DNA from: a virus | DNA: 43,165 bases | Strand: one strand, 5' to 3' | IMG/VR virus record: IMGVR_UViG_3300005527_000096 | Span: 1-43,165 of that record | The notes under the pieces: generated by a model | Told to the model about the DNA's origin: nothing | The model's input: the letters and a program-made list of their open reading frames with translations, nothing else | The model's database searches: none | Program-made: the position numbers and the translations under genes | Shown: one piece after another, positions 1 through 43,165 of the stretch | How positions within the stretch are numbered: position 1 is the first letter of the stretch | How the letters are laid out: each line of letters starts with the position of its first letter

Positions 1-371
1 GCAGCAGCCTTAGTCTGCTTGGTGTAAGCCATAGCACGGGCCAAAGCCTTGGTGTACCGGCTGGACAGGGAGTCATAGAGGTTGTCCTCAATTGCCTCTT
101 CCGTCAGCGAGAAGCCAAGAGCAATGGTTTCGTGGTTGTAGCGAGCAGTCCATGCCTCTTGTCCGTTGTCATAAGCGATGGCAGAACCTTCGTTTTTGAC
201 AGGAGCGGCTGAGAAGCCAGACAGTTTTGTTTCTTCTTCGAAGGAACGCTCAGAGGTTTCGGTTTCGAAAATCTCTTTATGCTCTTCGCCGTAGCGAGCA
301 TACTCAAGACCAAACAAAGCGTTCAATCCCGGGAGGAGTTCCTTCAGTAGTTGTGCACGAGAAATAGCCAT
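1..371 (-). CDS. Major capsid protein (N-terminal part, runs off left edge)
   Basis: The reading frame opens with ATG at 371-369, preceded by AAGGAG at good spacing, and stays open to the left edge, giving about 123 residues. It begins MAISRAQLLKELLPGLNAL and continues with a region rich in E, S and F, then a segment ending near TKALARAMAYTKQTKAA. This N-terminal pattern is one I recognise from major head proteins of environmental podoviruses and siphoviruses. Context agrees: it follows the terminase, portal, scaffold and decoration-like genes in the usual order. The C-terminal half, including most of the HK97-type fold, lies outside the window, so the fold cannot be checked here. Confidence 0.8.
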   Translation of the reverse strand, partial: MAISRAQLLKELLPGLNALFGLEYARYGEEHKEIFETETSERSFEEETKLSGFSAAPVKNEGSAIAYDNGQEAWTARYNHETIALGFSLTEEAIEDNLYDSLSSRYTKALARAMAYTKQTKAA

Positions 372-383
372 TTAATATGCTCC

Positions 384-986
384 TTATACGCCAAGGGCGT
401 TGTAATACCGGTGCACACCAAAGTTCCATTTCACGATTACTTCCGTGTAAGAACCGGGATTGCCAGCAATTGCCGTCTCAGGTACAACATCAACAATACG
501 AACAGGCAGGGTCGTCGTAGTGTCAGTAGCATCATTGATGGCTACAGCCGAGTTACCTGTGGTCGTAGAACCGGTGTTCTGAACCAGAGCAGCGTTACGG
601 TTAACATCAGTACGATTTAAGTAACTGATGGTTGTGGTGCCAGTGTCACACACTGCGGCTTTAAACAAAGCATCCGGATCGTCCTGCACATACGCTTGCA
701 TTGTGGAGTTTGTTAAGCCACCGGGGTACGACTGACGGAAGGTCAGACCAAGTGTCGGATCGACATAGGTGCAACCAAGGAAAACACCAACTACAGAGCC
801 AGAACTTGTGGTGGTTAGTTTCGTAACATTACCATCGGAGTTCAGGTTCACAACGTCGCCAAAGAAAATAGCGGTTGTCTCACCGGAACCAATGGGGATC
901 TCACGAGTAGCACCAGCAAATACCTGACCGCCGATCAAATTGATCGGAATAAGCCCGTAAGGGCCTGATACGGTGGGATATGCCAT
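384..986 (-). CDS. Decoration-like / capsid-associated virion protein (200 aa)
   Basis: This 200-residue protein is rich in Thr, Ser, Gly, Val and Asn, lacks charged coiled coils and has no transmembrane segment; the composition suits an all-beta virion surface protein. The start follows GAGGT and an A-rich spacer. It lies 12 bp upstream of the major capsid gene in the same operon, after the scaffold. Small beta-rich proteins in this position are often head decoration or stabilisation proteins. No catalytic motif is seen. The decoration role is inferred from position and composition, not from a recognised domain. Confidence 0.5.
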   Translation of the reverse strand: MAYPTVSGPYGLIPINLIGGQVFAGATREIPIGSGETTAIFFGDVVNLNSDGNVTKLTTTSSGSVVGVFLGCTYVDPTLGLTFRQSYPGGLTNSTMQAYVQDDPDALFKAAVCDTGTTTISYLNRTDVNRNAALVQNTGSTTTGNSAVAINDATDTTTTLPVRIVDVVPETAIAGNPGSYTEVIVKWNFGVHRYYNALGV

Positions 987-1006
987 TTTTTAACCTCGTT
1001 AAAAGT

Positions 1007-1456
1007 TTATTTACCTTTACCGAACGACGTTTTAGAAGAACGCTCTTTAAAGAGCGGCATCCTCGGGTCGTTCTCTCTCATGAACGTGTTATCTACGGCT
1101 TCCATGTTGTCCTTTGTGGCCTTGGCGTAATAAGCCTTACGCTGATCCATAAATTCAACAGGGATCTTGCAGAGTAACAGTCCGGCGACCTCAATATTGT
1201 CCTTAAAGCGACTATTGGGGTCAGTTAACATCTGGAACTTAGGCTGCTCTTCAATTCGTACAGGCTCCCACCCTTCCCGCGTTTTAGCGGAAACGTTTTT
1301 GGCGTCGGACTGTCCCATTGAGGCAACTCGAATCCAACGGTATGCGTAACCCGGCTGTTTATCCGGCTCCGGTAATGCTGAAGCAGGCATCCAAGCCTTG
1401 GGGCGCTCTACGGTTGATCGATTTTCAAGTTCGCGTGCAAGTCTGTTTTCTGCCAT
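1007..1456 (-). CDS. Hypothetical virion-cluster protein (149 aa)
   Basis: The start chosen is ATG at 1456-1454 (MAENRLARE), preceded by AGGAGA at ideal spacing and 1 bp past the stop of the scaffold gene; an earlier in-frame Met would overlap that gene. The 149-residue product is basic and hydrophilic, with a central stretch PGYAYRWIRVASMG and a lysine-rich end. I do not recognise a family. It lies between scaffold and decoration-like genes, so a head assembly or head completion role is possible but unproven. The gene contains a perfect 16-bp palindrome near its 3' end (1041-1056). Confidence 0.6.
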   Translation of the reverse strand: MAENRLARELENRSTVERPKAWMPASALPEPDKQPGYAYRWIRVASMGQSDAKNVSAKTREGWEPVRIEEQPKFQMLTDPNSRFKDNIEVAGLLLCKIPVEFMDQRKAYYAKATKDNMEAVDNTFMRENDPRMPLFKERSSKTSFGKGK

Positions 1457-1457
1457 T

Positions 1458-2444
1458 TTAGTTCTCCTGTGTCTTCGCAAATTCCCGGGCATACTGCTCG
1501 GGGGTTAAACCTAACTTCTTAGCAATCATTAACTGCGACTGCTTAAGCACTATCTTTTTGGAGGATGTGCTACGCGATGCCGGAGCAACTACTGTGGCAG
1601 GTCTATCGGTGCGCGTAACGGGCTTGCCGCCCCCGTTAGTCGTTTTAATCTCGTCCCCGAAATTCTCGGGAAATTTGTCACGTATTGTTTTGTCAATACG
1701 CTGGTAATACTCGTCAGTCGTTGCATACGCCTGACCATTTTGGGCAACCAAGTCCTCATGCAACCCTAATGCCAAACTAGTCATTAGCCTGTCTTTACCG
1801 AACCAAGGATTTCGCTCTTGCCACGAACTCGCTTTTGGATCCGGCCTAGGGACTTGCTCTTGGGGACTATTTACAGCAATTTCTTTGTTTTGTAAAGAGG
1901 GTTTGTAATTTTTTATTTGCTGGAGTTTATAGTTGACAGCGGCTAACTGCTCCTGCGCGTCCACCACTTTGTCAGAATCTCCAGACTCATAAGCCTCTTT
2001 ATAGGCTCGTTTAGCCATCTCCATCTCTAGTTCGGCAGCGCTTTTTGCCGTGTCTATGAAGGATTTCTCCCCCTCAGTCAACCTAGATTTCAGGCGTTTA
2101 TTCTCTTCAAGAGCGTTTCTAGCAAAGGCTAAAGCCTCTTCCCGCTCCCTTACGGCCTCATCTTTGACCCGGCGCTCATCGTGCCAGACCTTTTTCATCT
2201 GCTTCAGGCGAGTTTTTACCTTATCGGAATACTCTTCTAACTCGTCTGCCTCTAATTCTTGGACTATCTCCTGCGGAAGCGGCGTCCTGCCTCGGTCTTC
2301 CTCCGGCGTGTCGTCCTCAATTTCTATATCAACTTCGGGTTTTCCCTTAGCTGCTACTTCATTTTCTACGGGTTTACCCTGATCTTCGCCCTCTATTTCA
2401 AACTCAAATTCGGGCTTTCCTTCTGCTTCTTTTGGTAACGGCAT
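1458..2444 (-). CDS. Capsid scaffolding-like protein (328 aa)
   Basis: This acidic protein has three visible parts. Residues 1-75 are a very acidic low-complexity region with repeated EIE and EFEIE units. Residues about 75-180 are a long charged heptad-type helix, a probable coiled coil. A C-terminal basic tail holds a QLMIAKKLGLTPEQYA segment. Acidic N-terminus, coiled coil and basic C-terminus is the classic architecture of phage scaffolding proteins, whose basic tail binds coat protein during procapsid assembly. Position between portal and major capsid genes supports this. It would be absent from mature virions. Family assignment is from architecture and context; no sequence motif proves it. 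Confidence 0.65.
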   Translation of the reverse strand: MPLPKEAEGKPEFEFEIEGEDQGKPVENEVAAKGKPEVDIEIEDDTPEEDRGRTPLPQEIVQELEADELEEYSDKVKTRLKQMKKVWHDERRVKDEAVREREEALAFARNALEENKRLKSRLTEGEKSFIDTAKSAAELEMEMAKRAYKEAYESGDSDKVVDAQEQLAAVNYKLQQIKNYKPSLQNKEIAVNSPQEQVPRPDPKASSWQERNPWFGKDRLMTSLALGLHEDLVAQNGQAYATTDEYYQRIDKTIRDKFPENFGDEIKTTNGGGKPVTRTDRPATVVAPASRSTSSKKIVLKQSQLMIAKKLGLTPEQYAREFAKTQEN

Positions 2445-2453
2445 GTTTTACTC

Positions 2454-2855
2454 CTATTTGCGGCTGATTCCACGGGGGTCTTCAACTACTCCCTCGACAG
2501 AATCATCGTTGATGATGCGGAATTCACGACCATGAATCTTTAGCCGTGTACCTGCGTGTGGGCGCACGAGAATAAAGTCCCCTTCCTTACACCAAGCCCC
2601 ACTTGGGAACCTTGCGGCGTCCTTATAGCAGTCCGGCCCCATCTTTACGACAAAAAGGACTGTGGTTAGCAGTTCTTCGTGCTGGAGAGTTAGGTCAGAT
2701 TTGATAATTCCGCTTTCGTACTGCTCTTCGATGTTAGGAATTCCACACAAAATGCGGTATCCCGAGGGATCCGGTAACTGCTTGGCTTTGCGTTCGTCCG
2801 TGTCTGGCAGAGTACTTACTTCACCTTCTTCTGTAGCGATGGCGAGTTCAGTCAT
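2454..2855 (-). CDS. GroES-like co-chaperonin (133 aa)
   Basis: The body resembles chaperonin-10: GYRILCGIP at the N-terminus (compare the GroES strand RVLVK), a mobile-loop-like stretch SGIIKSD, then VVKMGP and a GDFILVRPHAGTRLKI segment close to the Cpn10 GD-x-V-x-F pattern, ending in FRIINDDSVEGVV. The start chosen is ATG 2855-2853, which overlaps the upstream stop by 8 bp and has GGA upstream; an earlier Met would add 10 lysine-rich residues. Phage GroES analogues such as T4 gp31 pair with host GroEL to fold the capsid protein. Location between portal and scaffold fits that role. No GroEL is encoded in the window. Confidence 0.75.
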   Translation of the reverse strand: MTELAIATEEGEVSTLPDTDERKAKQLPDPSGYRILCGIPNIEEQYESGIIKSDLTLQHEELLTTVLFVVKMGPDCYKDAARFPSGAWCKEGDFILVRPHAGTRLKIHGREFRIINDDSVEGVVEDPRGISRK

Positions 2856-3042
2856 CGTCTTTTTCCATCCTTTCTTTTGTTTCAATAAGAATATTGTTTG
2901 CGATCAGAAGTCCGCGATAAATACCGCAGGCATATTGATATGCCCCAAAATCTTTGGCTTTACCTAAAACAGCATCCTGCTCGATTACTTTCATTTCCTC
3001 GCGTATCTTGTCTGAAAGATACTTGAGAATGTCATTGCTCAT
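2848..3042 (-). CDS. Small hypothetical protein between portal and GroES-like gene (64 aa)
   Basis: This 64-residue protein begins right at the portal stop (start 3042, portal stop 3043) and overlaps the GroES-like gene by 8 bp, so it is translationally embedded in the packaging operon. It is mostly helical by appearance and has a GAYQYACGIYRGLLIANNIL segment in the middle, which is moderately hydrophobic but too polar for a confident membrane helix. Small proteins of this kind are common after portal genes in environmental podoviruses. The function is not known. Confidence 0.65.
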   Translation of the reverse strand: MSNDILKYLSDKIREEMKVIEQDAVLGKAKDFGAYQYACGIYRGLLIANNILIETKERMEKDDD

Positions 3043-5538
3043 TTACTCTCCTTTTTTGGAAGGTTGTGGTCTACTACGAAGCCGAAGAAGTTCTTTGTCC
3101 CTCTCCAGCTTAATTCTCTCGTCCTCCGCCACAGCTTTGATTAGGGCATCAGACTTCTTAGCATTTAATTTCTCATCCTCAGCAGCGGCCTTTACCATAG
3201 TATTGGCTTGAGCAATCTTCTCCTGTGACTCAATCCGCCGCCGCTCAATCTCTTGCTGCTGCGCTTTGAGTTTGGCATCTGTCTGATCTTTAAGTGCTTT
3301 GCGCTCTAGATCCTGCCCTTTGAGTTGAAGCTCTTGCATCTGCATCTGGATGATGGGGTCTTGCGCTTGTTGCTGTGCCTGCTGTTGTGCAGCGGCGGCT
3401 TGGTTCTGTTGGAGCAACTGCTGAGAGGCTTGGGCTACCAGACGAGATAATGCAAACTCAATGTCCTCTGGAATCGGCTTATCCTCATCCTCAAACGTCG
3501 GTATTGGCGCTCCAACCTGTTGCTCAATTTGATTGCGATACATGTACCCAAAGTGCTCGGCAATGTGAGCTTGTAGTGCCCCCATCATCTGTTGCGCCAT
3601 TGGATTTTGACCAATCATCTGTGCAGTCATTGGATCCTGCATAAATGTCTGGTGGGTTGTAATATGGGCTTGGTGATCTTGATAAGAGAAAGCCTTGAGT
3701 GGCTTACCTTTGAGCACATCCATATTTTCTGAAACTGGATCCCGAGGTTTCTGGTCATCTTGCATCGGGACTAATTTAGCGGCGTTCCTAATGCCTAACA
3801 CCTCAAGCATCTGCCGGTGTAGATATGGCAGGTCATATAACTGAGGAGCCTGCTGAGCCAACTGCATGACTGCCTGATACTGGACAACCTTCTGCGACAT
3901 GGTTGCCGCGTTGGGGTCACTAACCGGTATTACATCTACGTCGTCGTAGTCTGACTGCTTAGCCCGTGGTGGGCCTTCTACTGGCTCGTATGAATACTCT
4001 TCAGGGGTGTAGTCACGGATGATGGTTTTTAGAAGCTTAAACTCTTGCTTCATGCTGTAGTGAATGCGTGCCTGAACGGCAGACATCACCTTGAGAGTTC
4101 TCTCTAATATAGCCAGCGTCGTGCCAACAGGAGATTGAGCACTCATGTCGGATACCTTCAGATCTGCTGCACTAGCAAATCTACGACCTTCTTCAACGAT
4201 GGTGCCCAATAGGGTATACAACACCTGACTCGGCTCCTTATATGGGAGCGTCATGATGTTGTCTTTAATAGTGCCGGAGGCTACGTCTACATCACGGAAT
4301 TCCGCCGGAGCGATTGGCGTATCATCTCCCTTAACCCGAAGACCTTTAGTTTTGAATCCTCCGGGGAGATTCGAGAGAGTACCAGCGTCAACAAGTTGGC
4401 GAATAAGAGAAGTACCAGACTTGGCAAAAGCACCAATGAGATGGATAAGACCAAAAGCGTAGAAGCCAAATCCCGGGATGTATGAATAATGGACAAAGTG
4501 ATTTCTTTTTTGTTTAAGATCATCGTCTGGGTTCCAGTTTCGGCGGATTGCTAGGACTGTCTGTGTGCCTTTTTCGATAGTAACGACGTAAGGCAGCGCA
4601 ATGCCCGTCGGCTCCCCATCCTCGTCTTTGTCCTCGTAGCCGGGAAGATCCATGTCAACATGCATCTCAAGGATCTTGTACCGATCATCGGATGAGGCAC
4701 GAAAGCCCATCTTCTCAGCGATCTTCTTTTCCACCTCGTCGAATGAATCAACTGGATCACCAAGTTCTACGTCACGATAAAAGCCTGCTACCTGTAACCT
4801 GCGCAGTTCGTTCTCTGTCTTACGCATCACATGCGTGACACGCTCAGAAGTCTGGATGTTTGACGCTCCATACGGCACGACAACGTCCTCGGCGGGCACA
4901 AATAGCGACACCTGACGCTCAAGCGATGGGTCGTAGTAGACCTTCTTGAACGCATTACCAGCCAGACCCAAGCCCCACAGCATGCGCTCATGCTCAGGCC
5001 GGTACTCAACCATGACTTCGGTTAACTGATAGTTCATGTCATCTTTGACACGAATAGCTGCTTCTTTTTTCTCTGGTGTCTCTTTGCCGATGATCTGAGT
5101 CTTAACTGGGCCTCCCGACGGGAAGGTCTCCATGATTGTCTCGGCTTGAAACTTAACTAAGGCTTCACTTAATAGTGGGTGGTAGACGCCACAAGCACCG
5201 GGCCAAGGCTCTGTCCGGTCTTCAATCTTCATACCCAGCAACTCTAGGCCATCTACGTATGTCTGCATCCAGTCTTTGCGGCTGGAGATGTCTTCTTCAA
5301 ACTCACCAAGTAAGTCACCGCATAATTCGGTCAACTCATCGTCTTCCATATCCTCAGCGAGGTTGGCGTTGAAGTCATCTTCCGCCTCTGCTTCTTCAAT
5401 CTCTAATATGGGTTGCCCATCAATGCCAATACGCACGGCTTCGGGGTCTTCGATCTCTATCTCAATAGCAGGCTCATCCATCATCTGCTCAAGATCTAAC
5501 CCTAGCGGGGCTTGTCCTAATGCTTTATCAATTGCCAT
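3043..5538 (-). CDS. Portal protein (831 aa, P22-type)
   Basis: This is the dodecameric portal at the capsid vertex through which DNA is packaged and ejected. Residues 1-75 are a very acidic extension. The core has the typical run WPGACGVYHPLLSEALVKFQ, followed by a METFPSGGPVK stretch, EHERMLWGLGLAGNAFKKVY and a VPAEDVVVPYGA segment, all typical of long P22-like portals in environmental phages. The C-terminal 140 residues are Gln/Ala-rich and then a charged coiled coil, matching the barrel region of P22-type portals. The start has AAGGA upstream and lies 10 bp after the terminase stop. The length of 831 residues fits the P22-type class, which is longer than HK97-type portals. Confidence 0.88.
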   Translation of the reverse strand: MAIDKALGQAPLGLDLEQMMDEPAIEIEIEDPEAVRIGIDGQPILEIEEAEAEDDFNANLAEDMEDDELTELCGDLLGEFEEDISSRKDWMQTYVDGLELLGMKIEDRTEPWPGACGVYHPLLSEALVKFQAETIMETFPSGGPVKTQIIGKETPEKKEAAIRVKDDMNYQLTEVMVEYRPEHERMLWGLGLAGNAFKKVYYDPSLERQVSLFVPAEDVVVPYGASNIQTSERVTHVMRKTENELRRLQVAGFYRDVELGDPVDSFDEVEKKIAEKMGFRASSDDRYKILEMHVDMDLPGYEDKDEDGEPTGIALPYVVTIEKGTQTVLAIRRNWNPDDDLKQKRNHFVHYSYIPGFGFYAFGLIHLIGAFAKSGTSLIRQLVDAGTLSNLPGGFKTKGLRVKGDDTPIAPAEFRDVDVASGTIKDNIMTLPYKEPSQVLYTLLGTIVEEGRRFASAADLKVSDMSAQSPVGTTLAILERTLKVMSAVQARIHYSMKQEFKLLKTIIRDYTPEEYSYEPVEGPPRAKQSDYDDVDVIPVSDPNAATMSQKVVQYQAVMQLAQQAPQLYDLPYLHRQMLEVLGIRNAAKLVPMQDDQKPRDPVSENMDVLKGKPLKAFSYQDHQAHITTHQTFMQDPMTAQMIGQNPMAQQMMGALQAHIAEHFGYMYRNQIEQQVGAPIPTFEDEDKPIPEDIEFALSRLVAQASQQLLQQNQAAAAQQQAQQQAQDPIIQMQMQELQLKGQDLERKALKDQTDAKLKAQQQEIERRRIESQEKIAQANTMVKAAAEDEKLNAKKSDALIKAVAEDERIKLERDKELLRLRSRPQPSKKGE

Positions 5539-5547
5539 ATTCTGTCC

Positions 5548-7068
5548 TTAGTAATAGCCTTCGAAGTGCCTTTTAAACTGCGGAGTTTCTTCAGGCTCAT
5601 CTAAATTAGTACGAATGTACCCGCCCTTGCGGAATCTCATCAACGCGAGGGATACAGAGTCAACGTAGTCATCATGCTCGCCAGCGGGAAAAGATGCAAC
5701 CTCATCAATTACTTCTTCCGCCCACTGGGTGTTCGGTGCCCACACTCTACCACTAGCAAATAGGTCTGACACAGCGTTCAAACGGCTAATCTTGTCGTTA
5801 CCCCTGCTCGGCGTGAACTCCTGCACAGGTATCCCCATAGCCCGCATCTCGTAAATTAAGGGCGACCCAGAAGCTTTTTTCTCTATGATCACGCTGTCTG
5901 GATCCCACTCTTTATATTGATCAATAGCTTCTTGTTTGAGCCTTGGGAACTCCATCCGATCCCTAAAAGCGTTCAAAAGTATGATGTTTGCCTGCATTAG
6001 CCCCGTGTCATCGGGCTGATAGAACACCCCCCAAGTCGTCAGGGCGCTGTAGTCGGAGCGCTGGCTCTTCTCAAAGGCCGTATCCCATGCCATCAGAGTA
6101 AATTCGCAGCTTGGTGGGTCATCTTTCTCCCAAACCTGCCACCATTCCCGCTTAACTATGGCTGAACTCTCGGAAACGGGGTTCTGCTGGTACTGCGCCT
6201 GCCATTTACTGTTAGGAAGTTCTTCTTTTAGGGCCGCTAATTCCTTTAAAGACCAAAATTCAGGCCATAAAGGCTTGCCAGACGGCAAAAGAGCCGGAAA
6301 TTCGATGACTTCCCACTCTTCCCCACCCCTTTGGGCTGCGCTTTTAATAACTTGGCCCGTCAAATCGCGTTTTGACCACCTCGTCATCACTATAACGATG
6401 CTTCCACCCGGCTGTAGACGCTGCCGAGGGCCTGATGTGTACCACTCGTAGGTCTTGTCGTAGATATCTGGGTTTACTTCTGCGAGGGCGGCTTCTTGTT
6501 CCGAGTGAGGGTCGTCAATAATGAGCAAATCCGCGCCTTTACCAGTAACAGCGCCCCCCACACCGATAGCGAAATAGTCTCCACCAGCGTTAGTCGCCCA
6601 CCGCCCAGCAGCTTTAGAGTCCGCTTGTAGCCCAACTCCCGGAAATACCGTTGTATAGACGTCTTGATCGACAAGATTTCGTACCTTTCTACCAAACCCA
6701 ACGGCTAGTTCTGCCGTATGGCTGGTCTGGATTACCTTCTTACCCGGATAGTTGCCCAAAAACCAAGCTGGTAACAGGTAAGACGCAAATTCTGACTTAG
6801 TGTGCCGGGGTGGCATATTGATAATCAGCCGCTTTAGTTCCCCCCTTGCTACCCGCTCAAAGGCACGAGCCATCCGCTTGTGGTGCGCCCCCTCAATAAA
6901 GTGGGGCCAGACCTTTTTCACAAAATGCATAAAGTTAGTGGCGGCATCCTCGCGGTCTTTTACGACCTCTAGTTTGTCTAGATCCTCCAAAAGGCGTCGC
7001 AGATCCGCCTCGGGTATAGAGCCGAGGTTGTTTAGGAGGGATTTGACTTCATTCGGGCTTATCTGCAC
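5548..7068 (-). CDS. terL: Terminase large subunit (506 aa)
   Basis: This is the packaging motor ATPase and nuclease. The adaptor and Walker A-like motif NMPPRHTKSE is at residues 84-93, with basic residues before the TKS as usual for terminases. Walker B LLIIDDPH is at 181-188, and a coupling-type motif IVMTRW is at 226-231. The C-terminal RNase H-like nuclease shows D329 (AWDTAF), E396 (VIIEKKASG) and D467/D470 (HDDYVDS). Length is normal. Translation starts at GTG 7068, preceded by GGGGG, and overlaps the small subunit gene by 20 bp, implying coupled translation. A headful or site-specific mode cannot be told from the sequence alone. Confidence 0.95.
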   Translation of the reverse strand: MQISPNEVKSLLNNLGSIPEADLRRLLEDLDKLEVVKDREDAATNFMHFVKKVWPHFIEGAHHKRMARAFERVARGELKRLIINMPPRHTKSEFASYLLPAWFLGNYPGKKVIQTSHTAELAVGFGRKVRNLVDQDVYTTVFPGVGLQADSKAAGRWATNAGGDYFAIGVGGAVTGKGADLLIIDDPHSEQEAALAEVNPDIYDKTYEWYTSGPRQRLQPGGSIVIVMTRWSKRDLTGQVIKSAAQRGGEEWEVIEFPALLPSGKPLWPEFWSLKELAALKEELPNSKWQAQYQQNPVSESSAIVKREWWQVWEKDDPPSCEFTLMAWDTAFEKSQRSDYSALTTWGVFYQPDDTGLMQANIILLNAFRDRMEFPRLKQEAIDQYKEWDPDSVIIEKKASGSPLIYEMRAMGIPVQEFTPSRGNDKISRLNAVSDLFASGRVWAPNTQWAEEVIDEVASFPAGEHDDYVDSVSLALMRFRKGGYIRTNLDEPEETPQFKRHFEGYY

Positions 7069-7666
7069 CGTCGCCCCCGTCTACCTCGTGCGCCTCAACT
7101 TCAATCAAACCTAGTTCTTCCTCAGTACTTGACTTTGCGTCCTCAACGTCCTGTGTATTGGCTAGCAGCAGGCGCTTTAGCTTGGCCTCAATCGCTTTGC
7201 GTAGATCGTCAGATGTCTTGTGGGTAATGGTTATTTCCGACTTTTCAGTAAACGCACCAATGTCCGACATCTTCCCAATAAGCTCTAAGGCCCGCAGTTC
7301 GTGTTTGGTGTCTCCGCAAGCAGAGATATCCAGTAGCTTATTCAGTATGTAGGTTCTGGCTTGGGCGGCATCCGCCACAATGGCCTTGTCGTACTCACTT
7401 AGCAGCGCCGAGAGCCTTACTGCAACTGGGCTTTCGTATAGCTGTGGTGGATTGTTCTGAGTTTTCTTGGTTGTATCGACAGATCGGAACAATGCTTGCG
7501 CCTTCTTCTCGTCGTCTTCCGTCATCTCAAACGGCATACCAAGCTCAGAGAGCAGCGCAGCGGTTGAAGCGGCAACTCTAGCGTTCTCCGAAAACGAAGA
7601 CGCTACCTGATCATCATAGGAATCAGGCAAAGGGTGGGCGCTATCTGGCGTAATAGATAGTGTCAT
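7049..7666 (-). CDS. Terminase small subunit-like protein (205 aa)
   Basis: The gene is first in the leftward late operon, directly upstream of and overlapping the large terminase. The middle section (about residues 95-150) has the run YILNKLLDIS, then ELRALELIGKMSDIGAFTEKSEITI, the pattern seen in terminase small subunits of this phage type, where a helix-rich DNA-binding region precedes an oligomerisation region. The C-terminus is acidic. The small subunit would recognise the packaging start site on phage DNA. A Shine-Dalgarno GGAG lies about 13 bp upstream of the ATG, which is longer than usual, so a slightly downstream start is possible. Confidence 0.7.
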   Translation of the reverse strand: MTLSITPDSAHPLPDSYDDQVASSFSENARVAASTAALLSELGMPFEMTEDDEKKAQALFRSVDTTKKTQNNPPQLYESPVAVRLSALLSEYDKAIVADAAQARTYILNKLLDISACGDTKHELRALELIGKMSDIGAFTEKSEITITHKTSDDLRKAIEAKLKRLLLANTQDVEDAKSSTEEELGLIEVEAHEVDGGDGADKPE

Positions 7667-7717
7667 GGAGGAAACGAGGCTCCAAAAAAGTATAGGGGGT
7701 GCGTTTCATTGGCGCCG

Positions 7718-7745
7718 AGTATAGCACCGATTTTAAAAAATGCAA
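7718..7745 (-). promoter_or_regulatory. Late leftward promoter candidate
   Basis: Read on the minus strand, TTGCAT at 7745-7740 is followed after 16 bp by TATACT at 7723-7718. The start site would fall roughly 40 bp upstream of the terS ATG. It is the only good sigma70-type match between the neighbouring terminator (8036-8060) and terS, so it probably drives the packaging and structural genes. The same -35 hexamer and spacing occur in the leftward promoter at 9642-9669. Confidence 0.55.
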
Positions 7746-8035
7746 GGGGTGTGGGGGACTTGGATAACCCCCATCGTCAAAAAAGGGCGCCCCCACGAAA
7801 AAATTATATACCCCCCGGGGGCTTGGAAATCAAAAAGACAAGGGGGGTGTTTAACTAGAGGACTTAATCCCCCTAGCGGTAAAATTTGCCTAGGGGTGGG
7901 GGCATTCTATTTATGTGATATTGACAGTGCAGAATAATGTGTATGTGGCGGACTAGTAACATCTGCGTGTATTTGGGGGGTCGGGGATGGGTGGGGTCGC
8001 TGGGCGCCTGATGCGCTGCTGGGTGGCCGGACAAT
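7746..8035. other. Non-coding stretch rich in G and C runs
   Basis: No credible gene lies here. The stretch between the paralogue terminator and the late promoter is packed with homopolymer G and C runs: a C6G5 palindrome near 7814, G6 near 7844, and a 7-bp inverted repeat CCCCTAG/CTAGGGG near 7869-7896. At 7975-7996 the plus strand reads G6-TC-G4-AT-G3-T-G4, which meets the usual G-quadruplex pattern. Its position immediately upstream of the terminase genes makes it a candidate packaging recognition region; this is inference. Confidence 0.5.
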
Positions 8036-8060
8036 AAAAAACCCCGGCGCGTGGCCGGGG
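8036..8060 (-). terminator. Rho-independent terminator of the 223-aa leftward gene
   Basis: On the minus strand a 7-bp GC stem (CCCCGGC paired with GCCGGGG, 5-nt loop, 8042-8060) is followed directly by six T residues (8041-8036). It lies 22 bp past the stop of the gene ending at 8082. It isolates that gene from the late operon. Confidence 0.88.
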
Positions 8061-8081
8061 CTGCTGCTGGGTGCTGCTCGA

Positions 8082-8753
8082 TTAGTCTTGGTCGATCTCC
8101 TCGATGATGTAGTCTGCTGCGCCCGTTAGAACATCGAGGGCTGCCTCGAGTGCTGCCTCGTCTGTACACTTGCTGGCTGCCTCTCTTATTTGGCTGCGTA
8201 ATGCCTTCAAGGTCTCCATCCGTTCCTTGGTCTCCTCGCTGGTCTTCTCCTTGAGTACTGTCTCAAGCTCCTTTACAGCCCTCTTCAAATCTTTGTTGGT
8301 TGGGTTCTTGGCGAGGGCTGAATAGCCTTTCTCGATTCCTTGGCGTACTTGGTCAGGGCTTTTGTCTTGGTACGCTGCCAAGAGGTCTGCCTTTTTCTGC
8401 GCCCGTTCTGCTGCTCGCTGCTGGGACAATGGATTCTCGGATTCGGGTTTGATGATCTCGATCTCGAACATGTCCTCGAGATCCCCCTTGAATCGTGACC
8501 AAGCTTTATCAACGGCTGCGCTGGTCTTGCCGGGGTTCGCGCCCATCCAGCCTTCTTTCCAATCAAGCTGCGCCGTCTCGAATTGCAGCCGGGTAACCTT
8601 CTCCCCCAACATCCGGGCATAGTTGGTCAAGGTCTCGACAGCTAGGCTGTCTTTGCGTGCCCATGCTGCGCCAGCGTTCTTGGCTGCTGCGTGCTGCTCA
8701 GGGGACAGCGCGTCAATCGCGGTTGCGACTGTGTTCTTCTGTGGTGCGTTCAT
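8082..8753 (-). CDS. Hypothetical leftward early protein, paralogue 1 (223 aa)
   Basis: This hydrophilic, helix-rich protein has no recognised domain. It aligns along most of its length with the protein at 8955-9584: shared landmarks are W-x2-GW/GY, a KAWSRFK versus KAFGRFK block, an Ala/Lys-rich linker (AERAQKKADLLAAY versus AEERASKLADMLKHY), Q-x-I-x-K/QAY, AKNP, and a closing EA/EV-x-KC/ECSD(E) helix. The two are therefore ancient duplicates. Its start has GAGGAG at 7 bp spacing. It forms a single-gene unit with its own promoter, operator-like palindrome and terminator, transcribed away from the early operon. Such units are often host-takeover or regulatory genes, but nothing in the sequence proves a function. 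Confidence 0.8.
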   Translation of the reverse strand: MNAPQKNTVATAIDALSPEQHAAAKNAGAAWARKDSLAVETLTNYARMLGEKVTRLQFETAQLDWKEGWMGANPGKTSAAVDKAWSRFKGDLEDMFEIEIIKPESENPLSQQRAAERAQKKADLLAAYQDKSPDQVRQGIEKGYSALAKNPTNKDLKRAVKELETVLKEKTSEETKERMETLKALRSQIREAASKCTDEAALEAALDVLTGAADYIIEEIDQD

Positions 8754-8790
8754 CTGTACTGCTCCTCTAGGTTATGGCCGGGATGGCCGG

Positions 8791-8818
8791 GGACAGTCTG
8801 ACCCTTTGTCTGACTGTC
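8791..8818. promoter_or_regulatory. Palindromic element, copy A
   Basis: The copy reads GAC-AGT-CTGAC-CCTTT-GTCTG-ACT-GTC with G before it; it has one mismatch in the right inner arm (GTCTG instead of GTCAG). It sits immediately downstream of the TATAAT of the leftward promoter of the 223-aa gene, over the expected transcription start, the position of a repressor operator. Confidence 0.7.
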
Positions 8819-8825
8819 TGATGTC

Positions 8826-8856
8826 ATTATACCATTTCCCTATGATGCTAGGACAA
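8826..8856 (-). promoter_or_regulatory. Leftward promoter of the 223-aa gene, with half-palindrome over -35
   Basis: The minus strand carries a perfect TATAAT at 8831-8826. The best -35 is TTGTCC (8856-8851) at a long 19-bp spacing, so the promoter may depend on an activator. This -35 overlaps a partial copy of the palindrome (left half GAC-AAT-CTGAC at 8852-8862), and copy A covers the start site. Spacing and overlap suggest regulated expression. Confidence 0.5.
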
Positions 8857-8895
8857 TCTGACAATGTCCCCCAGCTACACCCCACCAAGGGGATG

Positions 8896-8920
8896 GGAAC
8901 GGTCATACCAACGCGGGAGC
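8896..8920. repeat. 25-bp direct repeat, copy 1
   Basis: An exact 25-bp match, in the same orientation, to 9688-9712. It starts GGAACGG and ends GCGGGAGC. Both copies lie upstream of a leftward promoter of one of the two paralogous genes, 40-65 bp from the -10. It could be an activator site or a relic of the duplication that produced the paralogues. Confidence 0.85.
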
Positions 8921-8922
8921 AC

Positions 8923-8945
8923 AAAAACCCCGAATTGCTTCGGGG
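8923..8945 (-). terminator. Rho-independent terminator of the 209-aa leftward gene
   Basis: On the minus strand a perfect 7-bp stem (CCCCGAA with TTCGGGG, 4-nt loop, 8928-8945) is followed by five T residues (8927-8923). It begins 10 bp after the stop of the gene ending at 8955 and precedes the 25-bp repeat. Confidence 0.9.
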
Positions 8946-8954
8946 TCGGCTTTG

Positions 8955-9584
8955 TTACTGGGTCACAAAACTAACTTCGTTGTCCTGACTGAGCATCTCA
9001 ACCACTAGGTCTAGCCTCGTGATGTCGGAGCATTCCCTGACCGCTTTAATGACCTCGTCACGCTTTGCCTTTAACTCGGCTTTGGATTCGGCTTCGGTGT
9101 CTTTGGTACGAGCCTTCAAAACCGTTTTTAGTACTTTCAGGATCGCGTCACTCCCCAAAGGGTTTTTAGCCTGACGCTCGTATGCCTGACTGATTAGTTG
9201 GTGCAATTGGTCGGTGCTCGTGTCCTCGTAGTGTTTGAGCATGTCGGCTAGTTTAGATGCGCGTTCCTCGGCTTTCTTAGTCGCGGCTTTACTGGTTGCC
9301 TTCGGAATTGGGATTCCATAGGTATCTACCAAACGGGTCTTAAATCTCCCGAATGCTTTATACGCGGCGTCACCCTTTGCCTTTGGTTTAACCTCTGTGT
9401 ATCCGTTTATCCACGATAGTCGCTCGGCTTCCCATACCTGATAGGTCGGCTCGGTTCCTACAGCCTCTGCGAACAATTGAAAAGACTCTGACGCATTGAC
9501 CTCTGACTGAGCAAATAACCTACCGGCATCAATTGACCTTGTCGGGGTTAGTGCTTGTGCTACAACTGTTTTTTCGTTTTGCAT
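8955..9584 (-). CDS. Hypothetical leftward early protein, paralogue 2 (209 aa)
   Basis: This is the second member of the pair described at 8082-8753. The start ATG follows GAGGAAATT. The protein is Lys/Ala/Glu-rich, mostly helical by appearance, with a conserved core from WEAERLSWINGY through KAFGRFKTRLVD and a two-helix C-terminal region ending EVSFVTQ. No Walker, HTH, nuclease or membrane motif is visible. Divergence from its paralogue is strong (only landmark residues remain), so the duplication is old or the genes arrived separately. Like its partner it is a one-gene leftward unit with promoter, palindrome and terminator. Confidence 0.8.
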   Translation of the reverse strand: MQNEKTVVAQALTPTRSIDAGRLFAQSEVNASESFQLFAEAVGTEPTYQVWEAERLSWINGYTEVKPKAKGDAAYKAFGRFKTRLVDTYGIPIPKATSKAATKKAEERASKLADMLKHYEDTSTDQLHQLISQAYERQAKNPLGSDAILKVLKTVLKARTKDTEAESKAELKAKRDEVIKAVRECSDITRLDLVVEMLSQDNEVSFVTQ

Positions 9585-9605
9585 AATTTCCTCATTGGTT
9601 AGTTA

Positions 9606-9634
9606 GGACACGCTGACCCCATGTCAGATAGTCC
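9606..9634. promoter_or_regulatory. Palindromic element, copy C
   Basis: The copy reads GAC-ACG-CTGAC-CCCAT-GTCAG-ATA-GTC, flanked by G and C to extend the dyad. It lies between the -10 of the leftward promoter (9642-9647) and the ATG of the 209-aa gene, covering the likely start site. This repeats the arrangement of copy A. Confidence 0.8.
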
Positions 9635-9641
9635 ACTTATA

Positions 9642-9669
9642 ACTATACTCTCACTAGGATCATATGCAA
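9642..9669 (-). promoter_or_regulatory. Leftward promoter of the 209-aa gene
   Basis: The minus strand reads TTGCAT (9669-9664), 16 bp, TATAGT (9647-9642). A second AT-rich hexamer TATAAG follows at 9641-9636. The 25-bp repeat lies 19 bp upstream of the -35 and palindrome copy C lies just downstream of the -10. Confidence 0.55.
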
Positions 9670-9687
9670 ATTAACTTATTGCCCCTA

Positions 9688-9712
9688 GGAACGGTCATAC
9701 CAACGCGGGAGC
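9688..9712. repeat. 25-bp direct repeat, copy 2
   Basis: This is identical to 8896-8920 over 25 bp, with unrelated flanks on both sides. It lies upstream of the second paralogue's promoter, as copy 1 lies upstream of the first. Confidence 0.85.
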
Positions 9713-9722
9713 GAAATTTTGT

Positions 9723-10212
9723 ATTGTTCGAATCGTACATAATGTTCTAGGTAATTGTTCCGTTGCAAGTCATTGATTTTTCAGCAATGTTCTAATGTTC
9801 GGACTTTTTGGCACACAAGGGTCGCCAAAATAAAATAAATCCTGAGAGAACGAGGCTCCCCGCAAGTGTTTATCGGATACATACGCAGGGGGTCACGCGT
9901 AGGCTTAATCTCTCTTCTCTTTTTTAGAACATTCAGAACATTACATCAATTTCGGTACAATGGCGTCCACAAGCCATTCTTTTGTTCGAATTTCTCTCCC
10001 TCTCCAAGAACATTGCAACCCCCATTTGTACATTACCCACAACATCCTACGAACAATCAATGACTTACAGCCGACACAGCGCCTTGCAAACTGTTTCCTA
10101 ACTTGACTTTGTAAACTACCTATGCTATAATAAGAGAGTGGGAATTCGCCTATTTCGCATTGTTCTAATTTCAAATGTTCTAAGAACATTGCACCCACAA
10201 AACCCGAACATT
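9723..10212. repeat. Iteron-like array of AWTGTTC / GAACAWT heptamers
   Basis: Thirteen exact copies of the heptamer or its complement, plus one variant, occur in 490 bp: forward at 9723, 9741, 9754, 9786, 9794, 10159 and 10174 (and variant TTTGTTC at 9981), reverse at 9927, 9936, 10008, 10051, 10184 and 10206. By chance about 0.1 would be expected. The copies at 10174-10190 form a perfect palindrome AATGTTC-TAA-GAACATT. A 7-bp inverted repeat TTTTGGC/GCCAAAA at 9806-9830 is followed by an A/T-rich run. No credible gene overlaps. The layout suits a replication origin or a multi-operator control region. Confidence 0.7.
10103..10131 (+). promoter_or_regulatory. Strong rightward early promoter
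   Basis: TTGACT at 10103-10108 is separated by 17 bp from a perfect TATAAT at 10126-10131. Transcription would start near 10138 and give a leader of about 130 nt containing the heptamer palindrome and palindromic element copy D before the first gene at 10271. It most likely drives the 10271-17006 operon. Confidence 0.8.
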
Positions 10213-10233
10213 CTGACACTTTGTCAGTTTGTC
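10207..10233. promoter_or_regulatory. Palindromic element, copy D
   Basis: The copy reads AAC-ATT-CTGAC-ACTTT-GTCAG-TTT-GTC, with one mismatch in the left outer arm. It lies in the leader downstream of the strong early promoter and overlaps the last heptamer of the array, so the two putative binding systems meet here. Confidence 0.75.
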
Positions 10234-10270
10234 GTAATTACTAACCAACCAAAGAGGACTGTATCTACCT

Positions 10271-10525
10271 ATGAACCTATACAAACGATTACGAGCACGC
10301 CGTACCAACGGCTACTGCACCAAGTGTCATGTCAACGGCATTGGCAAAAAGCGTGCTGCTTACGGGCATCTCATCTGCAAACCATGCGGTGAGGTCAAAG
10401 CCAAGGCCGACAGGAAGTCGTGGTGCGTGCTCACACTACACAAGCAGGGGCCGATGTTCTTCACTCCTGAGTACGCTAGGACAGCAGCCGTAGGCGCTAA
10501 CAACAAGGGAGGTATTGTTCGATGA
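10271..10525 (+). CDS. Small zinc-ribbon-like protein (84 aa)
   Basis: This is the first gene of the rightward early operon. Two CxxC pairs, C16/C19 and C36/C39, sit in a basic context (NLYKRLRARR at the N-terminus), the layout of a small zinc ribbon. The remainder is basic and lacks other motifs. AGAGGA lies 12 bp upstream of the ATG, a little far. The stop overlaps the next start (ATGA). A nucleic-acid-binding early regulator is possible, but nothing beyond the zinc-ribbon pattern supports it. Confidence 0.65.
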   Translation: MNLYKRLRARRTNGYCTKCHVNGIGKKRAAYGHLICKPCGEVKAKADRKSWCVLTLHKQGPMFFTPEYARTAAVGANNKGGIVR

Positions 10526-10794
10526 ATAAGCCAAGAAAGATCAGCAAGGAAGAGTGGATGAAGTATTGCGACAACCTGACAGATGGTCAGAATGTCGGTG
10601 CGGTGGATGCCCTGATCAACGCTGCAAACCCATATATCTTCAACCCAAAGCGAGAGGGATGGGATCTGCGGTGGGAGATTGACCGGCTTGGAAAGATGCT
10701 AGAGAGCAGGGACAAAGAGATTGGCAGTCTGCGGTTCGACATCGCTGTACTCAAAGCCGAACTCAACGCAACGAGGGGGAGGCAAAATGGCTGA
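10522..10794 (+). CDS. Hypothetical early protein (90 aa)
   Basis: This 90-residue gene overlaps the previous stop by 4 bp and has GGGAGGT upstream. The C-terminal half (about residues 50-85) is a charged heptad-like helix, probably a short coiled coil, suggesting oligomerisation. The N-terminal half contains the segment encoded by palindromic element copy E. Family unknown. Confidence 0.6.
   Translation: MNKPRKISKEEWMKYCDNLTDGQNVGAVDALINAANPYIFNPKREGWDLRWEIDRLGKMLESRDKEIGSLRFDIAVLKAELNATRGRQNG
10570..10596. repeat. Palindromic element, copy E (inside a gene)
   Basis: GAC-AAC-CTGAC-AGATG-GTCAG-AAT-GTC lies within the 90-aa gene, in frame as D-N-L-T-D-G-Q-N-V. The outer C/G flanks extend the dyad. 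Confidence 0.75.
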
Positions 10795-10900
10795 GATCGC
10801 CGAGGTTCTGCGTGCCTTGAACGGGGCACTTGGTCTGATCTGTATTGCGTTCTGCGTGTACTTTTTGGCTTGCATCATATCGGGAGGGGATGACAAATGA
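10787..10900 (+). CDS. Small membrane protein (37 aa)
   Basis: ATG at 10787 follows AGGGGGAGG at good spacing and overlaps the upstream stop by 8 bp; its own stop overlaps the next ATG (ATGA). Residues about 12-32 are a single hydrophobic segment (GALGLICIAFCVYFLACIIS) flanked by an acidic N-terminus and a charged tail GGDDK. This is a plausible one-pass inner-membrane peptide. The tight coupling on both sides supports a real gene despite its size. Confidence 0.65.
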   Translation: MAEIAEVLRALNGALGLICIAFCVYFLACIISGGDDK

Positions 10901-11088
10901 GGAACCCAACAGCGATGAGTGACGCTGAGTTACTCATGACCCAAGGGTTGTACAAGGAACTGATATCAAAAGGGGTGCGGGATGAAATTTATATCTCGCT
11001 TTTAGAGAAAGAGATAGTTAAGAGGGTCGAGATGGGTACTTGGCGTGGCGTGATAAAAAAGGGGGTGACAAGTGAAGGGACTGTTTAA
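10897..11088 (+). CDS. Hypothetical early protein (63 aa)
   Basis: This 63-residue gene starts in the ATGA overlap, with GGGAGGGGA upstream. It is mostly helical and charged, with no membrane segment or motif. A small cytoplasmic early protein of unknown function. Confidence 0.55.
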   Translation: MRNPTAMSDAELLMTQGLYKELISKGVRDEIYISLLEKEIVKRVEMGTWRGVIKKGVTSEGTV

Positions 11089-11236
11089 GCGCACCTATAT
11101 GTGTGGCATAGGCGGTATGAAGTGCCCATGTTGCGGTAAGCGCAAGGATCCAAGAGCACGACGGTTATACCATCGGCAAGCCAAACGACGGTTAGCCGAG
11201 CACATTAAACAATTGGAGAAATCAGATGAAAACTAA
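11072..11236 (+). CDS. Small basic cysteine-rich protein (54 aa)
   Basis: Translation would begin at GTG 11072, inside the end of the preceding gene. The product has C11 and a K-C-P-C-C-G knuckle at 17-22, then a strongly Arg/Lys-rich helix (RARRLYHRQAKRRLAEHI). A metal-binding knuckle plus a basic helix suggests nucleic acid binding. Upstream GGGGGTGA could serve as ribosome site. The stop overlaps the next gene by 11 bp. Confidence 0.5.
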   Translation: MKGLFKRTYMCGIGGMKCPCCGKRKDPRARRLYHRQAKRRLAEHIKQLEKSDEN

Positions 11237-11354
11237 TTGGTGGGTTGACTCAGGCATGGCTGCTCAGGCTGCCCAAGAGTTAGTGTGGTTCGTAGTAATA
11301 GTGGTTGTTGGTATCGGTATAGTAATTTGGCTAGATATGAGAAAGGATAAATAA
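11226..11354 (+). CDS. Small membrane protein (42 aa)
   Basis: The ATG at 11226 overlaps the previous gene and has GGAG upstream. Residues about 19-37 (LVWFVVIVVVGIGIVIWL) are a clear transmembrane helix, with a polar N-terminus and a positively charged end DMRKDK, predicting an outside-in orientation. It is the second one-pass membrane peptide in this early block; the function is unknown. Confidence 0.65.
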   Translation: MKTNWWVDSGMAAQAAQELVWFVVIVVVGIGIVIWLDMRKDK

Positions 11355-11355
11355 C

Positions 11356-12348
11356 ATGACTTGGGGAAGAACTAGTTTGCCGGACAATCTGCCGGAGTTA
11401 GAGAACTATGCGGATGCTCTGTATCGGTATAGCAAGACCGAGCCTCTGCGTGCGGGGAAGGACAAGGGGCTTGTGCCGTTGGGTTGGAACCGGCGGTACA
11501 AGCGCAGTCAGATACTCAAGGTTGAAACCCTGCAGGGCAACGCCATTTTCTGCAGATTCCATAGAACCGATGTCGTTAAGTTTTACGAGAACGGCATGGT
11601 GGAGTTTGGGGTTGGTGGATGGGACTCGCCCACAACGCTTATGTTTTTGCAGGGTGTTTTTGGTATGGCTAAGTTTGCTAGGTACAAGGGCAAGATTTAC
11701 TACAAGCAATTGAGTACCGGCAAATTCTTCCTTATTGGTAAAAATGGTCTGCGGATTGATGAAACCGGCACGCCCATAGACCCGACACCCGAGGTTGCCA
11801 AGGTATTGAACCGAGCGAGGTGGAAGGATCTTTTGCAGAAACTTAAGCCGTTCTCCGTATACGCATCTGATATGTCGAAACTTCTAGAGCCTAAATCAGG
11901 ACATGAAATGTCGGGAGAGTTTGATGCCTTGGTGCGAACCTATGGAGAAGAGTATTGGCGCGGGCTTCTCCCCAAAGTCCAACCTAAATCGGCTAGTAGA
12001 TTGGGGATTCCGTACTTGCCTATTTCTGCAAGGGAGATTCGGTACAACCGAAACAACATCGCGCAGTCGCGGACTGAGTTTATCAACCGAGTCTTGGAAG
12101 CATCGCAGACAAACGATGCCGAGAAAATGTATCCGCTTCTTTTTACGATACAAGCGAGTGCATCAGAGCAACGGTGGACAGGCAACGGCTATGTGTCCGA
12201 GTGTAGCCCTGACCGAGTTAGGAAGTATCTGATGGAGTTATTGAAGTTAGAGTTTTGTGAAGGCCTATTTGATGATGTTGTTCAACCATTGGGGGAATTC
12301 GTAGCCGATAGCAATGCAAAGTATTTTGTCAACCGAAAGACAACCTGA
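11356..12348 (+). CDS. Hypothetical protein upstream of MoxR ATPase (330 aa)
   Basis: This is a 330-residue soluble protein with no motif I can name. It starts 2 bp after the previous stop. The region 50-130 is rich in aromatic residues and Gly (FYENGMVEFGVGGWDSP, FARYKGKIYYKQ), suggesting a beta-rich fold; the C-terminal half looks helical. Its stop codon lies inside palindromic element copy F, just before the ATPase gene. Co-transcription suggests it is an accessory or client of the MoxR/VWA pair. Confidence 0.65.
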   Translation: MTWGRTSLPDNLPELENYADALYRYSKTEPLRAGKDKGLVPLGWNRRYKRSQILKVETLQGNAIFCRFHRTDVVKFYENGMVEFGVGGWDSPTTLMFLQGVFGMAKFARYKGKIYYKQLSTGKFFLIGKNGLRIDETGTPIDPTPEVAKVLNRARWKDLLQKLKPFSVYASDMSKLLEPKSGHEMSGEFDALVRTYGEEYWRGLLPKVQPKSASRLGIPYLPISAREIRYNRNNIAQSRTEFINRVLEASQTNDAEKMYPLLFTIQASASEQRWTGNGYVSECSPDRVRKYLMELLKLEFCEGLFDDVVQPLGEFVADSNAKYFVNRKTT

Positions 12349-12365
12349 CATCCCGTCAGAATGTC
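12339..12365. promoter_or_regulatory. Palindromic element, copy F (spans a stop codon)
   Basis: The copy reads GAC-AAC-CTGAC-ATCCC-GTCAG-AAT-GTC. The TGA of the 330-aa gene is inside the left inner arm, and the ATPase ATG is 35 bp downstream. Confidence 0.8.
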
Positions 12366-12399
12366 GCAATCAAATCATTTAAATCAAGAGGAAATTATT

Positions 12400-13461
12400 A
12401 TGGAAATTCGTATGACATCAGAAGTATCTCTAGCAGAAGCCGAAGAATCTATCATTGCTTTTGGCAACGAGAATGCGGTGCATTTGGTAGGTGAGCCTGG
12501 AGTTGGTAAGACCGCGATGTTCGAGCGTATCGTAGAGCGCACCGGCTACAAGGGTGTGTACATGGATGTGCCGAATCTAGAGTTGGGCGAGATTGGCATA
12601 CCGATGCCGAACCATGAGACTAAGACAACGAGCCTGTACCCCAACGACGCATGGGGGTTCCACAAGTCTGAGCCTATGGTGATCTTCTTAGATGAGTTTA
12701 CTAAACCATCTAGCCAAGCGGTGCAGAACACCTTGCATCCCCTGCTCAACGAGAGGCGGATTGCTAACTTTAAACTGCATCCCGACACCATCGTGATAAC
12801 GGCGGGTAACAACTCAAGCGACGGGGTGGGCGATAACTTAAAGGCACACTCGCTAAACCGCATTACTGTGATGCCGGTACGCAAGCCAACTGCAGAGGAA
12901 TGGTTGGAGTGGGGTAGTCAGGGTGGGATCGCTCCCGAGATGTTGGCATGGGTCAAGGCTTATCCGCATGCTATGGCATCCTACCTAGATCCATCACAGG
13001 CTGACAATCCGTACATCTTCAATCCTAAGTTCCCGAAACGGTCATTCTTCTCGCCACGCTCAGGGCATCGTGCGTCAAACATCATCAAGAAACGCGACAA
13101 GATTTCCAAGAACGCTTTGATTGTTGGCTTGGTTGGCACGATTGGTGAATCTGCAGCGAGGGATCTGACCGCGTATGTCGATGTTGCTGATAGTCTACCA
13201 ACATGGGAACAAGTGATGAATGACCCTGCCAACGCACAAGTCCCGACTTCCCCTGCTGCTCTATGCATCATGGCTTACGGCGCAATTCAACGGGTTGACC
13301 GAGCCAACATCAGCAAGTGGTTCACTTACCTGAAGCGCACGCCGACTGAGTTACAGAGTGTGTTCTGCTTGTCTGCTACTAAGCACAGCGAGAAGAAGCA
13401 AGTGCTTATGACGAGTGGCGCATTTGTCGATTGGATGCGTGAGCATCAGTACTTGTTCTAA
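12400..13461 (+). CDS. MoxR-type AAA+ ATPase (353 aa)
   Basis: Walker A GEPGVGKT is at residues 31-38, Walker B VIFLDEF at 94-100, a sensor-1 region TAGNNSSD at 134-141, and LLNERR at 115-120 as a candidate Arg finger region. The whole layout (substrate loop after Walker A, N-T-L-H-P-L-L-N-E-R) is that of MoxR/RavA-type AAA+ proteins, which work as chaperones or remodelling motors with VWA-domain partners. The start chosen is ATG 12400, with AGAGGAAA upstream; an earlier in-frame ATG at 12361 lies in palindrome copy F and has no ribosome site. The partner VWA protein is 0.36 kb downstream. Confidence 0.85.
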   Translation: MEIRMTSEVSLAEAEESIIAFGNENAVHLVGEPGVGKTAMFERIVERTGYKGVYMDVPNLELGEIGIPMPNHETKTTSLYPNDAWGFHKSEPMVIFLDEFTKPSSQAVQNTLHPLLNERRIANFKLHPDTIVITAGNNSSDGVGDNLKAHSLNRITVMPVRKPTAEEWLEWGSQGGIAPEMLAWVKAYPHAMASYLDPSQADNPYIFNPKFPKRSFFSPRSGHRASNIIKKRDKISKNALIVGLVGTIGESAARDLTAYVDVADSLPTWEQVMNDPANAQVPTSPAALCIMAYGAIQRVDRANISKWFTYLKRTPTELQSVFCLSATKHSEKKQVLMTSGAFVDWMREHQYLF

Positions 13462-13463
13462 TC

Positions 13464-13658
13464 ATGGCTATCGAGTATGTGCTATATCAAGGCGATGTAT
13501 GGGCTTTGTACAGACAAGATCACTTTGGTGACGACACTCTGTGGTTTGTTAGTGCAATCAATACCAAAGCGATATGGAATCGTTGGGTTCCCGCCAAAGA
13601 CTGCATCGTACTTGACCCTGCATTGAATGTTTTATTTGAAAGGAAAGAAAATGGTTGA
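13464..13658 (+). CDS. Small hypothetical protein (64 aa)
   Basis: A 64-residue protein lies between the ATPase and the VWA gene, 2 bp after the ATPase stop. It is aromatic-rich (three Trp) and looks like a small beta-type domain. No family is recognised. Its end overlaps the next gene by 8 bp. Confidence 0.55.
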   Translation: MAIEYVLYQGDVWALYRQDHFGDDTLWFVSAINTKAIWNRWVPAKDCIVLDPALNVLFERKENG

Positions 13659-13827
13659 AATTACTACGCTGTTTGCAACGCTATCGATGTTCTTAGCGTG
13701 GCGTCTATATGTTGTTAGCAAAAGGTTTGACATGGTAGAGACTATGCTACGAGGAATCGTATCGGGAAGAGTTGTAATAACCCGCACCGAAGATGGTGTA
13801 GAAATGGAGTTGAAAGATAATGGCTAA
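13651..13827 (+). CDS. Small membrane-anchored protein (58 aa)
   Basis: The start chosen is ATG 13651 (MVEITTLFA), preceded by AAGGAAAG; an upstream in-frame Met would sit deep inside the previous gene. Residues 5-21 form a hydrophobic segment (TTLFATLSMFLAWRLYVV) followed by a basic stretch and a polar tail, so it is probably a one-pass membrane protein with a cytoplasmic tail. It overlaps the VWA gene by 8 bp, implying that the MoxR/VWA system could have a membrane-linked component. Confidence 0.55.
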   Translation: MVEITTLFATLSMFLAWRLYVVSKRFDMVETMLRGIVSGRVVITRTEDGVEMELKDNG

Positions 13828-15067
13828 ACTAACTGCAGAGCAACGCATTGAGCGCACTCATGTGCAATTGATGCGGGAGAAAAACTTCTGCCTATTCTCA
13901 GGCGTGTTTATGATTGGCAAGGTAACCATCTCTGACAAAGTGCCTACTGCACGCACAGACGGGCGCAATGTCGAGTATGGTCGTGCATTTGTGGATAGGA
14001 TAAACGACAAACAGTTGGCTTTCCTAGTAATCCATGAAGCCATGCACAAGGCATATCGGCACATGATGGTTTGGAAGAACATTGCCAAAGAGAACGCACG
14101 CTTGGCAAACATGGCGATGGACTATGTGATTAACTTACAGATCCAAGACTATGACCCACAGCGCATCACAGTCGAGATGCCTCAAGATGAGTTAGGTAAT
14201 CCCCTTGGTCTTATCGATGAGAAGTATCGTGGTATGGATACCATGCAAGTCTACCAAATCCTAAAGAAGGAATGTAGTGATGGAGGTGGTAAAGGTGGTG
14301 ATAAAGGTAAAGGTAATGGACAACCTGACAATTCGTCAGGTGGTCAAGGTGGTGACCCCCAAGAGTTTGACGAGCATGATTGGGAAGGCGCATCTGATAT
14401 GTCTGAAGAAGATGAGCAAGAACTTGGTAAAGAGATTGACCATGCCTTGCGTGAGGGTGCGATCCTTGCCGGTAAGATGAAAGGCAATGTGCCAAGGGGC
14501 ATCGAAGAACTACTGCATCCCAAGGTAGATTGGAAAGAAGCCCTGCGTGATTTTGTGAAGGCGCATACCAAAGGCTTGGATGAATCGACATGGCGCAGAC
14601 CAAATCGTAGGTATCTTGGTGTGGACATCATCATGCCATCAACGATTGGGTTCAAAGCCGAGCGCATATCTATCGGGACTGACACATCGGGTTCGATTGG
14701 TGGAGAGATCCTTGGTAGGTTTCTAGGCGAAGCAAAACTTATCTGCGACGATGTTGAGCCTGAGATCATCGACATGATGTATTGGGACACCCATGTGGCA
14801 CGACATGAAATCTATGCGGGTGCGGAAGTCAGCAACTTTGTCAACTCAACTAAACCTGCGGGGGGTGGTGGGACAGACCCAGACTGTGTTCCTAATTTCC
14901 TATTAAAGAAGGGAATCAAACCACAATGCATCGTGATGTTGACTGACGGGGTGTTCTTTGGTCACGAGACTACGAAGTGGGAAGAACTTGGTGTGCCTGT
15001 GTTGTGGTGCGTGGTAGGCAACAATGAGTTTAAGCCCAAGGTCGGGCAAGCCGTTTGTGTTGAATAA
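13820..15067 (+). CDS. VWA-like protein with metallopeptidase-type N-domain (415 aa)
   Basis: The N-terminal domain carries HEAMH at residues 72-76, the zincin signature HExxH, in the context VIHEAMHKAYRHM. A Gly/Lys/Asp-rich linker spans about 155-180. The C-terminal domain has the VWA metal site: D-T-S-G-S near residue 288 and T-D-G near 376. This two-part layout matches the DUF2201 family (putative metallopeptidase domain followed by a VWA-like domain), whose genes are often paired with MoxR ATPases. The start overlaps the previous gene by 8 bp. Probable role: substrate-recognition or protease partner of the ATPase. Whether the HExxH is catalytic is unknown. Confidence 0.8.
   Translation: MAKLTAEQRIERTHVQLMREKNFCLFSGVFMIGKVTISDKVPTARTDGRNVEYGRAFVDRINDKQLAFLVIHEAMHKAYRHMMVWKNIAKENARLANMAMDYVINLQIQDYDPQRITVEMPQDELGNPLGLIDEKYRGMDTMQVYQILKKECSDGGGKGGDKGKGNGQPDNSSGGQGGDPQEFDEHDWEGASDMSEEDEQELGKEIDHALREGAILAGKMKGNVPRGIEELLHPKVDWKEALRDFVKAHTKGLDESTWRRPNRRYLGVDIIMPSTIGFKAERISIGTDTSGSIGGEILGRFLGEAKLICDDVEPEIIDMMYWDTHVARHEIYAGAEVSNFVNSTKPAGGGGTDPDCVPNFLLKKGIKPQCIVMLTDGVFFGHETTKWEELGVPVLWCVVGNNEFKPKVGQAVCVE
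14319..14345. repeat. Palindromic element, copy G (inside the VWA gene)
   Basis: GAC-AAC-CTGAC-AATTC-GTCAG-GTG-GTC is located in the flexible linker of the VWA protein and read as Q-P-D-N-S-S-G-G-Q. It uses a different reading frame from copies E and H, so conservation is of DNA rather than peptide. Confidence 0.75.
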
Positions 15068-15077
15068 GGAGAGTGAT

Positions 15078-15254
15078 ATGAAACTAGGAAGCCTGAAGTA
15101 CAACACTAAAACAGAAGAGGGAGAAGTAAAAATAGATTGGACTCAAATGCCCGAAGATGTTGTTGGGCTAGATCTGTTGTCTGATTGGATTGCAGACTTA
15201 ACGAAGATATACAACCGAGAATTAAATAATGTTTTTTCCAAGAAAGGAAAGTGA
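15078..15254 (+). CDS. Small acidic protein (58 aa)
   Basis: ATG 15078 (MKLGSLKYN) follows a strong AAGGAGA. The earlier in-frame Met at 15024 is inside the VWA gene and is not favoured. The 58-residue product is acidic with two Trp residues and a VVGLDLLSDWIADL helix. It is probably a small soluble adaptor or unrelated early protein; function unknown. Confidence 0.55.
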   Translation: MKLGSLKYNTKTEEGEVKIDWTQMPEDVVGLDLLSDWIADLTKIYNRELNNVFSKKGK

Positions 15255-15255
15255 A

Positions 15256-16122
15256 ATGACCTACGCACCATTTAACCTAAGCACAAGCGCCATGCTTGTA
15301 GAACTAAACATCAGCAATTGGACTGCTAGGAAACTAGACAAGAAGGTTTCCGAGGAAGTCGATGCAAGCAAGGCAACCAAGACCCGCGCAGGGAACTACC
15401 ACAAGAACTTACTTGCCGGTAGCCAAGCCCTTGATGCGGTGATTAAGTACACCAACAACGCACGCCTGTGGCATCACAAGCAGACGCTACCTTGGAGCGA
15501 TTCGGGTTCGCGCATCATCACGATGGAGAACTTCTTGGACTACAAGGCGCAACTAAGCGAGTGCGAAAATAATTACAACCGCTTGGTTAACAACTTCCTA
15601 GTAGCCTACCCAACGCTAATTAGTGCAGCAGCGTTCCAACTTGGTGATCTATTTGATAGGAACGAGTACCCCGAACCCGACTTGATTGCCAAAAAGTTTC
15701 GGTTTAGTTATCTGTTCTCTCCCCTACCCAACGCGGGAGACTTCAGGGTAGACATTGGCGAGCAGGCTGCGAAGGAATTGGTAGACCAATACGAAAACAC
15801 TTTCAACAACCGAGTACAGGATGCGATGAAGGATATATGGGACAGGGTTCACGACTGTCTGACACATATGTCAGATCGTCTTGCTGATAAAGAGGATGGG
15901 GAGCGCAAAGGCTTTCACAAAACCCTGCTGTCCAATGCGTCGGAACTAATTGACCTGATGCAGAAACTCAACATCACTAAAGATCCTAAGTTAGAGGCTG
16001 CTCGTAAGGATCTTTCTCAGGCAATCCTTGGGGTAGAGATCGATGAGTTGAAGGAAAGCACCCATGTGCGTAAGCATGTGAAGAGTCAGGTCGATGAGAT
16101 CTTAGGTAAATTTGATTGGTAA
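15256..16122 (+). CDS. Hypothetical helical protein of the MoxR/VWA cassette (288 aa)
   Basis: The start chosen is ATG 15256 (MTYAPFNLS), with AAGGAAAG upstream. The protein is almost all helical, with an SWxxRKLDKKV-like N-terminus (NWTARKLDKKVSEEV), a GNYHKNLLAGSQALD stretch and a C-terminal charged helix. Proteins of this look occur beside MoxR/VWA pairs in other phages, some annotated as DUF3150; I cannot confirm that match. The cassette order AAA+, VWA, helical protein is consistent. Palindromic element copy H lies in the gene. Confidence 0.6.
   Translation: MTYAPFNLSTSAMLVELNISNWTARKLDKKVSEEVDASKATKTRAGNYHKNLLAGSQALDAVIKYTNNARLWHHKQTLPWSDSGSRIITMENFLDYKAQLSECENNYNRLVNNFLVAYPTLISAAAFQLGDLFDRNEYPEPDLIAKKFRFSYLFSPLPNAGDFRVDIGEQAAKELVDQYENTFNNRVQDAMKDIWDRVHDCLTHMSDRLADKEDGERKGFHKTLLSNASELIDLMQKLNITKDPKLEAARKDLSQAILGVEIDELKESTHVRKHVKSQVDEILGKFDW
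15853..15880. repeat. Palindromic element, copy H (inside a gene)
   Basis: GAC-TGT-CTGAC-ACATAT-GTCAG-ATC-GTC has a 6-bp spacer, one more than the other copies. It is read in frame as D-C-L-T-H-M-S-D-R. Confidence 0.7.
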
Positions 16123-16145
16123 CCACAAAGGGATAGGTAACTACT

Positions 16146-17006
16146 ATGATACACAAAGGTGAGAAATTTAAAGGCAACGAGGTTTGTCCTGAGTTGGAAA
16201 TGCTAGTGCAGCAGTTGTTTGCTGTGATGCCGAATCTAGAGTTTTACGCTACCAACGCTGCCAACCTAGGATCAATTGGGGACGCCCGAAAGATCAATGT
16301 GTTTGATGTATTTAGCGGAGATCAGAAACTTGGTGTAGTAAGTTGGTATGAGAGTTACTCTAGAAGTAAGGGGCATTATTTTTCATACAGGATCTACTCT
16401 AGGAAGATTAGGAAAGAGCGGGGGGATGCCCATCTGAAAATGACGGGCAGCCTAAAGTCTGCGCTAAAGATTGCGGGGGAGGTATTTGTCAAAGATGCCC
16501 CGAATGTCTTGGCAGAAAAGTTTTATGAGGCGATGCGGTCAGAAATGAGTGGTCTAATCTACCATGCATCAAACGACATAGAGCATCGGTGCAGACCTTT
16601 TTTCCAAACGGCGTTTGCCTATACAGTTAGCGTAATACAGGGAAGCCCCGTGCCCATAGATGCAAAACTTTTGCAAGAGGTAACAAGCCCAAGGTTTGAA
16701 GAAGCGCAAAACACTTGCCGAATAGCAAAATCGGTAGGTAATGCCTTGTCGTCTCGGGAAGGTGTAATTGTCTATGTTGATAGGGAAGAGAAACTAACCG
16801 TGGTGGACTTGCAAACATATACGATTAGTAAGTTGGAGTCTACCTACGACTTGCCCAAGAACTACCAAGAAAAGTTTACTATCTTGAAAGTCATGGAGGA
16901 CAATCAACCAATCGAAGGGACAGGCATCAAGATGAAGGTATCTGTCGATGATATGAAGTTACATCTTTTCTATCTTGTCTCAGGAAATGTCATAGTAACT
17001 CACTAG
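16146..17006 (+). CDS. Hypothetical protein, last gene of the early operon (286 aa)
   Basis: This is a 286-residue soluble protein with no recognised motif. Its N-terminal half contains a beta-like stretch (KINVFDVFSGDQKLGVVSW) and a tract rich in Ser/Tyr/Arg; the middle is helical and the end again beta-like (IKMKVSVDDMKLHLFYLV). It closes the MoxR/VWA operon 29 bp before the terminator. There is no clear ribosome site beyond GGTAAC; ATG 16146 is the first in-frame start. Confidence 0.65.
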   Translation: MIHKGEKFKGNEVCPELEMLVQQLFAVMPNLEFYATNAANLGSIGDARKINVFDVFSGDQKLGVVSWYESYSRSKGHYFSYRIYSRKIRKERGDAHLKMTGSLKSALKIAGEVFVKDAPNVLAEKFYEAMRSEMSGLIYHASNDIEHRCRPFFQTAFAYTVSVIQGSPVPIDAKLLQEVTSPRFEEAQNTCRIAKSVGNALSSREGVIVYVDREEKLTVVDLQTYTISKLESTYDLPKNYQEKFTILKVMEDNQPIEGTGIKMKVSVDDMKLHLFYLVSGNVIVTH

Positions 17007-17034
17007 CAATCTAGTAGTTTAGTCTTATCTAGCA

Positions 17035-17069
17035 GGACAATCTGACCAAGCGTCAGGTTGTCCTTTTTT
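17035..17069 (+). terminator. Terminator formed by palindromic element copy I
   Basis: The element GAC-AAT-CTGAC-CAAGC-GTCAG-GTT-GTC, extended by an outer G-C pair, can fold into a 12-bp stem with one G-U pair and a 5-nt loop, and is followed at once by six T residues. It is a classic rho-independent terminator for the early operon. It shows the dispersed palindrome doubling as an RNA hairpin. The dyad occupies 17036-17062. Confidence 0.85.
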
Positions 17070-17175
17070 ATTGGTGTTTTTACCTAGCCCCCTTGCTTTT
17101 GTTTATCCCTTGGTGTAATCTTGCGTTAAGTATCTCCGAAGTGAGATAAGGATCTAATACCAAGAGGATATAGTT

Positions 17176-17499
17176 ATGGGGTTTACACCCGAAGGCAAGG
17201 TCAAGGCGCGAATCCGTCGCATCTTGGAAATCAATAAGGTCTATCACTTCATGCCCGCAACGGGCGGTTATGGTCGAAGTGGCGTTCCCGACATCATTGG
17301 CTGCTACCGAGGTTACTTCTTTGCCATCGAGTGCAAGGCGGGGAACAAGCGCCCTACCGCGTTACAGGAAAAAGAACTCCAACGGATTCGTGACTCAGGC
17401 GGTCAGGTTTTTGTCATCAACGAAGAGAATGTGAAGGACATCGAGATTTGGCTAAATATGATGACCGTTCCTGAGAAAAGGATGGGCAGCGATGCGTGA
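17176..17499 (+). CDS. VRR-NUC nuclease (107 aa)
   Basis: The motifs SGVPDIIG (D39) and FFAIECKAG (E52, K54) form the PD-(D/E)xK centre of the VRR-NUC family, with Q64 following in TALQEKEL. These small phage nucleases are related to Holliday-junction-resolving or flap-type nucleases. Length is typical for the single-domain phage version. GAGGA lies upstream of the ATG. It begins the replication operon after the terminator and overlaps the next gene by 8 bp. A substrate, probably branched DNA, is inferred from family. Confidence 0.88.
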   Translation: MGFTPEGKVKARIRRILEINKVYHFMPATGGYGRSGVPDIIGCYRGYFFAIECKAGNKRPTALQEKELQRIRDSGGQVFVINEENVKDIEIWLNMMTVPEKRMGSDA

Positions 17500-17806
17500 T
17501 AGGTTTGTTAGCCCCCAAGTGCGCATATTGCTTGAGCGCATGGACATGTGCCCCGAAGAGTTTGTACACCCTTTTGAGTCACGTCATGTAGAAACTAAGT
17601 GGAACAGTATATTGTTGGAAGGTCGTTTTAATTGGATTGAAAAGTTTCTAATAAAGCGCAAATACGTTAGGTTAAAGCGTCAGGCTACGCGAGAAGCCAT
17701 TATGGCTACCATTATGCATAATGAATCAAAAGACTCACCTAATTATTTCTTTGATGCTGTATCCCGCGTAGTCGCAAAAACTAAGAAACAAACATATGAT
17801 TATTAG
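17492..17806 (+). CDS. Hypothetical protein between nuclease and polymerase (104 aa)
   Basis: This basic, helix-rich protein of 104 residues is tightly overlapped by the VRR-NUC gene (8 bp) and the DNA polymerase gene (11 bp). It has a positively charged middle (FLIKRKYVRLKRQATREAI) that could contact DNA. No family is recognised. Confidence 0.6.
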   Translation: MRDRFVSPQVRILLERMDMCPEEFVHPFESRHVETKWNSILLEGRFNWIEKFLIKRKYVRLKRQATREAIMATIMHNESKDSPNYFFDAVSRVVAKTKKQTYDY

Positions 17807-19625
17807 CGTAGATTTTGAGACGTATTACGACAGAGAGTTTTCGCTCTCAAAAATGACCACAGAAGAGTATGTGCGTGACGACAACTTTGAAGTGATAGGG
17901 GTTGGCGTAAAGGTTGACGATGCCGAGACAGAATGGTTTAGCGGTACATACTCTGAGACCATGCATTTCCTAGGTAAGTTTAAGTGGTCTGAGGCGTTTG
18001 TCTTGGCGCATAACACCATGTTCGATGGCGCGATCCTTACTTGGAAGTTTGGTATCAAACCTATGGCATGGCTAGACACCTTGTGCATGGCTAGGGCGAT
18101 TGACAACGAAGTATCAAATAGCCTTGCAAAACTTGCAGATCGTCTCGGGGTAGGCCAAAAGGGCAACGAGGTCATCATGGCTATGGGTAAACGACGGGTC
18201 AACTTTACCCCCGAAGAACTAGCACAGTACGGCAAGTATTGTTGCAATGACGTAGACCTTTGCTACAACATCTACAACATCCTGAAGCAGAACTACAAAC
18301 TTAAGGAGCTTAAGTTAATTGATCTAACTTTGAAGATGTTTACTGACCCCGTATTACAGTTGAACCTACCCATGCTTGAACAGCACTTGGGGGAAGTTAA
18401 ACACCGCAAAGAAGCATTGATTGAGAAGGCCATGTCTGACCGCGAGACATTGATGAGTAATCAAAAGTTTGCTATGAAACTAGCAGCCTTGGGTGTGCGC
18501 CCCCCGACTAAGATTAGCCCTACCACAGGCAAAGTGGCGTTGGCATTAGCCAAGAGTGACAACGGTTTTAAAGATCTAGCAGAGCACCCAAACGAAGAAG
18601 TACAGGCGTTAGTGGCTGCTCGACTTGGGGCAAAAAGCACTTTGGAAGAGACAAGGACAGAACGATTTATTTCAATAGCGAAGCGCGGGAGCCTCCCTGT
18701 CCCCCTACGATACTACGCTGCGCACACAGGCAGATGGGGTGGAGACGACAAAGTTAATCTTCAGAACCTGCCAAGGAAATCCAAACTCAAAGATGCCATC
18801 ATCCCGCCCGAAGGCTATGTACTAATCGATGCCGACTCCTCTCAGATTGAGGCACGGACTGTTGCTTGGTTAGCGGGGCAGACTGATTTGGTAGATGCAT
18901 TTGAAAACGGCGAAGATGTTTACAGAATCATGGCATCTAGGATTTACCACAGGCCGATTGACAAGATCACTACCGCAGAGCGATTTGTGGGTAAAACAAC
19001 CATCTTGGGCGCAGGCTATGGCATGGGGTGGAAAAAGTTTCAGGCACAGTTAAAAACTTTTGGCGTTGAGATGACCGACCCACTCTGTAAACACATTGTT
19101 GATACCTATCGTGGGGTATACCCAAGGATACCGAACTTGTGGGCACAAGCCGAAAAATGTCTAGATGCTTTGGCTAGTGAGGATCTTAAGACTTGTGATT
19201 TTGGTACGCAACCACAGGCAGTAAGTTTGCTCCCCGGAGTTGGGTTTGATCTACCAAGCGGACTGCCTTTGAAGTACATGAATCTGCGTGCAATTGAAGA
19301 GCAGAACCCCAAGAGTGGGGTGTGGGAAAGGCACTATATATACAACACCCGCAAGGGTACAACCAAGATTTATGGCGGTAAGGTGGTGGAGAACATCTGC
19401 CAAGCCGTAGCCCGTTGCGTAATCGGTGAACAGATGCTTCGGATATCTAAGAAATACCGAGTTGTTCTTACGGTGCACGACGCAATTGCGTGCGTTGTTA
19501 AGAAAGAAGAAGTGGATGAAGCGACAAAATACATTACCGAATGTATGAAGTGGCGACCAAAATGGGCAGAGACTTTGCCCTTATCGTGTGAAATTGGACA
19601 TGGAGATAGTTATGGTGAATGTTAG
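17796..19625 (+). CDS. DNA polymerase, family A with 3'-5' exonuclease (609 aa)
   Basis: The N-terminal proofreading domain shows ExoI SVDFETY (residues 4-10), ExoII LAHNTMFDGA (70-79) and ExoIII YCCNDVD (148-154). The polymerase domain has motif A DADSSQIEAR (345-354, catalytic D347), O-helix motif B RFVGK...GYG (R396, K400, Y408) and motif C TVHDAI near 560 with catalytic D. There is no 5'-3' exonuclease domain. At the position equivalent to E. coli Pol I F762 the residue is leucine (L404). Length suits phage enzymes. It is the main replicative polymerase of this phage. Confidence 0.96.
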   Translation: MIISVDFETYYDREFSLSKMTTEEYVRDDNFEVIGVGVKVDDAETEWFSGTYSETMHFLGKFKWSEAFVLAHNTMFDGAILTWKFGIKPMAWLDTLCMARAIDNEVSNSLAKLADRLGVGQKGNEVIMAMGKRRVNFTPEELAQYGKYCCNDVDLCYNIYNILKQNYKLKELKLIDLTLKMFTDPVLQLNLPMLEQHLGEVKHRKEALIEKAMSDRETLMSNQKFAMKLAALGVRPPTKISPTTGKVALALAKSDNGFKDLAEHPNEEVQALVAARLGAKSTLEETRTERFISIAKRGSLPVPLRYYAAHTGRWGGDDKVNLQNLPRKSKLKDAIIPPEGYVLIDADSSQIEARTVAWLAGQTDLVDAFENGEDVYRIMASRIYHRPIDKITTAERFVGKTTILGAGYGMGWKKFQAQLKTFGVEMTDPLCKHIVDTYRGVYPRIPNLWAQAEKCLDALASEDLKTCDFGTQPQAVSLLPGVGFDLPSGLPLKYMNLRAIEEQNPKSGVWERHYIYNTRKGTTKIYGGKVVENICQAVARCVIGEQMLRISKKYRVVLTVHDAIACVVKKEEVDEATKYITECMKWRPKWAETLPLSCEIGHGDSYGEC

Positions 19626-19851
19626 AGGTGTGCAAGCATATAACAATGTAGCGTCATTACAGGGTGCAACTATGAAAATAGACACAGCATTAAATTACAC
19701 GGCTCACGAATTGAAAGTAAAAGAGTTATTAAAAGAAATCCACGTACACTTACTTGAGAATGACCATGTAGCAGCAGCATCTACAATCGAGCAAGCAATC
19801 GTTGAACTGCGGCTAATGAGGGCGGCTGTTAAAAGCCATATCAAAGAATGA
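19612..19851 (+). CDS. Small hypothetical protein (79 aa)
   Basis: ATG 19612 has GGAG upstream at good spacing and overlaps the polymerase stop by 14 bp; an earlier in-frame Met is deeper in the polymerase. The product is helical and moderately charged, with a TIEQAIVELRLMRAAVKSHI C-terminus. It overlaps the following nuclease by 4 bp (ATGA). No family is recognised. Confidence 0.55.
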   Translation: MVNVRGVQAYNNVASLQGATMKIDTALNYTAHELKVKELLKEIHVHLLENDHVAAASTIEQAIVELRLMRAAVKSHIKE

Positions 19852-20519
19852 AATATACTTGGTCATACAGCAGCATCTCCCTGTTTCAGCAATGCCCTCG
19901 CAAGTATTATCGAATGCGGATTGTCAAAGATATTGTTGAACCGCCGACTCCACATCTTGACTATGGCACAGAGGTTCACAAAGCAGCCGAAGATTATGTA
20001 TGTGGGGACAAGTCACTAGACCCCAAATACGCTTTCATAAAGCCGACGCTAGATGCGCTCAAGGCGCTTCCCGGTATTAAGTTGTGTGAGTACGAGATGG
20101 GGCTGACTAAAGACTTTGAGCCGGTTGGGTTTAAAGATGAGAATGTGTGGTTCAGAGGTATCGCTGACTTGCTAATTATTGATGGCGATCATGCTCACCT
20201 TGTGGACTACAAGACGGGCAAGTCTTCTCAGTATGCTGATACTAAACAGTTAGAACTTCTGGCGCTATTAGTTTTCAAGCACTTCCCCCATGTGCAGTCG
20301 ATAAAAGCAGGGTTGGTATTTGTTGTAGCCCAAGACTTAGTCAAAGCCTCATTTGTAAACAACATACAAGAAGATGCGTGGGGGCGATGGTTGCCTGAGA
20401 TTCAAAGGCTTGAGGCTGCTATGACAAACGACGTATGGAACGCAAGACCGAACTTCACATGCAGAAAGTTTTGCCACGTAAAAGACTGTGAGCACAATGG
20501 AAAAGGACAATGGAGATGA
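19848..20519 (+). CDS. Cas4/RecB-like PD-(D/E)XK nuclease (223 aa)
   Basis: The N-terminus reads SYSSISLFQQCPRKYY, a RecB/Cas4-type entry with C16. GTEVHKAAE (40-48) holds the conserved histidine, RGIADLLII (103-111) the metal-binding aspartate and LVDYKTGK (118-125) the D-x-K core, with Q134 after it. Three C-terminal cysteines (C-x3-C-x4-C) plus C16 could bind an iron-sulfur cluster as in Cas4 and AddB. It is likely a DNA-end-processing nuclease in replication or recombination. No CRISPR array or Cas1/Cas2 is present, so a phage recombination role is more likely. Confidence 0.85.
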   Translation: MKYTWSYSSISLFQQCPRKYYRMRIVKDIVEPPTPHLDYGTEVHKAAEDYVCGDKSLDPKYAFIKPTLDALKALPGIKLCEYEMGLTKDFEPVGFKDENVWFRGIADLLIIDGDHAHLVDYKTGKSSQYADTKQLELLALLVFKHFPHVQSIKAGLVFVVAQDLVKASFVNNIQEDAWGRWLPEIQRLEAAMTNDVWNARPNFTCRKFCHVKDCEHNGKGQWR

Positions 20520-20683
20520 CAGCCAAGAAAACCCCCAAAGTTGAAGAGGTTACTTTCCCTTTAAATGATGTACCTTATGAAATGCGTAAATTAGCGTGGC
20601 CCTTTAAGACTCCAAAAGAGCATGAACTAATTCTTAAGTGGGCTAGAAAACAAACCAAGATAAGGAGAATTGTGTTTCCATGA
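20516..20683 (+). CDS. Small hypothetical protein (55 aa)
   Basis: The ATG overlaps the nuclease stop (ATGA), with AATGGAG upstream, and its own stop overlaps the next start. The product is a 55-residue basic protein with V-P-Y-E-M-R-K-L-A-W-P-F-K in the middle, resembling short phage proteins of unknown function. Tight coupling supports it as a true gene. Confidence 0.55.
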   Translation: MTAKKTPKVEEVTFPLNDVPYEMRKLAWPFKTPKEHELILKWARKQTKIRRIVFP

Positions 20684-20889
20684 GCGCAAATGATGAACAG
20701 GTTGGCGGTACGCATTACAAGGACAAGTCTATTCAGCCTTGGGATTACATAGCTGCCAACAACATCGGGTACTTTGAGGGCAACATTATTAAGTACGTTT
20801 CTCGGTGGCAAAGCAAAGGTGGCGTTGATGATTTAAATAAAGCCGCGCACTACCTTGAAAAATTAATTGAGTTGCAAAAGGAGCAATAG
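20680..20889 (+). CDS. DUF3310 family protein (69 aa)
   Basis: The sequence VGGTHYKDKSIQPWDYI, then NIGYFEGNIIKYVSRWQSKGG, then LNKAAHYLEKLI is the typical DUF3310 signature, found in many phages, often near nucleotide-metabolism and replication genes. Length matches the family. The biochemical function is unknown; a nucleotide-related role has been suggested only from context. Start overlaps the upstream stop. Confidence 0.85.
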   Translation: MSANDEQVGGTHYKDKSIQPWDYIAANNIGYFEGNIIKYVSRWQSKGGVDDLNKAAHYLEKLIELQKEQ

Positions 20890-20890
20890 C

Positions 20891-21316
20891 ATGTCATACG
20901 AACTAGACTACAGGGCACAGGGTACAGCCAATCGTAGGTTGCTATCTGCAGTTGTGGCTTTAGCGATTCAAGATGCGCAATCAAAACCCCGCAGACTAGG
21001 GAGACTGCGTATACCCACAGATGAGGCAATTTCTGCAATCTACTTTTTGTTCCAGCATTCTGATACTTATTTGAGCATTTTAGACATAGATCCTCAGCAG
21101 TTTCGTGAAAGATTATTGAAGTTGATGTTTGACATGAATAGAAAGATTGCTCAGTTTGACCCAATTAAGCGCCGAAACTTCAGGTACAACTACGAATGGA
21201 TGCGACGTAAAGAAAACATATTAGACCTAACCAAGGCTTACGAAGCAGAACTTGAAAAACTAGATGAGGATGAAGAAAATATATTAGAAACCAAACTAAA
21301 GGAGAAGAACACATGA
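20891..21316 (+). CDS. Hypothetical protein (141 aa)
   Basis: The start chosen is ATG 20891, which has AAAAGGAG upstream; an earlier in-frame Met overlaps the previous gene. The protein is helical and basic in the middle (KRRNFRYNYEWMRRKENIL) with an acidic tail. No motif is recognised. Confidence 0.6.
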   Translation: MSYELDYRAQGTANRRLLSAVVALAIQDAQSKPRRLGRLRIPTDEAISAIYFLFQHSDTYLSILDIDPQQFRERLLKLMFDMNRKIAQFDPIKRRNFRYNYEWMRRKENILDLTKAYEAELEKLDEDEENILETKLKEKNT

Positions 21317-21468
21317 AGAATCGTGAATGGCAAGAACTAAATGTAAACGAAGTAATTCAATTAATTAGTGAAAACATAACCGACCCAAGCCCCGAGTTAT
21401 TACAAGAACTTTATGGTTTGGTAGCGGATGTAGATAGATGGTTACAGGAGAAGAACAGTGGCAATTGA
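21313..21468 (+). CDS. Small hypothetical protein (51 aa)
   Basis: ATG 21313 follows GGAGAAG and overlaps the upstream stop by 4 bp (ATGA). This 51-residue acidic helical protein is coupled to the next gene by an 11-bp overlap. Function unknown. Confidence 0.5.
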   Translation: MKNREWQELNVNEVIQLISENITDPSPELLQELYGLVADVDRWLQEKNSGN

Positions 21469-21664
21469 GATGACCAATTTTGAAGAGAAGGTGTGGAAGT
21501 ATCTACTTTCTCACCCCAAAACTCCCGTTCAGGCAAAGACTATTGCAAGGGAATGGATTGCAAGCGAGGGCAAAGTAGGTCGTACCTTAAACAGGTTTGT
21601 TGAGAACGGTATCGCGGACTTAATACGAATGGGTTCCAAGAAGTTTTATAAGGTGAAAGAATGA
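21458..21664 (+). CDS. Winged-helix-like protein (68 aa)
   Basis: Translation begins at GTG 21458, preceded by AGGAG; an ATG 12 bp downstream is an alternative. The sequence VWKYLLSHPKTPVQAKTIAREW, followed by GRTLNRFVENGIADLIRMGSKKFY, has the spacing of a winged helix-turn-helix with a recognition helix and a beta wing. It may be a small DNA-binding regulator; its targets are unknown. Confidence 0.55.
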   Translation: MAIEMTNFEEKVWKYLLSHPKTPVQAKTIAREWIASEGKVGRTLNRFVENGIADLIRMGSKKFYKVKE

Positions 21665-21891
21665 CTCCCCTAGTTTGGATGAACAAATACGGGCACGTTG
21701 CGTCGTTTAAAAACGAAGAATATACCGACCCTCTTTACCTTATACCCGTTGAATACAAAGCCGAAATCGAGCGGTTACACAAAGAAGTTGAGCATTTAAG
21801 ACAGGCATACCACAGGGTCAAGGATGAGAACGAGAGGCTGTCCCTTGACTTAGGTATCAAAAATAATCCACAATTTGGGAAACCTTATTAG
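21661..21891 (+). CDS. Hypothetical coiled-coil protein (76 aa)
   Basis: The gene overlaps the previous stop by 4 bp. The N-terminal third has aromatic residues and Pro; the rest is a heptad-like helix (AEIERLHKEVEHLRQAY). It is probably a small oligomeric protein. No family recognised. Confidence 0.55.
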   Translation: MTPLVWMNKYGHVASFKNEEYTDPLYLIPVEYKAEIERLHKEVEHLRQAYHRVKDENERLSLDLGIKNNPQFGKPY

Positions 21892-21900
21892 GAGACTACC

Positions 21901-22209
21901 ATGCCCTACGCAAACAAAGCTGACCGCAACTACAAGCAAGAATACGAAAACTATGATGGCACCGAGATGGTTAAAAAGAAACGTGCCGAGCGCAACCGAG
22001 CACGGCGAATCATGGAAAAGGCTGGCAAAGTTAGCAAGGGGGATGGCAAAGACGTACACCACGTTAAGGCGCTGTCTAAAGGTGGTTCACATAAAGACGG
22101 TTTAAAAGTTACGTCAGCAGCCAATAATCGTTCGTTTGATCGTGACTCCAAACAGAAGTTAATTTCAGAAGTTAGCCCACGGGAAAAGAAGCGTGCAAAT
22201 AATAAATGA
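21901..22209 (+). CDS. Small HNH-like protein (102 aa)
   Basis: The C-terminal half has D51-V-H53-H54-V-K-A-L, then SKGGSHKDG, then VTSAANNRSF, matching the core of small HNH-type nucleases (DHH, Gly-rich turn, Asn). The N-terminal half is very basic and helical (KKKRAERNRARRIMEK), suitable for DNA binding. AGGAGA lies upstream. HNH proteins near the terminase can assist packaging, but this one sits in the replication block, so it may be a repair or host-DNA nuclease. Catalytic competence is unverified. Confidence 0.6.
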   Translation: MPYANKADRNYKQEYENYDGTEMVKKKRAERNRARRIMEKAGKVSKGDGKDVHHVKALSKGGSHKDGLKVTSAANNRSFDRDSKQKLISEVSPREKKRANNK

Positions 22210-23746
22210 CCGGATACTGCTGGTTAAGACTAAGTTTCCTAGCCGTATTACAGAAACAATTAAGAAGAGCAAAGTTGTACAAAAAGAGGGGGAAGTTAGT
22301 GAGGTAGCCGTCAACTGGGGGCTGTCTGAAGCCCAAGCTTTGCGTAAGTTACGGATTAAAAAAGTACCGTCCCCAATTCAGCGTGACTACGATTGGCCGG
22401 GGCTGCATAAGCCAATGGAGCATCAAAAAGACACAGCATCGTTTCTGACCCTACACAAACGGGCGTTCTGCTTTAACGAGCAGGGCACTGGCAAAACGGC
22501 CTCTGCCATATGGGCTTCTGACTACCTGATGGATGCAAAGATTATCCGTCGAGTGCTAGTTATCTGTCCCTTATCTATTATGCAATCTGCATGGCAAGCA
22601 GACCTATTTAAGTTTGCAATCCACAGGCACGTAGACGTTGCTTATGGAGCCAAGCAGAAAAGAGCCGAAATCATCAACGGCGGGGCAGACTACGTCATTA
22701 TTAATTTTGATGGGGTAGAGGTTGTAAAAGACGATATCAAAAATGGGAAGTTTGACCTAATCATTATTGACGAGGCAAACGCCTATAAGAGTTCCCGCAC
22801 TCAGCGTTTCAAGATAATGAAAGATATTATCCAACCAACCACATGGCTATGGATGATGACCGGCACTCCTGCTGCGCAGTCCCCGCTTGATGCTTACGGG
22901 CTTGTCAAATTGTGCGTACCCGAAAGAGCGCCGATGACCTTGGGTGGATTTAGAGATACTGTTATGTATCAATTGACTAGGTTTAAGTGGATACCAAAGC
23001 CGAAAGCAAACGAAGTCGTGCATGACCTGTTGCAGCCAGCCATTCGGTATACGAAAGAAGAATGCCTTGACTTGCCGGAAATGCTTTACACATCTCGGTA
23101 TGTCCCCATGACCCCGCAGCAAGAGAAATACTACCGGCAGTTAAAGAAAGATATGCTTATTGCCGCTGCTGGAGAAGAGGTATCGGCTGTCAACGCCGCC
23201 TCAAGCCTGACTAAATTACTACAGATTTCAGGCGGTGCGGTCTACACCGACAACGGCAACGTAATTGAATTCGATGTATCAAACCGTCTCAAGGTAATTC
23301 AAGAAGTAGTTGAAGAAGCCTCACATAAGGTATTGATTTTCGTACCTTTTACTCACACTATTAATCTACTAAAAGATTACCTCACCAAACAAGGGATAGA
23401 GTCGGAGGTTATTAACGGCTCTGTAAGCGTCAATAAACGCACAGACATCTTCAAGCGCTTTCAGGAAAACCCTAACCCCAAAGTTTTATTAATACAGCCA
23501 CAAGCCGCTGCACATGGAGTAACATTAACTGCTGCAAACGTTGTTATATGGTATGCCCCAGTGACATCTATCGAGACATACTTGCAGGCTAACTCGCGTG
23601 CGCACAGGCAAGGACAAAAGAATCCTGTAACTGTGGTGCATATCGAAGGTAGTCCTGTAGAAACAAAGTTGTATGCGATGCTGCAGAGCAAATTAGATTT
23701 CCACACTAAGATAATTGATTTGTACAAAAAAGAATTAGATACTTGA
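22193..23746 (+). CDS. SNF2-type DNA helicase/translocase (517 aa)
   Basis: The frame starts at GTG 22193, overlapping the HNH-like gene by 17 bp, with GGGAAAAG upstream. Motifs: EQGTGKT (residues 96-102), DEAN (193-196) in place of DEAH, TGTP (223-226), a second RecA-like lobe with VLIFVPFTHTI near 382-392, and motif VI ANSRAHRQGQK near 466-476. The R-x-H-R-x-G-Q pattern is typical of SNF2 family. It is a double-stranded DNA translocase, probably acting in replication restart or recombination. The asparagine in DEAN is a variant of the usual Walker B. Confidence 0.9.
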   Translation: MQIINDRILLVKTKFPSRITETIKKSKVVQKEGEVSEVAVNWGLSEAQALRKLRIKKVPSPIQRDYDWPGLHKPMEHQKDTASFLTLHKRAFCFNEQGTGKTASAIWASDYLMDAKIIRRVLVICPLSIMQSAWQADLFKFAIHRHVDVAYGAKQKRAEIINGGADYVIINFDGVEVVKDDIKNGKFDLIIIDEANAYKSSRTQRFKIMKDIIQPTTWLWMMTGTPAAQSPLDAYGLVKLCVPERAPMTLGGFRDTVMYQLTRFKWIPKPKANEVVHDLLQPAIRYTKEECLDLPEMLYTSRYVPMTPQQEKYYRQLKKDMLIAAAGEEVSAVNAASSLTKLLQISGGAVYTDNGNVIEFDVSNRLKVIQEVVEEASHKVLIFVPFTHTINLLKDYLTKQGIESEVINGSVSVNKRTDIFKRFQENPNPKVLLIQPQAAAHGVTLTAANVVIWYAPVTSIETYLQANSRAHRQGQKNPVTVVHIEGSPVETKLYAMLQSKLDFHTKIIDLYKKELDT

Positions 23747-23770
23747 CAAAGTACAGTTTTTAGATACAAT
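23743..23770 (+). promoter_or_regulatory. Internal promoter of the replication operon
   Basis: A perfect TTGACA at 23743-23748 overlaps the helicase stop codon; after 16 bp comes TACAAT at 23765-23770. It lies 27 bp upstream of the next ATG and is one of the few gaps in the operon. It likely gives extra transcription of the 129-aa protein, the candidate SSB, the HTH protein and the primase. Confidence 0.75.
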
Positions 23771-23796
23771 AGTAAAAAACAACCAAGAGGACATAT

Positions 23797-24186
23797 ATGG
23801 ATAAAGCCATAGATAAAATCGTCGCCGTTTACATCAAAATTCGTAACGCTAAAGAAGATTTAACACGCGAGTACGATGGTAAAATTGCGACCCTTGATGA
23901 ACAGATGCGAACTCTGAAAGAAGAGTTGCTAAAGATATCTAAAGAAACCGGCGTCACAAGTTTTAAAACCGAGAATGGCACAGCCTACCGAACAATTAAG
24001 AATCGGTACTGGACTAATGATTGGGAAAGTTTCTACGGCTTCATGCGTGAACATGGTGCTATGGAGTTGTTGGAAAAGCGCATACATCAAACAAATATGC
24101 GTGAGTTTTTAGAGGATCGACCCGATGTGCATCCACCGGGATTAAATGTGGATCAAGAGTACGAAATCACCATTAGGAGAAAATAA
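23797..24186 (+). CDS. Hypothetical protein upstream of candidate SSB (129 aa)
   Basis: Residues 1-50 form a charged coiled coil; the C-terminal part holds TENGTAYRTIKNRYWTNDW and a proline-rich end. The ATG follows AAGAGGA after the internal promoter. The final base overlaps the next ATG. This kind of protein recurs next to putative single-strand binding proteins in environmental phages, so a replication role is possible; no domain is recognised. Confidence 0.6.
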   Translation: MDKAIDKIVAVYIKIRNAKEDLTREYDGKIATLDEQMRTLKEELLKISKETGVTSFKTENGTAYRTIKNRYWTNDWESFYGFMREHGAMELLEKRIHQTNMREFLEDRPDVHPPGLNVDQEYEITIRRK

Positions 24187-25052
24187 TGAGCAACGTTGCT
24201 TTGTTTAATCAAAATCTGCCCGACTACCTTAAAGAAGTTGAACTTGATGACTTAACTAAGTCTTTGGCGGGTAATACAGCACTAAAACGTATTTCTATTC
24301 GTGGCGGTGTATTCCGCATGATGGTTAGCGGTGAAGAGATTGCTAAGAACGAAAACCGTGCGATGAACGTAGTTATTGTTAACGGCAATCCGCACGTATC
24401 CCGACAGTTTTACTCTGGTGCTTATGTTGCTGGAGAGTCGGTTGCGCCTGACTGCTGGTCAAACGACGGTATTACGCCTGACTCAAGTATCGAGTCTGCA
24501 CAAAATAAGACCTGTGATGGGTGCCCCCAAAACATTAAAGGGTCTGGTTCGGGCGACTCCCGCGCTTGCCGGTTCCAACAAAGGCTTGCTGTGGTTCTTG
24601 AGAGCGACATAGGTGGAGACGTATTCCAACTAACGCTGCCTTCTACTTCAATCTTTGGTCGTGGCGATTTGGATAAGATGCCCTTCCAGCAGTACGCTAA
24701 GTATGTAGGGTCGCAAGGCAAGAACATCAACACCCTAGTCACCGAGATGAAGTTTGACTCGGACAGTGCAACCCCCAAGCTGACCTTTAAGCCGGTTAGG
24801 TTTTTGGAGCGTGAAGAGTGGTCAGTTGCTAAGGAGAAAGGTAACAGTCCGGCTGCTAAGTCTGCAGTCGTACAAACCCCAACGCAAACTGATGGGCCGA
24901 AGTCAAAGACCATATCGGTATCGGCAAAGCGGGTAGATGTTGCTGACGAAATAGCCGAGCCGACCAAGAAAACGGCTAAGAAAAATGTTGAGCCAGCAGC
25001 CAAGAAAGAATTTGCTGATGTCCTCAATGAGTGGTCTACCGACGATGAGTAA
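24186..25052 (+). CDS. Candidate single-stranded-DNA-binding protein (288 aa)
   Basis: The N-terminal domain is beta-rich and contains four cysteines at 90, 110, 113 and 128 (C-x2-C with Pro-Gln), which could form a structural zinc site. The C-terminal 80 residues are a low-complexity Lys/Ala/Thr/Pro linker, ending in an acidic tip (FADVLNEWSTDDE). A folded DNA-binding core plus flexible linker plus acidic tail is the design of phage T4 gp32 and bacterial SSB. No other SSB is found in the replication block. Assignment is by architecture only; I do not recognise the family from sequence. Confidence 0.45.
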   Translation: MSNVALFNQNLPDYLKEVELDDLTKSLAGNTALKRISIRGGVFRMMVSGEEIAKNENRAMNVVIVNGNPHVSRQFYSGAYVAGESVAPDCWSNDGITPDSSIESAQNKTCDGCPQNIKGSGSGDSRACRFQQRLAVVLESDIGGDVFQLTLPSTSIFGRGDLDKMPFQQYAKYVGSQGKNINTLVTEMKFDSDSATPKLTFKPVRFLEREEWSVAKEKGNSPAAKSAVVQTPTQTDGPKSKTISVSAKRVDVADEIAEPTKKTAKKNVEPAAKKEFADVLNEWSTDDE

Positions 25053-25054
25053 GC

Positions 25055-25309
25055 ATGGCAGAAACACGCGGCTACTCGTTTCGGCTAATAGAAACTAACA
25101 AACGCGCAATCGCAACCCACCCCGGTGTCATGCTGGGGAGGTTGTGTATTGCTCAAGATATCCCAGTCTCGGACGCAGCACAGTTCTTCGGCGTAAGCCG
25201 TATGACCGTATACAAGTGGTTTAAGGGTCAAGAAATGCCTCGCAAAAAACAGATTGAGAAGATTGAGGAAGTCATTGCGAAACTTAAAACTAAAGTCCAC
25301 TTGGATTAG
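25055..25309 (+). CDS. Helix-turn-helix regulator (84 aa, XRE/Cro-like)
   Basis: Residues 26-60 read as a lambda-repressor-type HTH: LGRLCIAQDIPVSDAAQFFG, followed by VSRMTVYKWFKG, with the conserved A-A-x-x-x-G-V-S-x-x-T-V-x-x-W pattern. The rest is a short helix rich in Lys and Glu that could dimerise. Length is that of Cro-type regulators. It lies between the candidate SSB (2 bp gap) and primase (2 bp gap), so it is expressed with the replication genes. It is the best candidate in the window for the protein that binds the dispersed palindromes; this is inference. Confidence 0.75.
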   Translation: MAETRGYSFRLIETNKRAIATHPGVMLGRLCIAQDIPVSDAAQFFGVSRMTVYKWFKGQEMPRKKQIEKIEEVIAKLKTKVHLD

Positions 25310-25311
25310 GA

Positions 25312-28191
25312 ATGGCTACAACAGACCTATTGTCGGCGGTGCTATCCACAGAGGGGTGGTACTGCATTGTCGGCTTGAAGAAAAAAGGACTGCCCAAACA
25401 GGTCTTTGTACAGACGCTGGTAGAAGCAGACCAAGAAATACAATCCCTTTTAAGCAAGCACTATGATGTTTATTTTGCCTGCTCGAAGTACGAAAAGCCT
25501 TCCACACGAACAGCGGATAACGTAAAAAATATTAAGTCGTTTTGGCTTGATATCGATTGCGGAGAAGGAAAACCTTATGCAGATCAGGCTGATGGGGCTT
25601 TAGCCCTGCTCAACTTTTGCAAAGCATTAGGACTTCCTAAGCCGACTATTGTTAATTCAGGGCGGGGGCTTCATGTCTACTGGCCTTTGATATCGGCTGT
25701 CCCTCGGCTTGATTGGAAGCGTGTAGCGGAGAAACTAAAGAAACTTTGCGTCGATTACAACCTCGAAGCCGACCCTGCTCGTACATCAGATGCAGCATCT
25801 ATCTTAAGAATACCGGAGACCTTAAACTATAAACCTGATCCCCCTGCGCAAGTCCAACTACAGCACCTCTCTCAACCAGTAGACTTTGAGTCGTTTAAAA
25901 CTTTATTGGGTGTGTCCGACACAGACGGAGAGGCGCCTGACTATGCTACTAGCAATTTAAATGAACTAACCAAAGCCTTGATGGGTAACCGGCAATCTCG
26001 GTTCCAAACCATTTGGCTAAAAACTCAGAACAGCGAGGGGTGTGCTCAGATAAAGTATGCGATGGATAACCAAGAAAGTTTGGAAGAGCCGCTTTGGCGT
26101 GGCGCGTTATCAATTGCAGCATACTGTGTAGATAGTGATACAGCCGTACATGAGATATCTAAAGGGCACCCAAACTACTCTGAGCAAGAGACTGAAAACA
26201 AAGTTAAGTTAATTAAAGGCCCCTATACCTGCGAAGTATTTAATAAAAACAACCCCAACATCTGCGACAAGTGCCCGCATTGGGGTCAGATCAAATCGCC
26301 TATTGTGCTTGGTGCCGAGATTGCTGAAGCCGCACCGGAAGATAATGTTGTCCAAGTTACCCCACCGGCTGCGTTTATGCCGGTTACATACACTATTCCT
26401 GAGTACCCGTTTCCATTCTTTAGAGGTAAGAACGGCGGAGTTTATTCCCGCCCCGCCGAAGATGGCGAAGAGCCAGACCTAATTTATGAGCATGACCTGT
26501 ATGTAGTAAAGCGTATGCGTGACCCCGAGTACGGCGAAATGGTTTGGATGAGGCTGCACACACCAAAAGATGGAGTCAAAGAATTTGCATTGGCGGCTAT
26601 GGATTTACTTGCAAAAGAGAAACTGCGGGACAAACTTGCTTATCAAGGAATCGTTGCCATGACTAAGCAGATGGAAGCGATTATGTTCTATGTTGTGCGG
26701 TTTACTAAGGAGTTGCAGTTCAAACACGAGGCAGAAATTATGAGAACGCAGTTTGGTTGGACAGATAAATATAAATCTTTTGTAGTAGGCGACACAGAAA
26801 TTTGCGCCGACGCCGACAGGTATAGCCCACCGTCTAGTTACACTAAAGAATTAGCGCCGTGGTTTGAGCCACAAGGCACGCTAGAAGAGTGGCAGTCTGT
26901 TATTAATGTCTACAACAACCCCGGCTTTGAGCCTATGGCATTTGGCTTCTTTACGGCTTTTGGTGCCCCCCTTATGAAACTGCTGAATCTCAAGGGCGCC
27001 ATCATCAATCTAATTAACAACGAGTCCGGTACAGGTAAAACTACGACGCTGAAGGCTATGCATAGTGTGTACGGCCACCCCGAGGAGTTGATGCTGATTC
27101 AAAGGGATACTATGAACGTCAGGCTCCACCGGCTTGGGGTTATGAACAACCTCGGGTTAGGCTGTGACGAGATTACCAAGATGACTCCAGACGACTTCTC
27201 CGACTGGGCATACGCTGTTTCTCAAGGCCGAGGCCGTGGCCGGATGAAGTCTAGTGCCAATGAAGAGCGTAAAAACTTTGCCCGTTGGGAGACTATCCTC
27301 CTGTGCTCGTCAAACGCATCGGTGGTAGACAAGTTGAAGTCCTTGACTAAATCGGCAGACGGAGAGTTAATGCGGGTTATCGAGTATGAAATCCCGTCAG
27401 TTAAGTTGCTGAGCAAGGAAGAAGCGGATGAAATTTATCCTAAGTTGTATACAAACTATGGTCACGCGGGGCGTATATACCTGCGCGACTTGGTTTCTAA
27501 CTTGGAAGAACGGCTTGAAGAAGTTCGTCAAATCCAAAAGATCATCGATAAAAAGGTTGGATTCACAAACCGTGAACGTTTTTGGTCAGGTGTTGCTGCT
27601 TGCAATATTGCTGGGGCTTTATTTGCTAGGCGTTTGGGGCTTTTTGATATTGATGTTGGCAGAGTGTTCAAGTGGATGCTCACCCATTTTGGGGAAATGA
27701 AAGAGGAGATTAAGCCACCCCTGACGAGCCAAGCCAGTGTCATCGGTGAGTTTTGGAATATGCACCGCAACAATACGCTGGTTATTAATGGTGAGGTTGA
27801 CAAGCGAACCGGGGTAGAAATGTTGCCGATTCTAGAGCCACGCGGGGAGTTGATGATCCGCATGGAGCCGGACACCATGAAGTTGTTTATTACGGCTACC
27901 GCACTGCGGAAATACTGTACCGAGCATCGGATCACGCTAAAGGATGTCCTGACTTCTTTGACCGCCGAGGGTGTCTATGGGGGCGCTACGAAGAAACGGA
28001 TGTCCAAGGGCACTAAATTAAGCGCTGTACCGCCCGTAGATGTGTACGTCTTTGACTGCTCTAGGGGCGATTTCCTTGACCCAGACGTCTTTATCGCCGC
28101 CGCTCAGCACGGTTTAGATGACCCTGATGCGGCTCAGGAAGAGGTTCAGGAGGAGGCTCCGGCGGAGGAAACACCGAAAGATGCAGGTTAA
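25312..28191 (+). CDS. Primase fused to DUF927-type ATPase/helicase (959 aa)
   Basis: The N-terminal domain resembles the archaeo-eukaryotic primase fold: FWLDIDCG (about 77-84) supplies a D-x-D, SGRGLHVYWPL (about 115-126) the catalytic histidine region, and SILRIPETLNYK (about 163-174) the next metal-binding segment. The C-terminal ATPase has Walker A NESGTGKTTT near 569-578 and a Walker B-like LGCDEIT near 614-620, as in DUF927 family helicases. Cysteines in CEVFNKNNPNICDKCP (about 303-318) may form a zinc finger between the domains. It would prime and unwind DNA at the fork. The last 30 residues are Glu-rich. Confidence 0.88.
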   Translation: MATTDLLSAVLSTEGWYCIVGLKKKGLPKQVFVQTLVEADQEIQSLLSKHYDVYFACSKYEKPSTRTADNVKNIKSFWLDIDCGEGKPYADQADGALALLNFCKALGLPKPTIVNSGRGLHVYWPLISAVPRLDWKRVAEKLKKLCVDYNLEADPARTSDAASILRIPETLNYKPDPPAQVQLQHLSQPVDFESFKTLLGVSDTDGEAPDYATSNLNELTKALMGNRQSRFQTIWLKTQNSEGCAQIKYAMDNQESLEEPLWRGALSIAAYCVDSDTAVHEISKGHPNYSEQETENKVKLIKGPYTCEVFNKNNPNICDKCPHWGQIKSPIVLGAEIAEAAPEDNVVQVTPPAAFMPVTYTIPEYPFPFFRGKNGGVYSRPAEDGEEPDLIYEHDLYVVKRMRDPEYGEMVWMRLHTPKDGVKEFALAAMDLLAKEKLRDKLAYQGIVAMTKQMEAIMFYVVRFTKELQFKHEAEIMRTQFGWTDKYKSFVVGDTEICADADRYSPPSSYTKELAPWFEPQGTLEEWQSVINVYNNPGFEPMAFGFFTAFGAPLMKLLNLKGAIINLINNESGTGKTTTLKAMHSVYGHPEELMLIQRDTMNVRLHRLGVMNNLGLGCDEITKMTPDDFSDWAYAVSQGRGRGRMKSSANEERKNFARWETILLCSSNASVVDKLKSLTKSADGELMRVIEYEIPSVKLLSKEEADEIYPKLYTNYGHAGRIYLRDLVSNLEERLEEVRQIQKIIDKKVGFTNRERFWSGVAACNIAGALFARRLGLFDIDVGRVFKWMLTHFGEMKEEIKPPLTSQASVIGEFWNMHRNNTLVINGEVDKRTGVEMLPILEPRGELMIRMEPDTMKLFITATALRKYCTEHRITLKDVLTSLTAEGVYGGATKKRMSKGTKLSAVPPVDVYVFDCSRGDFLDPDVFIAAAQHGLDDPDAAQEEVQEEAPAEETPKDAG

Positions 28192-28378
28192 TGGGGTCAA
28201 CTACGAGGTCGATTGGACTAAGTTTAGGGTAGGCAGATCCTTCTTTGTGCCCTGCCTAGATGTAGAGGAAGCCCGAGCCGTTGTAAAAAACACTATGGAC
28301 AGACTGGGATTTGAGGTCAAAGTAAAGTTAGTAGTGGAGGACGGGTTCCGTGGCTTGCGTATTTGGAGAATTGGGTAG
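28181..28378 (+). CDS. Small hypothetical protein at end of operon (65 aa)
   Basis: ATG 28181 (MQVNGVNYEVDW) overlaps the primase stop by 11 bp and has GGAGGA about 11 bp upstream; the in-frame upstream Met inside the primase would add an Arg-rich tail and is not favoured. The product has a beta-like N-terminus and a K-V-K-L-V-V end; it looks like a small ferredoxin-fold or similar domain. Family unknown. It is the last rightward gene before the convergent junction. Confidence 0.55.
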   Translation: MQVNGVNYEVDWTKFRVGRSFFVPCLDVEEARAVVKNTMDRLGFEVKVKLVVEDGFRGLRIWRIG

Positions 28379-28390
28379 TACACTTCGACC

Positions 28391-28453
28391 TGACAGTGCC
28401 TCCTCGCTGTCGGTGCCTATGGCACTCCTCTTGGTGGTTGAACTCCTTCAACC
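28391..28453 (+). other. Hairpin series after the rightward operon
   Basis: Three inverted repeats lie in tandem in the non-coding 3' region: GACAG/CTGTC (28391-28410), GTGCC-TAT-GGCAC (28413-28425) and GGTTGAA-CTCC-TTCAACC (28436-28453). They precede the terminator. They could form a structured 3' untranslated RNA or small RNA. No tRNA cloverleaf can be drawn. Confidence 0.5.
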
Positions 28454-28458
28454 TTGCA

Positions 28459-28485
28459 CCCCCGCCCAGCGCGGGGGTCTTTTTT
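28459..28485 (+). terminator. Rho-independent terminator of the replication operon
   Basis: A 7-bp stem CCCCCGC/GCGGGGG with a 5-nt loop (28459-28477) is followed by T-C-T6. The T run overlaps the stop codon of the convergent giant gene. It ends transcription from the replication genes. Confidence 0.9.
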
Positions 28486-31400
28486 ACTCTCTGCCGTATT
28501 CCAACATTGGGGAAACCCGTGGGCGTAGTTTCTTCTGAATCTGCGCACCAAACACTTCGGCTTCCATTTGGTTCTGTCCCCGACGCTTGAAAGAGTCGAT
28601 TACATCTTTTGGTTCAACTGCGTACTCTGGGTACTTTTGATTAAACTTTTGGATGTTTTCAATGGTGTCTGCATAAGCATCGGTATTGCCGCGCTCCATC
28701 CATAGTCTATTCATTAGGGTATTACGCTTGTCAATTACTTTTTGCTCGTAGGTCTTAGCCTCAATGGCTGCTTTCTGTTTTTGAGCAAGGCGCTCAGGCT
28801 GCAGTCCAATTGATTGTATTGCAAGTTCCCAAGCCGAAAAGTTATCTACTAGCGTAATTCCAGATCTAGTTTTAGCCCCCTCATCAGCCATGCGATAGGC
28901 AGCAGCAGGTTTAGACACAATTGCCGGAGCGGCTTTCTCAAAGGCACGTTGGTATTGTCCTTGCTCCATTAATTCGATAGCCTCGGCCCAATTTACCCCT
29001 AACCCAACTACAGGGCCAGCATTGGCAATTACACTCTCCACCACATTCTCTCGGGTATCGGTAGAGAACCGAGGATCACGCAACCATAAATTTACGGGGT
29101 CAAGGCTGACACGCTCACTCAGTGAGCCACCAGTTGCAACTGAAGCCGGGCCACGGACAACTGCCTCCATAGTTCCACGGCCAGCCTTACGGGCAGTATC
29201 TTCACCCATGCCCATCTTCTTGTATATGTCGGCTACATAACCACCAAGTTCGACTTCCATGTAGTTCTTAAACCAGTTATCCCAGTCAAAGAACTCATCG
29301 TCGTCATCATTTGCCGCTAATTTAACTATGTTACCAATTAACAAAGTAAAAAACGGTAAAGCCTCTGCACCGCCAAGCAAGAATGTCACACCTAAAATAC
29401 CAGCCAACCGACGACGCCCTTCTTTGTAAGTCTCTCGGCGCTGAGCATCGGCTTCGGCAATCCGCTGGTCTATGATGTTCTGCGGAATCTTGTCTTCGAT
29501 CATCTGCCGCCGAAACTCTTTTATCTCAGCTTTACGGAATGGGGCGGCAAGAGTAAAGTAAAAGTTACGGGCTACGACGTAAGTAGCTAACACAGAGTAT
29601 TGTTTAAATTTAGTCAACACCGAAAGCAGCGGGGGCGTAAAGTACCGTGGCTTCATCTGACGAGTAAAGTCACCCAAAGACAGGCCAGCAATATCTTTAG
29701 CTTCCGTAATTGCTAACTCAAAGGCTTCGTCTGGTGTATTTGGTATTGGGTTACCTGCATTATCACGCTGGATAACGCCACGTAAATTTTTCTTAGGTTC
29801 ATTTAAGAACTTGTCGTAGGCTAACTCAAACACAGACAGTAGCGTTACTTCGCGGTTTAGCCTTTCAGACTGATGAAACAATGCAGCAATAGTCCGTTTT
29901 ACTGTGTTGTACCGCCCTGTATAAAGCTCTGATGGTCGACCACCAATGTCCATAATGTCATTGGTCTGCGAGATATTGATATCGTTATCTTCAATAAATC
30001 GGTCTGCCGCTCGTTGCATCAATGGGTCTAAGTTGCCGCCTTCTACAATCGACGGGAACTCCATCTGCATAATTTGTCCTTTAAACGCCGGACTAATTGT
30101 ACGTTTCGGCATTGTGGCTGTGTACCGACCAAGATTTTTAAGCATTACAGCATTTGCTTTAGCATATCCATATCGGCCACCAATATAAGGCATTGTGATC
30201 GCAGCCATACCTAAAAGGTTTAGCATAGCCGAGAACGGCGCAGACAGCATAAAATAAAACGTAGCATCTGATAGTTTGCCTGCTACTACCGCAGACATGC
30301 TGGTATCTTCGTTGCTTAGAATTGTCGGCGTGCGCTTCTCTACTTCCTTGATGTAATCGTCGTAGACATCCGAGTTAGGTAAATTTTTGACGTATTCCTT
30401 GGCATTAATTAAGTTATTAATAAATCTTTCTGAATATTTAAACCGCGACTGTTGATAAGCAGTATGTACAGCCGTAGTAGCAAAAACACGGATCATATCT
30501 TCACTAGCACCTTGAATTGACTGCCGGTTGATAAACATTTTCCGAACACTTTGCTGGGGGAGCAAAATATAAATTAACTGATTAAGACTTTCTTTAAGTT
30601 CTTTCTTTGTATTTTCTACAGCAAATACTTTTTCTACTTCTTCTTGGGTTGGGATTTGGCCCATTTGTTTAGTTAGAGCTTTTTCAATTTCTTGATACTC
30701 TTTTTGAGTAGGTTTAGTTATGGCGCCTACAGAGTCTATAATATCTTGAACGTCTTTAAGAACTTGAGTCGAACTAGCATTTTGATTGTATAGCTCTGAG
30801 ATGCCGTTACCTTTGCGCATGGTTTCGGCTAAGTTTTGCTGCTGTGCGTTGCCATTTGATAGCTGTCTTTTACGCTTACGAAACGCTAACTCTCTACCCA
30901 ATACAGTTTCAAACTCATAGAACTCTTTAAAGTTGCCTTTGCCGACTTGGAACCAATAGTTACCAAAACGACGTAGGGGGAAGTAAGGTGCGACTAACTT
31001 ATCACGACCAAACTTATCATTGATTTCTTTAATAACCTTTTGACGCTCGGCTTTGGGCAACTGCAACGCACGCTTCTTCATCTCCGAAACCATTGTATTA
31101 ATGGAGTCGGCGTAAAAATCTCTTACACGGCGATAAATAGTTTTAAACTCAGGATTTAGTCCATCCCAAGCTGCTTGCATTGCTGGGTTTAAAGAACCTG
31201 CTTGTGCTGTATCTGGATCAATCCCTCGGATAGTAGACTCCAACATAATTCGACCCATGAGCCGAGACTGTTTCGGATAACGTGCTTGCAAGCGAGTCCA
31301 TTCGGCTAAAATGTCTTTAGCCTTGGTCATTGTGCGGTTCCGATCAGCAATCATCTGCTCAATAATTCGGATAGCACCGCTAATCTGAGGGAACTTAGTC

Positions 31401-34400
31401 TTGGTTAGGTCATCAATTTGACGTAAGTTAGAAAAACCAAGAATAGACCGACGGAATATAGTATTGCCTGCATCCCACATTGGCGCAAGAATATCAGAAC
31501 GTAATTTATCCCATGTTTCGTGCCCTTTAATAGCACTTTCAATTTCACCAACAAGTTTTACTGCGACTTGTTCTGCAGAACGCCATGTTGTTGAAATTGG
31601 CCCCTGAATACGTTTACCTTTTGGGGCGAATCGAGCACCTGCCGCTGTGGGGGTACGGGTGCGCACTGCCGAGAACAACTGTGTAGCCGTAGCCATAGCG
31701 TTACTAGCAAGGTTATCTATGCCAACCATTTGATAAATTGCACGGACTAGGCGTGTAAAGAACGGCATCTTAGCCGGTTTGTACATCATCTTTCTAAGTC
31801 GGTCTTGGAATGACTTATTAGTAAAGACCTCAGATACAAACTCGTGGATATCAGTTAGACCATACAAGTCCAGCGGAATATTAGCAACTGCATACTCATA
31901 CATCTTTTGGAGTTCTTCACGAGCAGCACGCTGCCCTTCCGTAAGCGTATTGGGGTCGGCGTTAAGGATAGCCTCAGTAGCCGCGTGCAGTACTTCGTGT
32001 AAGAAGACGTCGTTTGTAGAGTTATCAAGGTCTATCGTAATAGCATCGAATGCCGGGTAGTAAGCACCGGCAACCTCCAACCCACGGATGTTGTCTTCAA
32101 AGGCTTTGTTAACATCGGTAAATTCTGCAATTACCGGCTGCATGTTATAGCGAGGAGAGCGTAGTTCTTTTATACCTCTATAGACTTTTTCAAGGTTTTC
32201 ATCCCGGTCATAGTTTTCAAAATATTTGTTATACAAATCCGGGTAGGTAAGCTGAACGTAATTAAACATTCGCTTCTGTTGATGATGTGTTTTTAAGTCA
32301 ATCTGGCGACGGGTTAAGTCTCGAGCGCTGTTGAAGCTAATCGTAGTTGGTAGGTCTAACGCTGCTAGTTTTGCGGCTAGTTCTTTGTATAGCGGATTAG
32401 TAAGCCGAGTTGAGAGTACCTCAAGAGCACGCTTTAAATTGCCTTTGGCTATCTCATCGGCAACTGCAGGGGCAATATTTCGGGGCTTAGCAAGTCGATT
32501 TATTACTTGGTCTTCGATGCTTCCCGGCGTAGTTTGCCCAGAAAATCTGGCACGCTCGCGCTCTTCTGCAAGGTATTCAGGGCTAAGTTCAACTCCTCCA
32601 GATACTCCGGGTTCGCCTGCTGCTGTTCCCCCAAATCTCTCCACGCTGTCAGCACGGCGTTCATTTCTCCTTTGGTAGGAGCCAGAATCTTGGAAGCGTT
32701 TTCCACGAGGTTTAGCGTTTGCATCTGTATTTACCTTTCGAATAAATTCAAAAATATTTTTATTATCACGTAAAATTTTAAATACACGACGTTTAATATC
32801 ACTTATTGTAGTGTCGCCAAATTCAAGTTCTTGACCTTCCATCCTATACGTAATTCGCTGCATCTCAGCAGGGAAATCGGCGTTGTGGCTACGCACTTTA
32901 TGATGAGCAAGTTCATGGATCATTGTCCCCACTAACCCAGCAGCGGCATCACCCATTTTTTCTGCTTCGGTTACAGCCGGATTTATATACGAACCGTTAA
33001 AAGGCAATCGAATGCTTACGCCTCGATACTCTGTGTCAAAACTTATGCCAATAGCCTCGTTGCGAAGGTCATCGTACCCCATAAGGTCGGCAACATAAGA
33101 TCTAAGTTTTTGGAACTCATCACCGATTTCGTATATGAACTTGTCAAAACGTTGACCAAATTTGTCTCGGGCCATTTCAACTAAAGATGAACCCTTAACA
33201 TTTGTTATCTTACGTTCAATTTCAACTTTTTTAGATTCCCATTCAGTATCGGTAAGTTTATTGTCATACCAATCAGACCTAGCATCTTCCAGTTCTTTTT
33301 TAAGTTTCTTAATTTCTTCTTGATCTGGAAGTTCGACGTTATCGTGCAACATAACACGTTTAGCATCAACGTTGGCTTGATCAATCTTAAACTCATCAAG
33401 GTTAATTCTAGAATTCTTAAGGTCATCTTGAGACAGTTCAGGGATAACCCGACCTTTAACAATTAAGCGGCCTTCTTTAACCTCAATGACATCGCCTTCA
33501 GAGATGTCAGAAGCAACTTTTACAATCCCAGCATCGCCTTTAGGAGCAAGTTCTTCTGGTGCAGTTGCTTTAATAGTTCCTCTGTCGTCATACAGATACT
33601 GTATTGACCCAAAGTTTTTAGCGTCATTCCCTAAATCAACAGCCCCATAAACTAAGTTTAAATAACTAGTTAACTGCTCAAACCCTTTTTCCGTCGTTGG
33701 CGAAAACCGTTGCCGATTTAAATCAAACGGATAATTAGAATCTTCTGGCTTTACATTTTTATTAGGTGATACGTCAAGATAAAAATTTCTTGGCACTATT
33801 TTAGCATCGAAGCCCGTACCTACTGCAATCTTCCCATCAAACTGCCACAATCCATTAGAGAGTATGTGCAGGTTATCGCTGTACATATACCGTTGAGGGT
33901 TTTTCTGAACATAAATTCGTGCAGTACCCCAATCAAACTTAACGTCAGCAAATTGAGTGTAGCTGTCATACGGAAATTGATCCCCTATGCGAACAGTATC
34001 ACCGTTAAAAGAAACAGAAATATCTGCAAATAACGGGCTTTTTTCTAAAACTGCGTATCCAAACTCGCTATCGGGGATTTTGATAGCAACGTCTTCCCCA
34101 GTAGAAGAATCCTTGTACGACTCTGGTACAACAACTTCGGCAAAAGTGCCGTGCCCATCCGGAAACATTTGAAGGTATTGAGGGGGTATCTGATCGCCTT
34201 TGTACACCCGAACATCAGGCGCAAGGTTAGGATCATCCATCGCCTCTTCAAGTTCTGACCCCGTACTTTCCAAAACACTTAGCACACCATCACGGTACGT
34301 AACTACTTTAATACGCTCGTTATTAAACAAAAACTGCATCTTGGCAATACCCAAACCGCCAGAATCTCGAGTACCTTCTTTTTTAGTACCAGCAATAGTT

Positions 34401-36700
34401 AAGAATGTAGTCGATAGCGTCTCGGGAGACATACCAGTGCCGTTATCTAATACAGAAATAATCCGTGAACCCGCGTCAACTTTTATGTCTATAACGCCCT
34501 TAACTAATTGCCCTTTTTCTTGCATCGGCTTAATGGCGTCAAACGAGTTCTGCACCATCTCTTTAACCGAAACCTTTGGCATTTCTTTGGGTTCGCCATA
34601 TAGTTTGGGGCCAAGAAGTTTTGACAAGCGACGTACATTTGCACCCGGCTTTGCCTTAATAGTTTCCCCAGACGGGCGCAGGTCAGCGGGCTTTGAAGTA
34701 GCCGCTAGTTCATCAAGTAGGGCTTCGCCTTCAGGTGACAATGAGTTATTTGATAAGGCTAGACCAGAATCCCTAAGTGCCTTTAAGGCTTGAAATTTAA
34801 CCGCACCGACCTTGCCAGCACGCAGTTTGGTAGCCGCATCTAAAAACTGTGCGTCATTCATTCCTCTTGGCAACGCAGTTGGTGCAACTTCTGAAGGTGG
34901 CGTTGGGGTTGTGACTGCTTCGAGTTGTTTTGGGTAACGTATCAATCCTTGATAAGACAACCCCATATCTGCACGTTCTTTAGACTCAGGGGTAGGCTCA
35001 AAGCCAAGGCGCTCATAAAAATTAATGAGGTCTTTTTGTTTGTTCGGTTTATCTGCTGCTGCTGTTAACTGTAACGTGGCGTTATTTTGATCTGCCCAAT
35101 CTGTAAGTGCTTGCCCAAATTGAGTTCCTTGACCTTTACCAGAAGTTTTTGCCTTTACCCCGGTTACTTTCCAAACATTAGGTTCACGTTGGGTATCGCG
35201 AGTAAGTTGCGCACTAGCCCCAAACCCTTCTGCTTTTACAGTTTCAACAGGTAAGTTTGCATATTCTGGAAGGGGTGCAACAGGAGTAAATGTTAGTTCT
35301 TGAGTGGGTTTAGTCTTACCTTCTTCGGCTAATGGACTTGGCTTAGCCGTTGCTCCAACTCCAACCCCACCAGTAGGAACCCCAGAAACCTCCACTCCTC
35401 CGGCTCCAGTTTCAGTAGGCTGCTCGGTAATTCCTGCTCCGACACCTGTTTCGTCAGGTACCTGAAGGCTAGGCTCAATTCTTCCGGCGGCATCCGCTGT
35501 AGCAACTCCTCCTGCCAGTTCTCGTTCTCCATAAGCCTTCACCAATTGGTCGAGTTCTTCATTAGTGGCGTCACGCCCGTACATCTGCTTAAAGCCGGTG
35601 GCAAATGCTGTCCTAACTTCAGGGGTAGTTGCTACGGGTTCCGCAGCGGTTTCACTTGCCGAAAGGGCATCGAGTCCAGCTATAAGTCGTTCTTCGGGAG
35701 TTTGTAGCCCAGCAAATTTTTCAGCACCTTTTTGCATGGCTTTACCAACGATGACATTACCGCCAGTGCCAACAACAGTTGCAATAAAAGTTTGCGCTGC
35801 AGCAGAAGGGCGGTCTGCTAAATAACTAGAGAACGGTTTTTCAGGGTTTAATACAGCCCATTCATTTAAGTCTTGCAGTATGGTCGCAAGTTGCTCTCCG
35901 GGTATTTCTTTCTTTAACTGATTAAGCAGCATCCGACCAAAGCCGGTCTTTTGATTAATGTCGTTAAGTAGACTGCCAAGAGGCATTTTTTCAGTAGCAA
36001 CCTCAATAACACCTTGGGATGCAGCGAAAGGTAATGCTTGCTCAGGTCTTAGACCTTTTTCTCTAGCCTCTTGATATGCCTGACCACCAGTCATTCCACC
36101 AAATGCCGTAAGTACAGCAGCCTGACCGCCGGGAAGCATTGCAGCAGGCAAAAGAGCTAAATTTCGCCCAAAACTTTCAAGGCCGGATTCGACACCACTA
36201 AGTATTAGTCCTTGGTCGGCAGGGGGTTTTATTTTTTCACTTTCTGCTAACTGACCAAGTTCGGCCATATTTTGGGCAAAAGCTGCAGCGGGATCTTGTT
36301 TCCCAATAGTGCCAGTTAATGCTTGATAAAAACGCCCAGCAGGTGTTTCTTGATACGCCTTGCTGCCAAATTCACCGATGCTACGAAACACGCCAGCAGC
36401 ATCGCTGCTCATACCTCTTGGCACATTACGGGCTACACGCCCTAAAAAGTCAGTAATTGAGTTTTCTGATGTTGTGGGGGGAGGCGCAACCTCTTCAGGA
36501 GTAGCCGGGGCTACTGGTGCTTCTTCTACCTTTGGCGCAGGCGCAGTCGGCGCAGCGGGGGCAACACCCAACCCGATACGGCCTGCAAAATCCTCAAACG
36601 GTAAATCAGAGTAAAACTTTTTATGGAATCCCGCTGCTAAGTCTTGGTCTGATAAATCATTGTATTGAGGGTATTGTTTGCGAAGTTCTTGAATATTCAT
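28484..36700 (-). CDS. Giant multidomain (polyvalent) virion protein (2738 aa)
   Basis: This protein takes up about a fifth of the window. Visible parts: an N-terminal segment with YPQYNDLSDQDLAAGFHKKF; a Gly/Ala-rich hydrophobic region near 185-240; a GNAT-type acetyltransferase region at about 490-590 (GKGQGTQFGQAL, then INFYERLGFEP); a GHKL ATPase at about 700-1000 with N-box EMVQNSFDA, G1 DNGTGM and G2 GGLGIAKM; zincin HELAHH near 1262; a second zincin HEVLHA near 1566; and a long C-terminal part with hydrophobic segments near 2150, 2365 and 2440-2470. It matches the idea of large polyvalent proteins that phages and plasmids deliver into the host. It is the last gene of the leftward operon and its ATG overlaps the preceding stop (TAATG). 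Confidence 0.85.
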   Translation of the reverse strand: MNIQELRKQYPQYNDLSDQDLAAGFHKKFYSDLPFEDFAGRIGLGVAPAAPTAPAPKVEEAPVAPATPEEVAPPPTTSENSITDFLGRVARNVPRGMSSDAAGVFRSIGEFGSKAYQETPAGRFYQALTGTIGKQDPAAAFAQNMAELGQLAESEKIKPPADQGLILSGVESGLESFGRNLALLPAAMLPGGQAAVLTAFGGMTGGQAYQEAREKGLRPEQALPFAASQGVIEVATEKMPLGSLLNDINQKTGFGRMLLNQLKKEIPGEQLATILQDLNEWAVLNPEKPFSSYLADRPSAAAQTFIATVVGTGGNVIVGKAMQKGAEKFAGLQTPEERLIAGLDALSASETAAEPVATTPEVRTAFATGFKQMYGRDATNEELDQLVKAYGERELAGGVATADAAGRIEPSLQVPDETGVGAGITEQPTETGAGGVEVSGVPTGGVGVGATAKPSPLAEEGKTKPTQELTFTPVAPLPEYANLPVETVKAEGFGASAQLTRDTQREPNVWKVTGVKAKTSGKGQGTQFGQALTDWADQNNATLQLTAAADKPNKQKDLINFYERLGFEPTPESKERADMGLSYQGLIRYPKQLEAVTTPTPPSEVAPTALPRGMNDAQFLDAATKLRAGKVGAVKFQALKALRDSGLALSNNSLSPEGEALLDELAATSKPADLRPSGETIKAKPGANVRRLSKLLGPKLYGEPKEMPKVSVKEMVQNSFDAIKPMQEKGQLVKGVIDIKVDAGSRIISVLDNGTGMSPETLSTTFLTIAGTKKEGTRDSGGLGIAKMQFLFNNERIKVVTYRDGVLSVLESTGSELEEAMDDPNLAPDVRVYKGDQIPPQYLQMFPDGHGTFAEVVVPESYKDSSTGEDVAIKIPDSEFGYAVLEKSPLFADISVSFNGDTVRIGDQFPYDSYTQFADVKFDWGTARIYVQKNPQRYMYSDNLHILSNGLWQFDGKIAVGTGFDAKIVPRNFYLDVSPNKNVKPEDSNYPFDLNRQRFSPTTEKGFEQLTSYLNLVYGAVDLGNDAKNFGSIQYLYDDRGTIKATAPEELAPKGDAGIVKVASDISEGDVIEVKEGRLIVKGRVIPELSQDDLKNSRINLDEFKIDQANVDAKRVMLHDNVELPDQEEIKKLKKELEDARSDWYDNKLTDTEWESKKVEIERKITNVKGSSLVEMARDKFGQRFDKFIYEIGDEFQKLRSYVADLMGYDDLRNEAIGISFDTEYRGVSIRLPFNGSYINPAVTEAEKMGDAAAGLVGTMIHELAHHKVRSHNADFPAEMQRITYRMEGQELEFGDTTISDIKRRVFKILRDNKNIFEFIRKVNTDANAKPRGKRFQDSGSYQRRNERRADSVERFGGTAAGEPGVSGGVELSPEYLAEERERARFSGQTTPGSIEDQVINRLAKPRNIAPAVADEIAKGNLKRALEVLSTRLTNPLYKELAAKLAALDLPTTISFNSARDLTRRQIDLKTHHQQKRMFNYVQLTYPDLYNKYFENYDRDENLEKVYRGIKELRSPRYNMQPVIAEFTDVNKAFEDNIRGLEVAGAYYPAFDAITIDLDNSTNDVFLHEVLHAATEAILNADPNTLTEGQRAAREELQKMYEYAVANIPLDLYGLTDIHEFVSEVFTNKSFQDRLRKMMYKPAKMPFFTRLVRAIYQMVGIDNLASNAMATATQLFSAVRTRTPTAAGARFAPKGKRIQGPISTTWRSAEQVAVKLVGEIESAIKGHETWDKLRSDILAPMWDAGNTIFRRSILGFSNLRQIDDLTKTKFPQISGAIRIIEQMIADRNRTMTKAKDILAEWTRLQARYPKQSRLMGRIMLESTIRGIDPDTAQAGSLNPAMQAAWDGLNPEFKTIYRRVRDFYADSINTMVSEMKKRALQLPKAERQKVIKEINDKFGRDKLVAPYFPLRRFGNYWFQVGKGNFKEFYEFETVLGRELAFRKRKRQLSNGNAQQQNLAETMRKGNGISELYNQNASSTQVLKDVQDIIDSVGAITKPTQKEYQEIEKALTKQMGQIPTQEEVEKVFAVENTKKELKESLNQLIYILLPQQSVRKMFINRQSIQGASEDMIRVFATTAVHTAYQQSRFKYSERFINNLINAKEYVKNLPNSDVYDDYIKEVEKRTPTILSNEDTSMSAVVAGKLSDATFYFMLSAPFSAMLNLLGMAAITMPYIGGRYGYAKANAVMLKNLGRYTATMPKRTISPAFKGQIMQMEFPSIVEGGNLDPLMQRAADRFIEDNDINISQTNDIMDIGGRPSELYTGRYNTVKRTIAALFHQSERLNREVTLLSVFELAYDKFLNEPKKNLRGVIQRDNAGNPIPNTPDEAFELAITEAKDIAGLSLGDFTRQMKPRYFTPPLLSVLTKFKQYSVLATYVVARNFYFTLAAPFRKAEIKEFRRQMIEDKIPQNIIDQRIAEADAQRRETYKEGRRRLAGILGVTFLLGGAEALPFFTLLIGNIVKLAANDDDDEFFDWDNWFKNYMEVELGGYVADIYKKMGMGEDTARKAGRGTMEAVVRGPASVATGGSLSERVSLDPVNLWLRDPRFSTDTRENVVESVIANAGPVVGLGVNWAEAIELMEQGQYQRAFEKAAPAIVSKPAAAYRMADEGAKTRSGITLVDNFSAWELAIQSIGLQPERLAQKQKAAIEAKTYEQKVIDKRNTLMNRLWMERGNTDAYADTIENIQKFNQKYPEYAVEPKDVIDSFKRRGQNQMEAEVFGAQIQKKLRPRVSPMLEYGRE

Positions 36701-38154
36701 TAACGAATGCCAAGGGGGTCATTAGACGAAGTAGGTGATTTAACAGGTTGCATCCTACCACTACTTAAATCAACACCTTGTACTTTGTATAACTTAAATG
36801 TTTCTTCTTCTAATTTATCTTTAATTGCGTTAATCCTATCCTGCGCTGCTTTGTCACCACCCGCAGCCTTCCGCATATCTGCTTGTAACTTAGGATCAAA
36901 TGAAAGTAACTGTAAAAATTCAGCTTTGGCATCTTTTGCCGCCGACGATACCGCAGTTCGAGTAGCGTTGTAAGTATCTTTTGGAGCAAGTGCCTGTGCA
37001 GCTTGAGAAACTGAGTCTAAGTACGACAATTTAGGATCATTCTTACGTAATTGTGCTGCTGCTTGAAGGGTTTTATCAGGAATGTTAGCAATTGCTAGGC
37101 GGTTTTCCCTATCCAAACGAGCAGTTTCTTCACGGCTTGCTCGGTCTAAAGCGCTTTCTTCGCCGCGAGCTTCTCGCTCTCTTTCTGACATTGCTATTCT
37201 TTCAGCCGATGAAATCGCGTCAAGTTTTTCTTTACGTGCAGCCTCTTCAAGTTGCAATTTAAGTTGCATATCAGCCATTGTCTGTTTACGGCGCTCCTTA
37301 ATATCTTCAGCAAAACCTTTAACTGCGGCTTGGGAGCCTTTGCCAATATTAGTTAAAGCATAGGGGGACTCACCACCAAGAATGCCTAGACCTGCCTCTA
37401 GTGCACGAGTCCAAGCATCTGTCCGCACATCGGTATTTTTACGGGCTTGATTTGCAAGGTACTCTTTAATTGCTTCTCGCTCTGGGGGCGCTGGCGCTTC
37501 TCTTTCTCTAAGTACATTTCCACTAGTGAAAATATCTTCGACTGTTCTTGCTTTAAAAGGAATCCTTTGAGCAGGCATAGTAGCGCCTAAGCCAAACGCA
37601 CTAGGATTAAACCCCGCTCCTTCGTTGTCAATTCGTTGTTGTGTTGCTCGAGAAAATCCTAAATCGTATCCGGGTCTTTCATAGTCTTCATCATTTGAAA
37701 GAGAATAATTTTTGGAACGGTCACGCTCTAAAGCCCTTAAATATTCTTCGTCATTTAAATCTCCACCTGCCTGAAACGCAATAATTCCGCCACCTGCATA
37801 CTCGTTGCCGTACATCTCTTCGGGTACAGGTAATGAGGCAACTCCCGTGTCCATAGGCGGCATTTCTTGTTGCGGTGCCATAGCCATCATCTGTGGCTGC
37901 GCTTGGGGCGCTTCGGCTTGGGCATTAATTGCCATGTTTCTTTCAGTTACCGAGGCTGGCATGGGTTGTTGCATGGCCTGCATATTGGCAGCAGCCTGTG
38001 CCATTTCGGCTTTTTCATTCAGGATAATTGGTAGCATGTCAGCCGGTATACGACCTTGCTGTGCCATAGCCATAAGTTGCTGCTGTGGCAATTGTGCTAG
38101 AGCATTGATTGGCCCTTCTTGGAGTTTAAGGGCTTGAGTTATTCCCATTGCCAT
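36700..38154 (-). CDS. Internal-virion-like protein (484 aa)
   Basis: The first 120 residues are Met/Gln/Pro/Ala-rich, low in structure; a YAGGGIIAFQAGGDL motif follows at about 117-131. A long charged coiled coil spans about 270-400. Composition and place next to the giant protein suggest an internal head protein ejected with DNA, comparable to the podovirus ejection proteins. The start overlaps the upstream stop (TAATG), and its stop overlaps the giant protein's start. No enzymatic motif is seen. It could also be an inner tail component. Confidence 0.55.
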   Translation of the reverse strand: MAMGITQALKLQEGPINALAQLPQQQLMAMAQQGRIPADMLPIILNEKAEMAQAAANMQAMQQPMPASVTERNMAINAQAEAPQAQPQMMAMAPQQEMPPMDTGVASLPVPEEMYGNEYAGGGIIAFQAGGDLNDEEYLRALERDRSKNYSLSNDEDYERPGYDLGFSRATQQRIDNEGAGFNPSAFGLGATMPAQRIPFKARTVEDIFTSGNVLREREAPAPPEREAIKEYLANQARKNTDVRTDAWTRALEAGLGILGGESPYALTNIGKGSQAAVKGFAEDIKERRKQTMADMQLKLQLEEAARKEKLDAISSAERIAMSEREREARGEESALDRASREETARLDRENRLAIANIPDKTLQAAAQLRKNDPKLSYLDSVSQAAQALAPKDTYNATRTAVSSAAKDAKAEFLQLLSFDPKLQADMRKAAGGDKAAQDRINAIKDKLEEETFKLYKVQGVDLSSGRMQPVKSPTSSNDPLGIR

Positions 38155-39095
38155 TATGATTTACCCATTAAGTTATACAGACTTAGACCAGATAACCCAA
38201 GGCCAGCCAACTGGCTTGCAAATGAGGGCGGTGGCGTAACTGTCTGTGTTGTGGTGTCGGTGAGCGGAATACCACGGATAAAGCCACTAAGTTTATCAAG
38301 TTGCTGCTCAGGATACTGAATACGCTGCAATAAGTTCTGGTAGTCAATATCTGTTTTTTGTTGCGCTACTGCACGCTCATAGTCACCATAAGCGCCAAGA
38401 GTTTTAAGACGGTCAATGTCTGCGGCTTGTTGCGCTACACCCAACTGACCAAATTGTGAACCTAATGTGCCGTAGGTTTGAGCCTGTTGCAGACGAGCCG
38501 CACGCTCTGATTCCAGCCCCTTTTGCCCAGCCTCATAGGCAGCCTGAAGTCCCTTGGCTTGGATGTCACCGAGTTGGTTCTGGAGGTTGCGCTCACGTTC
38601 TGTGGTGGCAAGCAGTTGCCGTGCTCCGCCATAAGTACCTTGACGGGCTGCTCCTAAGTTAGTGGCTAACTGGGCTTTCTGGGCATCTGTTAGGGCTTGC
38701 TGTTTTTGAACGTCAATAACGCCCTGTGCATAGGGAGACATATACTGCTGCATCACCCCTTGATCCAACATACTTGGAAGCCCGGTGGCGGCGGCATAGC
38801 CTGAGCCAAGAGCACCAGTCCCCATAGCGAACTGTCCGGGGGTCTGCATAGCAGAGAGTTGTGCGCCTACCTGTTGCTGACCGGGGGTTAAACCCGCTAC
38901 CCGCTGTGCGCCACTATAAAGACCTGCGGCCTGTAATGGGCCTTGGATGTTGGCTTGGTAGTCGGCGGGGGTGCCTGCTCCGTAGAGTTTAAAGGCCGTT
39001 GGGATTAACCCGGGAACGCCTTGGGCACCGGTTTTATAAAACTCTTCAAACGCGGTAGGTAGTTGACTGGTTACGACTTGTGAGGTGGTTGCCAT
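38154..39095 (-). CDS. Internal-virion-like protein (313 aa)
   Basis: The sequence has the runs GLTPGQQQVGAQ, then QYMSPYAQGVIDVQKQQ, then LGAARQGTYGGARQ, a pattern common in a family of virion proteins in environmental podoviruses. The protein is Gln/Ala-rich, largely helical in the middle, with a hydrophobic Gly/Leu end (LAGLGLSGLSLYNLMG). It starts after AAAGGAT. It likely is part of the DNA ejection apparatus, by position beside similar proteins, but its role is unproven. Confidence 0.6.
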   Translation of the reverse strand: MATTSQVVTSQLPTAFEEFYKTGAQGVPGLIPTAFKLYGAGTPADYQANIQGPLQAAGLYSGAQRVAGLTPGQQQVGAQLSAMQTPGQFAMGTGALGSGYAAATGLPSMLDQGVMQQYMSPYAQGVIDVQKQQALTDAQKAQLATNLGAARQGTYGGARQLLATTERERNLQNQLGDIQAKGLQAAYEAGQKGLESERAARLQQAQTYGTLGSQFGQLGVAQQAADIDRLKTLGAYGDYERAVAQQKTDIDYQNLLQRIQYPEQQLDKLSGFIRGIPLTDTTTQTVTPPPSFASQLAGLGLSGLSLYNLMGKS

Positions 39096-39105
39096 AATCT
39101 ATCCT

Positions 39106-40782
39106 TTAAGCAGGCATCAAGCGACGAGTATTGACTTCAGGCGCCTGACGGGTTTTGCCTGTGCGTGATTTACGAATTCGATCCATCATTGCGTATAACT
39201 TTTTAGCCCCAGCATTAGAGGAGCCATTACCAAGGTGGGATACCACGTCAGCAGGGACTACAAACTCGCCATCAGCCAGACGGGCTTCTTGTTTGCCCTC
39301 AATATTAGCCTTAATAGAGTCGCTCATCCCGTCGCCCCCACCACGGAGATATCGGGGAGGCAAACCGCCTTTGGCTAGGGAAGCAATGCCACCCTGCATC
39401 ATATTGTCATCGCCACCGATTTCGTCGTCGTAAGAGTCGATCCGACCACCCATAGCCATGCCACGCTCACGGCGAATATCTTCTTCAGTTAAGCGCTGGT
39501 AGTTATAGGGATAGTCACGAAGAACGCTCTGGGCAAACTCAATTTCTTCTTTTGTACGGTTTTCCCGATCAGCCAAAATGCGGTCAGCCTCGGCTTTCTG
39601 GTCATCAAGTTCTTGTTTAGTTTTATACGCACCATAAATGGTTGTACCAAGAGAAGTAATCCCCGCAGCATCTTTAATATCCTGTCTATCGGGGAGGTAA
39701 TCTTTTACCACGTCATAGGCATCTTTAACCGGTTCAGGAATAATATTGCTAATGCCTTGTTTTACATCGCTATAACCTTGTTTTAAAGTGTTAATCCCTT
39801 TTTGGAATGCATTTGGATCAGCGCTTGCTTCACTAATATCACTAGCAGCGCGACCATAATCAAACGTAGGTACTTCCCCAACATCAGCATAAGAAGCAGG
39901 TTGACCCATCATATTGTCAAAATATTGTTCACTGTAAGTAGGTAAACGCTCAGGGGTGGCTGGCGTAGAGGGAATAGAAACCGGAGAGGCATCTGAAAAT
40001 GGCACATCAGCACTTGCCAATTGCCCTAATGGTTCTCCAATCCCGCTACCGGGATAACGAATTGCTTGTGGCCCTGCGCTTGCCACTGCACTCTCTAAGG
40101 ATCCAATTTCGCCCGGTATATTTGCGCTACCAGCAGCATCCATAGTTCCGCCTATAGACTCAAGTACAGACGGTGCCGACTCAGCAACACTTGAAAAACC
40201 TTCTACAGGAACTTGTTGCATCCCACTACCAAAAAGATCAGTTATTGAGCCTCTTGGCGTTAAGACATTTGAATCTGGAGCAGACAGGGCATTAAAAGCA
40301 GCGGTAGTAGCACCTGCCCTAATTGCACTTTTTGTATCAAAACTACTCCCCGGAGTTGCAACACCTTGATATATAGCCGAACCAATCGGGCCGCCATAGT
40401 AGGCAGCGGCAATTGAAGCAATCGGGCCAAGAATTTTATCTTTTGCTATGGACTCAACGCCACGCTCAACTTCTTTACCGATAGAAGAACCTAGGTTGTA
40501 TACATCTTTAAGTATGGGTGTGCTTTTAAAAAACTTCCTAATTGACTTATATTCGGGTAAACCCGTATAAGGATTGATTGTCCCTGATCCACCCATAAGT
40601 TTGAGAATGCCAGCCTCTTCGGGGGATATGTGGGCAAGGACTGTATCGCCTTCCCGACCCTGTCGCCGGATCATCTCAGCAGCGTTCTCTAGGCCGTAGG
40701 TATCCTTAACCCGACCACCCCCTTCAAAGGCAGGCATGGGAGGGGCGTATGCGTATTGGGGGGTAGCAGGGGCTGAGTACAT
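39106..40782 (-). CDS. Virion protein with glycine-rich motifs (558 aa)
   Basis: The N-terminus has Ala/Pro/Tyr-rich sequence, then FEGGGRVKD and AHISPEEAGILKLMGG. A Gly/Ala hydrophobic stretch lies at about 110-170 (IASIAAAYYGGPIGSAIYQG). The C-terminal 120 residues contain MAMGGRID, then GGIASLAKGGLPPRYLRGGG and ADGEFVVPADVVSHLGNG, which recur in virion proteins of uncultured freshwater and marine phages. It is co-transcribed with the internal-virion-like proteins. AGGAT lies upstream of the start. Function is structural by context. Confidence 0.6.
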   Translation of the reverse strand: MYSAPATPQYAYAPPMPAFEGGGRVKDTYGLENAAEMIRRQGREGDTVLAHISPEEAGILKLMGGSGTINPYTGLPEYKSIRKFFKSTPILKDVYNLGSSIGKEVERGVESIAKDKILGPIASIAAAYYGGPIGSAIYQGVATPGSSFDTKSAIRAGATTAAFNALSAPDSNVLTPRGSITDLFGSGMQQVPVEGFSSVAESAPSVLESIGGTMDAAGSANIPGEIGSLESAVASAGPQAIRYPGSGIGEPLGQLASADVPFSDASPVSIPSTPATPERLPTYSEQYFDNMMGQPASYADVGEVPTFDYGRAASDISEASADPNAFQKGINTLKQGYSDVKQGISNIIPEPVKDAYDVVKDYLPDRQDIKDAAGITSLGTTIYGAYKTKQELDDQKAEADRILADRENRTKEEIEFAQSVLRDYPYNYQRLTEEDIRRERGMAMGGRIDSYDDEIGGDDNMMQGGIASLAKGGLPPRYLRGGGDGMSDSIKANIEGKQEARLADGEFVVPADVVSHLGNGSSNAGAKKLYAMMDRIRKSRTGKTRQAPEVNTRRLMPA

Positions 40783-40813
40783 AATTAGATTATCCTAGAT
40801 TTGTCAAGTGATG

Positions 40814-42229
40814 TCACTGGGTTAAGTCATAGAAGGTAATACAGCCAACCCCATCGCCGGTTGTAGCGCCAGCAATCGTTCGGACGCCCAAAGTATAGAT
40901 GTCGCTAACGTTCGTCAGGGATACACCAAGTTGCTGATCCCAGTTAAACCCGGTAGGAGCCGTCGTGTCTGCTTGGCCTCCGCCACCCGAACTGGCAACG
41001 TAACCGGTCTGAACAATTGTGCCTGCCGTGGCAATCGCCGTAGCCGCAACATCAAACTCAACGTTGGCATCAGAAGGAACAGTTGCCGCCCAAGTGGCTC
41101 CCGTAAGGACGGGGTTTTTAATCAGCGCAATCTCGTAGTCTTGCAGCGTGGTCGGCTGAAACTGTATACGGTTTGGAAGCACCACCGCGCCCAGAGCCGT
41201 CGAAGCCAGCCGGATCGAGACAACTGGGAGGAAGTTGGCCGCCGTGTTTATGGTGCCAAGCACCGTTGTCCGCCTTGCAACGTGCTCAATTGATGTGGCC
41301 TCAAAGCCTCCTTCGGATATTACCGACGAGCAAATCTGCGTGAGCGTAGCGGCAACTGCTGCCGTTGTAGTAGTGATTTCGTAGCGAATAGGCAATATAG
41401 CAGTGGTCATGTAGACCGTCGTGCCGAAGACGTTGGCGGTATTAAATGTATGACAAAGGACGTATTGCCCATTAATAATGAAGCCGCACCGGACTGAACC
41501 GACACCAAGCCACTCAAAGTCCATCCACAAGATCTGTGGGTGGGTCAGGTCAAGCGTGTATCCAGAGGTGCCAGTACCGTCTAGTTTGTCGCCATTCCAG
41601 TCTGCTTGATTAACAAATCGTGCATCACTTGGCGTGCCAGAAGTGTTTGAACGCAATACGAGCGCATTAACCCCTCCGGTACGACGGAAGAACAGCCCGT
41701 TTTGGGTATTAAAGTACCCAACACTTTGATTAAGGTTGGCAGAAGTGCCGTTGTCCATCTGAAAGGTTGCTAGAACCAACAGGCTTTTCCCCGGCTGATA
41801 CAGCATATTGCGAAAGGACTGACGTACCACAGACCCAACGCCACCACCCGTCACAGCCAGACTAACGCTGGACTGATTGGTATTAAATGTCGATGTCCCA
41901 GTACCAGATGTAGAAGTGCTAAATTGATTGTCAGCAGCGTAACGGCTTTGGCTGTCAAATAGGCTGTAGGGTTCGCTCACACGCAAACGCCCAAAAGCAT
42001 CTACGTTAGTGCCGCCTATCGAAATTGGTAATGGGGTCATATTTCCCTCGCAAGCCGTTCCATTTAGTATGCCTGCTACGGCATTTTGAAAGTTGTCAAT
42101 CTGGTTGAAGTACAGCCGCAAAACCCTAATAAGGTCTGTTGCATACTTTTGGTCGTACTCAACAGGCGGCACCGGTAGGGCAGGTGCAACGAAGGTCTTT
42201 TGAATATCATTATCAACACAGATGGTCAT
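40814..42229 (-). CDS. Virion structural protein (471 aa)
   Basis: The protein is beta-rich (Thr, Ser, Gly, Val), with N-terminal VLRLYFNQIDNFQNAVAGI helix and GTNVDAFGRLRVSEPYSLFDSQ, which I recognise from phage structural proteins of tail or baseplate type. No enzymatic motif is present. Its start overlaps the upstream tail gene's stop (ATGA). The gene is 31 bp before the next ORF. A tail or neck role is likely; a receptor-binding role is possible but unproven. Confidence 0.6.
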   Translation of the reverse strand: MTICVDNDIQKTFVAPALPVPPVEYDQKYATDLIRVLRLYFNQIDNFQNAVAGILNGTACEGNMTPLPISIGGTNVDAFGRLRVSEPYSLFDSQSRYAADNQFSTSTSGTGTSTFNTNQSSVSLAVTGGGVGSVVRQSFRNMLYQPGKSLLVLATFQMDNGTSANLNQSVGYFNTQNGLFFRRTGGVNALVLRSNTSGTPSDARFVNQADWNGDKLDGTGTSGYTLDLTHPQILWMDFEWLGVGSVRCGFIINGQYVLCHTFNTANVFGTTVYMTTAILPIRYEITTTTAAVAATLTQICSSVISEGGFEATSIEHVARRTTVLGTINTAANFLPVVSIRLASTALGAVVLPNRIQFQPTTLQDYEIALIKNPVLTGATWAATVPSDANVEFDVAATAIATAGTIVQTGYVASSGGGGQADTTAPTGFNWDQQLGVSLTNVSDIYTLGVRTIAGATTGDGVGCITFYDLTQ

Positions 42230-43165
42230 CGTTTACCGTCCGGTCTACCATCAAGTCTTGGCGTACCTAACTGCCACTGCACATTTAAGTCTTCGGATTG
42301 AATCTTAAACCCCATCTGACGGGCACGGGCACGGATAAATACCTGATCGGTGTACTGCTCAATCGGCACCGTGGTAGATCGGGTAACTGATGGGTTATTG
42401 GTTGTTTTGTAGTTTGACCCCGGGAAGTTCCGTGGCCTCATCGTCATGTACACGAGAGGGCTTGTTGCCGTAGACCCCTCAAAGTTAATATCAGGGATGA
42501 TCCTTTTGATAAGTATGAATTGATCGCCATCTACTAAATCAATGTCGTTGGTCTGCACATAGGATGTCATTGGCAAGGTATCGTCGTTCGTGCCCTGCTC
42601 ATGGTTATAGACGTAGTTCCCACCAACCGCCTGCGGATACTGACGTAGAGGCGTGTCAAGCCAAGCCGTGCGATTAATAGAGCCGTAGTACCAAATACGC
42701 TCCATGTAGTTATAGATCACGTAACTATCATTTACACCGGAGTTCTGGCTTGGGTAGAACCACCAAATCTCATGCCAGCCTTCGTTCGTGCCACATACAA
42801 CCTGAGCCGCTTGGTTGTAGTTAAAGTTGTTAAATACAAAGTTCCGCAGGGTGCAAGGCAGTGTCTCGACTCGGCCTGAGTAGGCATAGAACTTATCCTG
42901 TCCCATCCAGTAAGTCACGTTGTTAGCCGTAATGCAAGCCCTTGGGGACATGATTGAGGTGTTGTCAGCCAACTCCTGCAACGCAAACACATCTGTTGTA
43001 CCTGTAAATTGGAACGAATACAGGTGTGAGTCAGTAAATACTAACGTCTCCTGCCGGGTAGGTAGCGCCCTGATAATCCTTGATCCGCGAGATACTCGGA
43101 TAAAACCTGCGGAATTTGTCGCGGCTGGCGCCCAGTTAACAGGATCATCCTGATTAGCCCACCTA
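42226..43165 (-). CDS. Tail nozzle-like structural protein, partial (right edge)
   Basis: The frame is open from the right edge to the stop at 42226, about 312 residues; its start lies outside the window. Inside it are RALPTRQETLVFTDSHLYSF, FQFTGTTDVFALQELADNTS, then VTYWMGQDKFYAYSGRVETL and an EGWHEIWWFYPSQ segment. This repeated beta-propeller-like pattern is typical of podovirus tail nozzle proteins (T7 gp12 / P22 gp10 functional type) in environmental phages. The assignment is from recognition of the overall pattern and context. Confidence 0.6.
   Translation of the reverse strand, partial: RWANQDDPVNWAPAATNSAGFIRVSRGSRIIRALPTRQETLVFTDSHLYSFQFTGTTDVFALQELADNTSIMSPRACITANNVTYWMGQDKFYAYSGRVETLPCTLRNFVFNNFNYNQAAQVVCGTNEGWHEIWWFYPSQNSGVNDSYVIYNYMERIWYYGSINRTAWLDTPLRQYPQAVGGNYVYNHEQGTNDDTLPMTSYVQTNDIDLVDGDQFILIKRIIPDINFEGSTATSPLVYMTMRPRNFPGSNYKTTNNPSVTRSTTVPIEQYTDQVFIRARARQMGFKIQSEDLNVQWQLGTPRLDGRPDGKR

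Follow-up and report, generated by a model that had tools for sequence, protein, structure and literature searches.

Eight copies of a 27-base inverted repeat, GACA-N3-TGAC-N5-GTCA-N3-TGTC, are found in the 43,165-base window (the whole stretch of DNA that was analysed, an IMG/VR virus record), all of them between positions 8792 and 17062. On balance, these repeats are probably operators of an autoregulatory, phage-encoded candidate DNA-binding protein, the P0001/P0002 family, as well as stoperator-like roadblocks. In related phages, the core letters of most sites change with the version of the regulator, a pattern suggestive of a novel type of candidate DNA-binding regulator that controls its own synthesis. 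Computation established the sites themselves, their restriction to the early region, the conservation of their positions, that they are DNA-level elements, and that site class goes with the protein family.

A scan of the whole window with GACA-N2-CTGAC and GTCAG-N2-TGTC, allowing a spacer of 4–7 bases and at most 4 mismatches in 18, returned exactly eight copies, compared with 0–1 in Markov shuffles. The eight copies of the original prediction were all recovered, the start of the first being corrected from 8791 to 8792; the half copy reported at 8852 is present, and CTGAC-N5-GTCAG is exact in six of the eight copies, as had been counted. No further full dyad lies elsewhere in the window; the inner motif has one more exact match, at position 732. 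The outer arms of that match are without GACA and TGTC (GTACGACTGAC...GTCAGACCAAG), which rules it out as a member of the array. The element extends beyond the motif originally given: in relatives, its most constant part is the outer GACA/TGTC, followed by the inner tetramers TGAC/GTCA. The dyad is near-symmetric rather than fully symmetric, with biases in the spacer and the loop, where base 12 is often A when read in the direction of transcription; this incomplete symmetry counts against the operator reading.

Features of the dyad array and of the genes around it (copies lettered A to I, B being the half copy)
Feature	Position	Strand	Context
Candidate regulator paralogue 1, P0001	8082..8753	-	223 aa; no known family
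Copy A dyad, GACAGTCAGACAAAGGGTCAGACTGTC	8792..8818	-	leader of leftward gene 8082-8753; starts 7 nt past its -10
-10 element TATAAT	8831-8826		leftward gene 8082-8753
Half copy B, GACAATCTGACAATGTC	8852..8868	.	upstream of the -10 of the leftward promoter of gene 8082-8753
Candidate regulator paralogue 2, P0002	8955..9584	-	209 aa
Copy C dyad	9607..9633	-	leader of leftward gene 8955-9584, directly past the -10
Promoter-like TTTGCA-17-TATAGT	9670-9642	leftward	gene 8955-9584; upstream of copy C
Main rightward early promoter TTGACT-17-TATAAT	10103..10131	+	11/12 matches, TG before the -10
Copy D dyad	10207..10233	+	leader of main rightward early transcript, ~75 nt downstream of the -10
Copy E dyad	10570..10596	+	near start of gene 10522-10794
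Copy F dyad	12339..12365	+	between gene 11356-12348 and the MoxR/AAA ATPase gene; position conserved
MoxR/AAA ATPase gene, likely start	12400		
Copy G dyad	14319..14345	+	inside DUF2201/VWA gene, glycine-rich linker
Copy H dyad, 6-base spacer	15853..15880	+	inside gene 15229-16122
Copy I dyad and intrinsic terminator (stem then TTTTTT)	17036..17062	+	after gene 16146-17006

The leftward genes of the genome encode terminase, portal and other structural proteins, and the rightward early genes encode a MoxR-type AAA ATPase, a DUF2201/VWA protein, an endonuclease-like protein referred to below as VRR-Nuc, DNA polymerase A, an SNF2-like helicase and a DUF927 primase. Named phages are distant, the top terminase match being 56%. 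Megablast of the 8–18 kb region against named phages and tblastn of three P0001/P0002-family members gave no match, and the 50 kb scanned of each of the named phages with the most similar terminases (HTVC027P, 023Pt_psg01, DSL-LC04, HTVC023P and Pag-Yong1) contained no array. In addition, no Rfam family was matched in the window at gathering thresholds, and a search of the open-access literature found no account of such an array.

To gather relatives, searches with the VWA protein and with a VWA alignment were used and yielded about 90 loci on IMG/VR contigs. The related genomes were scanned with the probe GACA-N19-TGTC, which ignores the inner sequence and is unbiased in that respect; it occurs 331 times in 1.34 Mb of the relatives' contigs, against about 15 for most other spacings. 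Spacing 11 reaches 161 occurrences in the same 1.34 Mb, mostly because GACA-N11-TGTC sits embedded within the 27-base element. In this group of uncultured water-borne phages, each locus carries 5–11 copies, in early genes only, and the true copies lie inside one stretch of about 9 kb on contigs of 48–70 kb, so the early-region confinement proposed for the window extends to its relatives. Corresponding sites occur in the leaders of family genes, before the AAA gene, in the VWA linker and between gene 16146 and VRR-Nuc, and these positions are kept although the inner sequence differs and the genomes are only about 55–60% identical in protein. Copy G is kept in 45 distinct sequences, yet its reading frame differs between site classes: TGAC-like genomes read it in one frame, and those of the CTAG and CCGY classes in a second one. 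The encoded peptides are accordingly GQPDNSSGG versus DNPSPSRNV or DKTAPHGNV, showing that DNA, not the peptide, is kept.

The outer GACA hardly varies, whereas the identity of the inner four bases depends on the lineage. The present genome has the inner half-site TGAC, L014 and L015 have TTAC, L026 and L027 a TGAG-like and L048 and L051 a TTTC-like half-site. CTAG is found in L071, L077 and L078, and CCGY in L070, L075 and L076; L068 and most sites of L072 and L074 combine CCGY with the outer arms AACA/TGTT. L046 and L064 contain mixed sites that join a TGAC half to a TTAC half.

P0001 and P0002 are paralogues encoded by the leftward genes beside copies A and C, and each of these genes has a dyad at its own probable transcription start, bearing out the earlier placement of the two copies on the starts of both leftward promoters. 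Direct tblastn mostly missed the homologues of the CTAG and CCGY genomes, and a profile built from P0001, P0002 and their homologues was needed to identify the single rightward homologue there (E <1e-45). The family is present in the site-bearing genomes whose contig reaches the place and absent from 17 of 17 site-less relatives, several of them of 39–64 kb. For 60 of 70 family genes, a dyad lies at or just upstream of the start, compared with 1.5% in shuffles. In many genomes, the leader copy starts 5–8 nt past a TATAAT-like -10, and it therefore occupies about +1 to +27.

Searches of Pfam, NCBIfam, PHROG, PDB and BFVD gave no match of weight for the family and no recognisable DNA-binding domain, and none of its members was found in 50,697 phage records; its alignment holds no stretch conserved enough for scanning a collection. 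An AlphaFold2 model of P0002 (58 sequences) is all-helical with eight helices (pLDDT 84.6, pTM 0.50). Its top Z of 5.3 against the PDB is not meaningful for a helical model and identified no fold, and comparison with BFVD gave no E <0.001, a lack of match that does not prove the fold to be new. As to HTH membership, neither paralogue has a sequence-profile match, and the helical model is without a close fold match. The missing domain and the acidity of P0001 (pI 5.2) speak against the operator reading, although residues 61–118 of P0002 carry about +8. Between the CTAG and CCGY classes, similarity over the basic residues 93–118 of the family is 0.44, compared with 0.46–0.47 within classes, whereas over residues 48–92 it drops from about 0.70 to 0.21. 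The constant part of the regulator may thus read the constant GACA, and the variable part the inner tetramer.

Comparison of ten close genomes showed that regulator identity follows site class and not genome relatedness. L075 and L077 are 97.8% identical in VWA and 98.7% in AAA, but their regulators are only 32% identical, and all sites have switched between CCGY and CTAG; the pair L076 and L077 displays the same pattern. Conversely, the more distant L071 and L078 (VWA 78%), both of the CTAG class, have regulators that are 63% identical. L073 matches L072 at 99.95% identity over 6.2 kb outside the regulator, but there the CCGY-type regulator has been replaced by a CTAG one (87% to that of L078) along with the leader site of the regulator gene, which is also CTAG, indicating that the regulator gene travels with its own operator. 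The five other sites of L073 are still CCGY-type, so the match of site and regulator is not obligatory. In L079, CCGY sites lie upstream and CTAG sites downstream; together with L073, this demonstrates that mosaics with mismatched sites exist.

These results suggest a scheme of early control in which we infer direct binding, dimerisation, repression and roadblocking by the P0001/P0002 family. A protein of this family, probably as a dimer, would read the 27-bp dyad through the near-constant GACA/TGTC outer and the exchangeable inner half-sites. The copies at about +1 of its own promoters suggest autorepression: by occupying about +1 to +27 of the one or two promoters from which it is expressed, the protein would limit its own synthesis. 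By analogy with stoperators, the copies in the leader and inside genes, at a distance from promoters, suggest that the protein bound in the leader and at intervals of 0.4–2 kb inside the rightward early operon would act as a roadblock to elongating RNA polymerase, a function that is possible for the sites far from any promoter. The operon would end at copy I, operator and terminator in one, and the net outcome would be a delayed shut-off of the early genes. Tentatively, and with the balance slightly against the proposal as a whole, the data may reveal an undescribed helical phage regulator family with two-part recognition (near-constant outer arms and an exchangeable inner tetramer) that controls early genes through an operator array including intragenic copies, and in which natural recombination exchanged the regulator and the inner letters of the array changed to match, creating heterotypic phages within one close group.

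The repeats could alternatively be hairpins on the early mRNA bound by an RNA-binding protein, as the inner arms are near-complementary even when changed and loop base 12 prefers A in the transcribed direction. L022 fits a hairpin better than a DNA site: its inner arms vary from copy to copy, yet mostly stay complementary. Hairpins of the sense strand should replace Watson-Crick pairs by G.U more than by A.C, but the curated sites, related ones among them not being independent, hold 38 A.C versus 17 G.U in the inner arms and 22 versus 4 in the outer arms. Spacer pairing separates copy I from the rest. Of 36 distinct copy I sequences, 24 can pair at all three spacer positions (4.6 in shuffles) and 34 are followed by a T-run, whereas at the 293 other distinct sites, pairing at the two spacer positions that adjoin the outer arms is at chance level (117 observed against 120 shuffled and 108 against 110) and only 23–24 have a T-run. 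The third spacer position at these 293 sites pairs above expectation (185 against 144), an excess that is inflated because several lineages have this position within their class-specific inner arm and the classes were pooled. In a first within-genome shuffle, the inner arms paired more than expected; this was discounted because the set holds about 15 chance sites, by estimate enough to produce the excess. The pairing excess of the later curated set is no evidence, since that set was chosen partly for symmetry, and an apparent pairing deficit at position 6-22 was no longer seen when the terminator copies were treated separately. Moreover, the TGAC+TTAC sites of L046 and L064 keep mismatched stems: a stem would break there, but a dimer accepting either half would fit, and most sites of one genome change together, which structure alone does not require. 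Hairpins were consequently rejected for all but the terminator copy on the G.U and A.C counts, the within-genome shuffles and the spacer pairing, and we consider an RNA-level array decidedly improbable. Judged by these pairing patterns, the internal repeats are DNA-level sites and only copy I has evolved as a hairpin, being a conserved intrinsic terminator with RNA pairing under selection, as its compensatory changes indicate. Both the preference for a dyad protein site over an RNA hairpin and the exception made for copy I as a terminator in the original prediction are upheld.

The operators of a phage regulator foreseen there are likewise supported at the DNA level, copy I being a terminator as well, but not with the reader that was named, the 84-aa HTH protein (P0003, 25055-25309). 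P0003 is a real HTH_3-type protein, and the N5 between the inner arms gives the dyad a geometry like that of lambda-type operators. The recognition helix of P0003, VSRMT[I/V]YKWF, is however the same in genomes with TGAC, CCGY, CTAG or TTTC sites, and it therefore does not read the inner bases; a homologue is also present in the site-less L095 contig. P0003 was rejected as reader on these two grounds and is a very improbable candidate; it is the unrelated P0001/P0002 family that tracks the sites. The same family might instead bind the sites to activate or modify elongation, as a DNA-loaded antiterminator or a processivity factor reloaded along the operon, which agrees with sites that follow the main promoter without overlap, recur along the transcript and stop at the terminator. 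This is fairly unlikely, as the regulator's own promoters have copies at about +1, the usual arrangement in autorepression, and reloading inside genes would be needed, which to our knowledge has no precedent among DNA-loaded antiterminators. That the sites organise DNA, as a centromere-like or silencing array or by protecting the early region, with secondary effects on transcription, would account for their similar number and positions across genomes and for copies inside genes; it is distinctly unlikely given that the early promoters have their own copies, that most regulator genes carry one in the leader and that no ParA-like partner was noticed. Chance or passive (REP- or MITE-like) repeats have nothing in their favour except repetitiveness and a negligible probability, as shuffles give 0–1 copies, positions are conserved across genomes about 55–60% identical in protein, and the site class switches with a regulator swap.

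Operators of the lambda CI/Cro type are few, clustered at promoters and bound by HTH proteins. The array read as operators and roadblocks of the P0001/P0002 family resembles them in dyad arms about one helical turn apart (N5 between the inner arms), and differs in the outer GACA arms, which extend the site to 27 bp, and in copies within genes. In Cluster A mycobacteriophages (L5, Bxb1), the repressor bound at stoperators away from promoters blocks elongation; these sites are 13 bp long, oriented with transcription and spread through the genomes of temperate phages at 20–30 per genome (PMC6550527). The present array is similar in its many copies of one candidate repressor site, of which some lie at promoters and the majority within transcription units, and in a site specificity that changes along with the candidate repressor, site class tracking the P0001/P0002 family. 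In contrast to stoperators, it consists of 27-bp inverted dyads rather than short asymmetric transcription-oriented sites, holds 5–11 per locus in the early region only, one doubling as a terminator, and is linked to a protein family of no known fold; no integrase was found among the ORFs scanned, on a contig that may be incomplete. On the best reading, the array would function as stoperators do without belonging to that system. Phage P1 C1 has 22 asymmetric 17-bp operators over the P1 genome (PMC8546580), likewise dispersed operators of one phage repressor that include its own promoters; their sequence is unrelated, and the present sites are symmetric and restricted to the early region. The Kpn2I C protein is an elongation roadblock on its own gene (PMC6237814), the role proposed here; that case concerns one locus and the C-protein family, unlike the present array over an operon and its unrelated protein.

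If true, these findings would add a regulator family that has no substantial counterpart in PHROGs, Pfam or NCBIfam and no member in 50,697 phage records. They would provide a natural experiment on how the specificity of an operator array shifts jointly with that of its repressor, and phage pairs nearly identical outside the regulator and the sites would allow direct tests of the residues that read the inner bases. The effect of an intra-operon roadblock array could then be tested in phages without sign of lysogeny.

A second repeated element, GGAACGGTCATACCAACGCGGGAGC, occurs upstream of both leftward regulator promoters, those of the paralogous candidate dyad regulators P0001 and P0002; its two window copies are exact, and in relatives carrying TGAC-like sites most P0001/P0002 homologues are preceded by a version that differs little from it. 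This element is possibly an activator site of the regulator genes.

Features of the window other than the dyads
Feature	Coordinates	Strand	Remarks
GGAACGGTCATACCAACGCGGGAGC, two copies	8896-8920; 9688-9712		Upstream of the leftward regulator promoters
GGAACGGTCATACCAACGCGGGAGC, partial third copy	17461-17471	Reverse	Core GGAACGGTCAT; near the VRR-Nuc gene end
Motif cluster	9720-10212	Both orientations	GAACATT/AATGTTC and GAACAAT/ATTGTTC
24-nt inverted repeat	Arms at 9759/10051		Within the motif cluster interval
84-aa HTH protein gene	25055-25309		Adjoins the primase gene
Polyvalent protein, 2,738 aa	28484-36700		GHKL/HSP90-type ATPase match; large-polyvalent-protein domain LPD39

Short motifs and an inverted repeat are clustered between the divergent early promoters, an arrangement that resembles either an origin of the iteron type or another cluster of operators. 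In many relatives (L028, L018, L022, L046 and L064 among them), the approximately 70-nt stretch from the early promoter to copy D, the dyad of the rightward early leader, contains a similar G+C-rich hairpin-like sequence, which may represent a regulatory RNA leader; this sequence was not seen in the window.

Two related loci are natural recombinants, in which the regulator or the upstream sites belong to one class and the remaining sites to another: L073 combines a CTAG regulator and leader site with five CCGY-type sites, and L079 carries CCGY sites upstream and CTAG sites downstream. A search of 41 related contigs recovered the 84-aa HTH protein, proposed as the dyad regulator in the original prediction, in 30 of them; its recognition helix varies hardly at all, and the protein is a candidate replication or regulatory partner that would recognise some other site.
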